The notes beneath the pieces are model-generated. The model made no database searches and was not told the origin of the DNA. It saw only the letters and a list, made by a program, of their open reading frames with translations. A program made the translations under genes and the position numbers. From an uncultured Bryobacterales bacterium (GTDB taxonomy: Bacteria; Acidobacteriota; Terriglobia; Bryobacterales; UBA6623), in contig CATOTH010000003.1 in NCBI GenBank assembly GCA_951813065.1, positions 1 through 64,000 on the forward strand: a stretch of 64,000 bases of DNA, written 5' to 3'. Below, piece by piece: positions 1 through 64,000 of the stretch (within the stretch, counting starts at the first letter, position 1; every line of letters begins with the position of its first letter).

Positions 1-958
1 CCCGGGTCGGCAGGATCCGCATGCGCACCGTGTTGCCGGCCAGACAGGCCCACAGCCAAGACTTCGGCTTCTGTCGCCCGCTCGGCGGCGGGTCCTTGTT
101 GTCGTCCCCGCCCGCGGCCAGCCACTGCACCGGCCAGGAGGTCTCGTCCGCCTGGGCCACCGGCTGCTGCTGTTGGTACTCCCCGATCGCCGCGTCCAGC
201 GGCTCGAACAGCTGCGCGAGCCGCCGCAGCCCCGTCGACAGCGTCGACTGCGGCACGCGCAGCCCCAGTGCCGCCAGATCCCGGGCCACCGCCGCCTGCG
301 GACGGAACAGCGCGTAGACCTGCACCAGACACCAGGCCCACACACTGGTGCCCAACTGGCTGGTGCCCAGCCGGGGAGCCGGCGGGGCGCTCACCGGCCG
401 GGCTGAGCCACAGTCGCAGTCCGGACAATAGCGCTGGCGCACCACCTTGCGTACCAGCGCGTTCCAGGCCAGCTCGTACAGCCAACTGATCTTGTGCCCG
501 CACGCTACGTAGGCGGTGCCGCAGTCCGCACAGCGGCGCTCCTGCTCGGGCACGTCCAGCCACTCGAACACCACCGGCAGGTCGGGCCGCTGCTCGCGCG
601 GCGGGGTCGGCGAACCCGGTTGCCGCCCGCGCTGCCTGCGCGGCCGGACCGCCGGATCCTTGCTCGCGGGCTGCTCCGGCGCGGGCGTTGCGGTCGCTGG
701 CGGGTCGGCCGACCGCTCGGCAGCGACTCCGGCCGTCGCGGACGGGTCGTCCCCGCCCGCTGGCGTGGCCTCGCTCTTGCGTCCGAACAGCGACCGTTGC
801 AGGTTCGCCAACTGGGCTTGCAGCCCAGCTTCCCGTTCCTGCGCAGCCTGCAAGTCGGACTGCGCAGCGTCGAGTGCGCGTTGGAGTTGCTCACAGCGAG
901 CGCACGCGGGCCGCCCCCCGACTGGCTGTCCTTGCTTGCTGGATTTCGTCCTGCCCAC
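1..958 (-). CDS. IS66-family transposase (TnpC-like), C-terminal end beyond window
   Basis: DDE transposase of an IS66-type element; only the N-terminal 319 codons lie in the window, and the reading frame stays open to the window edge. Translating the minus strand from a GTG at 958 gives a basic leader, a leucine-rich coiled coil (CEQLQRALDAAQ), the sequence RSLFGRKSE, a proline-rich linker, a zinc-finger block (CADCGTAY then YCPDCDC) and the start of the catalytic domain. That domain begins with a QADETSW motif near residue 270, the expected position of the first catalytic Asp. An in-frame stop lies just upstream of the GTG, so the start is bounded. No tnpA/tnpB accessory genes are visible upstream (960-1220). 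The IS ends could not be placed. Assignment rests on recognised motifs only. Confidence 0.85.
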   Translation of the reverse strand, partial: MGRTKSSKQGQPVGGRPACARCEQLQRALDAAQSDLQAAQEREAGLQAQLANLQRSLFGRKSEATPAGGDDPSATAGVAAERSADPPATATPAPEQPASKDPAVRPRRQRGRQPGSPTPPREQRPDLPVVFEWLDVPEQERRCADCGTAYVACGHKISWLYELAWNALVRKVVRQRYCPDCDCGSARPVSAPPAPRLGTSQLGTSVWAWCLVQVYALFRPQAAVARDLAALGLRVPQSTLSTGLRRLAQLFEPLDAAIGEYQQQQPVAQADETSWPVQWLAAGGDDNKDPPPSGRQKPKSWLWACLAGNTVRMRILPTR

Positions 959-1219
959 AACGACCGGGCTGACCGCCCGATCCTACGATGGCAAGGTGGG
1001 CGAGGCAAAGTCAAGTGCTCAGCCGATATTTTCTTGCTTGCCCATCGAGCCCTGCCCGACGCCATCCACCCGTCCCATCGACGCCGACCGGTTGCTCCTC
1101 CGGCTGCCCCGGAACTCCTTGCCTCAGCGTTGAGCTTGCCGCCGAAATCCGGTGCGCCTGCCTCTGCGCTACTCTCGTGGTTCTGCGTCAGAGCCTAACT
1201 GTAGCGCCCCGAAACCTGA

Positions 1220-1417
1220 ATGCTTACGCGCAAGGTGACGGTGCGTGCGACCGTGGGGGCCCGCGAGCGCCAGCGCTGGGACGAGCTGATGGGCGCCCAT
1301 CACTACCTGCCCTTTCGTACCCTCGTGGGGCGCAGCATGCGACACGTCGCGGTGCTGGGGGAGCGCTGGCTCGCACTGGTTGGCTGGCAAGCGGGCGCGT
1401 TCAAGCTGCGGCCCACG
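1220..1417 (+). pseudogene. DruA-like (DUF4338) fragment, N-terminal part only
   Basis: About 65 codons matching the N-terminus of the DUF4338 domain of the large transposase at 19819-21663. Shared landmarks include RWDELMGAHHYL (RWNELMRQHHYL in the other copy), RHVAVLGERWLALVGW and AGAFK. Similarity stops near 1413. The open frame runs on to 1504, but the tail is unrelated and appears to be sequence of the adjoining IS1380-type element. It is therefore a remnant cut by that insertion; no remaining part is seen on the far side of the IS. DUF4338 is the domain of the Druantia anti-phage protein DruA, but no Druantia partner genes are present. Confidence 0.75.
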
Positions 1418-1488
1418 ACGCAAACAAGGCCAGCAATACAAGAAATGGCCGTGACCTTGAGCCTATCGAGAAATATCTGCCGAAAAAA

Positions 1489-1555
1489 GGTGGCGGCCTC
1501 GTAGTTGGTGTATGATTTCTTAGCCCAAACCAACACCAACTACGAGGACGCCACC
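1489..1555. repeat. 23-bp near-perfect inverted repeat ahead of tnpA
   Basis: Arms 1489-1511 and 1533-1555 are complementary at 22 of 23 positions with a 21-nt loop. The right arm ends 3 nt before the ATG at 1559. In RNA this would be a very stable hairpin over the ribosome-binding region of the transposase. Such hairpins in other IS elements limit translation from read-through transcripts; that role here is inference. Confidence 0.8.
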
Positions 1556-1558
1556 GCC

Positions 1559-2935
1559 ATGAAACGTAGCAGAAAGGAGACCCAAGGGAAAGCCTCGAGG
1601 ACCCTCAACGTACAGTTCGACGAACAACCACTCACCTTGTTCTCCGGCCTCGTCGTATTCCAGCGCTTGTTCATCTACCTCGGGCTCAAGGAAAAGCTCC
1701 GGCACTGCTTTCGTCACCTGACAGGTCATCGCGCTTACACACACCATCTCGTCGTACTGTTGCTCATCGTGCACCGAATTCTCGGCTTTCGTGGCCTGCG
1801 AGACTTCCAGTGCTACCGTCACGACGAAATGGTCAAACGAACAGTGGGCCTGAAGATCCTCCCCGACGTCTCCACTGTCAGCCGTCGCCTTGCCAGCGCC
1901 GACACCGCCAGTGTCGACCGACTACGCGGCGTCAACCGCTCCCTCGTCCTCGACCGCCTGACACAAGACCACGCTTCGCCGATCACCCTGGATTTTGACG
2001 GCTCGGTGTTGAGCACGAAACGCCATGCCGAAGGCACTGCGGTGGGCTTCAACAAGAAAAAGAAGGGTCTGCGAAGCTACTATCCATTGTTTGCCACCAT
2101 CGCCCAGACCCACCAAGTCTTCGACTTTCATCATCGCTCCGGCAATGTGCATGATTCCAACGGCGCCGAACCCTTTATTCAACAGTGTTTGGACAGGATT
2201 CGCGAGGTCTTGCCCATCACGCCTGTCGAGTCACGAATGGACAGCGCGTTCTTCAGCGACGAACTCATCGCTCGTCTCCACCGAGAGCAGGTGGAGTTCA
2301 CGATTTCTGTGCCCTTCGAGCGGTTCACGGAGCTGAAGTCGATGCTTGCAAGCTGCAACGATTGGTCGCGTATCAATCCCCAGCTGAGCTTTTTCGAGGC
2401 GACGTGAAAGCCAAAGAGCTGGTCTCGATTCGATCGATTCATCTTCGTGCGCAAGCGGGTGCGGCGCCAGCACAAGGAACCCATTCAACTCGACCTGTTC
2501 ATTCCGTACGAGCATGACTATGAGTTCAAGGTGATCGTGACGAACAAGAAGGGGCGCACGGCAAGGTCGGTGGTTGCATTCCACGAGGGTCGCGGGTCTC
2601 AGGAAAGCATCTTTGCGGAGCTGAAATCGCAATGTCATATGGATGCCATCCCCGTGAAGACGAGAGTGGGCAACCAGATCTGCCTGCTCTCGGCGTTGCT
2701 TGCCCAAAATCTCGGTCGTGAGCTTCAGATGACTGTCCACCGCCCGCAACGCGGAACGACGGCCAAGCGTTCGCCCTGCTGGATTTTCAACAAGATCGAA
2801 ACAATACGGAATAGATGGATGCGTCGTGCCGGGCGGCTGATTCATCCGGGAAACCACTCGATTCTGTCGATCAACGTGAACGCCGGAATCGAAGAAGAGA
2901 TGAGGCGCTATCTCGATGCACTTCAGCCAGTGTAA
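1559..2935 (+). pseudogene. IS1380-family transposase with in-frame stop at 2405
   Basis: DDE transposase of the IS1380 family, about 459 codons from the ATG at 1559, the usual family length. Family landmarks are TLFSGLVVFQRLF near the N-terminus, an SPITLDFDGSVL block (first catalytic Asp), and a C-terminal VIVTNKKGRTARSVV ... EGRGSQESIFAELK block with the final Glu. A TGA at 2405-2407 interrupts the frame after FFEAT; the same frame continues without shift as KPKSWSRFDRFIFVRKR. Family members usually read W-x-P-x-SW here, so a single TGG-to-TGA change is the likely lesion. Other genes in the window end normally at TGA, so recoding is unlikely. The element should be immobile unless helped in trans. 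Confidence 0.85.
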
Positions 2936-2943
2936 AGATTTTT

Positions 2944-2958
2944 TGCAACGCTAGGGTA
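2944..2958 (+). repeat. Left copy of 15-bp perfect inverted repeat
   Basis: TGCAACGCTAGGGTA. Its exact reverse complement is at 3954-3968. This copy also forms the right end of the IS1380-type element. The pair brackets the cupin/4-TM gene. Confidence 0.85.
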
Positions 2959-2963
2959 GATAC

Positions 2964-3869
2964 ATGCATTTAATTAGAAAATCTGACGCATCACTCGTAG
3001 AAAAAGAAACAGAATTAAGGCGATATTATCTGCCTGATCGAGATCCTTTAGAAGTTATAGAAACTTGGATGGAGCCGAACACCTCACAGGAAGCTCACTA
3101 CCATCAAGTCGTTCAAGAAGCGATGCTTGTACTAGAAGGAGAGGTGTTCGTTGAAGAGACAGTATCGGGTCAATCCAATCATCAAACGTTAAATGCCGGT
3201 GATTTCGTTGTTTTCGATCGTGGAATTTCTCACAGAATTGCAAACAATTCATGTGTTCATGCGAGAATTCTTCATCTCAAGTTTCTCGGCGAGAGGAAAG
3301 ATCGAACTCTATTTGTTGAAGACAAGAACGATGCATCATATAGGCAGAAATTAACAGCATCTGAAATTGAAATCTATACACAGGACTATCGCCATTTTGA
3401 CAGCATGATTTGGCAAGTTCCTGCTTGGTCTAGTGCAATTTTCAGCTTTTCGATAACTATCGCATTTTTGTTACTTGCAAATAGTGCAGAAATTGAAAAT
3501 TTATTGCCTTCAATCAATGCAAGAATTTCTGCTTCTATATTCCTATTTCTTGTATTCGTAATCCTGTTGCTATTGCTAAATGTCTTTCTACGCTTCCGAT
3601 TACACCAGCGCGCGGCAATTCGACCTAAACGGCGAAATATTCCTTCTCCGCGGTACATGCTGCCAGGTCAAACGTCGCTACTGCTAATTCTTTTTATCGA
3701 GGTGGCTGTGATTTTGTGTTTTTTTCTAATCACTGTCGGGTTTGAGCTTATGTGCGCAATAGGAGTAGCAGTCATGTTTCTCGTTTTAGGCTTCGGCTAT
3801 GTAGAAAGATCGGTACGACAACTTTCATCTTCTCTTAGGGCTAGCCCGAAAAACTCTCCAAGGGGGTAG
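2964..3869 (+). CDS. Cupin domain fused to four transmembrane segments, AT-rich
   Basis: Protein of 301 residues with no family I can name. Residues 30-105 form a cupin barrel: H45-x-H47, E52 and G59 of motif 1, and a second motif ending at H90 (GDFVVFDRGISH), so a metal site looks intact. Residues 154-280 hold four hydrophobic segments (about 154-172, 188-209, 238-260, 262-280) with a basic loop between the second and third (RPKRR). The second half resembles small multi-TM proteins of the SLATT/effector kind only in general layout. The gene is visibly AT-rich against its GC-rich surroundings, uses AT-ending codons, and sits alone between inverted repeats among IS remnants, so recent transfer is likely. 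Function unknown; a cupin-sensed membrane effector or channel is speculation. Confidence 0.75.
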   Translation: MHLIRKSDASLVEKETELRRYYLPDRDPLEVIETWMEPNTSQEAHYHQVVQEAMLVLEGEVFVEETVSGQSNHQTLNAGDFVVFDRGISHRIANNSCVHARILHLKFLGERKDRTLFVEDKNDASYRQKLTASEIEIYTQDYRHFDSMIWQVPAWSSAIFSFSITIAFLLLANSAEIENLLPSINARISASIFLFLVFVILLLLLNVFLRFRLHQRAAIRPKRRNIPSPRYMLPGQTSLLLILFIEVAVILCFFLITVGFELMCAIGVAVMFLVLGFGYVERSVRQLSSSLRASPKNSPRG

Positions 3870-4293
3870 AAAAAGGCTGCTTTCGGTGGCATAACGGATG
3901 TGTGATCAATCGTTTAGGCCAAGCGTGGAGGAGGCAGCCTTGAAGACACAGTGTACCCTAGCGTTGCATAAATTCTGTGTCCAGCGACATAATTAGAATT
4001 GCGCGGCGGCAAGAATAGTTGTCGCCGGCCACGCGCCGCTGCCCGGCTGGCATCGGACGGACCGCAACAGCTAGCACCTACCGGGCACGGCAGCGCTTCC
4101 CGTCGATCAGCGGTCGGCCTGCTCCGCGGTGTAATCCCCCATCAACCAACTGATCGTAGTCGTACCTAAAGGCCATCCCCAGCTCGCGGCCGCCGCCCGT
4201 AGCTTGCACACCACCTAGCGATCGGGGTGCAGATCAAGGCTTATTCTGTGGCCGCTCGCGCACCGCGCTACATCCTCGCCCCCGTGTTCACCT
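3870..4293. other. Intergenic stretch without recognisable gene
   Basis: No supported gene. It holds an 8-bp inverted repeat AAGGCTGC/GCAGCCTT (3873-3880 and 3934-3941) just after the cupin gene, with a loop too long for an ordinary terminator, and the IS1380-type end at 3957. The remainder (3980-4290) looks like decayed sequence; I see no protein similarity in any frame. Confidence 0.5.
3954..3968 (-). repeat. Right copy of 15-bp perfect inverted repeat
   Basis: TACCCTAGCGTTGCA, the exact reverse complement of 2944-2958. The likeness to the IS right end continues inward with few mismatches (3969-3978), so this is probably an IS1380-type terminal repeat left by a lost or rearranged copy. Confidence 0.85.
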
Positions 4294-4512
4294 TCACGGC
4301 ACCCGGCGGTTTTCCCGTCTTCTGCGCAACCTCTTCAATGAGGCCCAGCAGGAATACAGAACAACGGCCGTACCGAAAACGCGGATGGGTACATCAAGGA
4401 CGGCCAGAGCCGGAATGGGATCTGTTCCAAAGTAGACCAGGATCATTCCGACATAGAGAAGCAGCATCCCTTTCATCGAGCTAAGGAATGTCTTCCTCTC
4501 AGCCGCCTCCAT
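4294..4512 (-). CDS. Small two-TM membrane protein, third gene of ankyrin operon
   Basis: Hypothetical protein of about 72 residues. Two hydrophobic stretches (MLLLYVGMILVYF and VFGTAVVLYSCWASL) are followed by a very basic C-terminus (KRLRRRRENRR), which suggests an inner-membrane protein with the tail in the cytoplasm. The ATG at 4512 is chosen because GGAG lies 6 nt ahead; in-frame ATGs at 4518, 4524 and 4578 are possible. It overlaps the end of the upstream gene (stop at 4499) in another frame, implying translational coupling. Function unknown; the small size leaves some doubt. Confidence 0.5.
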   Translation of the reverse strand: MEAAERKTFLSSMKGMLLLYVGMILVYFGTDPIPALAVLDVPIRVFGTAVVLYSCWASLKRLRRRRENRRVP

Positions 4513-4984
4513 CGCCATCTCCATCGTCGGATCCACCGTCGTCGGTGTTGCCGGAATCAACGATATCGTTGATTCCATCGATTATAAGCAAGATGCCCCC
4601 ACCAACGACAGCGGTAGTGGTAGACCAGACTCCAGCGGTCACCAATGGCGTCGTCACTGGAGCCGCTGGACCACTGCCGACAGCAACCGCTCCGGTCGTT
4701 ACCAGGGCGGCAATTACTGCACCGGTAGCCCCAGCGGCACCAGTAAGGATCTTGAGACCACCGATAGCGGCCTGCCCCCAGTTCCTACCTTCCTCTTCCT
4801 CTTCCTCTTCCTCTGCTTCCTCATCGGCCTGTTTCTGAGCCTCTTCATCTTCGAGACAATCCTCGTAGTCTTGCCAGTCGCTGTCATCATCCGTAGATGG
4901 TGGAGTGCACTTGGCAACTGCTGGGGGAGCTGCGACTAGGCCAAACACCAGGAGCAGCGAAGCGAGCAGTGTGAATCTCGTCAT
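4499..4984 (-). CDS. Secreted acidic, glycine-rich hypothetical protein
   Basis: 161 residues with a clear signal peptide (LLASLLLVFGLVAAPPAVA). The mature part opens with an acidic low-complexity region containing a run of Glu encoded by a hexanucleotide repeat, then a Gly/Ala/Thr/Val-rich hydrophobic region (about residues 75-140) able to insert in or pack against membranes, and ends in an Asp/Gly tail. The start is firm: ATG at 4984 follows the stop of the ankyrin gene by 2 nt, with GGAGGT overlapping that stop. No family recognised. The layout (acidic head, glycine-zipper-like hydrophobic region) recalls some secreted toxins or surface anchors, but that is only a resemblance. Confidence 0.65.
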   Translation of the reverse strand: MTRFTLLASLLLVFGLVAAPPAVAKCTPPSTDDDSDWQDYEDCLEDEEAQKQADEEAEEEEEEEEGRNWGQAAIGGLKILTGAAGATGAVIAALVTTGAVAVGSGPAAPVTTPLVTAGVWSTTTAVVGGGILLIIDGINDIVDSGNTDDGGSDDGDGDGGG

Positions 4985-4986
4985 GG

Positions 4987-5712
4987 CTACCTCCGGGAGT
5001 CACGCTCTGCGGCGTCAGGATCCCCTGCTGGATCGACCAGGGCCAAGCTGTTCTTGACCATGGCCTGGGCCTGTTGCAGGGAGAGCTCCGGCCAGATGAT
5101 CGATGCCATCCGTGCCGCGGCGCTGCGGTACTCCTCGGATCGGGTCGATCCATGGCGCACACGCAGCACTTGCAGGCCGTGCTTGAACTGCATGGCCTTC
5201 GGCAGGTTGTCGACCATGTCCCTGTCGAACTGCGAGACGCCGTGAGTCGCACCGTACTCCTCAAGCATCTCGGCAATGTTTTCCCGACCGGCCGTCCTGG
5301 CGATCGTTAGCAAGGTCAGTCCGCTCGGGAACACCTTCTTCGCATCCCCGCCTCTGACCAGTAGAAGATCGACGACCCCGGGGGAGGCAGACAGCACGGC
5401 CGTGTCCATCGCGCTTACGCCCGAGGAAGGGGTGAAGTTCGGATCGGCGCCAAAGCGCAGCAACAGGGCGGTCATTCTCAGGGACCGATCTTCATGGCGA
5501 TGGTCCGGAACCACCGCGTTGTGAAGCGGGGTCATACCCCGGTTGTCTACCGTGTTGACTGCCATGCCGGATTCCAGCATGGACCTCGCATCGTCCATTT
5601 GTCCGAGGCTCGCTGCCTTGTGCAACGGGTACGGCTCGGCAGCCGCACCCAGGGAAACGGCGAACGCGACAATCACTGCGAACGTCGCTAGTTTTCCGAT
5701 TTTCAAGTTCAT
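4987..5712 (-). CDS. Periplasmic/secreted ankyrin-repeat protein
   Basis: 241 residues: signal peptide (ATFAVIVAFAVSLGAAA, residues 8-25) and four to five ankyrin repeats over residues 28-155, with the hallmarks PLHKAASLG, MTPLHNAV, LLLRFGADPN and LLLVRGGDAK. The C-terminal part (about 160-241) is helical-looking without assignment. First gene of a three-gene operon on the minus strand with 4984-4499 and 4512-4294. Ankyrin proteins exported to the periplasm often bind or neutralise a partner made by the neighbouring gene; that role here is inference. It is transcribed divergently from the integrase at 5951, across a 238-bp region holding palindromes. Confidence 0.8.
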   Translation of the reverse strand: MNLKIGKLATFAVIVAFAVSLGAAAEPYPLHKAASLGQMDDARSMLESGMAVNTVDNRGMTPLHNAVVPDHRHEDRSLRMTALLLRFGADPNFTPSSGVSAMDTAVLSASPGVVDLLLVRGGDAKKVFPSGLTLLTIARTAGRENIAEMLEEYGATHGVSQFDRDMVDNLPKAMQFKHGLQVLRVRHGSTRSEEYRSAAARMASIIWPELSLQQAQAMVKNSLALVDPAGDPDAAERDSRR

Positions 5713-5766
5713 TGCTTGTCTCCTTACTCCGGTCGTTGGAAGCGACCTTGTGGACGATCATATTTG

Positions 5767-5790
5767 GCTCGATAACCCTATTTATCGAGC
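5767..5790. repeat. Core-site-like palindrome upstream of integrase
   Basis: GCTCGATAA-CCCTAT-TTATCGAGC: perfect 9-bp arms around a 6-bp spacer, the geometry of a tyrosine-recombinase crossover site. The central ATAACCCTAT (5772-5781) recurs in reverse complement at 5943-5952, overlapping the integrase start codon. It could instead be a hairpin or operator for the divergent promoters. Confidence 0.6.
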
Positions 5791-5950
5791 ATGATAGGAT
5801 GGGTTTCAAAGGCTCTCCGGACCTCCTGATCGGCGGCCTGGCGGGACGCAGCGGTCGCTCAGGGGCCGAATTCGGACTCTGATGGCAGTTTTTCCGCGAG
5901 TTCCGCCATTTTTTCCGGAAATTGCGCGATAATGCGCTTGACATAGGGTT

Positions 5951-6958
5951 ATGACGCACGGAAGCGAGATCGCCCGCCGCGAATCCCTGGCGGCGGGGCT
6001 GTCCGCCGCCGAACGGGACCGGGTGCGGCAGGCCCTCTCGGACGCCCTGGCGCCCAACACCCGGCGCGCCTACCTGGGCCACTGGGACGCCTTCCGCGCC
6101 TGGGCCGAGGGGCAGGGCTACGCCTCCGCGCCCGCGGCCCCCGAAACCGTGGCAGCCCACCTGGCCGCCATCGCCGGGACCGCCGGAGCCTCCACGCTCA
6201 AGGTCCGCCGCGCCGCCATCAGAGCGGCCCACCGGGCCGCGGGATTGCCGGACCCGACCGCGAGCGAGCTGGTCAGGCGGGCGCTCTCCGGCCTGGTCAA
6301 GCGGACGTCCAGACCCGTCAGCCAGGCCGCCCCGCTCACCGCCACCGCCCTGGCCGCGATCCGGGCAACAGCCTGTCTCCGGCGGACTGGCGGGCAACTA
6401 CGCCGGCGGCGCGAGACCGCGGACACCGCCCGCCGGCGGGGCCGCGCCGACATCGCCCTGTGCGGCGTCATGCGTGACGCCCTGCTGCGCCGCGAGGAGG
6501 CCGCCGCCCTGACCTGGGCCGACATCGCCTGGGAGGACGACGGCAGCGGACGGCTGACGATCCGCCGCTCCAACACCGACCCCGAGGCCAGCGGGACAGT
6601 GCAGTACCTCGGTCCCCCTACCATGCAGGACCTGGCCACCCTCAAGCCCCCGGACTCCCGGCCCGGCGACAGCGTGTTCAGCATCAGCGGCTCGCAGGTC
6701 AGCCGGCGCATCGCCGCCGCCGCGCGCGCGGCCGGGCTGGGGAACGGCTTCAGCGGCCACAGCCCGCGCGTCGGCATGGCCCAGGACCTCGCCGCTGCCG
6801 GTGTCGGCCTGCCCGAGTTGATGCAGGCCGGCCGCTGGAGCACCAGCGCCATGCCCGCCCTCTACGTCCGCGCCCAGTCCGCCGGCCGCGGCGCCGTCGC
6901 CAAATACCACGCTGATTCCGCCGACAGCAGCAGCGGCATGAGTGAGGTAGCCCGTTGA
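5951..6958 (+). CDS. Tyrosine recombinase (phage-type integrase)
   Basis: 335 residues. The N-terminal SAM-like core-binding domain (NTRRAYLGHWDAFRAWAEGQGY, about 35-60, then LAAIAG) is followed by a catalytic domain with the first Arg in ALLRREEAAAL, the HxxR box as HSPR, the W of AGRW in place of the second His, and the nucleophile Tyr in ALYVR. The beta-hairpin that normally reads RRSKTD reads RRSNTD here, so the usual Lys is Asn. The gene is very GC-rich. It lies between the ankyrin operon (divergent) and a truncated second integrase (convergent). It may act on the palindromes just upstream. Activity is uncertain because of the Lys change. Confidence 0.85.
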   Translation: MTHGSEIARRESLAAGLSAAERDRVRQALSDALAPNTRRAYLGHWDAFRAWAEGQGYASAPAAPETVAAHLAAIAGTAGASTLKVRRAAIRAAHRAAGLPDPTASELVRRALSGLVKRTSRPVSQAAPLTATALAAIRATACLRRTGGQLRRRRETADTARRRGRADIALCGVMRDALLRREEAAALTWADIAWEDDGSGRLTIRRSNTDPEASGTVQYLGPPTMQDLATLKPPDSRPGDSVFSISGSQVSRRIAAAARAAGLGNGFSGHSPRVGMAQDLAAAGVGLPELMQAGRWSTSAMPALYVRAQSAGRGAVAKYHADSADSSSGMSEVAR

Positions 6959-7174
6959 CGGGCATGAGAATCGAGGGGCGAGGCTGCAGACGATTGTTCG
7001 GCCGGCGGTGCGTCATGGGGGGCGCGTGACGAGTGCGATATAAGGCACTTCCCCTTTCGTGGCGGTCGTACCAGTTTTCCCGGACGGTTCGTACATCTGA
7101 TGCTGCGAGGATTGCGGCAGCGTACGGAAGGAGCAGGCTCACTGGGGATCGCGCAAGTGCGTCTGCAAGCGGTG

Positions 7175-7795
7175 TCACTTCACCCCGCGCTGGTGTAGGT
7201 GACGCAGGAAGCTGCGCAGCGCCGTGACAGCCTGCTTGCAGCGCGACGTGCCAAGACGGTCGGCGAGGCCAAGGACGAACTGGTTGGCATCGCGGCCCGA
7301 AAGCCTCTCCAACTCGATGGGACTCTCGCCAAAGCGCTCGCAGACGAAGGCGCGTGCGACCGGCAGGTAGCAGTCGATCGTGGTTCGGCTGAGACCGCGC
7401 TCATTGACGAGCAATCGTTCGTAGGTGTGCATGATCCGATCCAACGGACTGTCGTCATTGGGAGGGGGAGAGGCGGGAGGAATGCAGCCGTTCTCTCGCA
7501 AGTAGGCCAGCAATTGGCGGCCGGTCGCTGCCTCTCCGTGACGCGAGCTGCGCCGCAGTTCGCGAGTCTGCAGGAAAGCTTCCATGCACCGCCCGTCAAG
7601 CGCTGTGACGTCGAGACCTTTGTGCTCGATCCAGGCTCCGAAATCGCAGACGGTTGCAAGCTTTAGTCTGGCGAAGTAGCGTGAGCACCCCTGTGTCGCC
7701 AGCTGGTCCGCGAATCCATTGAGATGCAGGGCCAGCGGACCCGCGCGAACCCGCAGGCGGCTTCGTGACGGGGAAGAAAGGAGTTTGATGAACAT
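7175..7795 (-). pseudogene. Truncated tyrosine recombinase, N-terminal half only
   Basis: 206 residues ending at RSFLRHLHQRGVK, just after the core-binding (SAM-like) domain, where integrases of this type pass into the catalytic domain. An earlier block (GLSRTTIDCYLPVARAFV) also matches that family. No R, HxxR or Tyr motif follows in any frame between 6960 and 7174, so the catalytic half has been lost. Proteins of this design are common in multi-integrase (RIT-like) elements; no other members of such a trio are present. The GGAATA palindrome cluster (7822-7972) lies just upstream of its start. Confidence 0.75.
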
Positions 7796-7821
7796 ATCCT
7801 CTTCATGGTCATAGAAGATCA

Positions 7822-7972
7822 GGAATAGGAGGCCAGCAGGAATACTCCGAGTACTCGGAGACTCAGTACGCCGTAACTTGCTGGGTTTCCAAGAACTCTG
7901 CTACCCAAACGAGACCAGCTCGGAATATTCCAGAACTCGGAATACTGAAGCCTATTCCGCGCTCGGAATAGG
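7822..7972. repeat. Cluster of GGAATA/CTCGGAATA motifs and palindromes
   Basis: GGAATA occurs at 7822, 7839, 7922, 7939 and 7965; three copies extend to CTCGGAATA (7919, 7936, 7962). Palindromes: CTCCGAGTACTCGGAG (7845-7860), GGAATATTCC (7922-7931) and CCTATTCCG-CGCT-CGGAATAGG (7951-7972). The cluster sits upstream of the broken integrase and after the end of the permease gene, fitting recombinase or regulator arm sites. The 299-bp interval 7796-8094 holds no gene. Confidence 0.65.
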
Positions 7973-8094
7973 TTTCAACCCATGTTGTTACCTCCACGAG
8001 TTGCCCCGACTGCTAGCGGCTGGAGCAACAGTTGCCGGGCGGGTTCTGCGCCCGCTAGGAAACAGCGCCTTTCCACGGCGCACGTAAACTACCG

Positions 8095-10341
8095 CTAGGA
8101 GATCGATATGGGCCCACCCGCGTTGACGAACAGCACTTCCCCTAAATCAGGGTGGCGGGCCAGCTTTTGGTCGAATTCCCCCGCGATTTCTACAGGGTTG
8201 ATTCCCATCACCACTAGGTCTGCATCCTTGGAGAGCTTGCGCACTTCCCGCTTCAGCCCCTCTGCGTCCCGATATGGGATGCGCGAGAGGTTCTGCGGCG
8301 AGATCGGGAGACGGCCCTCGATGATCCACGTTTCCACAACCTCCGTCTCTTGATCCAGGAGCTCGGCTGGGAAACACGCAAAGATCCGGATCTCGGCCTT
8401 GGCCCATTCCTTGTGGCCCAGGATGATATATGCCAGCAGGACCATCAGGCGGGCCGTGTCCCCGCCTTCGAGTTCGTCGGCTGTTAACCAGATGTGGATG
8501 TTGGACCGGTAGCCGAAGCGTCTGCCCGAGGACCTGAGGATGCAGATGTTGTAATGCAGCCCGGCCAAGTAGCGGGTCGCGTTCACAACCCTTTCCAGTT
8601 CATCCTTGTCATTTCTCGCGAAATCTAGGAGCACGCTGTTGTTGGGCAAGCCCGATATACCCGGGCGCTGAATCGCCTGGGCGAGTCCGCTGTGGTAGTC
8701 GGGGGCAACGACCGTGTCGACAAAAATATCCGCCTGGCTCTCCTCGGCTTTCTGAATCAAGGTGTCGGTAGAGATCCGGGCGTACAAAGTGCGTTCGAGA
8801 GAGTACTCTCCCTGAATAAATCGAATGTATTGCCCAAACCCCTGGCGATGGCATATCCATCGGAGCAGGTCAAACGCCACGATGCCCCCGTCGGACTCGG
8901 GCGCTACCGCCACGAAGGCGGGTCGCGTCGGGCCACGATGCGTGCCAGCACGTGTCTTCTGGATGGAGATCTGCAGGCGCCTGGTGAGCTGAAACATCAC
9001 TCCGCGGATAATCTGCCCGACATCCCGCTCGTGCTTCCGGGTGTAGGCCAGTGACTGATACAGGCCGAACATCATCGCCAGCGACAGCAAGGCGTACAAC
9101 GGCTGGATTTGGAACATCAGCATGAACGCCATTACGGCGCCGACCAACGAGACATACCAGCGCGAGCGGAACGTCGGGCGGTACGAAGGATTGCCGGCGA
9201 AATGTTCCAGGACCGAAACCGTGCACAGCGTCCCGTAGGTGATCATGAAGAACATCGTGATGACTTGGGAAACCAGGTCGATGTCCCCGGCGAAAATGCA
9301 CAGCAGGGCGAAGGCGCCGGAAATCACTGTGGCACGCTTCGGTTCGTCGCTGCCTTCCGCACCCGTTGCAACCCAGTCGTTCACCGATCTCCAAGGGAAG
9401 ACCCGGTCCCTGCCCAAAGCTTGAAGCGTGCGGGGCGCAACCAGGATCGATCCAATCGCGGACGACAAGGAAGCCGCCGCCAGCCCGATGGGAATGATTG
9501 GTGGCCAGAGTGCGATGTCCTGCATCACGAGTCGGTCCGTGTTGGCGAGCGCGTCGGGGCTGACGCTCGCGGACAGCTTGACCACCACGGCTGCGTAGAT
9601 CGCCATGCCGGCAAGCGTGGCACTGAGCGTGCCGAGCGGGATCGAGCGACGGGGGTTCTGCAGGTCGCCTGAAAGGCCGACACCCGCAGTCATCCCGGTG
9701 AACGCCGGGAAGACGATCGCAAAGACCTGGACGAACGGATCGCTGTCTTCGATGGATCCGCCAAGAAGCTGCGGGGCATCGGAATTCGGCCCGCCGAGGA
9801 AGAACAGCGTCAGCGACACCAGCAGTGTCGCGCAGACAACGATGAGCATGCCGACACCGAGGCTGGAACCCACTCTCGTGATCACAATTACGAGGAGCAG
9901 GGCTGTCGGGATGCTGATGAATCGGGCATCAGCCTGCAGACCGGACCACGACTCAATCCACGGCCAGAGCCCTTGAAACGCTTCCCCAAAAGCGATCATG
10001 TAAAAGGCGACCGACACCGCCTGGGAAACGTACAACCAGAACCCGATCGTGCCGCCGATCGTCTTTCCAAACGATCGGCTGATGATGTAATACTCGCCCC
10101 CGCCCTCGACCCGGCGGTTCGTGGCGATCTCCGCCACGGCGAGTGCGGTCGGGATGGTCACCAAGTGGGCAAGGACGATGATGCCAAGAGCGCCCCAGAA
10201 ACCGAGGTGCCCGACAGCGTACGGGAACCGCAGAAACAGTACAGCCCCCAAGATTGTGCTGATTGCGGCCAAGAAGACCGGCGTCGTACCGAACTTCTGG
10301 GCGACTTGGCTGGCTTTCTCGGCGGTTTGCAGTACCTGCAT
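8095..10341 (-). CDS. SLC12-like (cation-chloride cotransporter type) APC permease
   Basis: 748 residues. The N-terminal two thirds form an APC-superfamily transporter of about 12 TM segments, beginning GAVLFLRFPYAVGHLGFWGA and carrying RVEGGGEYYIISRSFG in the first helices, both typical of the SLC12/NKCC branch. Residues from about 470 to the end are soluble and resemble the cytoplasmic C-terminal domain of that branch (repeated VVAPD- and LVVMGINP-like alpha/beta segments). Probable role: secondary transport of ions or amino acids across the inner membrane; the substrate cannot be read from the sequence. Monocistronic; the neighbours give no clue. Confidence 0.85.
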   Translation of the reverse strand: MQVLQTAEKASQVAQKFGTTPVFLAAISTILGAVLFLRFPYAVGHLGFWGALGIIVLAHLVTIPTALAVAEIATNRRVEGGGEYYIISRSFGKTIGGTIGFWLYVSQAVSVAFYMIAFGEAFQGLWPWIESWSGLQADARFISIPTALLLVIVITRVGSSLGVGMLIVVCATLLVSLTLFFLGGPNSDAPQLLGGSIEDSDPFVQVFAIVFPAFTGMTAGVGLSGDLQNPRRSIPLGTLSATLAGMAIYAAVVVKLSASVSPDALANTDRLVMQDIALWPPIIPIGLAAASLSSAIGSILVAPRTLQALGRDRVFPWRSVNDWVATGAEGSDEPKRATVISGAFALLCIFAGDIDLVSQVITMFFMITYGTLCTVSVLEHFAGNPSYRPTFRSRWYVSLVGAVMAFMLMFQIQPLYALLSLAMMFGLYQSLAYTRKHERDVGQIIRGVMFQLTRRLQISIQKTRAGTHRGPTRPAFVAVAPESDGGIVAFDLLRWICHRQGFGQYIRFIQGEYSLERTLYARISTDTLIQKAEESQADIFVDTVVAPDYHSGLAQAIQRPGISGLPNNSVLLDFARNDKDELERVVNATRYLAGLHYNICILRSSGRRFGYRSNIHIWLTADELEGGDTARLMVLLAYIILGHKEWAKAEIRIFACFPAELLDQETEVVETWIIEGRLPISPQNLSRIPYRDAEGLKREVRKLSKDADLVVMGINPVEIAGEFDQKLARHPDLGEVLFVNAGGPISIS

Positions 10342-10409
10342 TGACTAAGGTCGGTGGGCAACCCGCGACCCTCACCGAAAGGGCGACGCCGAAAAGGGCT
10401 TCTGGCTAC

Positions 10410-10829
10410 CTAGGATACACAGGAATTTGCTGCGTGCTGCCGAATGGTCCGCACCATCGCGTGCAGCCCGTTTCCCCGGGTTGGACTGAGATGCTCGGTC
10501 AGACCGATCTCGTCAATAAAGGCGTTGCCCGCAGCCAGGATGGTGCGGGGCTCGAACCCGGAATATGCCCGTATCAGGAGCGCAATCAGCCCGGATACAA
10601 TGGCCGCGTCGCTGGTCGCCACCAAGTGCAACCTGTCGTCTCGCGTCTCGGCATGGAGCCAAACCTGGGCCTGGCAACCCTTGACCTTGTTCTCGTCGGT
10701 TCTGAACTCCTCCGGGAATTCCGGAAGCCTGCGCCCAAGGTCGATGATGTGCTGGTAGCGGTCCATCCAGTCGTCGAGGAACTCGAATTCCTCGACGATT
10801 TCCCGGTGCACTTGCTCGATCGTCTGCAC
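10410..10829 (-). CDS. sufE: SufE-type cysteine desulfuration protein
   Basis: Accepts sulfur from the SufS cysteine desulfurase for Fe-S cluster assembly in the cytoplasm. The family is recognised by EFEFLDDWMDRYQHIIDLG at the start, LPEFPEEFRTDENKVKGCQAQVWL with the sulfur-accepting Cys, and FEPRTILA near the end. The GTG at 10829 gives 139 residues, the normal family size; the frame is open upstream with ATGs at 10877 and 10928, which would add an unusual leader. No sufS or other suf genes are in the window. Confidence 0.85.
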   Translation of the reverse strand: MQTIEQVHREIVEEFEFLDDWMDRYQHIIDLGRRLPEFPEEFRTDENKVKGCQAQVWLHAETRDDRLHLVATSDAAIVSGLIALLIRAYSGFEPRTILAAGNAFIDEIGLTEHLSPTRGNGLHAMVRTIRQHAANSCVS

Positions 10830-11006
10830 GCTCCGCCCGGGCTCCCTACCCTCGGATTCTACCCCGTTGCAAGTCATCCGTTGATCGTCCGTACGCCAAT
10901 CCGGCGGGCCCGGCTCGATTCTGCCCACTGTTTCCGGTGCGACGGGATCCCGGCTTAGGCGATGGGGCGTGTTGCAGGACAGACATGCAAGTGGCAGAGT
11001 GGTTCC

Positions 11007-12962
11007 GTGCGTTTCCTGATTGCAACTCTCTCGGTCGGTATGCTCTCGGCTCTGTCCGGCTCGGAGGTCGACCGAGTGCGGTACAACAATCCGGGCCTTG
11101 AGGTGGACCTTGGAGTGGGCCTGTGGGCTTGGCCGCTGCCCATGGACTACGACGACGACGGAGACCTCGATCTAGTGGTCTCAAGCGGTGGGCTGCCTTA
11201 CGAGGGCACCTACTTTTTCGAGAATCCATCGGGGCCGGCCGACCCCGATCCCATGCCGGTCTTCCTCCCCGGAGTTCGCGTCGGAGAGTACCGCTCGAAT
11301 GCTCAGATCTCCCACAACGATGGACATGCGTTCGTTGTGACGACTCCCGGGGCATGGCACGACGAGTTCCGCAAGCGGGCATTCGCGAATCCGCAAGAGT
11401 TTGGATTGCCGACGGATGCCGTCTATTCCTCGACGGGGCGTATCCGAGCCAAGCAGTGGAAGTTGGCCGATTGGGAAGGCGATGGGGACCTTGATCTCTT
11501 GATCGGTGTCGGCGATTGGGGAGACTACGGCTGGGATGACGCATTCGACAACGCTGGCAATTGGACCAATGGTCCCTTGCACGGGTATGTGTACGTCGCG
11601 ACGCTAGAAGCTGACGGCACCTACGCGAGTCCGCAAAGACTCGTGGCCGGAGGGAATGATATCGATGTCTATGGCATGCCCAGTCCCAGCCTGGCTGACT
11701 TCGATTCTGACGGCGACCTCGACCTTATCTGCGGTGAATTCCTGGACGGATTCACGTATTTCGAGAACGTGGGGACCCGGTCCAGACCGAGATTGGCCGC
11801 CGGACGCCGGATCACTCTCGGGGGTGTGGCTGTTGCCATGGACCTGCAAATGATCACACCAACCGCGATTGATTGGGATCGGGACGGAGATCCGGACTTG
11901 ATTGTGGGTGACGAGGACGGTCGGGTAGCCTTCGTCGAAAACCTCGGCCAGACCGCCAGCGGTCTGCCACAGTTCGCCCAGCCTCGCTACTTCCGCCAAC
12001 AAGCGGAATTTGTGAAGTTTGGCGCCCTAGTCACCCCGCAAGGTGTGGACTGGGACGGGGACGGCGACGAAGACATCGTGGCGGGCAACACCGCGGGCTA
12101 CATCGGGTTCATCGAGAACCTGGGCGGCAACCCGCCGCGTTTCGCCGCGCCGCAGTCCATTGCCGCAGGCGAGGGAACCATTCGGATCCAAGCGGGCCCG
12201 AACGGCTCCATACAGGGACCGTGCGAGGCCAAGTGGGGCTATACGACGATCGGAGTCGCCGATTGGGACGGCGACGGGCTCGCCGACATCATCGCGAACT
12301 CGATTTGGGGGCGGATCGTGTGGTACCGCAACAAGGGAGTGCCTGGCAAGCCAGCCCTCGAGCCTGCCAGGTCTGTCCGGGTCCAGTGGGCAGGCGTCCC
12401 GCAGAAACCCAACTGGAACTGGTGGGATCCAGGCTCTGCCGAAATGGTAAGTCAATGGCGGACCCGTCCCGTACCCATCGATTGGAACGAGGATGGGCTG
12501 ATGGACCTGGTGATGCTGGACCATGAGGGGTACGTGGCTTGGTTCAAGAGGGTGCGCCAGCAGGGAGAACTGATGCTGACACCAGGCAAGAGGATTTTTG
12601 AGTCCACGCCAAATTCCGAATACGACAACAAGCACCGTCCCCTGAACCATGAGTCCGGCCCGTTGCGACTCAACGTAGGCCGGGCCGGCAAGAGCGGTCG
12701 ACGCAAGATCGACATCGTGGACTGGGACGGGGACGGAAAGCTCGACCTGCTGGTCAACAGCACGAGCGTCCATTGGATGCGAAATCAAGGATCACGGGAC
12801 GGACTGACGGTCCTGTCGGACGAGGGGCCGCTGACCTCCACCCAGCTTGCCGGGCATACGACCAGCCCGACGACGGTGGACTGGGACGGTGATGGTCGAC
12901 GAGAGCTGCTGATCGGCGCCGAGGATGGCTTCTTGTACTGGATGGACGCACCGGATCAGTAG
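11007..12962 (+). CDS. Secreted FG-GAP/VCBS repeat protein
   Basis: A GTG start at 11007 gives an immediate signal peptide (RFLIATLSVGMLSALSG); the frame is open from an ATG at 10962, which would put 15 residues before it. The mature protein has about nine Asp-rich repeats of the form D-x-D-x-D-G-D-x-D-L, such as DYDDDGDLDLVV, DWEGDGDLDLLI, DFDSDGDLDLIC and DWDGDGDEDIVA, spaced 50-90 residues apart. This is a beta-propeller of the integrin-alpha type with a calcium loop in each blade. Probably extracellular or periplasmic binding or structural; no catalytic domain seen. Such proteins are abundant in Acidobacteria and Planctomycetes. Confidence 0.85.
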   Translation: MRFLIATLSVGMLSALSGSEVDRVRYNNPGLEVDLGVGLWAWPLPMDYDDDGDLDLVVSSGGLPYEGTYFFENPSGPADPDPMPVFLPGVRVGEYRSNAQISHNDGHAFVVTTPGAWHDEFRKRAFANPQEFGLPTDAVYSSTGRIRAKQWKLADWEGDGDLDLLIGVGDWGDYGWDDAFDNAGNWTNGPLHGYVYVATLEADGTYASPQRLVAGGNDIDVYGMPSPSLADFDSDGDLDLICGEFLDGFTYFENVGTRSRPRLAAGRRITLGGVAVAMDLQMITPTAIDWDRDGDPDLIVGDEDGRVAFVENLGQTASGLPQFAQPRYFRQQAEFVKFGALVTPQGVDWDGDGDEDIVAGNTAGYIGFIENLGGNPPRFAAPQSIAAGEGTIRIQAGPNGSIQGPCEAKWGYTTIGVADWDGDGLADIIANSIWGRIVWYRNKGVPGKPALEPARSVRVQWAGVPQKPNWNWWDPGSAEMVSQWRTRPVPIDWNEDGLMDLVMLDHEGYVAWFKRVRQQGELMLTPGKRIFESTPNSEYDNKHRPLNHESGPLRLNVGRAGKSGRRKIDIVDWDGDGKLDLLVNSTSVHWMRNQGSRDGLTVLSDEGPLTSTQLAGHTTSPTTVDWDGDGRRELLIGAEDGFLYWMDAPDQ

Positions 12963-13049
12963 GCGTGGCCAACGCTAGGACGGGCGTAGCCCGAACCAGG
13001 ACTGTTCCGAGTGGGCCGCCAAATCTAGCGAAGATAGGGAGAGCGTCGC

Positions 13050-14582
13050 TTGTCCGCCTCCATGGAATTGTCTACCTCGATGTTTCTCGACCGGCTACGA
13101 GCCACGGCCGAAGCCCAGCCTGGCAAGATTGCGATCGAGTATCGCGGTGGGGCCGGAACCGAGCGGATCACGTACGAGACCCTGGTCGAGAGGACTGCGA
13201 GGACGGCTGCCTGGCTAGCGGAGCAGGGAGTCGACCCGGGAGACCGCGTGGCAATCTGCCTGCCCAAGACTGTCGCCTGCTTCCAACTCCACCTGGCCGC
13301 GTGTAGCATGGGGGCTGTTTCACTGCCTCTAAACCCGGCATATTCAGCCGCCGAACTGGAATATTTGCTGCAGGACTCCGGCGCCAAGGTCGTGGTTGGA
13401 TCCCTTCAGCCCGATTGGGAAGAGACCGCAGAGTATCTTGGCACAGCCGTTGCAACAACGGTCATTCGAATCGACCCGGATCGATTTGGAGAACTGCTCT
13501 CCCGTCGTGCAATGGACCTCTCTTCGGTCCAGATAGACCCAGATCAAACAGCTCTAATGCTCTACACCAGCGGCACGACAGGCCAGCCCAAGGGTGCTTG
13601 CATGTCGCATCGGAGCCTGACCGCCAACATGGACATGCTCGGCGAGGCCTGGGGGTGGTCCAGCCATGACGTGCTACTTCACGCGCTCCCGCTATTTCAC
13701 GTGCATGGGCTGCTTGTCGCATTACACGGCGCGCTCCACGCCGGTGCGTCAAGCGTAGTGCACTCAGGGTTTAACGCAGACCGCACACTCCATGATCTTC
13801 GGAGCGGGGAATGCAATGTCTTCATGGGAGTGCCCACAATGTACCGGCGACTGCTTGACGTCGCGGGCGACGAGCATGCTGCCATGCGGCACATCCGTCT
13901 GCTGACCTCGGGTTCTGACCGTCTGCCAGTCGAGTCTTTCCGAAGAATCGAGGAAAAGTTCGGATTCCGCGTCGTGGAACGCTACGGCATGACTGAGACG
14001 GGCATCATGACCTCGAATCCACTGAACGGCGACCGTGTCGCAGGTCAGGTCGGAATTCCCCTCCCCGGCGTGGAGGTGCGGGTAGCGGATCCGGACACTG
14101 GCCTGGCTTCCCGGCCTGGTGTGGTGGGAGAATTCCAGACGCGCGGCCCGCACGTGTTCTCGGGCTATTGGCGCGACCCCGAGAAAACAGCGCGGGCCTT
14201 CACCGATGACGGTTGGTTCAGGACAGGGGATTTGGGCCGATGCGACGAGCATGGTCGCCTTGAGATCAAGGGCCGCATGAAAGACCTGATCATCAGCGGG
14301 GGCCTCAACGTGTATCCCAGCGAGGTGGAGCAGGCCCTTGCGAAGCATCCCGCGGTGGAGCAATGTGCCGTGGTTGGTGTCCCGGATGCCGAATGGGGCG
14401 AGTCGGTGAGCGCTTTCGTAGTCAGTTGCGCCAGGGGAGTCGGGGCCCGTGAACTGATCGACTACTGCCGGCAATCGCTGGCGAGCTACAAGACACCCAA
14501 GCGGGTCGTCTTCGTCGAGAGTTTGCCCCGCAATGCGATGGGCAAGGTGCAGAAAGCCAAACTCCTTTTCCCCCAGACGTAG
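13050..14582 (+). CDS. AMP-forming acyl-CoA synthetase, malonyl-CoA ligase (MatB)-like
   Basis: ANL-superfamily enzyme activating a carboxylic acid through an acyl-adenylate to its CoA ester. Motifs in order: YTSGTTGQPKG (P-loop), LPLFHVHGLLVAL, VFMGVPTMYRRLL, RYGMTETG, GWFRTGDLG, KGRMKDLIISGGLNVYPSEVE (hinge) and NAMGKVQK with the catalytic Lys near the C-terminus. The FHVHGL and FMGVPTMY blocks are typical of malonyl/methylmalonyl-CoA synthetases, so malonate is the likely substrate, but no malonate genes are adjacent. GGGAGAG lies 7 nt before the TTG at 13050; the ATG at 13062 is the alternative start. Confidence 0.85.
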   Translation: MSASMELSTSMFLDRLRATAEAQPGKIAIEYRGGAGTERITYETLVERTARTAAWLAEQGVDPGDRVAICLPKTVACFQLHLAACSMGAVSLPLNPAYSAAELEYLLQDSGAKVVVGSLQPDWEETAEYLGTAVATTVIRIDPDRFGELLSRRAMDLSSVQIDPDQTALMLYTSGTTGQPKGACMSHRSLTANMDMLGEAWGWSSHDVLLHALPLFHVHGLLVALHGALHAGASSVVHSGFNADRTLHDLRSGECNVFMGVPTMYRRLLDVAGDEHAAMRHIRLLTSGSDRLPVESFRRIEEKFGFRVVERYGMTETGIMTSNPLNGDRVAGQVGIPLPGVEVRVADPDTGLASRPGVVGEFQTRGPHVFSGYWRDPEKTARAFTDDGWFRTGDLGRCDEHGRLEIKGRMKDLIISGGLNVYPSEVEQALAKHPAVEQCAVVGVPDAEWGESVSAFVVSCARGVGARELIDYCRQSLASYKTPKRVVFVESLPRNAMGKVQKAKLLFPQT

Positions 14583-14764
14583 GTCGAGCGCGGTAAGTCC
14601 TCGGAGATTCCGATTTGGGCACTTCCAGGCGCAGCCTCGCTAGATCTTCGGGCCGGAGCACGATTCTTCTCCTAGCGACCAAGTCCCACCACTTTCCCGC
14701 AGCAGTCCACCCCGAGATCGGTACCGTCACCATTGAGGGTTCGTGGACCAAGCGATAATGCGTC

Positions 14765-15220
14765 ATGACCCAAGTAGCGGTGACGGTTCGGCAAGCCACG
14801 GTGGATGATCTGGGGTTGATCGTACCCTTGTTCGATGCGTATCGGCAGTTCTACCGTGAGCCAGCCAGCCCGGAAGGGGCACGACAATTCCTCCTGAAGC
14901 GTTTCGAGCACAATCAGTCCGTCATCTTCCTAGCCTTCGATGGCTCATCCGCGATCGGATTCGCCCAGTTGTATCCCAGCTTCTCGTCCACGGCCATGGC
15001 TCGAATCCTGATCTTGAATGACCTGTTTGTGATGTCGAGCACGCGGAGGCGCGGTGCAGGAACTGCCCTTCTCGGCGCAGCTGCAAGCTACGGACGCAGG
15101 ATCGGAGCGATTCGTTTGGAACTGTCAACCGAACTCACCAACGCCACGGCGCAGGCCCTGTATGAAGGCGTCGGCTGGCAACGCGATACCACGTTTTGTT
15201 CCTATCTGCTCACCCTTTGA
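14765..15220 (+). CDS. GNAT-family N-acetyltransferase
   Basis: 151 residues with the GNAT fold. Acetyl-CoA-binding motif A appears as LFVMSSTRRRGAGTALL (R-R-x-G-x-G/A), followed by RLELSTELTNATAQALYEGVGW (motif B, with the common ALYE-GW signature). Substrate unknown. Stands alone 180 bp after the acyl-CoA ligase; the gap before it has no gene. Confidence 0.85.
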   Translation: MTQVAVTVRQATVDDLGLIVPLFDAYRQFYREPASPEGARQFLLKRFEHNQSVIFLAFDGSSAIGFAQLYPSFSSTAMARILILNDLFVMSSTRRRGAGTALLGAAASYGRRIGAIRLELSTELTNATAQALYEGVGWQRDTTFCSYLLTL

Positions 15221-15491
15221 GCGGCGGCAACTGGGAGTTCCCGTTCTGTGCCAGGCTCAGCCTCCGAAGGGAGCAGCGCACGGTCTGCCTGCAGGATTTC
15301 GATTGGACCGCCCGTTGGGAAAGGATTCGATTCATGGCAGCTCGTCCTGGACAAGCGGCAGTCGCGCCGATTGATGCTCGGCTAGCTCGGAGTTCGACTT
15401 GGGAAGTCCATGGTAAGCTGGCGACGAACGAAACACCGCTTCTCGCGATAACGAGCCAAGTCGGGTGGTAGTTTCGACGCCCGAACGGGAA

Positions 15492-18017
15492 ATGCACATT
15501 CGGCTATCAGTCTTGGTGCCAATTACGGGGATGATCCTCGCCTTGCCTATCGCATCGGGGCAACCCTTTTCCGCCGAGTCAATTCGGTTCTTCGAGACGG
15601 AGGTTCGGCCCACGCTGCAAACGCGCTGTGCACAGTGCCATAACGACACCTTGCGCACCAGTGGTTTCTCGGTCACTTCGCGAGAGAACATCCTGACGGG
15701 GGGTAACCGAGGGGAGGCTGTCTCTCTGGACCGCCCCGCCGAGAGCCTGATCCTGAGTGCCCTGAGACACTCAGGGCCACTCAAGATGCCTGCCGACGGA
15801 AGGCTTTCGACGACCCGAATCGATTCGTTCGAGCGCTGGATCGAATTGGGGGCTCCTTGGCCGGAGGGGTTCACGCCAGCGGCTGCCACCCCCGGAGACG
15901 AGCACTGGTCGTTCCAGCCGATCGAACGTTCCGAGCTCCCGGAGGTGTCCGAGTCCAATTGGGTACGGAATCCGATTGACCGGTTCGTGCTTGCCCGCCT
16001 TGATGAGGCCGGACTGGAGCCGTCGCCGGAAGCGGACCCGGCAACTCTCATGCGCCGCGTCCATCTCGACCTGACCGGTCTGCTGCCGAACCCCGAGGAG
16101 ATCCGCACCTTTCATGCCGACCAGCGGCCGGGAGCATATGCGAGGCTGGTCGAGAGACTGCTCAAGTCCCCGCACTACGGGGAGCGCTGGGGGCGCCACT
16201 GGCTTGACATCGCACGTTATGCGGACTCCAACGGCTACAACAACGACGCGCCACGCAAGATCTGGAGATACCGCGACTGGGTCATCGACGCCTTCAACCG
16301 AGACCTGCCGTTCGATCAGTTCGTGATCGAGCAGATTGCCGGTGACTTGCTGCCGAACCCTTCACAAGATCAACTTATTGCGACTGGCTTCCACCGCAAT
16401 ACGTTGCTCAATCTTGAAGGTGGCGTCGACTTCGAACAGTACAGGGTAGAAGCCGTGGTCGATCGTGTGGCCGTCACAGGCGTCGCCTTCCTCGGACTCA
16501 CCCTGGGCTGTGCGCGGTGCCACGACCACAAGTACGACCCCATTTCGCAGCGCGAGTTCTACGAACTCTTCGCTTTCTTCAACAGCATCGACGAACTCAG
16601 CGGGGAGTTCAATAACCAACAGGGCCGGGCCCGGGCATATGAACCCTTGCTTGAATTCGGAACCGCCGAACAGCACGAGCGCCAGACCGCGCTCAGGGCG
16701 CAGATCGCGGCGATGAGGGCGGAACAGAAGAAATACGAGGCCAGGCTGCTGGAGAATCTGCCGCAGTGGGAGGCGAGCCTCACAGAGGATCAGATCGACC
16801 AGTTCCCGGTCGGCGTTCAGAGAATCTTGAGAACGCCACCGGAGCAGCGTTTGAAGGGCCGGCTCGTGTTCGTGAAGAACGAATACCTGGGGCAAGACAT
16901 CGGCGTACTGGAACGCCGGAAAGCAATCGCCGCCGTGACCAGGCTGCTGCCGGACATTCCGAGTACGCTGATCATGCGCGATTTGCCCCAGCCGCGCCCA
17001 ACGCACGTGTTGCTGCAGGGCGAGTTCTTGAACAAGGGGATCCAGGTGCAACCGGGAACACCGAGAGTGCTGGCCCCGCTCGGCGTCGCCAAACCGAACC
17101 GGCTGGACCTCGCGCGATGGCTTGTGGACGAGCGCAATCCGCTGACCCCCAGGGTCACGGTCAACCGGGTCTGGCAGCGATTCTTCGGGCGAGGAATCGT
17201 GCGAACCGAGAACGACTTCGGCACGCAGGGAGAAGCCCCCACGCATCCGCTGGTGCTTGACTGGCTGGCGTCAGAATTCATCACCGACGGCTGGAGCATG
17301 AAGTCCCTGCACCGCCTGATCGTGACATCAGCCACTTACAGACAGGCTTCAACCTTCCGTCCGGACCTGGCCGCGACAGACGAATCGAATCGATTGCTGG
17401 GACGACAAAACCGACTCCGCGTGGAATCTGAGATCGTCCGCGACCTGGCGCTGTCAGCGAGCGGGCTGTTGGAACCAGCAATCGGAGGCCCTAGCGTATT
17501 TCCCGCCCAGCCGCCAGGCGTGATGATCCGGAATCCTTGGCGTGAGAGCAAGGGGAAGGACCGGTACCGGAGAGGGATGTACACATATTTCTGGCGCACG
17601 AGCCCCCATCCGGGCCTCATGGTCTTCGACAGCCCGGACTCGCTCACGATCGCCACGCGGCGCAATCGGTCGAACACTCCTTTGCAGGCGCTGACCTTGC
17701 TCAATGACACTGCGTTTCACGAGTTCTCCCAAGGTCTCGCGACGCGAATCCTGACCGAGCAGGCGGGTCAGGACCGCGCCGAGCAAATCAGCCATGCGTT
17801 TCGCGTCTGCCTGACTCGATTGCCCTCGGAATTCGAACGCAATAGGCTCGAACGCTTCTTGTCCACACAACTCGACGAGTTCCGGACATACCCGGAACGA
17901 ATCGAGCAGGTTCTCACACTGAAGACAGACACCAAGACCGATCTCGCCGAGACCGCGGCCTGGACTGCGCTTGCTGGAGTCCTAATGAACCTCGACGAGT
18001 TCGTCACACGGGAGTAG
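15492..18017 (+). CDS. PSCyt1-DUF1549-DUF1553 secreted cytochrome protein
   Basis: About 841 residues. The ATG at 15492 puts a signal peptide first (RLSVLVPITGMILALPIASG); the open frame begins at 15465. A planctomycete-type cytochrome c domain with CAQCH follows (near residue 45 of the mature start), then DUF1549 with GERWGRHWLDIARYADSNGY and a second heme-like CARCHDHKYDP, then a coiled region, then DUF1553 with RVTVNRVWQRFFGRGIV and SNTPLQALTLLND. It is 6 nt upstream of a DUF1501 gene, the standard pairing in Planctomycetes, Verrucomicrobia and Acidobacteria, thought to serve polymer degradation; the exact reaction is not established. Confidence 0.9.
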   Translation: MHIRLSVLVPITGMILALPIASGQPFSAESIRFFETEVRPTLQTRCAQCHNDTLRTSGFSVTSRENILTGGNRGEAVSLDRPAESLILSALRHSGPLKMPADGRLSTTRIDSFERWIELGAPWPEGFTPAAATPGDEHWSFQPIERSELPEVSESNWVRNPIDRFVLARLDEAGLEPSPEADPATLMRRVHLDLTGLLPNPEEIRTFHADQRPGAYARLVERLLKSPHYGERWGRHWLDIARYADSNGYNNDAPRKIWRYRDWVIDAFNRDLPFDQFVIEQIAGDLLPNPSQDQLIATGFHRNTLLNLEGGVDFEQYRVEAVVDRVAVTGVAFLGLTLGCARCHDHKYDPISQREFYELFAFFNSIDELSGEFNNQQGRARAYEPLLEFGTAEQHERQTALRAQIAAMRAEQKKYEARLLENLPQWEASLTEDQIDQFPVGVQRILRTPPEQRLKGRLVFVKNEYLGQDIGVLERRKAIAAVTRLLPDIPSTLIMRDLPQPRPTHVLLQGEFLNKGIQVQPGTPRVLAPLGVAKPNRLDLARWLVDERNPLTPRVTVNRVWQRFFGRGIVRTENDFGTQGEAPTHPLVLDWLASEFITDGWSMKSLHRLIVTSATYRQASTFRPDLAATDESNRLLGRQNRLRVESEIVRDLALSASGLLEPAIGGPSVFPAQPPGVMIRNPWRESKGKDRYRRGMYTYFWRTSPHPGLMVFDSPDSLTIATRRNRSNTPLQALTLLNDTAFHEFSQGLATRILTEQAGQDRAEQISHAFRVCLTRLPSEFERNRLERFLSTQLDEFRTYPERIEQVLTLKTDTKTDLAETAAWTALAGVLMNLDEFVTRE

Positions 18018-18023
18018 ACTGCC

Positions 18024-19463
18024 ATGACTCTGAGTGAACAAGCCCTCCTCCACCGCACGCGGCGGCACTTCTTCAGCCAATGCTTCGTGGGTCTTGGCAA
18101 CCTGGCGCTCGGCGGGCTCTTGGCCGCAGAGTCCGGACCGGACTCTCACGATTTGCTGGCACCCAAGGCGCCGCACTTCAAGCCCAGGGTCAAACGGGTC
18201 ATCTACCTGTTCATGGCGGGCGCGCCAAGCCAGTTCGAGACCTGGTTGTGGCGGCCGAAGCTAGCCGAACTGGACGGGAAAGCTACTCCGGACTCGTTCC
18301 TGGACGGCAAGCGATTCGCCTTCATGGAACAATTCACCAAAGAGCGGCCCAAGCTCTTGGGCCCGCAACGCAAGTTCCAGAGGCATGGGGAATCGGGAGC
18401 GTGGGTCTCGGAGGTCTTCCCCCACATGGCTTCGATAGTCGACGACCTCGCTCTGGTCCATTCGCTGAAGACCGAGAACTTCAATCATGCGCCCGCCAAG
18501 ATGTTCTTGAGCACAGGTTCGACGCGCTACGGTCACCCCAGCATGGGTTCGTGGATCACGTACGGCCTAGGGAGCGAGTCGTCGAACCTGCCTGCGTTCG
18601 TAGTGCTCCGAACTGGGGAGCGCAACCTGATGGGCGGCGCGAACATTTGGGGCAGCGGTTTCTTGCCCTCAACTTACCAGGGCGTTGAGTTCCTTCGCTC
18701 AGCCGACCCCATTCCCAACCTCCCGAGCCCGCCGGGGTTCTCTGCGAGTAGCCAGCAAGAGCGCATCGAGACGATCCGCGATCTCAATCTGGCTCATCTG
18801 GCTGCAGTCGGCGACCCAGAAATCTCGACGCGCATAGCCTCGTACGAGATGGCGCATCGGATGCAGACCAGCGGGCCAGAACTGATGGATCTGAGTACGG
18901 AGAGCCAGGCAACACTGCAAATGTACGGCGCTACACCGGGAAACTCCACCTTCGCCAACAATTGCCTGATCGCGCGGCGCTTGATCGAACGGGGGACGCG
19001 CTTTGTCCAGCTCTATCACACCGGATGGGACCATCATGGCAACCGCAACAACAATCTCGCCGAAAAGCTTGACGAGGTGGCGCTGGATGTGGACCAAGCC
19101 TGCGCGGCCCTGGTGACCGATCTCAAGCAGCGCGGTTTGCTCGACGACACCCTGGTCATCTGGGGCGGCGAGTTCGGCCGCACCCCAATGGGTGAAGTCA
19201 AGGAGTCCCCCGGCCGCAACCACCATATCGAGAACTTCCCGATGTGGTTCGCAGGCGGTGGCATCAAGACCGGTCAGACAATCGGGGAAGTCGATGAGCT
19301 GGGGTTCTTCATCACGAAGGACCCGGTCGAGGTGCACGACGTTCAGGCCACGATCCTGCACTTGCTTGGGTTGGACCACACAAAGCTGACATTCCAGTAC
19401 CAGGGCCGAGATTTCAGACTCACGGACGTGGGCGGCCGAGTGATCGACAGACTTCTCGCGTGA
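18024..19463 (+). CDS. DUF1501 secreted protein (Tat-type leader)
   Basis: 479 residues. The N-terminus has a twin-Arg leader (TRRHFFSQCFVGLGNLALGG). The body shows the alkaline-phosphatase-like fold of DUF1501: VKRVIYLFMAGAPSQFETW at the start, VVLRTGERNLMGGANIWGSGFLP in the middle, and the metal-site stretches HTGWDHHGNRNNN, LVIWGGEFGRTPMGE and GRNHHIENFPMWFAGGGI. Cotranscribed with the PSCyt gene 6 nt upstream. Family members are secreted partners of PSCyt1/DUF1549 proteins; substrate unknown, with a sulfatase/phosphatase-like hydrolase as the usual guess. Confidence 0.9.
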   Translation: MTLSEQALLHRTRRHFFSQCFVGLGNLALGGLLAAESGPDSHDLLAPKAPHFKPRVKRVIYLFMAGAPSQFETWLWRPKLAELDGKATPDSFLDGKRFAFMEQFTKERPKLLGPQRKFQRHGESGAWVSEVFPHMASIVDDLALVHSLKTENFNHAPAKMFLSTGSTRYGHPSMGSWITYGLGSESSNLPAFVVLRTGERNLMGGANIWGSGFLPSTYQGVEFLRSADPIPNLPSPPGFSASSQQERIETIRDLNLAHLAAVGDPEISTRIASYEMAHRMQTSGPELMDLSTESQATLQMYGATPGNSTFANNCLIARRLIERGTRFVQLYHTGWDHHGNRNNNLAEKLDEVALDVDQACAALVTDLKQRGLLDDTLVIWGGEFGRTPMGEVKESPGRNHHIENFPMWFAGGGIKTGQTIGEVDELGFFITKDPVEVHDVQATILHLLGLDHTKLTFQYQGRDFRLTDVGGRVIDRLLA

Positions 19464-19599
19464 CGGCTGGCGGAACACAGATGTCCGTCGGTACTTGGGG
19501 TTCCCGGCACGGAAGGCCCCTGCAGATCCGTCGCAGGTGAGTCTCGGCTCGGCAAGGAAGCTCGCCCTTGGCCGGGAACCGGCCTGGCCTTGTCGACCG

Positions 19600-19609
19600 G
19601 TCCCTCTGA
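19600..19609 (+). repeat. Target-site duplication (left) of ISAs1-type element
   Basis: GTCCCTCTGA, repeated exactly at 21759-21768 on the other side of the element. Ten bases, within the range reported for ISAs1-family insertions. Confidence 0.85.
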
Positions 19610-21758
19610 CAGGCAAATTCAAAGTTCGGTACGGGGATCGGGTTAGGCGCGTAGGCAAGGCATTCTGAGTCGCGCAGAAAGGCGACATTTGCCCGATCAC
19701 GGGATGGCTGGGCCAGAAAGCAGAAACACGGTCTCCACACGCTCGCATTGAGGCGCAGCGGTGGTGGGCTCCACAACGGGGGTGGGGCTGAGAGTCGGAC
19801 GAATCGGGCTGGGGGGAGTTAGCTGAGCAGGAGGGCGACGGCCCCGTCCGGGTCCAGCGACAGTTGGCTCATGCGACGCTGGATGTTCTTCGTCTCCAGC
19901 AGCCGCAGGATCGAGATCGCGAGATTCGAAACTGCCGCCATCAAACGCGGCAGCGGGCCCTTGCGGATGCGGCATTTGTCCTCGCCGACGGCCACGTCCC
20001 GCACGTAGTGGACCCGATTCTCGATGCCCCAGTGACTGCGGTTCAAATGCAGCAACTGCTGCGGTGTCACCTGCTCCGGCCCCAAGCTGGTCACCAAGTA
20101 GACGGTCTCGGGCTGGCGCTGCTTGCCGGTCTTCTTGTAGGTCACCTCCCGCCGTACCTGCGCGACGAGACGGACACCGGGAAAGTGCACGTACGGGACC
20201 GCGGGGTCGAGTTCGTCCGAGACCCGGATCGAGCGGGTTTCGATCCGTCCGTGATCGCCATCGGTGGTCGTGTACGCCGGCATGCAGTCCCAGTGAAAGC
20301 CATCGCGCACCTCCTCGAGCAGGGTGGGCTGGTTGTCTTTCACCGTCAGGGCAAAGTTGAGCTGGAGTGCCAGCAGCTTCTCCACCGTGGGGCGCTGGGT
20401 GTGCAGCGCATCCGCCGTCATACAGATCCCGGTGCCGGCGAACTGCTCGACCAACTGGCGCAGCGCCGCCCCTTCGGCATCGTCCTTCTGGCCCGTGAAG
20501 CCGAGTTGGCCGACCACCGTGCCGGAGTGGATCTCCAGCGCCGACAGCTGTTGCTGGGGGGCCTTGTCGCGGGGCTGGCCAGCCGCGTCCAAGTCCCGGT
20601 CATAGGACCCGCGCAGCACCTTCCCATCGATCGCAATCGCCTGTAGCGGCGCCTCGGAATCGCCGCTGTCCGCTGCCTCGCCCTCGGCGCTATCTTCCTC
20701 CTCATCAAAGACTTGCTCGGCTGTCCAGGCTGCCAACAGACGCTCCACCTCGGCGGCGTCAATGCGCTTGAGAATGTAGTGCCAGCTACTGATGCCGGGC
20801 GCCTCGTAGCGCCCCGTCTGGGGGCGCCGGCGGGAGCCGATCGCCGCCAGGGTCGCCTGGCTCAGGGCCCGGCCGAAGTCGCACAGTTCGGTCAGGTTCT
20901 GCTGGCCGGCCAGGCGCGCGGCGATCAGGATCGTCAGCGCGGTGCGCAACGGATAGCGCAGGCCCCGCCGCTTGCGGGTTTCGGGAATCTGGTCGAGATA
21001 GGCGAACAGGGACCGCCATTGGGAGGGTTGCAGCATGATACAGGGTCGATGGGGTTGCCAGTGGGGATGCGGCTGGGTCGCCGCGAGCTGCTGCCGCGCG
21101 TTGCGCCGCAGCGGGTAGACGAACACGCGCTTGGGCACGCCGTGGGAGTGATAGCCGATCGCGCCGCCACGGACCCGGCCGAACCCTTGTGTGCTGCCGA
21201 CCTCGATCCAGTTGGCGGCGCGATAGCACGTGCCCTCAAAGTGGCTGGGATCAACGAACGTTTCCGCGAGCAACAAGGGAGCCGCGTGCAGGCGCAGCCA
21301 CTCGCGGGGCAGTTGGCGCAGGCTGAGGCCGAGCACGCGGGAGGCGAGATGAGGGCAGGAGCCCGCCTCGCATAACAGCAGGAAGCGGGACTGATTGGCG
21401 ACCAGGAAGAGCCGCTGGCGGCGCTGCAAGGAGGTCCAGCCGATCCAGCGGTCGCGGGCGGCACAGTGCAGGGCGGCGGCATGCCAGCCGATCAAGGCGA
21501 GCCACTGATCGCCGAGCACGGCGACCTGCCGCAGGCGCTTGCCACAGAAGTTGCGGAACCCGAGATAGTGGTGCTGGCGCATCAGCTCGTTCCAGCGCGG
21601 CTCCTCGTCGGGCCGCACGGTCCGGACCTGCACTTCTCGCAAGGGAATCTCGTTCGGGATCACTCTGCGAGTTATCGCATAACCCAGGCGTGTTTGTCCA
21701 GCCTTCCGCCTTAGTCCTTTGTCATTCAGCCATTGCTACCGAACATTGAAAAGCCCTG
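19610..21758 (-). mobile_element. Complete ISAs1-type insertion sequence carrying a DruA-like domain
   Basis: Terminal inverted repeats: CAGGCAAATTCAAAGTTCGG at the left (to 19631) and, on the minus strand from 21758, CAGGGCTTTTCAATGTTCGG; 17 of 22 positions match. A 10-bp direct repeat, GTCCCTCTGA, flanks both ends (19600-19609 and 21759-21768). At 2,149 bp it is longer than ordinary ISAs1 elements because the transposase has an extra N-terminal domain. The 209 bp between the left end and the gene stop hold no gene. The intact ends and duplication suggest a recent insertion between a DUF1501 gene and kdgK. Confidence 0.85.
19819..21663 (-). CDS. ISAs1-family transposase with N-terminal DruA-like (DUF4338) domain
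   Basis: 614 residues in two parts. Residues 8-200 match DUF4338, the domain of the Druantia protein DruA: RWNELMRQHHYLGF, VLGDQWLALIGW, NQSRFLLL, GTCYRAANWIEVGSTQGFGR and a KRVFVYPLRR end. Residues 215-614 are an ISAs1 transposase: a DDE_Tnp_1-associated region (FAYLDQIPETRKRRGLRYPL) then catalytic Asp346 (IAIDGKVLRGS), Asp418 (TADALHTQ) and Glu548 (HWGIENRVHYVRDV). All three acidic residues are present, so it looks active. No frameshift separates the parts. The same DUF4338 N-terminus occurs as a remnant at 1220-1417. The role of the DruA-like part in transposition is not known to me. Confidence 0.9.
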   Translation of the reverse strand: MIPNEIPLREVQVRTVRPDEEPRWNELMRQHHYLGFRNFCGKRLRQVAVLGDQWLALIGWHAAALHCAARDRWIGWTSLQRRQRLFLVANQSRFLLLCEAGSCPHLASRVLGLSLRQLPREWLRLHAAPLLLAETFVDPSHFEGTCYRAANWIEVGSTQGFGRVRGGAIGYHSHGVPKRVFVYPLRRNARQQLAATQPHPHWQPHRPCIMLQPSQWRSLFAYLDQIPETRKRRGLRYPLRTALTILIAARLAGQQNLTELCDFGRALSQATLAAIGSRRRPQTGRYEAPGISSWHYILKRIDAAEVERLLAAWTAEQVFDEEEDSAEGEAADSGDSEAPLQAIAIDGKVLRGSYDRDLDAAGQPRDKAPQQQLSALEIHSGTVVGQLGFTGQKDDAEGAALRQLVEQFAGTGICMTADALHTQRPTVEKLLALQLNFALTVKDNQPTLLEEVRDGFHWDCMPAYTTTDGDHGRIETRSIRVSDELDPAVPYVHFPGVRLVAQVRREVTYKKTGKQRQPETVYLVTSLGPEQVTPQQLLHLNRSHWGIENRVHYVRDVAVGEDKCRIRKGPLPRLMAAVSNLAISILRLLETKNIQRRMSQLSLDPDGAVALLLS

Positions 21759-21768
21759 GTCCCTCTGA
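21759..21768 (+). repeat. Target-site duplication (right) of ISAs1-type element
   Basis: GTCCCTCTGA, identical to 19600-19609. Confidence 0.85.
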
Positions 21769-21847
21769 AGAACGCGGATTAGCCAAAGTGATACGCTGAC
21801 AATTTAGATCCGTCGCCCCCGCGGATCATCCCAGGAAAGATTAAATC

Positions 21848-22885
21848 ATGGCCAGAGTGGTGACATTCGGCGAGATCATGCTGCGTCTCGCCCCCCCGAA
21901 TCTTGAGCGTCCGCTGCAATCCCCGATGTTCGTGGCGACCTTCGGAGGCGGAGAGGCAAACGTCGCCGTGTCGACCGCGAACTACGGCATTCCGAGCGCT
22001 TTCGTCACTGCCCTGCCAGACGACAACTTCCTCGCGGACGGGTGCATCGCCCAGCTGCGAAGCTCGGGTGTCGACTGCAGCCCGATTGTTCGCAAGCCTG
22101 GCCGGGTGGGCATCTACTTTCTCGAGACCGGAGCCAACCAGCGCCCCTCCAAGGTGTTGTATGACCGCGCCGCAAGCTCCATCGCCAAAGCCGGTCCCGG
22201 TGACTTCGACTGGGATGCCGTCTTCGAAGGCGCCACGTGGTTCCACATCACGGGCATCACCCCGGCACTAAACCAGGGTTGCGCCGATCTCTCGCTCGAA
22301 GCAGTCCGTTCGGCCAAGCAGAAAGGCATAACGGTCTCCTGCGACTACAACTTCCGCAAGAAACTGTGGAAGTACGGCAGGACCGCGCCCGAGGTGATGG
22401 CCGAGATCGTGCGCCATGTCGATGTCGGCATCGCCAATGAAGAGGACTGCCAAAAGTCGCTTGGGATCTCCGTTGAGGACGTGGACGTCGAATCGGGCAC
22501 CCTGAACGTGGACCGTTACGAGCAGCTCGCGCGGAAAATGCTCGCGGAGTTCCCCAACCTGCAGATGCAGGCCATTACCCTTCGGGAGTCCGTGTCCGCC
22601 TCCCACAATGGCTGGTCGGCCTGCGTCCACGACGGCACGGACTTCCATCTCAGCCGCAAGTACGAGATAACACACATCATTGACCGGGTGGGCGGTGGCG
22701 ACTCGTTCTCGGGTGGTCTGATTGGTGGCTTGCACCTCTTCCCGGACGATTTGAGCCAGGCGCTTGAATTCGCGGTAGCTGCATCGTGTCTCAAGCACTC
22801 CGTGCCCGGTGATTTCAATCGCTTCTCGGCAGCGGAAGTGATGGGCCTGATGCGCGGAGGCGGATCGGGACGGGTCGAGCGTTGA
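21848..22885 (+). CDS. kdgK: 2-keto-3-deoxygluconate kinase (PfkB family)
   Basis: Phosphorylates 2-keto-3-deoxygluconate with ATP, a step of hexuronate and modified Entner-Doudoroff catabolism. The PfkB signatures are [11 protein letters not shown] at the start, [16 protein letters not shown] (substrate Gly pair), [11 protein letters not shown], and [17 protein letters not shown] containing the anion hole and catalytic Asp. 345 residues, normal size. GGAAAG precedes the ATG. Other sugar kinases share the fold, but GEIMLRL and the NFRKKLW block favour KdgK. No aldolase gene is adjacent, perhaps because the ISAs1-type element inserted just upstream. Confidence 0.85.
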
Positions 22886-22895
22886 GCGCTGGCAG

Positions 22896-23576
22896 CTATC
22901 TGTAGACGAATTCGAAGACCTTCTTAAGGTCCTGAAACGCCTGCCGTTTCGCATCGGGGTTGTAGCTGCGAAGCAGGTACGACGGATGGTATGTCGGCAT
23001 GACCGGGATGTCTCCCCACTCCTGCCAATTGCCGCGGAGCTTCGTGATTCCCGTCGCCGTTCTCAGAAGGGCCTTCGCAGCCGTGCCGCCGAGCACACAG
23101 ATCGCTTTCGGCTGGATGGCCTGGATCTGCCGCGCGAGAAACTGACCACAGATTTCCATCTCTTCGTTCTCTGGCGTTCGGTTGTTGGGCGGGCGGCACT
23201 TGACGACGTTGCAAATGTAGACATCCGGCCGACGAACCGGCAGGCCGATCTTTGCGGCAGTGCCATCAATCATCTTCGTCAGGAGCTGCCCTGCCCTGCC
23301 TACGAACGGCAGGCCCTGCTGGTCTTCGTCCGCGCCCGGACCCTCCCCGACAAACACCAAGTCGGCTGCGGGATTGCCGCTTCCGAATACGATGCTGTTG
23401 CGTCCGGAATGGAGCTTGCACCGCGTACAATCGCCAATGTCGTCCTGAATCACTCGAAGAGCCGACGCCGTATCCGACTTCGCTCCGGTCTGGACCGCCA
23501 GATCGTTGTCGATGAATACTTCCCCGATACCGAGGTCCCTGTAGAACTCCAAATACCTGCGGACCGAATCCGACAT
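22896..23576 (-). CDS. Family 4 (Fe-S) uracil-DNA glycosylase
   Basis: Removes uracil from DNA in base-excision repair. 226 residues. Cys residues for the 4Fe-4S cluster appear in IGDCTRCKLHSGRN and later near VVKCRPPNNRTPENEEMEIC; the active-site motif is VGEGPGADEDQQGLPFVGRAG and the second motif is MPTYHPSYLLR. An N-terminal extension of about 45 residues is normal for bacterial members. Lies 15 nt after coaBC and probably shares its transcript with uvrB-coaBC; repair links it to uvrB. Confidence 0.9.
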   Translation of the reverse strand: MSDSVRRYLEFYRDLGIGEVFIDNDLAVQTGAKSDTASALRVIQDDIGDCTRCKLHSGRNSIVFGSGNPAADLVFVGEGPGADEDQQGLPFVGRAGQLLTKMIDGTAAKIGLPVRRPDVYICNVVKCRPPNNRTPENEEMEICGQFLARQIQAIQPKAICVLGGTAAKALLRTATGITKLRGNWQEWGDIPVMPTYHPSYLLRSYNPDAKRQAFQDLKKVFEFVYR

Positions 23577-23591
23577 GGCCGTTGGGCTACT

Positions 23592-24809
23592 TCAAGCGGC
23601 CTTTCGCCGCCGGAGTTCCGCCGTAGCGTCTAGAATCCGCTCGGCCATTCGACCTTTGCTCATGGGATCCAATCGAACAACATCACCATCTGTCGACAGA
23701 AGAAGGCCTTGATTCCGGTCCACGTCAAAGCCGGTGGATCCGCCAACCGGATTGGCAACGATCAAGTCACATCCCTTGGCCAGCAGCTTGTGCCGTGCGT
23801 TTTCCTCCAAGCCCTCGGTCTCGGCAGCGAAGCCGATCAAGACGCGTTGGCCCTTCCGCTCTCCGGCAGACCGCAGGATGTCCGGTGTCTCTTCGAGTTC
23901 AACCGCCGGGATTCCGTCGCGCTTCTTGAGCTTTTGCGGGGACGTAGACCTAGGGCGATAATCCGCAACCGCCGCTGCCATCACAGCAACGGTGGCTTCG
24001 TCGAACCGGCTCATGACCGCGTCGTTCATTTCCTCTGCGCTGACAACATCGATACGCTCGCAACTCTGAGGTGTGGGAAGACCGACAGGACCAGCCACCA
24101 GGATCACCTTCGCGCCGCGCCGCGCTGCCGCCTCGGCGATCGCAAAACCCATTCGACCGCTTGAGCGATTCGACAGAAAACGTACCGGGTCAAGTGCCTC
24201 CCGCGTGGGGCCAGCAGTGACCAAGACGCACTCGCCATGGAGGTCGTCATCCTCCCGCAACGCATCTCGAACGGCGCCGGCGATCAGGGCCGGATCGGCC
24301 AACCGCCCGGGGCCAATCGTCCCGCAGGCCAGCTCCCCCGAGTCAGGGTCCACGATCCGGGCGCCTCTGGAGCGAAGCAGCGCTAGGTTCTCCCGAGTGG
24401 CCGGATGCTCCCACATGCGCGTGTTCATGGCCGGCGCCAACACCAGCGGTCCCTCGAACGCCAGGTGGGCTGTACTCAGGAAATCATCAGCGAGTCCGAG
24501 CGCGAACTTCGCGAGGACATCCGCGGTCGCGGGGGCAACGAGCAGCAGGTCTGCGGACTGCGCGACCTCGATATGTTCGATCGCGCTGCTCAGCGTTTCG
24601 TCCGGCGATGCATCGGCGAAGAGGTCGGTGATGACCTTGTTGCCGGTCAAGGAAGCGAGTGTGAGGGGTGTGATGAACTTGGTAGCGGCCCGCGTCATGA
24701 CCGCTTGCACCCGGTACCCGTCGACATGCAACGCACGCGCGATCTCGGCTGATTTGTAGGCAGCTATGCCTCCGGACACCCCGAGCAACACTGATTTCCC
24801 ATCACTCAT
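23592..24809 (-). CDS. coaBC: Bifunctional phosphopantothenoylcysteine decarboxylase/synthetase
   Basis: Makes 4'-phosphopantetheine from phosphopantothenate and cysteine for coenzyme A. 405 residues, the family norm. The CoaC half (1-185) binds FMN and has [16 protein letters not shown], the substrate loop [15 protein letters not shown] and [12 protein letters not shown] with the catalytic Cys. The CoaB half has [20 protein letters not shown] and [16 protein letters not shown] for CTP and dimerisation. A GGAG lies ahead of the ATG. Upstream neighbour uvrB is 64 bp away on the same strand. Confidence 0.95.
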
Positions 24810-24873
24810 TCAGCTGCTCCGACATTCCCAGTATAGGTCTGACCTAACGAAGAAGATCCTCTGGATCTGGCAA

Positions 24874-26883
24874 TCAGCCCACCGCGGGGGACAGCACGGA
24901 GAACGGGCTCTCGTCCTTCATGGCACGGATGCGATCGCGAATCTGAGCGGCTTTCTCGAATTCAAACTTCTGAGCCGCTTGCCGCATGTTGTCCTCTAGC
25001 TGTGCGAGCAGGCCCTCGTATTCCTCGCGAGTCTGAGGCAATCCAGTTTCCGGCGCATCCTTCGGCACGTCGACATAATCGGCGTCTACGATGCGCGCGA
25101 GAGTCATATCAATCGGCTTGACAATGGACTCCGGGGTGATGCCGTGGGCATCGTTGTAGCTCTGCTGCAGCGTCCGCCGCCTTGTCGTCTCGTCGATGGC
25201 GCGCTTCATGCTGTCGGTGACCCGGTCCGCGTACAGAAGTGCTTTGCCGTGGACATTGCGCGAAGCACGGCCCATGGTCTGGATCAGGGAGCCGGCCGAC
25301 CGCAGAAAGCCCTCCTTGTCCGCGTCAAGGATCGCAACCAGTGAAACCTCAGGCAAGTCAAGACCTTCGCGCAACAGGTTGATGCCAACCAGCAAGTCGA
25401 ACTCGCCTCTTCTCAAGTCCCGCAGGGTCTTGACGCGCTCCAATGTATCCACCTCGGAATGCAGGTAGCGACACCTGACCCCGGCCTCCGCATAGTATTC
25501 CGCCAGGTCCTCGGCCATCCGTTTTGTCAGCGTGGTAACGAGAATTCGCTCTCCGGCCTCGGCGCGGACCCGGATCTCGCGCAGCAGGTCATCGACCTGC
25601 CCCTTCACTGGCCGAATCTCGACCTCGGGATCCAGCAGCCCGGTCGGTCGGATCACCTGCTCCGCGATGACCCCCGCCGACTTGGTCAATTCGTAGGGGC
25701 CCGGCGTAGCTGAAACATAAACGAGCTGAAAAGTTCTTTCCTCGAACTCCTCGAATGTCAGTGGCCGGTTGTCCAGCGCACTTGGGAGGCGGAACCCGTG
25801 CTCGACCAAGCGATCCTTGCGCGACCGATCGCCATGGTACATCGCCCGTAACTGGGGGATGGTCTGGTGGCTCTCGTCCACGAAGAGCAGCGTGTCGTGG
25901 GGAAGGTAGTCCAGCAAGGTCGGTGGCGGCTCGCCCGGCTTGCGGTCAGAGAAGTGGCGGGAATAGTTCTCGATGCCGTGGCAGTACCCGATCTCTCGCA
26001 TCATCTCGACATCAAACTGGGTTCTCTGGCTGAGGCGCTGCGCTTCCAGCAGTTTTCCCTCGGCCCTCAGCGACCCACACCACCAGTCGAGTTCCTCGAT
26101 GATGCTGTCGATGGCTCCGAGCATCGTTTCGTCGGACATCACATAGTGGCTGGCCGGATAGATCGGCAGCCGCAAGTAAGTCTGGCGGACAGTGCCGAAC
26201 AAGGGATCGAACTGGGAGAGCGAATCCACCTCGTCGCCCCAGAGTTCAATTCGGTAGGGGTAGTCGTCGTACGGCGGAAAGACCTCGACTATATCTCCGA
26301 TCATGCGAAACGATCCGCGTTCGAAGTCTCCGCCGTCTTTGCGGTTGTAGAGGATCTTGACGAGTTGCCGGGCGATCTCGCGGCGGGAAATGCGCTGCCC
26401 TTTCTCAAGCATCAGCAGCATCTCGTAGTAGGCGTCCGGCGATCCCAGGCCGTAGATGCAGCTCACGCTGGCAACGATCAAGCAGTCGCTGCGTTCAAAA
26501 AGCGACTTGGTCGCTGCGAGGCGCAACTTGTTGAGATCCTCGTTGACAGTCGCTTCCTTCTCGATGTAGGTGTCGCTGGCCGGCATGTACGCTTCAGGCT
26601 GGTAGTAGTCGTAGTAACTGACGAAATACTCAACGGCGTTGTCGGGAAAGAATGTCCGAAACTCGTGGTACAACTGCGCCGCAAGGGTCTTGTTGTGCGC
26701 CAGAACAAGCGTGGGGCGCTGCAGTGCCTCGATGACTTTCGCAACCGTGTAGGTCTTGCCGGAACCGGTCACACCCAGCAGGACTTGATGGGCGTCGCCG
26801 TCTGCCACGCCGTCGACGAGTTGCTCAATGGCAGCACCTTGATCCCCTCTGGGAACATAGTCCGAATCCAGGCGGAACGCCAT
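24874..26883 (-). CDS. uvrB: UvrABC excinuclease subunit B
   Basis: Damage-verifying helicase-like subunit of nucleotide excision repair. 669 residues, full length. Walker A is GVTGSGKT, the beta-hairpin is around [21 protein letters not shown], helicase motif II appears as DESH, motif V/VI as [16 protein letters not shown] and QTMGRASRN, and a C-terminal UVR motif ([21 protein letters not shown]) binds UvrC. No uvrA or uvrC in the window. Confidence 0.97.
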
Positions 26884-27079
26884 CTCGATTCAGTCTACCG
26901 AGCGTCGTGCCTGGATCCCTGCAAACACCAATGACGCTCAGGTCGCCACGACCGCAACGCGCAGTCCGAAGCACCGGGGCTTGTCCTTGATAGCGTGACT
27001 GTTTCCGTACGATTCACCGAGGGAACGGTTGGAGGTAGAGCCGCCATCCATCGATGCCACCGTCCGATTGACATCAAAA

Positions 27080-27094
27080 CATATGATCAATATG
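27080..27094. promoter_or_regulatory. Possible antitoxin operator
   Basis: CATAT-GATCA-ATATG, flanked by AAAA and CTTTT, ends 9 nt before the GTG of the antitoxin gene. Ribbon-helix-helix antitoxins usually repress their own promoter from such a palindrome. Short, so tentative. Confidence 0.4.
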
Positions 27095-27103
27095 CTTTTA
27101 TGT

Positions 27104-27352
27104 GTGAGAACTACGATCAATCTCGACGACGCTCTCATGAAAGACCTCAAGCGTCTGGCCGCCGATACTGGATGCACGTTGACGTCGGTCATCCATGATG
27201 CCCTGCGCGAATCGCTGTCGAGACGCCGGTCAGCTGGTCGAAACCACTTCGAGTTGCCCGTGTTCCATGGATCCGGCCTCCAGCCGGGCGTGGACATTGC
27301 GGATTCGGCTTCGCTGCTGGAGGTCATGGAGAAGGCAGATGGACCTTCCTGA
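27104..27352 (+). CDS. Ribbon-helix-helix antitoxin (VapB-type)
   Basis: 83 residues from a GTG at 27104; the open frame starts at 27029, but the RHH fold begins at RTTINLDDALMKDLKRLAAD, so the GTG start is preferred. The sequence continues GCTLTSVIHDALRESLSR (helix 2), then a toxin-binding C-terminal tail with FHGSGLQPGVDIADSASLLEVM. It overlaps the PIN-toxin gene by 14 bp. Role: DNA-binding antitoxin that neutralises the toxin and represses the pair. Confidence 0.8.
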   Translation: MRTTINLDDALMKDLKRLAADTGCTLTSVIHDALRESLSRRRSAGRNHFELPVFHGSGLQPGVDIADSASLLEVMEKADGPS

Positions 27353-27776
27353 CGTGAATGTCCTCGTGTGCGCCTACCGAGACGATACCCCGGACCACGC
27401 ACGATGCCGGCTGTGGCTGGATGCGACTGTCAATGGCCCGGCGGCATTCGCGATATCCGATCTCGTGCTGAGCAGCTTCATTCGAGTCGTAACCCACCCT
27501 CGAATCTTCAAGATTCCCAGCCCCGTCGGGGACGCCATGGCGTTTGCCAGCGGAATCAGAGACCTGGACCATTGCGTCCCCGTTTTTCCCGGGCCTCGCC
27601 ACTGGACGATCTTCACTGCCCTGTGCCGGGAATCGGAAGCCAGGGGGAACCTGGTTCCAGACGCCTTCCTCGCAGCGCTCGCAATCGAATCGGGGGCGGA
27701 GTGGGTGACCATCGACGGGGATTTCGCCCGGTTCCCGGGACTGCGCTGGAGAAGACCGCAACTTGCTGCGCATTGA
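27339..27776 (+). CDS. PIN-domain ribonuclease toxin (VapC-type)
   Basis: 145 residues from the ATG at 27339, which overlaps the antitoxin stop. PIN-domain acidic residues are visible: D5 in DLPDVNVLV, an Asp or Glu in the middle (NLVPDAFLAALAIE) and the C-terminal VTIDGDFARFPGLRW, which together form the Mg-dependent RNase site. Family members cut tRNA or rRNA when freed. The frame is open upstream to 27195 but that part is a shadow of the antitoxin. Confidence 0.85.
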   Translation: MDLPDVNVLVCAYRDDTPDHARCRLWLDATVNGPAAFAISDLVLSSFIRVVTHPRIFKIPSPVGDAMAFASGIRDLDHCVPVFPGPRHWTIFTALCRESEARGNLVPDAFLAALAIESGAEWVTIDGDFARFPGLRWRRPQLAAH

Positions 27777-27978
27777 CGACACGCGTGTTCTCAAGAGACC
27801 CCTAGTCCCTCCAATGCGCGATTGGCAGAAAGAATTGGGAATGTGGATTCCTCATTCACACAAATTCGACGCGGCAACGGTTGTCGGAACCAAATCATTG
27901 GTGGCTAAGGCGAGAAATACCCGCTCGGGTGCGAAAACGGCTGGGATCCGATCTAGCGAAGTCACCTCCGGCCGTCGC

Positions 27979-30879
27979 ATGATAGAAGCGCGGATGGAAG
28001 CTGACTTGCGATCGCTGCCACAGCTTGCCACTTGCCTGCGCAAGCTCGGACTGCTGGTGGCGCTTGGCTCGGCTGTGGGTTTCGGTTCGGCACTGGGCCA
28101 GACGACCGATCTCAGCTTCACCCGCGACGTGGCCCCAATTCTGTCGAAACGGTGCACGGTCTGCCATCACGGCCCAAACGCTCAGAAGGGCTTGCGAATG
28201 GGCCAGGTCGCTGACTTGCTTCGCGGCGGCGAGAGCGGTGCCGCGATTGCACCTGGCGAACCCGACCGCAGCTTGCTCCTGGAGAAAGTCGCCGGCGACA
28301 AACCCGTGATGCCGCCAGCAGGCGATCCAATGACGGAGCAGGAAATCGAGATCCTGCGGCGATGGATTGCGGCAGGTGCCCAGGACGATTCCGCGATTGT
28401 GGATGAAGGGCCCGCAAGAACGTGGTGGTCGTTCCTGCCGCTAACCGAGACTGCGGTGCCGACAGCCGCGGGCGATTGGGGCCGCACATCGATCGACGCG
28501 TTCCTGCTAGCAGCGATGCAAGAGAAGGGCCTCATGCCCTCTGAGGAGACCGATCGCCGTACACTCGTTCGTCGCCTGAGTTTCGATCTACAGGGCTTGC
28601 CGCCGGCGGCAGAAACAGTGCAGGCCTTTGTCAACGATCCGGACCCGGACGCGTACGCAAAGCTGGTCGACGCGATGTTGGCAGCACCGGCATACGGCGA
28701 GCGCTGGGGACGCCATTGGCTCGACGTTGTGCGATTCGGCGAGAGCAACGGCTACGAGCAGAATCACCTTCGCAACAACGCTTGGCCCTATCGCGACTGG
28801 GTGATTCGTTCGTTCAACGAGGACAAGCCCTTCAATCGCATGATCCTCGAGCAACTTGCAGGCGATCAACTCGGACCGTCAGATCCCGAGGTCCAAGCCG
28901 CCACCGGCTTTCTTGTGGCCGGGCCGCACGACACCGTGGGCATCAGGAACCCGGCCGGTGAAGCCCAGAAGCGCGCCAACCACCTAGACGACATGATCAT
29001 GGGCACGGCTTCGGCCTTCCTGGGCCTGACCGTGCATTGCGCGCGTTGCCATGACCACAAGTTCGATCCGATTCGCACGACGGACTACTACCGGATGCAA
29101 TCTGCCTTCGCGGGAGTCTGGCACGGCGAGAGGGTCTGGGATGAACCTGAGCGTGTGGCCGCTGCCAGCCAGGCTGCTGCCTCGCTTGAGAAAGAGATCG
29201 AGTTGGCGGAGAGTGGCTTGGAGCGCCTCAAGCTAGGTGCCAAGGGGCGGATCGACGCAAGACGGGATGAAATCTTGGGGCAATACCGGCCCTCCGTAGA
29301 CCAAGCGGGCACGTCAGAGTCGTTTGAGCCCGTGGATGCCCGCATTGTGCGCATGTCGATCACCGGCTCCACAACCGGACGGCTCCAAGTCGATCTGGAC
29401 GAATTCTCCGTTTGGACAGTCGGGTCGAGTCCTCGCAATGTTGCCCTCGGCGCCAAGGCAAGCGCCAACGCAGCCCGCGAGGACGCAGCCAGTTCGGACA
29501 CATACACTCCTGCCAACCTCGTGGATGGCAAGTACGACAAGCGCTGGATCTCTGGCAGCGGGCTGCCTGCTTGGGTCCAGGTGGAACTTCCCCACGTGGA
29601 GAGGATAGGCCGGGTCGAATGGTCTTCCGACCGTTTGGGCGGCTTCGGCGGCAGATTTGCCAGATCCCAGCCCGAGCGCTACACGATCGAGGTCTCAACC
29701 GAAGGCGAGTCCTGGTCGACCGTCGCGTCGTCGCAAGGCCGGCTGCCGTTCTCGGACGAGGCCCGCGAAAAACTGTTGCTTGACGCCGTGTTCAGTGCCA
29801 AGGAGAAGCAGGAATGGGAAGCGCTCGTAGAGCGGCGTCGCGTGGCGCAAGCGCGGCTAGGGAAACTGCCGAAACCCCGTCGCGCCTTTCTGGGGAATTT
29901 CGAGCAGCCGGACGACTCGTCGTTCGTGATGGTCCGTGGCGACCCGATGAACAGGGGCGAGGAAGTGGCGCCTGGAAGCTTGACCACTCTGGAGGGCCTC
30001 GTAGGCGGCTTCAAGCTCGCCCTCGACGCTCCGGAGTCGAAACGGCGGATCGCGCTCGCTGAGTGGATCGCGTCCGACAAGAACGCCCTGACCGCCCGCG
30101 TGATCGTCAATCGTGTCTGGATGCGCCACTTTGGACAGCCCTTCGTGCGCAATCCCAGCGATTTCGGCATCAACGGAGGCGAGCCGTCGCATCCAGAACT
30201 GCTGAACTGGCTTGCACAACGACTGGTGCATCGCTACGGCTGGCGGCTAAAGCCCTTGCATCGCGAAATCGTCATGTCGGCGGCGTACCGTCAGTCGAGC
30301 AGCTTTCGCGCGGATGCCGCGAGGGTCGACCGGGACGGTTTGTATCTGTGGCGCTATCCGCCGAGGAGGCTGGAAGCCGAGGAATTACGGGACTCGATCT
30401 TGCTGGCGAGCGGCAACTTGGATCTCAGGATGGGCGGTCCGGGGTTCAGGCTTTACCGGTACACAGTGGACAATGTCGCCACGTACTACCCGCTTGAGGA
30501 ATTCTCTCCCGACACCTACCGGCGATCGGTGTACCACCAGCATGCGCGTTCGGTAAAGCCGGCACTGCTAGGGGAGTTCGATTGCCCTGACACTTCCCTG
30601 CCCGCGCCCAAACGGATCGCGACCACTTCCCCGCTTCAAGCACTCAGCCTTCTGAACAACGCTTTCGTCCTCGATCAGGCCAGTGCCTTTGCCAACCGCG
30701 TCAGAGATCGGGCGGGCGAGAATCCCGCGGACCAGATTTCTGAAGCATGGCAGATTGTATTCGCCCGTGAACCATCGGTAGATGAGGTGAGGAGAGCCAC
30801 TGCGTTCGTCGCGGAGCACGGACTCGCACCGCTTGGCAGGGCGCTCCTGAACGCGAACGAATTCCTTTACGTGTTCTAG
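27979..30879 (+). CDS. PSCyt1-DUF1549-DUF1553 protein with inserted discoidin-like domain
   Basis: About 966 residues. ATGs at 27979 and 27994 are plausible starts; they precede a leader (LRKLGLLVALGSAVGFGSALG) that fits export, whereas the open frame from 27763 overlaps the toxin gene. Order: cytochrome c domain with CTVCHHG; DUF1549 with GERWGRHWLDVVRFGESNGY and CARCHDHKFDP; a coiled stretch; a discoidin/F5-8C-like carbohydrate-binding domain (about 440-570: ASSDTYTPANLVDGKYDKRW, GRVEWSSDR); DUF1553 with ARVIVNRVWMRHFGQPFV and TTSPLQALSLLNN. Its DUF1501 partner is probably the gene at 33317, 2.4 kb on. The sugar-binding insert suggests a polysaccharide substrate. Confidence 0.9.
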   Translation: MIEARMEADLRSLPQLATCLRKLGLLVALGSAVGFGSALGQTTDLSFTRDVAPILSKRCTVCHHGPNAQKGLRMGQVADLLRGGESGAAIAPGEPDRSLLLEKVAGDKPVMPPAGDPMTEQEIEILRRWIAAGAQDDSAIVDEGPARTWWSFLPLTETAVPTAAGDWGRTSIDAFLLAAMQEKGLMPSEETDRRTLVRRLSFDLQGLPPAAETVQAFVNDPDPDAYAKLVDAMLAAPAYGERWGRHWLDVVRFGESNGYEQNHLRNNAWPYRDWVIRSFNEDKPFNRMILEQLAGDQLGPSDPEVQAATGFLVAGPHDTVGIRNPAGEAQKRANHLDDMIMGTASAFLGLTVHCARCHDHKFDPIRTTDYYRMQSAFAGVWHGERVWDEPERVAAASQAAASLEKEIELAESGLERLKLGAKGRIDARRDEILGQYRPSVDQAGTSESFEPVDARIVRMSITGSTTGRLQVDLDEFSVWTVGSSPRNVALGAKASANAAREDAASSDTYTPANLVDGKYDKRWISGSGLPAWVQVELPHVERIGRVEWSSDRLGGFGGRFARSQPERYTIEVSTEGESWSTVASSQGRLPFSDEAREKLLLDAVFSAKEKQEWEALVERRRVAQARLGKLPKPRRAFLGNFEQPDDSSFVMVRGDPMNRGEEVAPGSLTTLEGLVGGFKLALDAPESKRRIALAEWIASDKNALTARVIVNRVWMRHFGQPFVRNPSDFGINGGEPSHPELLNWLAQRLVHRYGWRLKPLHREIVMSAAYRQSSSFRADAARVDRDGLYLWRYPPRRLEAEELRDSILLASGNLDLRMGGPGFRLYRYTVDNVATYYPLEEFSPDTYRRSVYHQHARSVKPALLGEFDCPDTSLPAPKRIATTSPLQALSLLNNAFVLDQASAFANRVRDRAGENPADQISEAWQIVFAREPSVDEVRRATAFVAEHGLAPLGRALLNANEFLYVF

Positions 30880-31049
30880 AACCGAGCTGGCTCCCTCCGG
30901 GGTGAGAACGAGGAGCCCGGCAACGGCGCCGCGAGGGCCCCTGCCGGATTCCATTCTTCAGGCAGCGCGCACGCCCCTCCCCGGAGACTGCGCCGGGACA
31001 GCCAGCAGCGGAGCATCACCCGTGGTCATATGATCATCGACTCCGCGGG

Positions 31050-31976
31050 CTACGCCAGGTCATGAGCGGAACGAGCAAACGCGCTGCCATGCACGATCGT
31101 CCCGTCGAGTGTCAACGCTTGCCCCACGATCCTCCGGTCCTCTACCCGCTGGTCCGTTCCGAGCCCGACTCCCGGCGCACACCGTGCCTTGAGCGCTCCG
31201 AACCGCCTGATGATTGACAGCACTCTCGTCGGGGAGGGGCGTCCCTGGATCCTGACGCTCTCAAGCAGATACGACCGGATTAGGGCTTCCCAGTGCGCCT
31301 TGAGCAAATCCGGCGAGCCGAACAGCTCGATCGCCGCTACCCACCGCCCGTGAGCGACGGCGATCCCGCTCTGACGGGGCAGCGGCCCACGGCGAACTAG
31401 ATCCTTGACCGCCTCGCCCCGACCGCTCTCACGGCGATACACATCGTCGATGACGGACGCGGCCGACGTTTCGGAATGAGTTCCCGCGGCGCACAGTACG
31501 TCTTCGACCTCGTCCCAGACCGCTCCCTGATTACCTTGCCGAGACCCGCTGTCGCGCATCGACTGGTTGACGGACTCTTCCTTCCGCAGGCGCACCTTGC
31601 GAGGAGCGAAGGTCTCGGCTTGCCGATACGCCTCGGCTCGTCCCCAGCGACCCTGCTCGAGACACGAGACCGGAATCTCTAGCTTGGTCATCCCCGGAAC
31701 GAGAACCGTTCCGTTGATCGTGCGGTTCTGTTTGCCGCCCAGGAAGTGCTGGCCCTCGACTACCAAGACCGGCTTGGGAGTGGGGTTGTGCGCCACCAGG
31801 GTCGGAACGGCAGGGTCGTCCAGTTCCTCAATGCGGAGGCCCGAATCCCTCCCAGTAGAGATTTCCGGAAGGTCACTCCCCATCAAGTAGACGGGAAAGA
31901 AGGACACTCCGAGCCGCGTAATTGGACTGCCAATGGCAGCCGTTTCAAGATTGGGAAGATGTGCGCTGTTGGTCAT
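31050..31976 (-). CDS. ARPP-1 family domain protein
   Basis: About 308 residues. The ATG at 31976 has AGGAG 7 nt ahead and is preferred to the ATG at 31994. Recognised from EGQHFLGGKQNRTINGTVLV followed by LEIPVSCLEQGRWGRAEAYR, the signature of ARPP-1, a family of unknown fold-function found next to ADP-ribosyl-glycohydrolase, NADAR and Nudix genes. It is divergent from an NrtR-type Nudix regulator with operators between them, so it is probably controlled by ADP-ribose or NAD status. No catalytic residues are proven; a role in ADP-ribose or NAD-derived metabolite handling is inferred from neighbours. Confidence 0.75.
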   Translation of the reverse strand: MTNSAHLPNLETAAIGSPITRLGVSFFPVYLMGSDLPEISTGRDSGLRIEELDDPAVPTLVAHNPTPKPVLVVEGQHFLGGKQNRTINGTVLVPGMTKLEIPVSCLEQGRWGRAEAYRQAETFAPRKVRLRKEESVNQSMRDSGSRQGNQGAVWDEVEDVLCAAGTHSETSAASVIDDVYRRESGRGEAVKDLVRRGPLPRQSGIAVAHGRWVAAIELFGSPDLLKAHWEALIRSYLLESVRIQGRPSPTRVLSIIRRFGALKARCAPGVGLGTDQRVEDRRIVGQALTLDGTIVHGSAFARSAHDLA

Positions 31977-32021
31977 GATTTTGCTCCTGTACATTTGCTC
32001 CAGCAGTTATTGTTGATTTGA

Positions 32022-32040
32022 TATTATCAACTTGACAATA
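32022..32040. promoter_or_regulatory. Palindromic operator, NrtR-type (site 1)
   Basis: TATTATCAACTTGACAATA, a 19-bp palindrome broken only at one symmetric pair and the centre. It lies between the divergent ARPP-1 and NrtR genes, AT-rich within a GC-rich region, as expected of a shared operator. Confidence 0.65.
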
Positions 32041-32051
32041 AGTCTAGCGGG

Positions 32052-32072
32052 TTATTGTGATACTGTCAATAA
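32052..32072. promoter_or_regulatory. Palindromic operator, NrtR-type (site 2)
   Basis: TTATTG-(9 nt)-CAATAA, arms identical in inverted orientation. It starts 12 bp after site 1 and shares the CAATA half-site with it. Two sites in tandem suggest cooperative binding. Confidence 0.55.
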
Positions 32073-32169
32073 GTCGCTAGAAATTTTCTTGGCCCGTCGC
32101 CAGCGGTTGCTCAAGTGGGGGTCGAGAGCGGCATTACAGGCGTACCGGTGTTGAAATGGGAGGTGTCGA

Positions 32170-33063
32170 ATGAGATCCGATGGCGGTAGGGACTACAACC
32201 CTCGCGACTACCCCCCAGTCGCAGTCACGGTCGACGTGGCGCTGTTCGCAATTCGCCGGGACGAGCTATATATCGTCCTGATCCAGCGGGGAGTCGAGCC
32301 GTTCGCCGGCGCTTGGGCCCTGCCCGGCGGTTTCGTTCTACCCGACGAAGACCTCGATGCTGCGGCAGCTAGGGAGCTTGCAGAAGAGACGGGAGTCACC
32401 GAAGACTCCGTCTACTTGGAACAACTGCGCAGCTACGGTTCGCCGGGCCGCGACCCGCGCATGCGAGTGGTCACGGTCGCTTACTGGGGAGCTTGTTCCA
32501 CACTCCCTGCCCCGCTGGGGCGAAGCGACGCCGCGCATGCGGAACTCGTGCGAGTATCACAGATCGAAGAAGCCGACATCGAGTTGGCATTCGATCACGA
32601 GGCGATCGTAGGAGACGCTTTGGAGCGCGTTCGCGCGAAGCTGGAGTACACCGCGCTTGCCGCGAGATTCTGCCCACCGGAATTCACGATCAGCGAGCTC
32701 CGGAACGTCTACGAGACAGTCTGGAACACCAAGCTCGATCCGGGAAACTTTCAGCGCAAGGTGCGCGAGAACCGCTCGTTCCAGCAAGTCGGTCAGTCGA
32801 GGCTGGCGGCGGGCGCGGAACCCGCGTCCGATGTCCGGGCTCAACAAATGCGATTCGAGCGAGCCGAAGCGAGCTGGGACCCTGCGGACGAGGCTTCTGC
32901 AAACGATGCCATGGACTCTTCACTGTCCCAGCCAGAGTTCTTGCAGGATCCCGGCCCGGCTAGGCCCCGCAGCGGCCGGCCGGCCTCGCTGTGGATTGCC
33001 GGTGATTCGGATCTCACGCTGAATTCCCCAATCCCGAGGCGACGGGCGACTCGCAAGGCCTAA
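32170..33063 (+). CDS. nrtR: NrtR-type Nudix/winged-helix regulator
   Basis: 297 residues. The Nudix domain (about 15-155) has a complete Nudix box: G-x5-E-x7-R-E-L-A-E-E-T-G-V, so it may still hydrolyse. A winged-helix domain follows with FTISELRNVYETVWNTKLDPGNFQRKV, the DNA-binding end of NrtR repressors, which respond to ADP-ribose and control NAD synthesis. The last 65 residues are low complexity. GGGAGG precedes the ATG. Divergent from ARPP-1; both probably repressed through 32022-32072. No NAD biosynthesis gene is adjacent, so the regulon may be the ARPP-1 gene itself. Confidence 0.85.
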   Translation: MRSDGGRDYNPRDYPPVAVTVDVALFAIRRDELYIVLIQRGVEPFAGAWALPGGFVLPDEDLDAAAARELAEETGVTEDSVYLEQLRSYGSPGRDPRMRVVTVAYWGACSTLPAPLGRSDAAHAELVRVSQIEEADIELAFDHEAIVGDALERVRAKLEYTALAARFCPPEFTISELRNVYETVWNTKLDPGNFQRKVRENRSFQQVGQSRLAAGAEPASDVRAQQMRFERAEASWDPADEASANDAMDSSLSQPEFLQDPGPARPRSGRPASLWIAGDSDLTLNSPIPRRRATRKA

Positions 33064-33316
33064 CCGACGATCAAGCGACGGCGTGAAGCGCCGGATGCCG
33101 CGAGCCCCTGTCAAGTCGACGCGCCAAGGGCAAGAGCCTGTCAAGCCGTTGCCGCCACGAACCGGCCCCCGCGGAGCGATTGTGGTTCCTACTCGACTGC
33201 TGCCGTCTCGACTCATGATCCAACGTTGGTCCCGTGAACGGTCGCTGGCATTGGGGAGAGGCCCGGGGCCAGTGCTGCGGCTGATCTATCCTTAGAGCAA
33301 CCGCGGTCTGCAAGGA

Positions 33317-34720
33317 ATGCCAATGCTGCCAACTCGCAGGGATATGCTGGGAGACTTTGTCTCCGGCCTGCACGGCGTTGCGCTGGCGACACTGTTGCCC
33401 CGCGCGGGCTCGGCGCAAACGAAGCCGCACTTCGAGCCGAAGGCCAAACGTGTCCTTCAGATCTTTTGCCCTGGAGCGGCTTCTCACATCGACCTCTGGG
33501 ACTACAAGCCGGAGTTGCAGAAGCGGTCGGGCGAGGCCGCTCCGGCCGCCATGGACGCCGTCACCTTTCAAGGCAAGAACGGTGCGTTGATGGGCTCGCC
33601 CTGGGAGTTTAAGCCCCGCGGGCAAAGCGGCAAGATGGTTACCGAGCTGCTGCCGAACCTGGGCGGATTGGTGGATGACATCGCATTCGTCCACTCCATG
33701 CAGTCAAAGACCAACACCCACGGACCAGCTTGCGTGCTGCTTAACACCGGCTTCTCCCTCGAAGGGTTTCCTTCCGCCGGGTCGTGGGTTGGCTATGCAC
33801 TCGGATCAGCGAACAATGACCTGCCGACATATGTCGCAATCCCCGACATCCGGGGCATCCCTCCCGCAGGCCCGGCGAACTGGGGAGCCGGCTTCCTCCC
33901 GGCCGAGCACCAGGCGATCGTGTTCAACGCCCAAGCACCGATTCGCAACCTCGATCGGCCGCTCGGCGTGCCAGCTCGGCAGGACGCCGACACCCGAGAC
34001 TTCCTGGGGTACCTGAACCGGACTCATGCAGAGCGGCATCCCGGGGAAGAGGAACTAGGAGCCCGCATCGCCTCTTACGAGCTTGCGGCTCGCATGCAAC
34101 TTTCTGCTCCAGAGGTCACGGACCTCTCGAAAGAGTCTAGAGCGACCCGCAACCTGTACGGCGCCGACGATGCGAATCCACTCAAGGCGGCTTATGCCCG
34201 GAACTGCCTGCTTGCCCGCAGGCTCTTGGAACGGGACGTACGTTTCGTCAGCTTGTTCTGTGCGTCGCGTGCATCCGGGGTTGACGGCCTTCTGAACTGG
34301 GACGCGCACAAAACCCTCAAGGCGGACTACGAACGCCACTGCCCGATTCTCGACCAGCCGACCGCCGGCCTGCTGCAGGACATGCGCAGTCGAGGACTCC
34401 TTGATGACACCCTGGTCGTATGGGTTACGGAGTTTGGTCGAATGCCTACCCATCAAGAAGGAACGGTCGGACGCGACCACAATCCGAATGCCTTCACGGT
34501 CTGGTTCACCGGTGCCGGAATCCGAGGCGGCATCAGCTACGGAGCAACCGACGCCTTCGGTGGCAAAGCTGTCGAGAATGTGACCACTGTCCATGATTTT
34601 CACGCCACGATGCTACATCTGCTGGGATTGGACCACGAGCGGTTGACCTGGTACCACAACGGAATCAACCGGCGCCTGACCGATGTCCACGGACAAGTGA
34701 TCCGAGAGATCCTGACCTAG
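33317..34720 (+). CDS. DUF1501 secreted protein (Tat-type leader)
   Basis: 467 residues. Twin-Arg leader PTRRDMLGDFVSGLHGVALATLLP. The phosphatase-like DUF1501 fold shows FEPKAKRVLQIFCPGAASHIDLW, PNLGGLVDDIAFVHSM, DTLVVWVTEFGRMPTHQ and VGRDHNPNAFTVWFTGAGIRGG. The likely partner is the PSCyt gene 27979-30879; the ARPP-1/NrtR locus lies between them, an unusual split. 40% or so of positions look shared with 18024-19463 by eye. Confidence 0.88.
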   Translation: MPMLPTRRDMLGDFVSGLHGVALATLLPRAGSAQTKPHFEPKAKRVLQIFCPGAASHIDLWDYKPELQKRSGEAAPAAMDAVTFQGKNGALMGSPWEFKPRGQSGKMVTELLPNLGGLVDDIAFVHSMQSKTNTHGPACVLLNTGFSLEGFPSAGSWVGYALGSANNDLPTYVAIPDIRGIPPAGPANWGAGFLPAEHQAIVFNAQAPIRNLDRPLGVPARQDADTRDFLGYLNRTHAERHPGEEELGARIASYELAARMQLSAPEVTDLSKESRATRNLYGADDANPLKAAYARNCLLARRLLERDVRFVSLFCASRASGVDGLLNWDAHKTLKADYERHCPILDQPTAGLLQDMRSRGLLDDTLVVWVTEFGRMPTHQEGTVGRDHNPNAFTVWFTGAGIRGGISYGATDAFGGKAVENVTTVHDFHATMLHLLGLDHERLTWYHNGINRRLTDVHGQVIREILT

Positions 34721-34762
34721 ACTCCGCCGAGTCTTCGACGCCAAGCGTCGGGACACACCATC

Positions 34763-35986
34763 GTGGCAGCAGGGCGGTATAACGGAATGATGCTCGATGG
34801 TATCCGCGTTTTGGATCTGTCTCAAAACATCGCCGGACCGCAAGCCACCCAGGTCTTGGGCGACCTCGGTGCCGATGTAATCAAAGTGGAACCCCCTGAC
34901 GGGGACCCAGCCCGCAAGTGGGGGCCCCCGTTCTGGGGCGACAATGCGCCCCTGTTTCTAGCCTTCAACCGCAACAAGCGGAGCATCGTGGTGGACATGA
35001 AGTCCCCATCTGGACGCGAAATCATGGATCGGCTGATTGCTCGCACGGACGTCCTCGTGCAGGCTTTCCGCCAAGGTGTCATGGAGAGGCTCGGCTTCGG
35101 CTACGAGGCTGTGCGCCAGAAGTATCCGAAGCTGATCTACGCGTCGCTTACCGGCTATGGATCCGAGGGGCCATACGCTGACACTCCGGGCTACGATCCG
35201 CTACTTCAGGCATACAGCGGCATCATGTCGATCACAGGGCAGGCAGATGGCCCGCCAGCACGGGTGGGAGGCTCGGTCGTGGACATCGGCTCCGGCAATC
35301 TGATTGCTCTCGGCATCCTGGCCGCCCTGCGAAAACGCGATCTCGAAGGCGTGGGATCACATGTAGAGTGTTCCCTGCTGGACACCGCCCTCGGCTGGAT
35401 CGGCTACCACATGATGACCTATCTCGCTAGCGGCCAGGTGCCGCGTCGAATGGGCACCGGACTGACGATGGTCGCTCCGTACGAGGCCTATCCCACCACG
35501 GATGGAGAGCTGATGATTTGCGGTGGAAACGACGGGATCTTCGTGCGCCTCTGCCAAGCCCTGGAGATTCCGGAGGCGGCCGACGACCCAAGATTTGCGG
35601 ACAATCCTTCGCGCGTGAAGAACTGCGACGCTCTCCGGAAACTGCTCTCCTCAAGAACCGGGCAACTAACGACAGCCGAACTGGACAGGCTGCTCAAGGC
35701 CCACCGTGTTCCCTGCTCGCCAATCCAGGACATCGACCAAGTCGTGAACGATCCGCAAGTGCGGGCAAACCGGATCTTCGAACCCCAGGCCCATCCCACC
35801 ATTCCCGAATACCGGGACCTCAAGCTACCGATCCGCCTCGATGGCAAGCGCCCCCCCCTGCGGAGGGTCCCGCCTGAAGTTGGCGAACACACGGCCGAGA
35901 TTCTAGCCGAGCTCGGATTCGATGAAGCTGCCGTGAGGGGCTACACCGCAGGCCACCAAGGCCAAGCCTCGACAACCGCCGGCTGA
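34763..35986 (+). CDS. Family III (CaiB/BaiF) CoA-transferase
   Basis: Transfers CoA between carboxylic acids; substrate unknown. LDGIRVLDLSQNIAGPQATQVLGDLGADVIKVEPP opens the family fold, followed by FNRNKRSIVVDMKS and a catalytic Asp in GGSVVDIGSGNL. 407 residues from a GTG at 34763; ATGs at 34787/34790 are likely starts since the fold begins right there and AGGG lies about 14 nt upstream. Free-standing, 43 bp after the DUF1501 gene. Confidence 0.88.
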   Translation: MAAGRYNGMMLDGIRVLDLSQNIAGPQATQVLGDLGADVIKVEPPDGDPARKWGPPFWGDNAPLFLAFNRNKRSIVVDMKSPSGREIMDRLIARTDVLVQAFRQGVMERLGFGYEAVRQKYPKLIYASLTGYGSEGPYADTPGYDPLLQAYSGIMSITGQADGPPARVGGSVVDIGSGNLIALGILAALRKRDLEGVGSHVECSLLDTALGWIGYHMMTYLASGQVPRRMGTGLTMVAPYEAYPTTDGELMICGGNDGIFVRLCQALEIPEAADDPRFADNPSRVKNCDALRKLLSSRTGQLTTAELDRLLKAHRVPCSPIQDIDQVVNDPQVRANRIFEPQAHPTIPEYRDLKLPIRLDGKRPPLRRVPPEVGEHTAEILAELGFDEAAVRGYTAGHQGQASTTAG

Positions 35987-36404
35987 GCTGCCATTGGGTC
36001 CATAGCAAACGGATCCTTCCGGTCCGAGGACACCCCTGCTGCGAACTTGCCGCCAAGTCACGGGCACGAACATGGACTGAACAGACTTCTCGCTTGTACG
36101 AGCCAGCGGGAGGGAGTCATACAGTTCTGGGCGTTGGGTTCAACCACAAAGGCCGAAACTCCCCGTGGGCGTGGGTGATTTGACGTTTGCAGTGGGAGGC
36201 GGATGAAATCGTGTGCCGAGCAGGCAGGTCTCGAACCAGAGTGCGCGCCGTGGATTGAGCCGGGCCAGGTTCATTGCCGAGTGCGGCCAATCGCGAGTCG
36301 GCACTCCAGCTTGACCATCGGGAGCACCTTGGCCCAAATGAATTACACCTCGTTGCGCCAATTGATACCTCGCATTCGCAATCGATCGCTAGAATAACCG
36401 TAAG
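35987..36404. other. Intergenic stretch without recognisable gene
   Basis: 418 bp between the CoA-transferase and ntrY. No supported open frame, tRNA fold or clear terminator. A TTCGA-containing stretch near 36225 looks like a tRNA T-loop on the minus strand but has no matching stems. It probably holds the ntrYX promoter. Confidence 0.45.
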
Positions 36405-38618
36405 TTGATCAAGCGTAGGGAGTTAATTTCGCTGGTCGCCACTGGGATCGTCCTGCTGGCGCTTCTGGCACTGTGCTTCTGGCTGACATCTCTCGATTTT
36501 GGGGATTTTCGCCCAGCAACTCCGACCGCCGCGTACGTGCTGTGGGCTCTCACGACCTGCCTCGTGCTCGGGGCCATCGCGCTCGGATTCCTGCTCTCAC
36601 GAAATATCGTCAAGCTGTATGTCGAGTACCGCAAGGGCAAGCTCGGATCGCGAGTCATATCGAAGCTCGTGGCAGGGGTCCTCGTCCTGAGCCTCGCGCC
36701 GATTGCCATGCACGTCTACTTCTCAATCACCTTGCTCAATCGAAACTTCGACAAATGGTTCTCGCAAGCAAACGTCGAGATCCTGCAGAGCGCAGGACGG
36801 TTGATGGAGCGGGCAAGCGAGGAATTGCTGGTCGGCTTGCGCAATGAAGCAATCAGTCTGGCATCCTCTCCGATCGCGAACACGGTACTGCGTACCGGAG
36901 AACCGTCGCAGGGTCTGCGGGACTTCCTGGGTGAGCTAAGTGCAGATTTCTTGATCCTAGCGCCGGCCAGCGGTCAGTTGACACCTGTCGAGGTTTCGAT
37001 GGACGAGGAGACCGTGCCGGATGCCATGCGGCTAGCCGTAGACAGCAGCAGCGTCACACCCCAAAGCGGGGTGGTGGGGAACTTGCTGTTCGCAACGACC
37101 CGGATTGAGACAGCGGATGGCCTGGCGGGAACACTAGCGCTCGGACGCAGGATTCCCGCGTCGATCCTGACGGAACAGGAATTCATGCTGGCCCAGGTCC
37201 GTGAATGGCAGCAACTGGAGGCCAACCGCCCGCTGCTGTGGCGGGGATACGCCTCCATCCTCGCCCTCGTTACAATCTTCGTCCTGTTCCTTGCTGTCTG
37301 GCTGGCCCAGTTCGCTTCCAAGCAAATAACCAGGCCTATTGAAGCACTCGTCACGGCCACCGGAGAGCTCGCCGGCGGTCACCTCGACTATCGAGTCGAC
37401 CCACAAGCCATGGATGAGCTGGCCAGCTTGGTCCAGTCGTTCAACAGCATGAGCCAGGCACTTGAAGCAAAGACAAGCCAGCTCGAACGCAGCAATCAAG
37501 ACCTTGCCGCTGCCAACGCCGAACTCCAGGATCGCCGGCGATTGATCAATGCCATCCTTGAGAGCATCTCGCCGGGAGTCATCTCTGTCGGCGAGCACCG
37601 CGAGATCCTCAAGTTCAACGAGTCGGCGCGTGGGTTTTCCGCAGACCCTTCGATGTCGTCGCTGGAAGCAGTGACAGCGATCCTTGACGGGAAGGACCAA
37701 GAGGCTTTCGAGCACATGTTCAGCAGTGCCCGCCGGCGGGGAATCGTCAGCCGGGACTTCGAGGTCGATCGGTCCGGGCGGGCGCAGCACTTGAGCATCA
37801 CTGTGTCCTCGCTGGATTCCGACCATGGGCAGCATGGATTTGTCGTGGTCCTGGAGGACACAACGGAACTGGTGCACGCCAAGCAGTCCGAGGCGTGGCA
37901 GGAGGTCGCCCGGCGCCTGGCGCACGAGATCAAGAACCCCCTCACTCCCGTCGCACTCGCGGCAGGGCGCATCGACCGACAGCTCGATCGGTATTCCGAC
38001 CGGAATGGAGGCACTGACTGGGACGAAATGCGCAACCGGCTCAAGCAGGCGACCAGTACGATTCAGCGAGAAGTGCAATCGCTGAAGGCATTAGTCGACA
38101 GATTCTCGGACCTGGCGCGCTTTCCGGCAATCCACCCAGAGAACGCGGACCTCAACGCAGTGGTGCGCGATGCGGTCGGCGTGTTCGACGGTCGGCTGCC
38201 GGGCATAGAACTCTCGTGCGAGACGGCTCCGGGGATCGCGGCAGCGCACATCGATCCGGAATCGATCAAGCGGGTGATCATCAACCTGATTGATAACGCC
38301 GCGGAGGTGCTCCGAGACAGCTGGGCGAAACAGATCGGTGTTTCGACACGAACCAGGCCTGACGAGGGCACGGTCGAGTTGACCGTCACAGACTCCGGGC
38401 CCGGCATTTCGGCAAGCAATAAGGAGATGCTGTTCGTTCCGTACTTCTCGACGAAGGGCCGGGGCACAGGCCTGGGGCTCGCGATCGTCAGGAGCGTCAT
38501 CAGTGACCACCGGGGCACGATTCGGGTCGAAGACAACGAACCTTCGGGCACTCGCTTCGTTATCGAGTTGCCCGCAGCTCGTGACGGCGTCGCGGAGCTG
38601 CAGGAGGTAATGGCGTGA
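36405..38618 (+). CDS. ntrY: NtrY-type membrane sensor histidine kinase
   Basis: 737 residues from a TTG. Two N-terminal TM segments (LVATGIVLLALLALCFWL; AYVLWALTTCLVLGAIALGFLL), a third at about 90-110, an extracytoplasmic domain, a fourth TM (WRGYASILALVTIFVLFLAVW), then HAMP (ITRPIEALVTATGELAGG), a PAS-like region, HisKA with the phosphorylated His in RRLAHEIKNPLTPV, and HATPase with NLIDNAAEVL, DSGPGIS and GTGLGLAIV. This is the layout of NtrY, sensor of nitrogen/envelope status. It overlaps the regulator gene by 4 bp (GTGA). Confidence 0.9.
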   Translation: MIKRRELISLVATGIVLLALLALCFWLTSLDFGDFRPATPTAAYVLWALTTCLVLGAIALGFLLSRNIVKLYVEYRKGKLGSRVISKLVAGVLVLSLAPIAMHVYFSITLLNRNFDKWFSQANVEILQSAGRLMERASEELLVGLRNEAISLASSPIANTVLRTGEPSQGLRDFLGELSADFLILAPASGQLTPVEVSMDEETVPDAMRLAVDSSSVTPQSGVVGNLLFATTRIETADGLAGTLALGRRIPASILTEQEFMLAQVREWQQLEANRPLLWRGYASILALVTIFVLFLAVWLAQFASKQITRPIEALVTATGELAGGHLDYRVDPQAMDELASLVQSFNSMSQALEAKTSQLERSNQDLAAANAELQDRRRLINAILESISPGVISVGEHREILKFNESARGFSADPSMSSLEAVTAILDGKDQEAFEHMFSSARRRGIVSRDFEVDRSGRAQHLSITVSSLDSDHGQHGFVVVLEDTTELVHAKQSEAWQEVARRLAHEIKNPLTPVALAAGRIDRQLDRYSDRNGGTDWDEMRNRLKQATSTIQREVQSLKALVDRFSDLARFPAIHPENADLNAVVRDAVGVFDGRLPGIELSCETAPGIAAAHIDPESIKRVIINLIDNAAEVLRDSWAKQIGVSTRTRPDEGTVELTVTDSGPGISASNKEMLFVPYFSTKGRGTGLGLAIVRSVISDHRGTIRVEDNEPSGTRFVIELPAARDGVAELQEVMA

Positions 38619-39997
38619 GCAGAACCTCGTCAAGTCGCGTCCTGGTAGTCGACGACGAGCCAGGGATCCGCGAGACTCTCACGGGCGTCCTGGAGGACGA
38701 AGGCTACGATGCCGAATCCGTCGCGAGCGGAGAGCAGTGCCTCGAATTGCTTGCAAGAGAGACAATCCCGGTCGTCTTGCTCGATATCTGGCTGCCAGGA
38801 ATCGACGGGCTCGATGTCTTGGTCCGAATCGGTGACTTGCCGGTGCTCCAACGACCGGTCGTCTTGATGATTTCCGGCCACGGAAATATCGAGACTGCCG
38901 TTCGGGCCACCAAGCTGGGAGCCCTCGATTTCCTCGAGAAACCCCTCTCCGTCGAGAGAGTGATCGTGGCTGTGCGCAATGCGCTGGACCATCGGAGCTT
39001 GCTGGTGCAAAACGCCGCACTGAGGGCACAGACCAGCGCCGAGTACCGGATCTTGGGCGACAGCGTGCCAATGAAAGCCCTGCGAAGCCAGATCAAGCTG
39101 ATGGCACCCACGAATGGACGTGTCCTGATCTACGGAGAGAGCGGCAGCGGCAAGGAACTGGTGGCCCATGCGATCCATGCCTCCAGTCCGCGAGCTGATG
39201 GCCAGTTCGTCGAGATGAACTGTGCGGCCATCCCCGAAGAACTCATCGAGAGCGAGCTCTTCGGACATGTCCGAGGGGCCGTCGCGGGCGCGGTGAAGGA
39301 CAAGACCGGCAAGTTCGAACTGGCGGACGGAGGCACACTCTTTCTTGACGAGGTTGGGGACATGAGTCTCAAGACGCAATCGAAGGTCCTGCGGGTGATC
39401 GAGGAGCAACGATTCGAGCCGCTCGGATCGGGTAGGACGCTGCAAGTGGACGCCCGGATCGTCGCTTCGACAAACAAGAACATCGAGGAAGAGATTGAGA
39501 ACGGGAATTTCCGAGAGGACCTGTTCTACAGGCTCAACGTCGTGCCATTCCACGTGCCGCCCCTGCGAGACCGGGTCGAAGACATTCCCGTGCTCGCCCA
39601 GCACTTCCTGGATGAGTTCTCGAAGGCGTATGGGCGAACGCCCAAACAGCTCCTGGAATCCGCTGTGGACTCATTGACCGCGCAGCGTTGGCCCGGTAAC
39701 GTGCGCGAGTTGCGTAACCTGATGGAACGCATCGTCATCCTCCATCCCGGTCAGGACATCGGAGCCGAGCACATTCCCAGCCGGCGGGCCCGACGCCATG
39801 GCGGCGGGTCGGCGTCACATGGATTCGCAAGCTTGAAAGAGGCGCGCGAGGCCTATGAGCGGGACTATGTCGAGCGCACTCTGCTGTCCACCAATGGGAA
39901 CGTGACTCGCGCCGCGGAAGTGCTTGGAATGGAGCGCAGCAATCTGCACCGCAAGATGCGGGCGTTGGGAGTCAGGTCCGACACGACGGCCAGTTGA
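38615..39997 (+). CDS. ntrX: NtrX-type response regulator with altered sigma-54 loop
   Basis: 460 residues: receiver domain (VVDDEPGIRETL, phosphoacceptor in LLDIWLPG), AAA+ domain (Walker A GESGSGKE; ESELFGHVRG; Walker B GGTLFLDEVGDM; GNFREDLFYRLNVVPFHVPPLRDR) and a Fis-type HTH (NVTRAAEVLGMERSNLHRKMRALG). The loop that contacts sigma-54, normally GAFTGA, is GAVAGA at residues 221-226; loss of both F and T should prevent sigma-54 activation. It may instead act as a sigma-70-type repressor/activator, as known for some NtrC/NtrX members. Translationally coupled to ntrY. Confidence 0.92.
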   Translation: MSRTSSSRVLVVDDEPGIRETLTGVLEDEGYDAESVASGEQCLELLARETIPVVLLDIWLPGIDGLDVLVRIGDLPVLQRPVVLMISGHGNIETAVRATKLGALDFLEKPLSVERVIVAVRNALDHRSLLVQNAALRAQTSAEYRILGDSVPMKALRSQIKLMAPTNGRVLIYGESGSGKELVAHAIHASSPRADGQFVEMNCAAIPEELIESELFGHVRGAVAGAVKDKTGKFELADGGTLFLDEVGDMSLKTQSKVLRVIEEQRFEPLGSGRTLQVDARIVASTNKNIEEEIENGNFREDLFYRLNVVPFHVPPLRDRVEDIPVLAQHFLDEFSKAYGRTPKQLLESAVDSLTAQRWPGNVRELRNLMERIVILHPGQDIGAEHIPSRRARRHGGGSASHGFASLKEAREAYERDYVERTLLSTNGNVTRAAEVLGMERSNLHRKMRALGVRSDTTAS

Positions 39998-40018
39998 GAG
40001 GCCGTTGAGGACTCACAC

Positions 40019-40035
40019 GTGCGTCGCGGACGCAC
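40019..40035. terminator. Hairpin between convergent genes
   Basis: GTGCGTC-GCG-GACGCAC, 7 perfect base pairs and a 3-nt loop, between the ntrX stop (39997) and the stop of the minus-strand gene (40063). No U-tract, so a weak or bidirectional terminator. Confidence 0.45.
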
Positions 40036-40062
40036 CTTGGCCCCCGCGCAGCAGAGGAGCAC

Positions 40063-42177
40063 TTAGTGACTGCTACAGAGTCCCAGCGGCAGCGCGCACA
40101 GGTCGGGAACGTCCACGGCGAAGAAGACGATGCACATCTCGTCCGCAGTCCCGTCGCCCCATCCGACGGCAATCGGCGGGCTGTTGGGGTTGCGTGAGTT
40201 GTTTGCCGAGTTGTCGTAGATGGCAGACACGACGAGCCGGTCGTCCAGTTCGAGTGGTACGGGATTGACGTAGGTGTACCAATCCTGCCAGTCGAAATCC
40301 CAGTCGTCGATGTACACCATTGGCGTCGATTCGCCAGAATCAGAGATCTTGTCCATGCGGATCTCACGGCCCAAGGTATGCATGTGCGGAATGACGCCGG
40401 TGATGTCGAGGGGGAACACCCCTGTTCCTTCCAGTAGCGCAGCGACCGCCGGCGGGACAACCTGGTTGACTACGCTTTGCAACTGGAACTCGGCCGTCAC
40501 CTCGTATCGCTCCTCTCCTGCTGGAATCGTAAAGTCCCGGTTGATCGCCGTTAGTACAGTTGTGTTCCGGGGTGTTCTTTCGGACGCGAAGTGAAGCCCT
40601 ATTCGGGTCGTGTCGGACTGCGAGGTCCCGTTGGGGTGATAGTGGACCTGGATGGCTATGCGTGAGCCCCGGCGCAAGTAGATCCCGCTGCCTTCTGGCA
40701 GGACCTGGGGTCGGGTTCCAGGCGCCCATCCGCCCATGATGTACGACTCCACTCCGAGGGTGAATCCGGAAAAGCTGATTCCAGCGCTTCCAAAGCACTC
40801 GTAGCCGGGGGACTCGTCTTCGTCCGCTGCATCGAGCGCGACCGACTCTCCCACCGGATCTCCGTACAGGATCAGATGATGGACAAGGTTCCGGTTCCCA
40901 GGGCGGACTTCAATTGCCGTGATACTCTTGCTCTCGTCGATGCTGTCAGGAATCGTGGCGCTGAAGCATCGATAGTCGTCGTCCACGTCGGGATTGGGCG
41001 TATAGGTCGGCGTCTCGAGGATCAAGTCCGGTTCGCCGAGCGTCCAGTCAATGTTGAATTCCAACGCTTCCGGCAAGTCATTTGAATCACCCTCGGGAGA
41101 CCCAGCATCAACCCAGGACACGATCATTTCGATCTCGTCCTCGGTCAGTCGGCGCTCGCCCACGAATTCCCCGTGCCCGGCAACCGGCTTCCACGGCGGC
41201 ATGATTCTGTCCGTGACCACTTGCTTGATGCTGGTCGCCCATGCGCTCGCATCCTCATAGTTGATCAATGAGAACGGTGCGACCTCTCCGGGTCGATGAC
41301 ACTGCTGGCAATGCTCTTGGAATAGCCGGGAGATCTGGTTGCTGAACGTGACGCTAGCGCCGGTTGTCGCCGTAAACGCCACCTGGACAGTGTTCGAGCT
41401 GAATCCATCGGCCGTCACCACGACGTCGGCGAGTTCGCTGTTCATGAGCTGAACTGGCAACGGGCCAACGTAGAGTTCGTCCACGCCTGACGGCGCGCCA
41501 TGGCCAACCCCGCCAACGATTGGAACTGAGACTCCGTCAATCGTCAGACTGATCTCTGACGCGGCGCGCAGTCCCGTTCCGCGGAGCTTCAGGAATAGCA
41601 CGACACCGTCGGCCGCCGGATTGACCGGGACGGAGCGATAGCTTCCATCGTGGGAGTTGAAGTACGCAAGGTCCGACACAAGAACCGATACGGAGGTGAA
41701 GTCAACAGTCAAGGCTTGGCCGTCTGCGAGACCCCCACCGGTATCTGCGGCTGAGAACAGTCCCGGGCTGACTGCTTGGACTTGGAATTCACCCTCGGCC
41801 AGAACGTCCTCCCCGCGCTTGGCGGTGAGGTGGACATCTCCCACTGGCACATCCGGCACCAGAATGCGCAGTTCGCGCGGTGCGACCGAGAACAGCGACG
41901 CACTCATTTCGGCGCCGTCGCTGCCCTCAACCACAACGGTGACTGAATCCAGCTCATCCTGCGGCTCGCCTCCCGGCGCCAGCGTTGTGCGGTCTCCGAA
42001 CTCACCCTCGATGATGGCGATGGAGTTTGGTGCTACCGCCGAATCCTTGTCGAGGCTGGCCGCTGAGTAGACCTCGACCGGCTCGTCGTGGGCGCGCAAT
42101 CCTGCACTGAACACCAGTGCAAGGGCAAACGCCGTGACAACGCTGTTCTGCTTCGAATAACGATGCACTACCGGCAA
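40063..42177 (-). CDS. Exported TIGR03437-like / cytochrome c / copper monooxygenase-like protein
   Basis: 704 residues. Signal peptide (VVTAFALALVFSAGLRA). Residues 35-275 are Ig-like beta domains whose opening (SAASLDKDSAVAPNSIAIIEG) recalls TIGR03437, common in Solibacter-like Acidobacteria. One c-type heme motif CQQCH lies near 290. From about 380 to the end it resembles the type II copper, ascorbate-dependent monooxygenases (PHM/DBM): VHHLILYG near 433, HYHPNG near 511, PHMHTLGREI near 597 and DEMCIVFF near 690 supply His and Met copper ligands. Probably a periplasmic redox enzyme fed electrons through its own heme; substrate unknown. Confidence 0.75.
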   Translation of the reverse strand: MPVVHRYSKQNSVVTAFALALVFSAGLRAHDEPVEVYSAASLDKDSAVAPNSIAIIEGEFGDRTTLAPGGEPQDELDSVTVVVEGSDGAEMSASLFSVAPRELRILVPDVPVGDVHLTAKRGEDVLAEGEFQVQAVSPGLFSAADTGGGLADGQALTVDFTSVSVLVSDLAYFNSHDGSYRSVPVNPAADGVVLFLKLRGTGLRAASEISLTIDGVSVPIVGGVGHGAPSGVDELYVGPLPVQLMNSELADVVVTADGFSSNTVQVAFTATTGASVTFSNQISRLFQEHCQQCHRPGEVAPFSLINYEDASAWATSIKQVVTDRIMPPWKPVAGHGEFVGERRLTEDEIEMIVSWVDAGSPEGDSNDLPEALEFNIDWTLGEPDLILETPTYTPNPDVDDDYRCFSATIPDSIDESKSITAIEVRPGNRNLVHHLILYGDPVGESVALDAADEDESPGYECFGSAGISFSGFTLGVESYIMGGWAPGTRPQVLPEGSGIYLRRGSRIAIQVHYHPNGTSQSDTTRIGLHFASERTPRNTTVLTAINRDFTIPAGEERYEVTAEFQLQSVVNQVVPPAVAALLEGTGVFPLDITGVIPHMHTLGREIRMDKISDSGESTPMVYIDDWDFDWQDWYTYVNPVPLELDDRLVVSAIYDNSANNSRNPNSPPIAVGWGDGTADEMCIVFFAVDVPDLCALPLGLCSSH

Positions 42178-42360
42178 TCTCCCAGCCCTTAGGTTAGTAC
42201 CCGTCGAAGATCAATTGGAATCCATCCGGTCGGACGAATCCTCTCTCATATCCCCGTAGCCGCCCGAGAGATCTCGAAATTCCCGAAAACGAGCCTCCTG
42301 GACCCTGTGAAACAATGGGTGCTCCGAGCCGTCGCTAGTCTGGTCAGTTCGGGATCCGGC

Positions 42361-43794
42361 ATGGACCAAGACCATAGCAACTGGCGCGTGGGCACCAATC
42401 CGGATCGGGCAGAGGATTCGCTCTGGAGCGCCGTTCCGGACGCGATCCGGGGCTCCCACGAGGACTACACCTCCATCCCCTTGACCCGGGCGATCGTGTT
42501 GCTCGCGATCCCAATGATGCTTGAACTCGTCATGGAGTCGACGTTCGGACTTGTGGACATCTATTTCGTCGGCAGGCTGGGCTCAGCCGCAGTCGCGACC
42601 GTCGGCTTGACGGGTTCACTGGTCATCTTGGTGTTCGCGATCGTGATGGGGCTGTCAATGGGCACGACAGCGACGGTCGCGCGACGTATTGGCGAGGGAG
42701 ATCCAGAAGCTGCCGGACTAGCTGCGTGGCAAGCCATCCTTGCGGGAGTCACTTGCGCCATTCCGATCAGCGTGTGCGGCGCGCTGCTCGCGCCGAAGCT
42801 GCTGGGCTGGATGGGAGGTACCGACGCAATCATCGCGGGGTCAAGTTACGCGGCAATGTTATTTGCCGGAGCAACCACGATCTTTCTGCTGTTTCTCAAC
42901 AACGCCATATTCCGCGCCGCCGGCGATGCGGCTGTGGCGATGCGAGCGCTTTGGCTCGCCAACCTGATCAACATTGCCCTGGATCCGCTGCTGATCTTCG
43001 GAATCGGGCCGTTTCCGAGGCTCGGTCTTCTCGGAGCCGCCCTCGCAACAACTGTGGGACGTGGAACAGGCGTTGTCTACCAGTTGGTCATGCTGGTTCG
43101 CGGGAACGGTCGCATCGCGCTGAATCGAGCTTCAATGCGCTGGGATCCGGATGTGTTCTGGAGGCTTGTCCGAGTCTCCGGATCGGCGATGGTGCAGTAC
43201 TTTGTCGGGATGGCTGCCTGGCTGGGAGTCACGAGGCTCATCGCCCTCTTTGGACAGGCTGTGCTGGCAGGATTCACGATCGCGCTCCGCTTGATTCACT
43301 TCGCGATCTTGCCGTCTTGGGGCGTCAGCAACGCCGCCGCCACCCTGGTCGGTCAAAACCTGGGAGCTGGCAAGCCCGACCGCGCCGAGCGAGCCGTCGT
43401 GGGAACGGGTTTCGTGAACTTCGGGATGCTCTGTGCAATCGCGATCATTTTCTGGACGTTCGCGAGCCCCCTTATCCAAGTTTTCGCGGACGAGTCCGAA
43501 GTCATCGTGCGTGGAGTGGAAAGCCTCAAGATTCTGAGCTCAGGCTACATCTTCTTCGGGTTCTCGATGGTGTTCGGCCAGGCATTCAACGGAGCCGGCG
43601 ACACCGCGACGCCAGCGTGGATCAACTTCCTGTGCTATTGGTGCTGGCAGCTACCGCTGGGCTACTGGTTAGCGAAACCGATGGGAATCGGCGTGATGGG
43701 GATATACGCCTCGGTCGTAATCGCCGGCGCAACCTGGGCGATCGTGGGGTATTTCCTGTTTCGGCGCGGCAGGTGGAAAGAGCACCGAGTCTGA
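42361..43794 (+). CDS. MATE-family multidrug/metabolite exporter
   Basis: About 477 residues with twelve hydrophobic segments and the MATE landmarks: IPMMLELVMESTFGLVDIYFVGRLGSAAVA in the first repeat, AIFRAAGDAAVAMRALWLANLINIALDPLLIFG, and in the second repeat LIHFAILPSWGVSNAAATLVGQNLGAGKPDRAERA and FNGAGDTATPAWINF. Cation-coupled efflux at the inner membrane. The ATG at 42361 is taken; a GTG at 42307 would add 18 residues of poor quality. Divergent from the copper-enzyme gene. Confidence 0.9.
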   Translation: MDQDHSNWRVGTNPDRAEDSLWSAVPDAIRGSHEDYTSIPLTRAIVLLAIPMMLELVMESTFGLVDIYFVGRLGSAAVATVGLTGSLVILVFAIVMGLSMGTTATVARRIGEGDPEAAGLAAWQAILAGVTCAIPISVCGALLAPKLLGWMGGTDAIIAGSSYAAMLFAGATTIFLLFLNNAIFRAAGDAAVAMRALWLANLINIALDPLLIFGIGPFPRLGLLGAALATTVGRGTGVVYQLVMLVRGNGRIALNRASMRWDPDVFWRLVRVSGSAMVQYFVGMAAWLGVTRLIALFGQAVLAGFTIALRLIHFAILPSWGVSNAAATLVGQNLGAGKPDRAERAVVGTGFVNFGMLCAIAIIFWTFASPLIQVFADESEVIVRGVESLKILSSGYIFFGFSMVFGQAFNGAGDTATPAWINFLCYWCWQLPLGYWLAKPMGIGVMGIYASVVIAGATWAIVGYFLFRRGRWKEHRV

Positions 43795-43899
43795 GCATCC
43801 GCTTGCGGGTGACGGTCCCGACTCCCAGGCAAAGCGCATCGATCGCGTTGTCAAGCGCGTCGCGGGCACGACTGGCAGCCGTACCCGCGCACACCGGAC

Positions 43900-45522
43900 T
43901 CAGTCACGGAGTCCGAATACAAACAGCGAATTGCCGGCGACCGCAGCAATCCGCTGCTCACCCCCGGCTGTGAATGTGATCGGGGAAGCCGCAACTGTAC
44001 CGCCGAGATTCACCGACATGAGGTTCTCTCCGGTGAAGGAATCCAGCACCAGCATGTAGCCTTCCTTGCTTCCGGAAATCAACACATCCCCGGCAGTCGA
44101 GAGGATCCCGCTCTCGCCAACCCCGGTCATCTTGAACTCCCACTCCATGTCGCCGGTCAAGGGAGATAGCGCTCGTATCGCGCCGTGCCCTTGCTGCTCG
44201 GCATCATCTTTCATCGTGTCCGGCCAGACGCCGTGCGGCAGACTGCCGACGTAGCGGTTCCCGCGCGTGTAGAGCGGGTCTCCCTTGTGGTACACGCTTG
44301 AGTACTCCCACGAGGAGACGTAGAACAACCCGGTCTTCTCGCTGTACGCCGGAGAATACCAATTGGTGCCCCCCTGGACGGCGGGCCAGACCCGGACCCC
44401 CTCGCGTGTCGGCGCGGCTTCAGGGGCCCTGATCGGACGCCCATTCTCATCCAAGCCCTTTGCCCAGGTCACCTTGACGAAGTTCTTGCCGTGCAGAAAC
44501 TCGCCAGTCTCGCGGTCCAGCACGTAGAAAAAGCCGTTGCGGTTCGCCCAGAGCATCAGCTTGCGCTGCCTGCCCTCCCATTCGCGATCCACAAGCACCG
44601 GAATCTGGACCGCGTCCCAATCCCACTCGTCATGCGGAGTGAACTGGAAATACCAGACAAGCTCTCCGGTATCCGGATTCAGCGCGACAACGGAATCCGT
44701 GTAGAGGTTGTCGCCCATCCGGACGTCGCCGTTCCAGTCAGGTGCGGGATTGCCAACTCCCCAGTACGTCAGGTTCAAGTCGGGATCGTAGGAACCGGTC
44801 AGCCAAATCGAGCCGCCGCCTCGCTTCCAGGAATCCCCCGACCAAGTCTCGTGGCCCGGTTCGCCTGGCCCCGGAATCGTGTTGAAGCGCCAAAGCTCGT
44901 CGCCATTGCCGGGATCCAGCGCGACGATGAACCCGCGGATACCGTACTCCCCGCCGGCGGAGCCAACGATCAGCTTGTCCTTCAGTACGAGGGGTGCGTG
45001 CGTAAGGGAATAGCCCCCGCTGGGGTCGACGATCTGCCTGGTGAAAACGACTGCGCCCGTCTTCGCATCCAGCGCCACCAACTTCCCGTCGATCGTGCCC
45101 ATGTACAGGGTCTCCCCGAGAATGGCGAGACCGCGGTTGACGCGCCCACAACAGACGTTTACCTTACCGTCGAGAATGTGTGTGTATTCCCAAAACTTCC
45201 GGCCGGTAATTGCGTCGAGCGCAACGACGTCATTGGGCATCTGGACGGTGTAGATGACGCCATCGACCACCAAGGGGGTCGCCTCGTATTTTTCTAGGGA
45301 CTTCGCCTGGAAGACCCACTTCAGTTCGAGGTCGCCCACGTTCTCGCGGTTGATCTCGTCAAGGGGCGAATGGTGCTGACTCATGTAGTTGCGGTTGTAG
45401 GTGAGCCAGTTGCCCGGCTCCCGGTCCGCGTTCAGAATGCGTTCGTAAGTAACCTGCGCGCAGAGTTGGGCCGCGACGAATCCGACCAACGCGGCGACGC
45501 GGATGGTGCTATTCCGTGGCAT
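43900..45522 (-). CDS. PQQ-dependent alcohol dehydrogenase-like quinoprotein
   Basis: 540 residues with a signal peptide (TIRVAALVGFVAAQLCA). Eight-bladed propeller with the vicinal Cys pair (VNVCCGRVNRG, near 124), GGEYGIRGF near 189 with the calcium-binding Glu, GVGNPAPDWNGDVRMGDNLYTDS, and the catalytic-base stretch HDEWDWD near 297. Periplasmic oxidation of an alcohol or sugar alcohol; electrons pass to a c-type cytochrome, here the gene ending 14 bp inside it (45509-46309). The C-terminal heme domain is absent, so it relies on that partner. Confidence 0.9.
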   Translation of the reverse strand: MPRNSTIRVAALVGFVAAQLCAQVTYERILNADREPGNWLTYNRNYMSQHHSPLDEINRENVGDLELKWVFQAKSLEKYEATPLVVDGVIYTVQMPNDVVALDAITGRKFWEYTHILDGKVNVCCGRVNRGLAILGETLYMGTIDGKLVALDAKTGAVVFTRQIVDPSGGYSLTHAPLVLKDKLIVGSAGGEYGIRGFIVALDPGNGDELWRFNTIPGPGEPGHETWSGDSWKRGGGSIWLTGSYDPDLNLTYWGVGNPAPDWNGDVRMGDNLYTDSVVALNPDTGELVWYFQFTPHDEWDWDAVQIPVLVDREWEGRQRKLMLWANRNGFFYVLDRETGEFLHGKNFVKVTWAKGLDENGRPIRAPEAAPTREGVRVWPAVQGGTNWYSPAYSEKTGLFYVSSWEYSSVYHKGDPLYTRGNRYVGSLPHGVWPDTMKDDAEQQGHGAIRALSPLTGDMEWEFKMTGVGESGILSTAGDVLISGSKEGYMLVLDSFTGENLMSVNLGGTVAASPITFTAGGEQRIAAVAGNSLFVFGLRD

Positions 45523-46309
45523 CGGCCGCTCCTTTCAAACGCAAGCTCGCCAAGTACGCAACCAGGTTCTCGAAGTCGTCACCCGTGATCATGCCCTCGA
45601 AGGACGGCATCCCGGAAGACCGGTCCACCGCATACTCGGCAAGGTCCGCCTTGTTGAACGAGGCGAGATTGCCCGCAGGGTCGATCAATTGCACCGAGAA
45701 CGTGTCCTCGTTCATGCGCATGCCTGAAATCGGCTTCCCGTTCTTGGATTTGGCGCGTACCATCCAGTGCTGCGGCAACACAGACTCGTCTGGACTGAGA
45801 ATCGACGTCTGGAGATGCGCCAGCGAGCGCGACCCGCCAATGTCGCTCAGGTCGGGGCCCATGCGCCCGCCCTCGCCCCGGATCCGGTGGCATCCGGAGC
45901 AGCCGTTGGCCGCGTACACCGCCCTGCCCTTCTGGGGATCTCCGGTTGCCTGCTCGGCGGCGCGGCCATGGCTAAGCGACCGCACGAAAGCCACCAACTG
46001 CCACATTTGGCGACCGTTGAAGAAGATTCCCGGCATTTCCGTACCTGGAATTCCGACGGAAATCGTGTTAAAGAGATCGCGGTCGGCCGAGCCGTGCCGG
46101 AACGATCCGGTGGTCAGGTCCGCGCCGCGCGCGCCCTCGCCATTGATTCCGTGACAGACAGCGCAGTGCGACCGATATAGACGCCCGCCGGCTTCGATAT
46201 CCTCCTCCGATGTAAATGGGTTCCGAATCGTGTCGTCGGCGTGCTGGGCGGCGGCGGGAAGTACCGCCACTGCCACAGCAAGAAAAAAGATCGCATGTCG
46301 AGAATTCAA
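45509..46309 (-). CDS. Di-heme cytochrome c, electron acceptor of the quinoprotein
   Basis: About 266 residues from a TTG at 46309 with GGGAGGG 6 nt ahead; that start puts a signal peptide first (AIFFLAVAVAVLPAAAQ). The frame is open upstream to 46444, but that leader does not look secreted. Two class-I heme motifs: CAVCHGINGEGARG and CSGCHRIRGEGGRMGP, with axial Met candidates (TEMPGIFF; SGMPSFEG). It overlaps the start of the PQQ dehydrogenase by 14 bp, so the two are translationally coupled. Confidence 0.85.
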   Translation of the reverse strand: MNSRHAIFFLAVAVAVLPAAAQHADDTIRNPFTSEEDIEAGGRLYRSHCAVCHGINGEGARGADLTTGSFRHGSADRDLFNTISVGIPGTEMPGIFFNGRQMWQLVAFVRSLSHGRAAEQATGDPQKGRAVYAANGCSGCHRIRGEGGRMGPDLSDIGGSRSLAHLQTSILSPDESVLPQHWMVRAKSKNGKPISGMRMNEDTFSVQLIDPAGNLASFNKADLAEYAVDRSSGMPSFEGMITGDDFENLVAYLASLRLKGAADATE

Positions 46310-46382
46310 GACATCCCTCCCGGGCCACCTGCCAGGTGACCGCCGGGAACATTCTAGCCAAGTGCGAGAAGAGGGGCGAAAC

Positions 46383-47612
46383 TCATTCGGACCAGAGCCG
46401 AAGACAGACCAGGGAATCGGTGTCGCGAGCGAACAGAAGGCCATCTGCCACGGCGGGAAAAGTCCGAGTCTCCCCGCCCAGAATCTGAGCTCTCGAAAGG
46501 ATCTCGAACTTCTCGCGGGAAGCAGCCACTAGCATGGCTTCGCCCGATTCAAGCAGGAGAAGCAAGCGATCACCGATTCGCATGACGGACCCGGCCCGGA
46601 TGGGGCTGTGCGACCAGAGCAGCTTCCCCGTCGCCAAGTCCGCCGCGCGAAAGCTCTGTCCATGCTCTTGCCGTCCGTGGAATCCGAACAGCGTGCCGCC
46701 GTCCCGCACGCAACTCGAATAGTGATTGTCGATGACGCCTTCGCCAGCCCACAGTTCCTCGACCTTGCGATTGCAAAGTCGCATCGCTATCGAACCGGTC
46801 CCGTAAGACGCCGAGAGGAAAACGATATCCCCCATCACGATCGGGGTCGCCGCATTGACCGAGGCATTGCTCCGCGACCGCCACCGGCGCTCATAGACAA
46901 CTTGCCCGGTCGACGGGTCAAGGGCCGCCAAGCCTTCGCGCGTAAAAAATACAGCCAACGTGTTCCCGTCTAGCGGCGCGGCAATTGGCGAGGAATAGCT
47001 GGCCGCGTGGTCAGTGGCCGTCCACAGGGTCTCCCCGGTGGCAGCGTCGAATGCCACGATGCCAGCGTCATCCTGCCCGCCGATGTTCGCCAGGACCCTG
47101 CCATCGAGCACCAAGGGCGTCGAAGCCGCGCCAAAGAAACCCTTTCGCACGCCGAACTCCCGGTGCGTGTCCACTGACCACAGCTTCTGACCCGTTTCGA
47201 AGTCCAGGCAATGCAGGATCCCCTGCGCGCCGAATGTAAACACCCTGCCATTCGCAATCACGGGGGCAGCTCGGGGTCCGTTGTCAAACCCGAAATCATC
47301 CCGGTACTCGGTCTCGTACGAGAACTTCCAGACGCTCTCGCCGTCGGAGGCTCGTAGTGCCTCGACCACTTCCTGATCAGCGCGCCGATGGAATATCACC
47401 AACTGCCCCAATCTGACAACGGGCGCGCTGAACCCAGCACCGACCGCCATTTCCCAAACGAGTTCAGGGCCGTCCGAGGGAAACGAAGCTACCGTCATGC
47501 GGCCCGGTACGATCCCATCCCGATCAGGCCCTCGAAACTGGGGCCAATCCTGACCCGCCGCTCCTGTTCCGAGAATGACCAGACCTGCAAGCAACGAGAT
47601 CGATGTCTTCAT
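46383..47612 (-). CDS. Secreted PQQ-like beta-propeller protein
   Basis: About 409 residues from the ATG at 47612, with a signal peptide (SISLLAGLVILGTGAAG). Propeller blades are marked by repeats such as DWPQFRGPDRDG, APVIANGRVFTFG, LHCLDFETGQKLWSV, IVAFDAATGETLWT and LAALDPSTGQVVYE. No vicinal Cys, no calcium or catalytic Asp motif, so probably not a dehydrogenase; likely binding or scaffold. Same strand as the cytochrome gene 73 bp downstream. Confidence 0.82.
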   Translation of the reverse strand: MKTSISLLAGLVILGTGAAGQDWPQFRGPDRDGIVPGRMTVASFPSDGPELVWEMAVGAGFSAPVVRLGQLVIFHRRADQEVVEALRASDGESVWKFSYETEYRDDFGFDNGPRAAPVIANGRVFTFGAQGILHCLDFETGQKLWSVDTHREFGVRKGFFGAASTPLVLDGRVLANIGGQDDAGIVAFDAATGETLWTATDHAASYSSPIAAPLDGNTLAVFFTREGLAALDPSTGQVVYERRWRSRSNASVNAATPIVMGDIVFLSASYGTGSIAMRLCNRKVEELWAGEGVIDNHYSSCVRDGGTLFGFHGRQEHGQSFRAADLATGKLLWSHSPIRAGSVMRIGDRLLLLLESGEAMLVAASREKFEILSRAQILGGETRTFPAVADGLLFARDTDSLVCLRLWSE

Positions 47613-47706
47613 TTGGAATGCCGCGTCCATGGTACTCCGGGCATCGGAGGCTGAACAGCGCTCACCGACGGCGGCTGCCCGGGACTTGATTGTCCAGACC
47701 GGGATC

Positions 47707-48270
47707 CTAGATGCCGGCCCAACGCTCGAGGTGCCCGTCCCCCACACCTAGAAGGTCCAGGAGTCGCCCGACCTGCTGGTCCACGATGTCGTCAATGCTC
47801 TTCGGATGTGTATAGAAAGCCGGCATTGGGGGCGAAATGACAGCACCCATCTCCGCGAGCGCGGTCATGTTCCGAAGGTGGCCGAGGTGCAATGGAGTCT
47901 CCCGGACCGCAAGGACCAATCGGCGCCGCTCCTTAAGCGCTACATCGGCAGCACGGGTGAGGAGATTTGATGCCAGACCGCATGCAATCGCCGACATTGT
48001 GTTGACGGAGCACGGCACGACACCCATGGCGTCGAAGAGGAAGGAACCGCTGGCGACCGTTGCGCCGATCCTCTCAACGGCATGCAATTCGGTCACGAGC
48101 GGACGCAGGTCTTGCAGTCCGCGACCGGTTTCCTGGTGCAGCGTCTTTTCGCCTGGCCGGGTCACCACGAGGTGGGTCTCGACGCCCTCAATGGCCGCGA
48201 GACGCTCGATCAAACGTACACCGTATACCGCCCCGCTGGCCCCGCTGATTCCGATCACAATGCGTCGCAA
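47707..48270 (-). CDS. ubiX: UbiX-type flavin prenyltransferase
   Basis: Makes prenylated FMN, cofactor of UbiD decarboxylases. 188 residues from a TTG at 48270 with GGGGGA ahead; the open frame from 48330 would add a poor leader. Family motifs: IVIGISGASGAVYGVRL (FMN), GSFLFDAMGVVPCSVNTMSAIACG, LVLAVRETPLHLGHLRNM and PPMPAFYTHPKSIDDIV. No ubiD gene in the window. Confidence 0.92.
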   Translation of the reverse strand: MRRIVIGISGASGAVYGVRLIERLAAIEGVETHLVVTRPGEKTLHQETGRGLQDLRPLVTELHAVERIGATVASGSFLFDAMGVVPCSVNTMSAIACGLASNLLTRAADVALKERRRLVLAVRETPLHLGHLRNMTALAEMGAVISPPMPAFYTHPKSIDDIVDQQVGRLLDLLGVGDGHLERWAGI

Positions 48271-48356
48271 GATAGATCCCCCCTTATGGTGACAGACGGG
48301 CCAGCGATTGCGGGAACCTCCCATGTACACTGAAACCGAGCCTTCGGGCTTCGCTC

Positions 48357-48836
48357 ATGCCATCCGCAGTGGCTCGCAAAACCCTATATCTCGCCAGCCC
48401 TTACGGCTTTTCGGCACAACAAAAGTCCGGTCCGCTGGCCGAGTTGGTCTCCGCGCTCGAGACAGCCGGGGCCGATGTCTGGGAGCCGTTCAAGCGCAAC
48501 AATCAAGTCGACCAGACAAAGGCTGGCTGGGCCTACGGTGTCGGCCAAGACGACCTGCGCGATGTCCGGGAAGCGGATGGCATCTTCGCGGTCGTCAACG
48601 GTTGCCCGCCCGACGAAGGGGTCATGGTCGAACTCGGCATGGCGATCGCATGGGGAAAACCGACTTTTCTCTTTCGAGACGATTTCCGGCGCTGCACCGA
48701 TTCGGAAGATTACCCTCTGAACCTGATGCTCTACTCCGGCTTGCCGAAGCACGGCTGGGAGCGCTACTGGTTTACCGGAGTGGAGCAGATCGCCGATCCG
48801 GGAAAGGCGCTGGCGGGATGGCTGCGAGGGAACTGA
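48357..48836 (+). CDS. Nucleoside 2-deoxyribosyltransferase-like protein
   Basis: 159 residues. The Rossmann-like fold opens LYLASPYGFS and holds ADGIFAVVNGCPPDEGVMVELGMAIAWGKP, matching nucleoside 2-deoxyribosyltransferases (the catalytic Glu is the E of MVEL). It transfers deoxyribose between bases or acts on a modified nucleotide. Divergent from ubiX, and 5 bp before the DCC-family gene with which it is probably cotranscribed. Confidence 0.82.
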   Translation: MPSAVARKTLYLASPYGFSAQQKSGPLAELVSALETAGADVWEPFKRNNQVDQTKAGWAYGVGQDDLRDVREADGIFAVVNGCPPDEGVMVELGMAIAWGKPTFLFRDDFRRCTDSEDYPLNLMLYSGLPKHGWERYWFTGVEQIADPGKALAGWLRGN

Positions 48837-48841
48837 CTCCG

Positions 48842-49297
48842 ATGCACCTGATCCTTTATGACGGAATCTGCGGTCTTTGCGGGCAAGCGATCGAGGCAGT
48901 GCAGCGACTCGATCGGGCGAGACAATTCCGATACGAACCCTTGCAGAATGAAGCCGCAGAGCACGAGCTTGCGAGGCATGGACTCGATGCAGGTGGATTT
49001 GAAACGGCGTTCGTGGTTACCTTCCCAGGGACACCCAGAGAGTCGGTGCTAGACCGCTCGAGCGCGGTCCTGTTCGTTGCGACCCGTCTGGGCTGGCCAT
49101 GGAGGGCTGCAGCCGTGTTGTGGGCAGTGCCGAAGCCGCTACGCGACTGGTGCTATGACCGATTCGCGCAGAACCGCTTTGGGTTCGGCGGGCGAGCCGA
49201 CAGTTGCCGATTGCCCGGCCCGATCTCCCGGAAGGGTTCCCGCGCCGGCATTGAGACGGCCTCGGACGGGCAAAGCACGAACAACCCCGTCTCCTAG
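48842..49297 (+). CDS. DCC-family (DUF393) thiol-disulfide oxidoreductase-like protein
   Basis: 151 residues from the ATG at 48842 with GAGGG upstream; an ATG at 48818 is possible. The defining DxxCxxC appears as YDGICGLCGQ at residues 6-15, then RFRYEPLQNE and a hydrophobic stretch (VLDRSSAVLFVATRLGWPW), all typical of DUF393. Thioredoxin-like; partner unknown. Confidence 0.85.
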   Translation: MHLILYDGICGLCGQAIEAVQRLDRARQFRYEPLQNEAAEHELARHGLDAGGFETAFVVTFPGTPRESVLDRSSAVLFVATRLGWPWRAAAVLWAVPKPLRDWCYDRFAQNRFGFGGRADSCRLPGPISRKGSRAGIETASDGQSTNNPVS

Positions 49298-49436
49298 GCG
49301 CACCCACTGGCTCGCCGCCCCTGTTGCGGCTTGCAGCAGCCGATTGAGCCCCTGGCCGGCCGAATGTTTGGCGGCGAGTCTCCGCGTCTCGGCCGTCACG
49401 CTGCACTGCGGCCAATCGGTTCGCTGCAATTCGCTA

Positions 49437-50512
49437 CCTGATTACCCCGAAGTCACAGCCAAATTTAGGAGGCGAATATTTGTCGATTGAATGCCCGATA
49501 CAGTTGACACAAAATACAGCTTGATGTATACTAAGTATCTGATCAGAAAGGAGTTATCTATGCCTAAGAACAAAGTCCAGTTCCAGCAAGGCCAGAGCCT
49601 GCCTGCGTTCCTCGAACTCTACGGTACCGTCGCACAATGCGAGCAAGCCGTGTTCGCGGCGCGCTGGCCTAAGGGCTTCCTCTGCCCCAGCTGCGGCTAC
49701 CGCAAGAGCTGCCAACTACGCCAGCGCAAAGTCTTCCAGTGCATCCGCTGCAAGCATCAGGCCTCGCTCACCGCCGGCACGCTGTTCGACAACACCAAGC
49801 TGCCCTTGACGACTTGGTTCTTGGCCATCTACTTGCTCAGCCAGTCCAAGAACGGCATCTCGGCGATGGATCTCAAGCGCCAGTTGGGGGTGAGCTACAA
49901 CACGGCTTGGATGTTGAAGCACAAGCTCATGCAGACGATGCGTGAGCGGGACGACAGCCAGCCGCTGCGCGGCATCGTGGAATTCGATGACGCCTATCTG
50001 GGCGGCGAGACCAGCGGGGGCAAGCGCGGGCGCGGTGCGGCGCGCAAGACGCCCTTTGTGGCCGCGGCCCAGGTGAGTGCGGACGGGCGTCCGGAGCGGC
50101 TCCGGCTGAGCCCGGTGGTGGGCTTCCGCAAGCGGGCACTGCAAGCTTGGGCCGAGCAGCATCTGCAAGCCGGCACGCTGGTGCGCTCGGACGGGCTGGC
50201 TTGTTTCCGGGGCGTGCAGGCGGCTGGCTGTGCGCACCAGGCGCAGGTGACCGGAGGCGGCAAGGGCAGCTGCGAGACGCCCGGGTTGAGCTGGGTGAAC
50301 ACCCTGCTGGGCAACGTCAAGCGTGCGATCGACGGAACCTACCATGCCTGCGAGGCACGCTATGCGGGGCGCTATCTCGCCGAATTTGCCTATCGCTTCA
50401 ATCGGCGCTACGAGTTGGCCGATCTCGTGCCCCGTCTCGTCTATGTTGCAGTGCGCACCCCGCCCTTGCCCGACCGGCTCCTAACTCTGGCTGGAACTGC
50501 TGGGTAATCAGG
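49437..50512 (+). mobile_element. Complete IS1595-type insertion sequence
   Basis: 1,076 bp. Terminal inverted repeats start CCTGATTACCC at both ends (plus strand from 49437; minus strand from 50512) and match at 20 of 24 positions. An 8-bp direct repeat, ATTCGCTA (49429-49436 and 50513-50520), flanks it; 8 bp is the known duplication size for IS1595. The single transposase ends within the right terminal repeat. Confidence 0.9.
49561..50507 (+). CDS. IS1595-family (ISXO2-like) transposase
   Basis: 315 residues from the ATG at 49561, preceded by AAAGGAG 6 nt upstream. An N-terminal zinc-ribbon (FLCPSCGYRKS ... FQCIRCKHQASLTAGTLF) is followed by an HTH-like stretch (LKRQLGVSYNTAWMLKHKL) and the DDE domain: EFDDAYLGGE, RSDGLACF and NTLLGNVKRAIDGTYHA with the last acidic residue in RYLAEFAYRFNRR. 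Complete and probably functional, as the element's ends are intact. Confidence 0.92.
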
Positions 50513-50565
50513 ATTCGCTATGTTGTTACGAACCCCACCCCTCACCTGGGGCTGGAACGGCAAGC

Positions 50566-51558
50566 ATGTTCCAAACTCGAATCACAGAAATGTTCGGGAT
50601 CGAGTATCCCATCATCCAGGGAGGGTTGATGTGGCTCGCGCGGGCGGAGTTGGCCGCGGCCGTCGCGGAAGCGGGCGGCATCGGGTTCATGACCGCCCTC
50701 TCGCACGACGCTCCCGAGAAACTGCGCGCGGAGATCCGCAAGGCCCGCCGGCTGACGGACAAGCCGTTCGGCATCAATCTCACGTTCCTGCCGTCATTGC
50801 GGCCTCCCGATTTCCCGGCCTACGTCCAGGTCTGCGTTGACGAGGGCATCCAATTCATCGAGACCGCCGGGCGAAACCCCGAGGCCATCATGCCCACCCT
50901 CAACGCCGCCGGGATCAAGGTGATTCACAAGTGCACCTCGATCCGGCACGCGATCAAGGCCCAGAAGATCGGGTGCGCCGCCGTCAGCATCGACGGCTTC
51001 GAATGCGCCGGCCACCCGGGAGAAGACGATGTGACCTCGCTGATCCTGATCCCCCTGGCCAAGGACGCTCTCGAGATCCCAATCGTGGCATCCGGAGGCT
51101 TCGGAGACGGCCGGGGCCTCGTGGCTTCGCTGGCACTGGGGGCAGACGGCATGAACATGGGAACCCGTTTCGTGGCGACTGCGGAGTGCCCGATCCACGA
51201 TGCAGTCAAGCAGGCGCTGGTGAACGCGAGCGAGCGCGATACCAGGCTCTTGATGCGGTCATTGCGCAACACCGCCCGGTTTCTGGCCAACGACAACACG
51301 GAGAAAGTGCTTGAGATCGAATCCCGCGGGAATGCAACGATCGCAGATATCAAGCAGTACATGTCCGGACTCGAAGGCAAGAAAATGATCGAGACTGGCG
51401 ACTTGAACGAAGGCGTCTTCTCAAGCGGCCAAGTGATCGGGCTGATCCGCGACGTGCCGACCGTGCAAGAGCTCTTCGACCGCATTGTGGGCGAAGCAAC
51501 GGCCCTGATGACGCAGAGGCTGCCTGGCATGGTGCGAAACGGGGTGTCACCGCTCTGA
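50566..51558 (+). CDS. Nitronate monooxygenase (NMO)-family flavoprotein
   Basis: 330 residues, FMN-binding TIM barrel. YPIIQGGLMWLARAELAAAVAEAGGIGFMTA and the catalytic His in DGFECAGHPGEDD are followed by VASGGFGDGRGLVASLALGADGMNMGTRF, the phosphate-binding end. Oxidises alkyl nitronates; the family is broad, so the natural substrate is uncertain. Begins 46 bp after the right duplication of the IS1595 element. Confidence 0.9.
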   Translation: MFQTRITEMFGIEYPIIQGGLMWLARAELAAAVAEAGGIGFMTALSHDAPEKLRAEIRKARRLTDKPFGINLTFLPSLRPPDFPAYVQVCVDEGIQFIETAGRNPEAIMPTLNAAGIKVIHKCTSIRHAIKAQKIGCAAVSIDGFECAGHPGEDDVTSLILIPLAKDALEIPIVASGGFGDGRGLVASLALGADGMNMGTRFVATAECPIHDAVKQALVNASERDTRLLMRSLRNTARFLANDNTEKVLEIESRGNATIADIKQYMSGLEGKKMIETGDLNEGVFSSGQVIGLIRDVPTVQELFDRIVGEATALMTQRLPGMVRNGVSPL

Positions 51559-51617
51559 GCACTCGCCACGGCCGCGGGGACACCACTCTGACCGAAGAAG
51601 GTGCCAAGCAACCGACC

Positions 51618-52361
51618 GTGCAGATCTCAGCCACGATCATCGCCAGAAACGAGGAAAACAGCGTCGCCCGCGCCATCTCGTCTCTGGGATTTTGCGATGA
51701 AATCGTGGTGGTCGACTCCGGCTCCACCGACAGGACCGTGGAAATCGCGGAATCACGGGGAGCCATGGTCATCCACAACGACTGGCTGGGGTACGCTGCG
51801 CAGAAGAATTTCGCGGCCAGAGCCGCAACCCACGACTGGATTCTTTCCATCGATGCGGACGAAGAAGTCAGCCCGAGGCTGGCAGCGAGCATCCAGCGAC
51901 TGCGGGAGGCGGGTACACGGCATGTTGGCTTCGATTTCGCCCGCAAGGCGCGCTATTGCGGACGGTGGATCGAACACTCGGGATGGTATCCGGACCGCAA
52001 GGTCCGGCTTTACCGTCGCGACAGGGGTAGCTGGAAGGGAAACTTCGTCCACGAATCAGTTGTCGTTTCGGGGGCTGTCGGTCACCTTGATGGAGACCTG
52101 CTGCACTACACGTGCGACACGCTGGAGGCCCATCGAGCGAATGTCGAGCGCTACACCGACCTCGCCGCCCAAGAAATCCGCGCGACCGGCAAGAAACCGC
52201 CGATCTGGCGGGTCTTGCTCGCCCCACCGTATGCCTTCGTCAAGTCATACTTGCTCCAGTTGGGATTGCTCGACGGAGCGGCTGGACTCACGATTGCCCG
52301 AATGGCCGCCCGGTACGTCTATCTGAAGTACTCGAAGGCACGGCGACTGAGCAGCAGGTAG
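51618..52361 (+). CDS. Family 2 glycosyltransferase (WaaE/KdtX-like)
   Basis: 247 residues from a GTG. GT-A fold: SATIIARNEENSVARAISSLG, VVVDSGSTDRTVEIAE, QKNFAARAATHDWILSIDADEEV (the DXD-like element). A C-terminal region with VRLYRRDRGSWKGNFVHESVV matches the WaaE group that adds sugar to the LPS inner core. Starts a tight run with a GT4 glycosyltransferase, pilD and lpxD, so an envelope role fits. Confidence 0.85.
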   Translation: MQISATIIARNEENSVARAISSLGFCDEIVVVDSGSTDRTVEIAESRGAMVIHNDWLGYAAQKNFAARAATHDWILSIDADEEVSPRLAASIQRLREAGTRHVGFDFARKARYCGRWIEHSGWYPDRKVRLYRRDRGSWKGNFVHESVVVSGAVGHLDGDLLHYTCDTLEAHRANVERYTDLAAQEIRATGKKPPIWRVLLAPPYAFVKSYLLQLGLLDGAAGLTIARMAARYVYLKYSKARRLSSR

Positions 52362-52364
52362 CGG

Positions 52365-53318
52365 ATGCGCATCCTACACATCGATACTGGCCGCGAGATG
52401 CGCGGAGGCCAGTACCAGGTGCTGCTCCTGCACGATGCCCTCGCCAGAATCGATTGCGAGCAGACTCTCCTTGCGGGCGATGCGATCCGGTCCAGGTATG
52501 AATGCGGCCCCCCTTTGGCGCGCCGCATTCGAGAATCCGCAGGTCGCTCGGACCTGATCCACGCGCACGATGCCAAGGCCCATACGCTCGCACTGATTCA
52601 TGGGTGCGGCAAGCCGCTGGTTGTCGCCCGCCGCGTCGCCTTTCCGATTGGCCGGAACCCCGTCTCGCTCTGGAAGTACCGCCGGGCGTCCCACTTCATT
52701 GCCGTCTCCGAGTTTGTTTCCTCGATTCTGCAAGAAGGCGGCATCCCCGACACCAAGATCAGCGTCGTGTACGATGCGGCTCCAGACGAGGACTCGAGGC
52801 CGGCGCTAGGAGCACCCCAACGCTGGGGCGGCCCCCAAGCGAGTAGCCGCTTTCGCGTCGTGGCGCCGAACCTGCAAGATCCTCTGAAGGGCCGCGACCT
52901 AGCCGTGGCTGCGTGCCAGCTCGCACATGTCGAACTGTGCCTGTCGGACGATCTGGTCAGTGACCTCAACGCCGCGGAGACGCTGCTCTATCTGTCCCGG
53001 TCGGAGGGACTGGGATCGGCAATTCTACTCGCCATGACGCGCGGGCTCCCTACCGTCGCAAGCCGCGTCGGAGGCATCCCGGAATTGGTGACTGACGGAG
53101 TGACCGGCTTGCTCGTCGACAACGATCCGGAATCGATCGCTTCCGCTCTTGAGCGGATCCGGGATGACATCCGGCTGCGAACGACAATGTCTGCCGCGGC
53201 CATGGCAAGGATCCGAACAGAATTCAGTCAGGACAAGATGGCGGATCGGACTCTAGCAGTCTATCGACGCGTTCTCGGGATCTCAGTCAAGGAGCCTAGC
53301 TCCGAGGAGCACAGATGA
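52365..53318 (+). CDS. Family 4 glycosyltransferase (GT-B)
   Basis: 317 residues. N-terminal MRILHIDTGREMRGGQYQVLLL (GREMRGGQ acceptor loop) and C-terminal SRSEGLGSAILLAMTRGLPTVASRVGGIPELVTDGVTGLLVD, the donor-binding E-x7-E region of GT4. Starts 3 nt after the GT2 gene and overlaps the peptidase gene by 4 bp (ATGA). Probably adds a sugar to lipopolysaccharide or another envelope glycan. Confidence 0.88.
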   Translation: MRILHIDTGREMRGGQYQVLLLHDALARIDCEQTLLAGDAIRSRYECGPPLARRIRESAGRSDLIHAHDAKAHTLALIHGCGKPLVVARRVAFPIGRNPVSLWKYRRASHFIAVSEFVSSILQEGGIPDTKISVVYDAAPDEDSRPALGAPQRWGGPQASSRFRVVAPNLQDPLKGRDLAVAACQLAHVELCLSDDLVSDLNAAETLLYLSRSEGLGSAILLAMTRGLPTVASRVGGIPELVTDGVTGLLVDNDPESIASALERIRDDIRLRTTMSAAAMARIRTEFSQDKMADRTLAVYRRVLGISVKEPSSEEHR

Positions 53319-54136
53319 CATCGCTGGCATTCGCTTTCGGGCTCCTGGCGGGCAGCTTCCTGAATGTCTGCATTCACCGTTGGCCACGGGAGCAGTCCGT
53401 CATTTCACCGCGGTCGCGCTGTACGAAGTGCTCCGCAGGGATCGCCTGGTACGACAATATCCCGTTGCTGAGCTACGTTCTGCTGCTGGGCCGTTGCCGG
53501 CAGTGCAGCCAAGTGATCGCACGGCGGTATCCGTTGGTCGAATTCCTGACAGCCTCGACATACGCACTGGTAGCTGCAACGCACGGTTTCGGCCTCGAGG
53601 CGGCAAGGGCCGCACTGCTCGCGTCCATGTTGATCGTACTGTTCTTTACCGACCTGGAGCATATGAAGCTGCCTGACCAGGTGACGATCAGCGGAATCGT
53701 GGCAGGAGTCACCTTCAGCTTGCTCGTGCCCCTGCCGAGTGGTGTTGCGGATGTTGGCTTCCTGGTTGTCGGCGGGTACCCTCCTGCCTGGCTGCTTTCG
53801 TTGACTGAGTCGCTCGCAGGAGCGATCCTCTTTGGCGGCATCTTGTACTTGATCGGCGAGGCGTACTATCGGCTCCGAGGAATCGATGGCCTCGGGCGCG
53901 GCGACGTGAAGCTAGTGGCGATGGTCGCGGCCTTCCTGGGCACTTCCGAAGCGCTGCTGGTATTGCTGCTCGGATGCCTGTTGGCTACGCTCGTCGGCAG
54001 CGTGTCGGTGGCAGTGAAGCGCGCGGGCTGGCGCACTCCCTTACCTTTCGGAAGCTATCTCTCCGGCGCGGCGCTGGTAACGATCTTCGCCGGTGACGCT
54101 ATCCTGAACCGTTACTGGGAATTTGTGCTCGGATGA
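53315..54136 (+). CDS. pilD: Prepilin peptidase (PilD-type)
   Basis: 273 residues, cleaves and N-methylates type IV prepilins and pseudopilins at the inner membrane. The zinc-binding Cys pairs are CTKCSAG and CRQCSQ in the N-terminal domain after [11 protein letters not shown]; the two catalytic Asp sit in [12 protein letters not shown] and GLGRGDVKL. Eight hydrophobic segments. No pilin genes in the window; located in a lipopolysaccharide-type operon. Confidence 0.93.
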
Positions 54137-55155
54137 AACTTGGATCCATCGCCAAAGCCCTCGGTTGCCGGATCAAAGGCGACCCCGACCTGGAGATCAC
54201 GGGAGTCGCGGGCCTGGAAGATGCCAGTCCGACGGAACTCACATTTCTTTCCAACCCCCGCTACGCCTCGCTGGTCGCCAAGACAAGAGCCGCTGCATTG
54301 CTAGCGGAAGCGCCGCCCGACGTCCCCGGCCTGGCCGTCCTGATCTCGTCCGATCCCTACCTCGACTTCGCGCGGGCTCTCGAACTGTTCCACCCCGAGA
54401 TCCAACGCGAACCGGGAATCCATCCGACCGCCGTTGTCGCTGCGTCCGCGCGCCTAGGCCCAGAGGCATCTGTAGCACCCTACGTCGTGATTGAGGGCGA
54501 TGTGGAGATCGGGGCCAATGCCGTGCTCCACCCCCATGTCGTCATCGAGCGCGGCACTCGCATCGGGGACGACTTCACAGCCCATTGCGGCGTGACCGTA
54601 TGCCACGGTTCTCGAATCGGCGACCGGGTGGTACTGCATCAACGAGTGACCGTGGGGTCAGATGGGTTCGGTTTCGCCCGCCGAGCCGACGGCACTCACA
54701 AGAAAATCCCCCAAACGGGGAGGGTTGCGATCGGCAACGACGTCGAGGTCCAAGCCGGTTCCTGCATCGACAGGGCGGCGGTGGGCGAGACCCGAGTCGG
54801 TAACGGGACAATCATCGACAATCTGGTCCAGATAGGGCACGCTGCCAAGATCGGTAACAACACTGTGCTGTGCGCACAGGTTGGAATCGCCGGGAGTACG
54901 ACGATTGGGTCGGATTGCATCCTGGCAGGCCAAGCTGGTGTCATTAACCACCTTGACATCGGCAACGGCGTCGTCATCACCGCCCAGTCCGGCGTAGGTC
55001 ACGACCTGCCGGACGGAGCGAAGGTGTCGGGTTCTCCAGCGTTTGACAATCGCCGGTGGCTGCGCTCGACGGCAGTGTACGGCCGGCTGCCCGAGATTGA
55101 CAGAGAGGTCCGCAAGCTTAGGAAGCGACTCAAAGACACTGACAGCGATCAGTGA
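54133..55155 (+). CDS. lpxD: UDP-3-O-acylglucosamine N-acyltransferase
   Basis: 340 residues; adds the N-linked 3-hydroxyacyl chain in lipid A synthesis. N-terminal domain ([47 protein letters not shown]), then left-handed hexapeptide repeats, with the catalytic His in the middle of [10 protein letters not shown] ... [11 protein letters not shown], and a C-terminal helix. Overlaps pilD by 4 bp. Implies a Gram-negative outer membrane. Confidence 0.93.
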
Positions 55156-55159
55156 GGAA

Positions 55160-55189
55160 TTGAATCCAGACCATTGAATAAGGTATCCT
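55160..55189 (+). promoter_or_regulatory. Possible sigma-70 promoter of the SulP-DabA-Mrp operon
   Basis: TTGAAT (55160-55165), 18-nt spacer, TATCCT (55184-55189), in the only sizeable gap (106 bp) ahead of the transport operon. Consensus match is modest. Confidence 0.3.
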
Positions 55190-55261
55190 GACTGTTCGTA
55201 AGACTCATCTAGTTTCCGAACCCGTGCTGTAGAGCAATTTCAGGGGTTAACATTTCCGTTT

Positions 55262-56845
55262 GTGACCATGACGCAAGAGACGCCTCAAGGGAACGGTGCA
55301 GGCTTCAGGAGGTACTGGAGTTCCGATCTGCTGTCGGGATTCCTGGTGTTCTTGATCGCGCTGCCGCTCTGCCTCGGAATCTCGCTGGCATGCGGGTATC
55401 CCGCCATTGCCGGCATCTTCACCGCGATCATCGGCGGGCTTGTGGGCACGGTGTTCAGCAACTCCGAGCTGACCATCAAGGGGCCGGCAGCCGGGCTGAT
55501 CGTGATCGCGATCGGCTGCGTGACCGACTTTGGATTCACCGCGGGCCGCGATCCCGCGGCGGACATGGAGGCATACCGCCTCGCGCTCGGCGTCGGCGTC
55601 GTCGCCGGCGCGATCCAGATCCTCTTCGGTGTCTTCCGAGCGGGAATTCTGGGCGAGTTTTTTCCGAGCGCCGCCGTGCACGGCCTGCTGGCATCCATCG
55701 GCGTGATCATCTTTGCCAAGCAGTTGCCAGTGACGCTCGGACACGGATCCGAGGGAACGCCGCTCGAGCTGCTGGCCAAGATCCCGAGCTTCATCACGGA
55801 AATGCACCCGCAGGTCGGTGTCATCGGAATCATCAGCCTGATCGTGGTATTCGTCTATCCGCTGCTCAAGATCCCCGGTCTCAGGGCAATTCCGGCGCCC
55901 CTGGTGGTCCTGCTGATCGCGGTCCCGATGGGCCTCTACTACGACCTCGGGACCGAGTTTCTAGTGTCCGTCCCGCAGAACATGTTCGGAGCCCTGACGT
56001 TCCCGGATTTCTCGGGCGTCCCGACGGCGACCGGAGTCCAGTACATCATCCTGTTCGCCCTGATCGGGAGCCTGGAATCGCTGCTGAGCGCCAAGGCGGT
56101 CGACGAGATCGATCCGTATCGGAGAAAGACCAACTATGACGGTGACCTGCTGGCGATCGGCGTAGGCAACACCGCCGCAGCCTTCGTGGGCGGCCTGCCG
56201 ATGATCTCCGAGATCGTGCGCAGCAAGGCAAACATCGATAACGGAGCGAAAACGCGCTTCGCGAACATGTACCACGGGGCGTTCCTGCTGGTATTCGTGG
56301 CGCTGGCGCCGGCGCTGATCAACCAAATACCGCTGGCCGCGCTCGGAGCTATGCTCGTGTACACCGGCTTCCGCCTTGCCTCGCCCAAAGAATTCCTCCA
56401 CATGTACCACGTCGGCCGCGAGCAGTTCGTCATCTTCGTGGCAACAATCGTGGGCGTGCTGGCAACGGACCTGCTCATGGGTATCGGCATCGGCATTCTG
56501 GTCAAGGCGCTGATCCACCTCGTGAACGGCGCGCCAATCGCGTCCTTGTTCCGCCTCCGTGTCGAGATCGACAAGGACCCGGAGAGCGCCACCTTGGCGG
56601 TGAAGGGCTCAGCCGTGTTCTCCACTTGGATCGGACTGAAGCGGCGGATCGAAGCGCTCAAGGGTGAGACTCCGGTAACGGTTGACCTGTCCGGGACGGC
56701 TCTCGTTGACCACACCGTGATGGACCGCCTGGCGGAAATGAAGAAGGAATTCCAGGAAGACGGCGCGACTCTGGAAATCCAGGGGCTCGACAAGCATCGA
56801 GCAGTGTCCGACGACCCCACCGCAGCGCGCGTGAGAAAGTCCTAA
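55262..56845 (+). CDS. SulP-family anion (bicarbonate-type) transporter with STAS domain
   Basis: 527 residues, GTG at 55262 or ATG at 55268. Ten or more TM segments with SulP landmarks: FLVFLIALPLCLGISLACGYPAIAGI, KGPAAGLIVIAIG, FFPSAAVHGLLASIGVIIFAKQLP, ALIGSLESLLSAKAVD. A cytoplasmic STAS domain closes the protein (VTVDLSGTALVDHTVMDRLAEM). SulP members move sulfate, bicarbonate or other anions. The next gene encodes DabA, so bicarbonate is the favoured substrate by context. First gene of a tight nine-gene operon. Confidence 0.88.
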   Translation: MTMTQETPQGNGAGFRRYWSSDLLSGFLVFLIALPLCLGISLACGYPAIAGIFTAIIGGLVGTVFSNSELTIKGPAAGLIVIAIGCVTDFGFTAGRDPAADMEAYRLALGVGVVAGAIQILFGVFRAGILGEFFPSAAVHGLLASIGVIIFAKQLPVTLGHGSEGTPLELLAKIPSFITEMHPQVGVIGIISLIVVFVYPLLKIPGLRAIPAPLVVLLIAVPMGLYYDLGTEFLVSVPQNMFGALTFPDFSGVPTATGVQYIILFALIGSLESLLSAKAVDEIDPYRRKTNYDGDLLAIGVGNTAAAFVGGLPMISEIVRSKANIDNGAKTRFANMYHGAFLLVFVALAPALINQIPLAALGAMLVYTGFRLASPKEFLHMYHVGREQFVIFVATIVGVLATDLLMGIGIGILVKALIHLVNGAPIASLFRLRVEIDKDPESATLAVKGSAVFSTWIGLKRRIEALKGETPVTVDLSGTALVDHTVMDRLAEMKKEFQEDGATLEIQGLDKHRAVSDDPTAARVRKS

Positions 56846-56869
56846 GTCGCCGGCCGGCGAAATCCTTCA

Positions 56870-59653
56870 ATGGGTCCTGACGAACGTAAGGCGCTCCGCG
56901 AGCAGGTCAGTGATTCCGGGCGTCCAGCTGCCCAGATCTGGCCCCTGAAGACGTTCGCTTACCGAAATCCGGTCCGCGGGTACGAGAATCTCCCATTCGA
57001 CGAGGGAATCCGGGAGGCGGCCCGTGTGATCGGCGGTGCGGGGTTTCTCTCCAATAGCGAGTACCGGGAGATCCGTCGTCAGGGCAGGATCAAGGACGAA
57101 CACCTGCGCCGCGCGCTGCAACAGGCCTGTCCTTCAGTTGAATCCGATCCCGTGGCCGTCGATGACCGGCCAATCCGGGAGCACGAGGTTCTCTGGATCC
57201 ATCTGACCGAAGGAGTCGAAGTGCCCGAACGGTCGGTCCTCGATTGGCAGGCGAAGGCTGAAGGAAGGGCGGATCTGCTTGCAGCTGCCGAGACGGTCTG
57301 TGATTCCCTCGGCCTGGACAAGGTCACGCCACCGAGCTACGCGGACCTACCGCCTTCGCGAACTCTCAGTGACTGGGTGGAAACACTGGCGGGCTCGCCG
57401 GTCGTGGATCCGATCAACGAGCAGATGATCAAGTGGTCAGCGGCCTTCCTGGACGAGGGGATAGCGGGATGGGGAATGCCGTCGCGCCAGGAGGGCTTCT
57501 TCCGCAGTTGGCGGGACCTGGCCCCGCGCGACCAGTCCGGCAGATTTCTCGGGATCAGCGATTTCGCCGCCAAGATCCGCGCCCTTCCCGAATTGCCGGA
57601 GGAGGCGATCGCGCTTGGCCTAGACCGGCTGGAAATTCCCCCTGAGCGCCGCGGAGAGTACCAGGCCCGGATGCTGGCCCAGCTTCCGGGCTGGGCAGGG
57701 TTCATCCGCTGGCGGAGCGAAAACCCCCAGTACCCTGGGCAACGCGATCACCCGGTCGATCTGGTTGAGTACCTCGCAGTACGGCTGTTTTTTGAGGTCG
57801 AACTCGTCGCCACGGCCTGCCAGCGGGACCTCGGCGTGCCGAGCACCCTGTCGGGCGTCAGATCCTACGCGCTCAAGCACGCCAGAGACCTCGGCGAGGG
57901 GGATCAGCCCGGGCTGGTTACCGGTCGGCTATACCTGCTCGCTGCCCGTCTCGGTCTGACGGCACGCCAGTTGCGATCGCTAAGCGGCGACGGGGCGAAG
58001 ACGCTCCTGCGGTGGCTAGACCGGCTTCCGGAGGATCGCCAAGGGCCGGTGTGGCTGGCAGCATACGAGGAATCGTACTCGGAGCGACTCGTCGGGCGGC
58101 TTGCCGGTCATCGTGGGGAGGCACAATCACCGGTGGAGCGGCCGGCGGCGCAGCTGATTTTCTGCATAGACGCTCGCTCCGAACCGTTCCGTCGTCACAT
58201 CGAGGCACGGGGAGCCTATGAGACCTTCGGGTACGCGGGCTTCTTCGGAGTGCCCATCAGTCACCAGGCGTTCGATAGCCACGACCGGCTCGCGCTGTGC
58301 CCAGTGCTCCTCAAGCCAGGGCGCGCTGTCGACGAGGAGCCCCGGCCGGGCGAAGCTGCGCCCTTGCAGCGCTACGCCTCGGGAACCCGGTGGCGAAATC
58401 TGGGGGACGAACTGTTCCACGACCTGAAGCAGAACCCGGTAGGGGCATTTATGCTGGTTGACGCGCTGGGCCTGCTGTTCAGCATCGGTCTTGTCGGCAG
58501 GACGTTGTTCCAACGGCCCTACGCGCGGTTGCGGGCCTGGCTCCGGGGCCACTTCCGCAGTGATCTGCGAACGCACTTGCCGCTGGACAGGATCGAGAGC
58601 GAGCCCGGCGGCGCGGCTGGGTTCACGATCGACGAACGCGCGGCGTTCGTCGGAAACGGGCTGCGCATGATCGGGTTGACACGGAACCTGGCACCGCTGG
58701 TTGTGGTCTGCGGTCACGGGGCCGAATCCGCCAACAACCCTTACGCGGCCGCCTACAATTGCGGAGCGTGTGGCGGGGCGCACGGCGACCCGAATGCCCG
58801 TGCATTCACGGCCATGGCGAACGACCCTGAAGTGCGCCGGGCGATCGCGGCACAGGGTCTCGTGATACCGGACGATGTGCGCTTCATAGCGGGCAAGCAC
58901 GACACCACCACAGATCGGGTCAGCTTCTACGATCTCGTCGACCTGCCCGAAAGCCACGCCGAAAATCTGCTCAGGCTGGATCGGGACTTGGTCGAGGCGG
59001 GAGCCGTGCAGGCACGGGGGCGCATCAACAAGCTGCCGGGGGCTCCGAGGCGCCTCAATCCCCGAAAGGCGGCCCAGCACGTCGTGAGTAGGAGCGTCGA
59101 CTGGGCGAACCCGCGGCCCGAATGGGGTCTTTCGAGCAACGCGGCATTCCTGATCGGGCGGCGCGCACTGACCAAGGGGTTGGATCTGGAATCCAGGGTG
59201 TTCCTGCACTCCTACGACCCGTCGTCAGACGGTGACGGCGCGATCCTGGAGCGGATCATGACCGCCCCTCTGATTGTCGGCGAGTGGATTAACATGGAGT
59301 ACTACTTCTCCTCCGTGGATCCTTGGGTCTACGGCAGTGGCAGCAAGGTCATCCACAACGTTGTCGGTGGGGTGGGCGTCATGCTGGGGAGCCAGGGAGA
59401 CCTGCAGGGAGGACTTCCCCTGCAAGGCGTGTTGGACGGGCCCCGACGATACCACGAGCCGATGCGTCTGCTCGCGATCATCGAGGCCCCGACCGACCGG
59501 ATTTCCCGAATCATCCAGAAGCACGACGTGTTGCAGGCCTTGTTCCACAACCAGTGGGTGAATCTGTTGGCATTCGACCCCGCATCGAATGAGTTCCATC
59601 GCTATGGTCCCGACGCCCGCTGGAGCGGAGTGCCTCTGAAGGAAGCAGCCTAG
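56870..59653 (+). CDS. dabA: DabA (DUF2309) inorganic-carbon accumulation subunit
   Basis: 927 residues. DabA, the carbonic-anhydrase-like subunit of DAB systems, is recognised from QLIFCIDARSEPFRRHIE, with Cys432 and Asp434, and VCGHGAESANNPYAAAYNCG, with His616 and Cys631; these four are the zinc ligands in the family, and the spacing between the last two (15) is the same as in the characterised enzyme. The N-terminus (WPLKTFAYRNPVRGYENLPFDEGI) and SEYYFSSVD-like C-terminal block also match. Somewhat long for the family. Known DabA works with a NuoL-like DabB in energised CO2 hydration/bicarbonate accumulation. Here it is followed within 6 nt by mrpE. Confidence 0.9.
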   Translation: MGPDERKALREQVSDSGRPAAQIWPLKTFAYRNPVRGYENLPFDEGIREAARVIGGAGFLSNSEYREIRRQGRIKDEHLRRALQQACPSVESDPVAVDDRPIREHEVLWIHLTEGVEVPERSVLDWQAKAEGRADLLAAAETVCDSLGLDKVTPPSYADLPPSRTLSDWVETLAGSPVVDPINEQMIKWSAAFLDEGIAGWGMPSRQEGFFRSWRDLAPRDQSGRFLGISDFAAKIRALPELPEEAIALGLDRLEIPPERRGEYQARMLAQLPGWAGFIRWRSENPQYPGQRDHPVDLVEYLAVRLFFEVELVATACQRDLGVPSTLSGVRSYALKHARDLGEGDQPGLVTGRLYLLAARLGLTARQLRSLSGDGAKTLLRWLDRLPEDRQGPVWLAAYEESYSERLVGRLAGHRGEAQSPVERPAAQLIFCIDARSEPFRRHIEARGAYETFGYAGFFGVPISHQAFDSHDRLALCPVLLKPGRAVDEEPRPGEAAPLQRYASGTRWRNLGDELFHDLKQNPVGAFMLVDALGLLFSIGLVGRTLFQRPYARLRAWLRGHFRSDLRTHLPLDRIESEPGGAAGFTIDERAAFVGNGLRMIGLTRNLAPLVVVCGHGAESANNPYAAAYNCGACGGAHGDPNARAFTAMANDPEVRRAIAAQGLVIPDDVRFIAGKHDTTTDRVSFYDLVDLPESHAENLLRLDRDLVEAGAVQARGRINKLPGAPRRLNPRKAAQHVVSRSVDWANPRPEWGLSSNAAFLIGRRALTKGLDLESRVFLHSYDPSSDGDGAILERIMTAPLIVGEWINMEYYFSSVDPWVYGSGSKVIHNVVGGVGVMLGSQGDLQGGLPLQGVLDGPRRYHEPMRLLAIIEAPTDRISRIIQKHDVLQALFHNQWVNLLAFDPASNEFHRYGPDARWSGVPLKEAA

Positions 59654-59658
59654 ATTCC

Positions 59659-60153
59659 ATGCGAAACCGCTACACCAAACGGCTGGCTTTCTGGACCCTC
59701 GTTCTGTTCGTTCTGTGGCTGCTGCTCTCTGAGAGCTTCGAGCCGGCCCACATGGCGGTGGGACTGGCAAGCTCTCTTGTCGTCGCACTGCTCAGCAGGG
59801 ATCCATCCGTCTCGAGGACCTACACGGTCCGATGGATGCAAGCGCTGCTGTACTTTCCCTGGCTCTTCAGCAGGATCTTCCTCAGCGGCCTGCACCTTTC
59901 CTACCTGATCCTCCATCCCCGTCTGCCGATCAAGCCGCAGTTGTTCCGTCATCGGGTCCGACTCGATAACGAGGAGGCGGTGATGCTGATGGGGAACTCG
60001 ATCACGCTGACACCGGGAACGGTCACCGTCGAGGCAAGCAGCGACGAACTCCTCGTGCACGCGATGGACCACGAATCGACGCTGGACGTGGCGACTGGGC
60101 GACTGGAAAGCAAGGTCACCGCGGTCTTCGGTCCGGGAGGCGACGGGTCATGA
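59659..60153 (+). CDS. mrpE: Mrp antiporter subunit E
   Basis: 164 residues. FWTLVLFVLWLLLSES and the MHMAVGLASSLVVALLS-type helix, then LPIKPQLFRHRVRLDNEEAVMLMGNSITLTPGTVTVEA, the MnhE/MbhA signature ending DHESTLDVA. Membrane subunit of a multi-subunit cation/proton antiporter. Overlaps mrpF by 4 bp. Confidence 0.85.
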   Translation: MRNRYTKRLAFWTLVLFVLWLLLSESFEPAHMAVGLASSLVVALLSRDPSVSRTYTVRWMQALLYFPWLFSRIFLSGLHLSYLILHPRLPIKPQLFRHRVRLDNEEAVMLMGNSITLTPGTVTVEASSDELLVHAMDHESTLDVATGRLESKVTAVFGPGGDGS

Positions 60154-60410
60154 ACCTCCTATTGGTCATGAACCTGATCGCGGTCCTGATCGTGATGTAC
60201 CTCTACCGGGTCATCCGCGGACCGACGCTCTACGACCGGGTTCTCGGGCTGAACGGAATCTCGACGAAGGCGATCATTCTACTGATCGTGATCGGGACGG
60301 TTTACGACCGGGTCGACATGTTCGTTGACATTTCGACAGGCTACGCGCTGCTGAACCTGATTGGCGCGCTCGCAATCGCGAAGTATCTCGAGCAGAGGGG
60401 GCACCCCTAG
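60150..60410 (+). CDS. mrpF: Mrp antiporter subunit F
   Basis: 86 residues, three TM segments: LLVMNLIAVLIVMYLYRVIRG-PTLYDRVLGLNGIST, then VYDRVDMFVDISTGYALLNLIGALAIAKYLE. GPTxxDRVL is the family motif. Stop abuts the mrpG start. Confidence 0.85.
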   Translation: MNLLLVMNLIAVLIVMYLYRVIRGPTLYDRVLGLNGISTKAIILLIVIGTVYDRVDMFVDISTGYALLNLIGALAIAKYLEQRGHP

Positions 60411-60710
60411 ATGTCGGTGCTAGTAACGGCGCTGATCGCACTGGGCCTGTTCTTCCTTGTCGTGGCGGCCGTGGGAATGGTGCGGCTTCCCGACGTCTTC
60501 GCGCGCTCCCATGCTGTCGCGCTGACGGACGCGCTCGGCGCGTTCTTCCTCTTGGTAGGACTTGCAATTTATGACGGATTCAGCACGAACACGCTCCGGA
60601 TTCTGGTTGTGCTCGCGCTGCTCTACCTCGTGAATCCGGTCGTCTCGCACGCGACCGTTCGTGCAGCTCTGCGCACCGGCGAGAAGCCGGTCGGAGAGGA
60701 TCGCCGATGA
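60411..60710 (+). CDS. mrpG: Mrp antiporter subunit G
   Basis: 99 residues, three TM segments. LFFLVVAAVGMVRLPDVFARSHAVALTDALGAFFLLVG is the MnhG/MbhC signature (G-x-R-x-PD-x-x-x-R-x-H). ATG directly after the mrpF stop; overlaps the next gene by 4 bp. Confidence 0.85.
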   Translation: MSVLVTALIALGLFFLVVAAVGMVRLPDVFARSHAVALTDALGAFFLLVGLAIYDGFSTNTLRILVVLALLYLVNPVVSHATVRAALRTGEKPVGEDRR

Positions 60711-61237
60711 CGTACTCGTTCGAACTGCCCCTGCTGGTGCTACTGATCCTGACGGCGGGCGGAGCGATCATCGTCAAGGACCTGATCAGCGCCGTTCTCC
60801 TGCTGGGATCCTACAGCTTCTTCCTTGCGCTGATCTGGGCCTGGCTGGGAGCTGCCGACGTCGCGTTTGTCGAGGCCGTTGTGGGTGCCGGACTTGCCAC
60901 GGTCTTCTTCCTCCTCACACTGTTCCGCACGGCTCCGGCGGACACCCGCATCCGACGGCCCAGACCCCCTGTCGTCGCGGTCTTCGCCCTGCCCCTGCTG
61001 GGCTTGCTCCTGCTGTATGCCGCCAACGACCTGCCGGGTTTCGGCGATCCCGCGTCGCCGGCCAGCATCCATGTATCGCCGCACTATCTCGAGAACAGCC
61101 TCGCCGACACGAAGACGCCGAACGTGGTGAATTCCGTGCTCATGGATTACCGAGCTCTCGACACGCTGATCGAGACCGTGGTCGTCTTCACTTCCGGCGT
61201 TGCCTGCTGGCTTCTGCTGAGGAGGGATCCGGAATGA
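60707..61237 (+). CDS. MrpA C-terminal domain as a separate subunit (MbhD/E-like)
   Basis: 176 residues. First part (LISAVLLLGSYSFFLALIWAWLGAADVAFVEAVVGAGLATVFFLLTL) is DUF4040/MbhD; the second (TPNVVNSVLMDYRALDTLIETVVVFTSGVACWLLL) is MbhE. In ordinary bacterial Mrp these lie fused at the C-terminus of MrpA; here they form a free-standing gene between G and B, as in archaeal Mbh and Mbx operons. Overlaps mrpB by ATGA. Confidence 0.82.
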   Translation: MTYSFELPLLVLLILTAGGAIIVKDLISAVLLLGSYSFFLALIWAWLGAADVAFVEAVVGAGLATVFFLLTLFRTAPADTRIRRPRPPVVAVFALPLLGLLLLYAANDLPGFGDPASPASIHVSPHYLENSLADTKTPNVVNSVLMDYRALDTLIETVVVFTSGVACWLLLRRDPE

Positions 61238-61686
61238 TCGGGGCACCACTAGACAGCCTGATCGTGCGGCGCACCGGCTCGCTGCTGGTCCCGCTCGTCC
61301 AGATTTTTGCCCTCTACGTGCTGTTCTTCGGGCAGTACGGCCCGGGAGGCGGCTTCGTTGCGGGAGTGATGATCTCGGCGAGTCTCATCCTGGGACTGCT
61401 TGTCTTCGGCGGCAACGGGCTGTCGGCCAAGCGGGCCAAGAGCCTGCTTCTTGGCGACGGTGTCGGGTTACTCCTCTTCGTAGCGGTCGGTGGCCTCTGC
61501 CTGATTGGCGGTGGCCAGTTCCTGAACTACTCGGAGGCCCCGATACCCGGGCTGCAAGATGCGAGCCGGCGGTACGCGGGGATTCTGCTGACGCAGATCG
61601 GGGTTGCCCTCGACGTGGCCGTCGCGGCGGTATCGATCGTCTTCAGCCTGTCCCGCAGCACGGAAGGAGGGACCAGCGATGCCTGA
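61234..61686 (+). CDS. mrpB: Mrp antiporter subunit B
   Basis: 150 residues. SLLVPLVQIFALYVLFFGQYGPGGGFVAGVMISASLILGLLVFG is the MnhB/MbhF signature (G-x-GPGGGF). Four TM segments. GGAGGG lies ahead of the ATG at 61234; overlaps mrpC. Confidence 0.87.
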   Translation: MIGAPLDSLIVRRTGSLLVPLVQIFALYVLFFGQYGPGGGFVAGVMISASLILGLLVFGGNGLSAKRAKSLLLGDGVGLLLFVAVGGLCLIGGGQFLNYSEAPIPGLQDASRRYAGILLTQIGVALDVAVAAVSIVFSLSRSTEGGTSDA

Positions 61687-62056
61687 GTTCCTCGACGCCG
61701 CGCTCAGCCGACCGAATCTTGTCGCCTTCGTGGTGCTCCTGCTCTGGGGCCTGTACATCACGATCACCCACCACAATTTGGTGAAGAAGCTGATCGGGCT
61801 CTACCTGGTCCAGACGAGCGTGATTTTCTTTCTGGTGACAACGGGGGCCAAGGAAGGCGCGACCGTGCCCGTGATCCTCGACGGGATGGGTCCGGTCACC
61901 GCAGACGCCTACGTAAACCCTCTTCCGCAGGTTTTGACGCTGACAGCGATCGTCGTCCAGATCGCGACGCTCGGCGTGTCCCTAGGCCTGGTCTCTCGCA
62001 TTTATCGCAAGTTCGGAAGCCTCGACGAGGATCAGATCCTGGCCAAACTGGAATGA
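61679..62056 (+). CDS. mrpC: Mrp antiporter subunit C
   Basis: 125 residues from the ATG at 61679 (AAGGAGGG upstream). NuoK-like: LYITITHHNLVKKLIGLYLVQTSVIFFLV, DAYVNPLPQVLTLTAIVVQIATLGVSLGLV (NPLPQALVLTAIVI motif). Overlaps mrpD by 4 bp. Confidence 0.87.
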   Translation: MPEFLDAALSRPNLVAFVVLLLWGLYITITHHNLVKKLIGLYLVQTSVIFFLVTTGAKEGATVPVILDGMGPVTADAYVNPLPQVLTLTAIVVQIATLGVSLGLVSRIYRKFGSLDEDQILAKLE

Positions 62057-63525
62057 CCGAACACCTTCCAGCGCTCGTATTCCTCGTCCCGTTGGCGACG
62101 GCGATTTGCATGCCCGTGGCCGGTCACGGGAGGAAGAGCATCTGCAAGCCGCTCGCCTTGCTGGCTGTAGCTGCCATGACGGTCCTGTCCGTTGCAAGCC
62201 TCTGGGCCATTGTTTCCCACGGTGAGGTTCGGTACTCGTTCAGCGGCTGGGAGCCGCCCATCGGTATCGAATGGCTCGCGGACCCCCTGGCGGCGATCAT
62301 GCTCGTAGGGGTGAGCGCGCTAGGCGTCCTGTGCCTGCTGTACGGAGCAGCGATCGATGACCGCACGCACGACAAGCACCCCATTCCGTACTACACAATC
62401 GTGCTGCTCCTAATCGCCGGGCTTACGGGAGCTGTGTACGCGGGAGACCTGTTCAACATTTTCGTCTTCCTCGAGGTCGTGTCCCTCTCCGCGTACGCGC
62501 TGGTAGCCGTGCCAGGCGGCCGTGCCCTTGTCTCGGCATTCCGATATCTGCTAATGGGCACACTCGGAACGGCGTTCTACCTCCTCGGCGTCGGCTACTT
62601 CTACGCCGCTACCGGCGCGCTGAACATTGCCGATCTTGCCCAGCAAGTTCCCGCCCTGCTCGGTTCCAAGGCGGTCATGGGCGGTCTGATCTTCATGTTT
62701 ATCGGACTTGCGATCAAGATGGCCCTGATGCCTCTCCACGGCTGGCTTCCTGACGCTTACAGCGACGGGCCAGCGGCAGCCGTTCCGCTGCTGGCCGGAC
62801 TGGTGACGAAGGTCGCACTGCTCCTATGGGTCCGCATCCTCTTCTGGGTGATTGGTGCCGGCGAAGCGCAACAGGCCTCCGGAATCTTTACCCTTGTTTC
62901 GAGCCTGGGAATCCTCGCATCCGTCGGCGCGGCATGCATCGCATTGCGCCAACAGGACCTGAAGCGCATGTTTGCGTATGGCGGAATCTCTCACGTCGGG
63001 CTAGTGCTGATCGGGCTCGGGCAGGCCAACCAGACCGGACTGACCGGCGCGGTCTACTACCTTCTGAACGACGCCGTGATGCAGTGTGCGCTCTTCATGC
63101 TGGCGGGATTCATTGCCCAGCGATATGGCGTGCGCTCGCTCGACGACGCCGGCCGGGCGAGCATTCGAAACCCGTTGGTGATCGGCACATTCGTGGTCGT
63201 CGCACTCGGAATGGTCGGCCTGCCGCCGACCGGCGGTTTCTTCGGGAAGCTACGCATTCTCCTCGGAACCATCGAGGCAGGCAACTACCTGGCGGCGGGA
63301 GCCGTCGTTGTCACCACGCTGGTGACCCTCGGATACTTCGCGCAGGTTCTGGAGCGTCTCGTCCGCCGCGAGGGGGATGCCGTACCCGAGCCCGACTCAG
63401 GGCACACCCCGTGGGCGCTACACGCCAGCATGGTCGCACTGGCAGCGGCGATGCTCGGGCTGGGCATTTGGAATGACCCGATCGTTAAGGCACTCATCGA
63501 TGCGACCGGGGGCTTGGCGATATGA
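62053..63525 (+). CDS. mrpD: Mrp antiporter subunit D (NuoN/M-like)
   Basis: 490 residues, 14 TM segments. Proton_antipo_M fold: AGDLFNIFVFLEVVSLSAYALVA (TM5 with the conserved Glu), LIFMFIGLAIKMALMPLHGWLPDAYSDGPAAAVPLLAGLVTKVAL (TM7-8 with the conserved Lys residues), GISHVGLVLIGLG. Ion-translocating subunit of the antiporter. Confidence 0.9.
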   Translation: MTEHLPALVFLVPLATAICMPVAGHGRKSICKPLALLAVAAMTVLSVASLWAIVSHGEVRYSFSGWEPPIGIEWLADPLAAIMLVGVSALGVLCLLYGAAIDDRTHDKHPIPYYTIVLLLIAGLTGAVYAGDLFNIFVFLEVVSLSAYALVAVPGGRALVSAFRYLLMGTLGTAFYLLGVGYFYAATGALNIADLAQQVPALLGSKAVMGGLIFMFIGLAIKMALMPLHGWLPDAYSDGPAAAVPLLAGLVTKVALLLWVRILFWVIGAGEAQQASGIFTLVSSLGILASVGAACIALRQQDLKRMFAYGGISHVGLVLIGLGQANQTGLTGAVYYLLNDAVMQCALFMLAGFIAQRYGVRSLDDAGRASIRNPLVIGTFVVVALGMVGLPPTGGFFGKLRILLGTIEAGNYLAAGAVVVTTLVTLGYFAQVLERLVRREGDAVPEPDSGHTPWALHASMVALAAAMLGLGIWNDPIVKALIDATGGLAI

Positions 63526-63570
63526 CACGTAGTCAGGAAAGCCCCCTCACCAGGATGGAATCTCGCTAGA

Positions 63571-64000
63571 ATGTCGCCCTATCTCCTGATTCCGGTCCTT
63601 CCCCTCTTGGCGGCATTGGTTCTCGCCTTGGGCGGCCGTCGCTTGGGCGAGCGGAGCCACCGAGTTGGAATCCCGGCCGTCGCCGGGTCGTTCGGCCTCT
63701 CGATCGCCGCACTGGCCGAGGTTGCGAGTCGCGGGCCGATCTCCGTCCCGCTGTACCGCTTGCTCGACGTGGGCAACCTCGCGGTCAGCGTCGGCCTCTA
63801 TGTCGACCAACTGACGGTGTTGCTGCTGCCCCTAGTCACGGGCGTCAGCTTCGTCGTGCACGTCTACTCGTCGAGGTACATGACCGGCGACCCGCGGTAC
63901 CGGCGGTTCTTTGCCGTCATGGCCCTCTTCACCTTCGCCATGACGATGCTGGTGATGAGCAACAACCTACTCGTCACCTACATGTGCTGGGAAATCATGG
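63571..64000 (+). CDS. NuoL/DabB/MrpA-like proton-conducting subunit, cut by window end
   Basis: The first 143 codons only. YVDQLTVLLLPLVTGVSFVVHVYSSRYM then YRRFFAVMALFTFAMTMLVMSNNLLVTYMCWEIM is the NuoL N-terminal signature with the lysine/glutamate TM5 start. It could be DabB, the membrane partner of DabA, or an MrpA N-terminal half; the missing rest would decide. ATG at 63571, 45 bp after mrpD. Confidence 0.85.
   Translation, partial: MSPYLLIPVLPLLAALVLALGGRRLGERSHRVGIPAVAGSFGLSIAALAEVASRGPISVPLYRLLDVGNLAVSVGLYVDQLTVLLLPLVTGVSFVVHVYSSRYMTGDPRYRRFFAVMALFTFAMTMLVMSNNLLVTYMCWEIM

Follow-up and report, generated by a model that had tools for sequence, protein, structure and literature searches.

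The DruA domain (PF14236/DUF4338) occurs both in the Druantia defense system and in an insertion sequence within the 64,000-nucleotide stretch of uncultured Bryobacterales DNA analyzed here (the window), where it is joined to a transposase. Is the domain in this element a displaced defense component or a working part of the transposon, and what would it do there? An initial annotation, made from the sequence alone, proposed that DruA-like domains act in DNA handling by transposons and that their use in defense may derive from them. No report of a DruA-transposase link was found in the searchable literature, and the DUF4338 passages located there make no such link; the recurring association of a Mom-like domain with many transposases is apparently undescribed so far. 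One published survey, in the passages found, read PF14236/DUF4338 as Druantia (PMC7251935).

An Intact ISAs1-Family Element Encodes a DruA-Transposase Fusion

The element (Table 1) has a DUF1501 gene on one side and a PfkB kinase gene on the other. Its termini form imperfect 22-bp inverted repeats, a pairing for which shuffles of the window gave an expectation of 0 matches by chance. Both inverted ends and the flanking 10-bp duplication had been placed exactly to the base in the initial annotation, as had the single unbroken frame joining DUF4338 to a complete DDE domain. The Pfam DruA model matches residues 2–164 of the encoded protein with 88.5 bits (curated cut-off 27), and NCBIfam model NF033564 identifies the same protein as an ISAs1 transposase with 158.9 bits (cut-off 70). 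Asp346, Asp418, and Glu548 are invariant in an alignment of ten intact fusions and are read from the sequence as the DDE triad, and the predicted full-length structure joins the DruA domain to a Tn5-like catalytic half.

Table 1. Features of the DruA-ISAs1 element in the window.
Feature	Position	Strand	Basis
Complete DruA-ISAs1 insertion sequence, 2149 bp	19610–21758	-	Ends, duplication, eight full copies
Target-site duplication, left copy, GTCCCTCTGA	19600–19609	.	
Target-site duplication, right copy, GTCCCTCTGA	21759–21768	.	
Terminal inverted repeat downstream of gene, CAGGCAAATTCAAAGTTCGGTA (from 19610)	19610–19631	+	
Terminal inverted repeat upstream of gene, CAGGGCTTTTCAATGTTCGGTA (from 21758, reverse strand)	21737–21758	-	
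Fused DruA-transposase gene, 614 aa, GTG start at 21663, stop at 19819	19819–21663	-	Frame, Pfam, NCBIfam
DruA domain, residues 1–200, predicted GNAT fold, Mom-like	21064–21663	-	Pfam, predicted model, PDB fold match
DDE_Tnp_1_assoc domain, residues 221–314	20722–21003	-	Pfam
DDE catalytic domain (DDE_Tnp_1), residues 341–569	19957–20643	-	Pfam; invariant D346, D418, E548; model matches Tn5 transposase

ISAs1 elements are recognized by CAGGG-type inverted ends and an 8–10-bp duplication, and the window element has ends and a duplication length of this kind. It is thus an intact ISAs1-family insertion sequence and, by itself, an ordinary one, sharing with the family its transposase homology, DDE residues, ends, and 10-bp duplication. 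Unlike canonical ISAs1 elements, however, it carries an additional N-terminal DruA domain of ∼200 residues; canonical ISAs1 matches on plasmids align with its protein only from residue ∼195–220 onward.

Copies of the Element and Its Relatives in the Source Genome

The source genome contains eight full copies of the element that are 97–100% identical, plus one partial copy at 95%. The open frame is kept in all eight full copies, each of which is bordered by a different 10-bp duplication (GTCCCTCTGA, GGCTTCGGCC, CTGTCAAGCG, GGCAGGGCGC, ACCCCGGAAC, GCGGAACTCC, CCCAATGAGC, and GGGGAGCGAG). The near-identity of these eight copies, each with its own duplication, speaks for recent activity of the window element.

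In all, 32 DruA matches are spread over several mobile elements of this genome. Two further DruA-ISAs1 subfamilies are present, L050/L051, with CAGGG-type ends and 10-bp duplications, and L045, together with three DruA-Tn5-like subfamilies (L047, L042, and L049), each of which keeps a Tnp_DNA_bind domain and whose copies are bordered by 8-bp duplications. An IS66 element carries a separate 307-aa DruA gene beside tnpC and is bordered by 8-bp duplications (TTTCGTTG, AGTCCGTC, and GTTCGAGA). In this IS66-type element (L039, 495–4012; also L040 and L041), druA lies downstream of tnpC and the terminal inverted repeats are unusually long (∼440 bp, 90% identical).

Two further traces of such elements lie in the window itself. 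A DruA-ISAs1 gene remnant at 1229–1402 (plus strand) shows 57–60% amino-acid identity over ∼60 DruA residues, and a truncated IS66 tnpC at 2–958 (minus strand; 319 aa), within which the contig begins, is 100% identical to that of L039 and belongs to the tnpC type that carries its own druA gene.

DruA Recurs with Many DDE Transposase Families

A genome-wide DruA scan of other species yielded at least 582 confirmed relatives, from which 80 loci were kept. Those of the 80 that hold an intact DruA-ISAs1 fusion come from Acidobacteriota, Alphaproteobacteria, Pseudomonadales, and other groups. One DruA-ISAs1 fusion, with 42% identity, is found on Thiodictyon plasmids, and a Paracoccaceae MAG holds three identical DruA-ISAs1 copies with CAGGG-type ends and 10-bp duplications, along with multi-copy DruA-Tn5 fusions. 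The ends of the window element recur with every copy in its own genome, and L050/L051 and the Paracoccaceae copies are independent DruA-ISAs1 elements with ends of the CAGGG type. Ends that fail to recur with other copies, which the initial annotation named as a contrary outcome, are thus not what is seen.

DruA is also fused to Tn5/IS4-like transposases (L042, L047, L049, L077, L147, L180, L186, and L204), to another DDE_Tnp_1 transposase (L076/L178), and to a DDE_5 transposase (L148). As a separate gene it adjoins IS66 tnpC (∼40 loci), DUF772-type transposases (10 loci), Tn5-like transposases (L116 and L201), a DDE_5 transposase (L072), and other DDE_Tnp_1 transposases (L075/L177, L078, and L167). 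Across many bacterial phyla, then, DruA accompanies transposases of at least six DDE families, either fused to them or as a neighboring gene, which sustains the part of the initial proposal that places DruA-like domains in transposons. The outcome held out there as contrary, that the two domains would be separate genes in relatives and the fusion a one-off, is seen in its first half only: separate-gene versions do exist, with other transposase families, and the full-length fusion recurs across phyla, so that a one-off fusion is rejected. Several DruA proteins have long extra N-terminal regions of more than 200 aa (L068/L070/L179, L202, and L223).

The gene order tnpB-druA-tnpC, with all three genes on the same strand, is seen at ∼17 IS66 loci, among them L080, L081, L082, L084, L090, L137, L141, L142, L150, L152, L160, L165, L166, L169, and L259. 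Like tnpB, druA is here a small non-DDE gene within an insertion-sequence operon, but it encodes a GNAT-fold protein and is present besides tnpB.

Selection by similarity to the window was avoided in two pattern-free genome samples, in which genes were found with the Pfam model only. In these samples, and with the same models, a DDE transposase is fused or adjacent to 30 of 39 transposon-type DruA genes versus 0 of 9 Druantia-type genes (Fisher p = 3e-5). The remaining nine of the 39 have no recognized transposase adjacent, several of them lying at contig edges or beside a transposase fragment below threshold.

The DruA-bearing fusions retain the transposase's own N-terminal domain, either DDE_Tnp_1_assoc or Tnp_DNA_bind. 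As these DNA-binding domains are kept, DruA is an addition and is unlikely to be a replacement end-binding domain.

Some DruA-ISAs1 genes are split. In gammaproteobacterial elements, CAA AAA AAG is a conserved candidate programmed -1 frameshift at one homologous DDE site (L205, L214, L219, L208, L216, and L121/L220; three genomes, several copies). A second ISAs1 split, a candidate +1, falls at a T/C-rich run (e.g., CCC CCC TGA) directly past the motif FTVKDNQPT (L093, L099, L059/L061, L102, L103, and L118). In split DruA-ISAs1 genes, the first frame always holds DruA.

DruA Is Conserved and Has Travelled with the Transposase

Across ten intact ISAs1 fusions, mean pairwise identity is higher in the DruA domain (56%) than in the DDE domain (44%) or the linker (36%). 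Among the in-genome copies, pN/pS is 0.28 in the DruA part and 0.16 elsewhere in the protein, few changes underlying both values. The DUF4338 part is thus kept under selection, as the initial annotation had suggested might be checked. Distances in the DruA and DDE parts are correlated (rho = 0.82; 0 of 5000 permutations), which argues that the two halves have travelled together. When a tree is built from DruA, almost all of the ISAs1 fusions group together (support 94–96), as do all of the Tn5 fusions (support 93), whereas a minimum of eight changes is required to explain the IS66 association. DruA was thus recruited repeatedly, with the ISAs1 fusion coming from one or two origins.

These data bear on whether the DruA part joined the frame by chance or is a passenger in decay, a reading that had nothing in its favor beyond the caution of the initial annotation. 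At least 34 fusions recur, nearly all in one clade, and the DruA half is under purifying selection; the recurrence already refutes this explanation, and we regard it as improbable in the extreme.

The Window Element Does Not Belong to Druantia

An insertion sequence might alternatively have captured a true Druantia defense gene, with which the window protein has its Pfam family in common. The window protein nevertheless scores only 12.3 bits (E = 0.016) with the PADLOC DruA model, which gives 316–582 bits for the four Druantia-type proteins tested and no more than 17 for any transposon form tested. PADLOC matched none of the five ORFs flanking the element, so that no DruE helicase or partner gene is present among them. 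Given the low score and the lack of flanking defense genes, membership of the element in Druantia is rejected, and capture from Druantia, already contradicted by these results and by the separate deep lineage of the Druantia proteins, is highly improbable.

Druantia-type DruA was found at nine loci and is homologous to transposon-type DruA (profile-profile E = 5e-11), with which it has the PF14236/DUF4338 family and the predicted fold core in common. It differs from the window DruA in that its proteins are ∼400 aa long with no transposase alongside at any of the nine loci, in that glycine aligns at the Ser108 position, and in that it forms a lineage of its own, set off by a very long branch (4.39 changes per site). 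The tree is unrooted and, with a branch of this length, the direction of change between Druantia and transposon DruA cannot be read from it. The proposed derivation of the defense use from transposons is thus not borne out: the Druantia proteins stand apart in lineage, branch length, PADLOC score, and the glycine at Ser108. Among the nine loci, a full type I-like gene layout is seen for L172 only. At L171 (4714–5874) and L173 (4721–5980), a Druantia-type druA is followed by ORFs of ∼400–445 and 600–680 aa with no DruE-sized ORF, an arrangement that may represent a partial system or a variant not yet described.

The DruA Domain Is Predicted to Resemble Phage Mu Mom

The structural model of the DruA domain has a mean pLDDT of 90.2. 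Of 350,542 PDB chains searched, the one whose fold this model matches best belongs to phage Mu Mom (8bv8; E = 5e-8, TM = 0.60), with AAC(6')-Ib and other GNATs next, and a phage Mom ranks second in a BFVD fold search. The DruA domain is therefore predicted to be a GNAT fold related to Mom. When the DruA profile was compared with the sequences of solved structures, no meaningful match was returned, only the fold search being effective; IS66-linked DruA matches the PHROGs entry “Mom-like DNA modification protein” (E = 2.6e-5), and hhalign of DruA with Mom alone is weak (E = 0.028), with a Mom alignment low in diversity. Several phage proteins in BFVD that are annotated as homing endonucleases or endonuclease-like share the DruA/Mom GNAT fold, which is another tie between this fold and DNA-cutting proteins.

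In the hhalign alignment, DruA Ser108 pairs with Mom Ser124, the active-site serine changed in a structure titled “inactive mutant S124A,” and the other pairs are His32-Tyr33/His58-Tyr59, Tyr147/Tyr159, and Asn151/Asn163. Arg70, Arg93, Glu134, and Gly144 are kept in all 55 pattern-free DruA sequences, Ser108 in 54, and His32 in 53; the Mom-matching tyrosine is sometimes lost in Tn5-type fusions (Tyr147 to Leu). Conservation of residues 144–152 was discounted in the 80-sequence set, where the search pattern GT[CS]Y[RK]A[AS]NW had selected for them. The usual glycine-rich acyl-CoA loop is absent, as read from the alignments, from both DruA and Mom, so that use of acyl-CoA by DruA is not assured. 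Like DruA, Mom has H-Y, S-R, G..Y...N, and I/V-G motifs and is encoded by a transposing element; unlike DruA, it has no transposase fusion, and the two are ∼16% identical. Mom-type enzymes are defined by modification of adenine in DNA, and DruA is likened to them from the alignment and the predicted fold. Placement of DUF4338 in the GNAT superfamily has been made earlier, for a domain fused to DndF (PMC10853773); the assignment agrees with ours, although the passages found there treat that domain as a defense co-effector and do not mention transposases.

A GNAT-fold domain need not be an enzyme, and DruA could instead be a non-catalytic DNA-binding domain that adds recognition of ends or target. 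Its recurrent N-terminal position would fit such a role, as would the frameshift subgroup, whose first frame alone would yield a protein of DruA plus DDE_Tnp_1_assoc, a layout like that of the repressors that bind the ends of IS1 and IS3. Pure DNA binding would not, however, need the near-invariant polar, pocket-type residues His32, Arg70, Arg93, Ser108, and Glu134, and the usual end-binding domains are still in place; we consider this reading rather unlikely.

A Proposed Role for DruA in Transposition

The results establish the element, its copies, the recurring association of DruA with transposases, the constraint on its sequence, and its predicted fold. Taken together, we consider it probable that in this intact, recently active ISAs1 element the Mom-related GNAT domain of the cut-and-join transposase is an accessory to transposition, most likely one that modifies bases. 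We infer that DruA has a role in transposition, for which support is good, and, more weakly, that it is catalytic with DNA as its substrate. In the fusions DruA would be made in cis, and in other element families it would come from the operon that encodes the transposase; its recruitment to the element DNA would fall to the DNA-binding domains that the transposase itself carries. Once there, DruA would act on DNA inside the transposition complex, the likeliest reaction being a Mom-like modification of a base in the target, in the new copy, or at the ends of the element. The retained DNA-binding domains, the cis or operon linkage, and the enzyme-like pocket shared with Mom together suggest this site of action. 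Many transposases of the ISAs1, IS4, and IS66 types function with no DruA, so that the domain is not essential to the chemistry of transposition.

The likeness to Mom also admits a role outside the transposition reaction, in which DruA would be a self-protection (anti-restriction) module that modifies element DNA, as Mom does for Mu, and so shields it from host restriction or other defenses. The Mom-like predicted fold and the shared serine fit such a module, and the known role of Mom is to keep restriction from acting on the DNA of the phage (PMC6483171). A local role in the reaction is nevertheless suggested by the covalent joining of DruA to transposases of several families and by the position of its gene between tnpB and tnpC, and anti-restriction would pay most in phages, yet DruA is nearly absent there (4 matches in 2.9 million viral contigs); we judge this explanation unlikely.

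More broadly, and tentatively, a Mom-like GNAT may have been recruited repeatedly by unrelated DDE transposases as a DNA-modifying factor, with PF14236 being mainly a transposon family. If this is true, transposition by insertion sequences would include the chemical marking of a base, whether at the ends, in the new copy, or at the target, and the DruA of Druantia would have diverged from, or alongside, the transposon family. An enzyme-like relative of a known DNA-modifying protein is a recurring partner of many transposases, and where PF14236/DUF4338 is taken as a sign of Druantia, transposons will often be mislabeled as “incomplete” defense systems. DruA thus appears to assist DNA transposition in general, and phage defense does not appear to be its main role.
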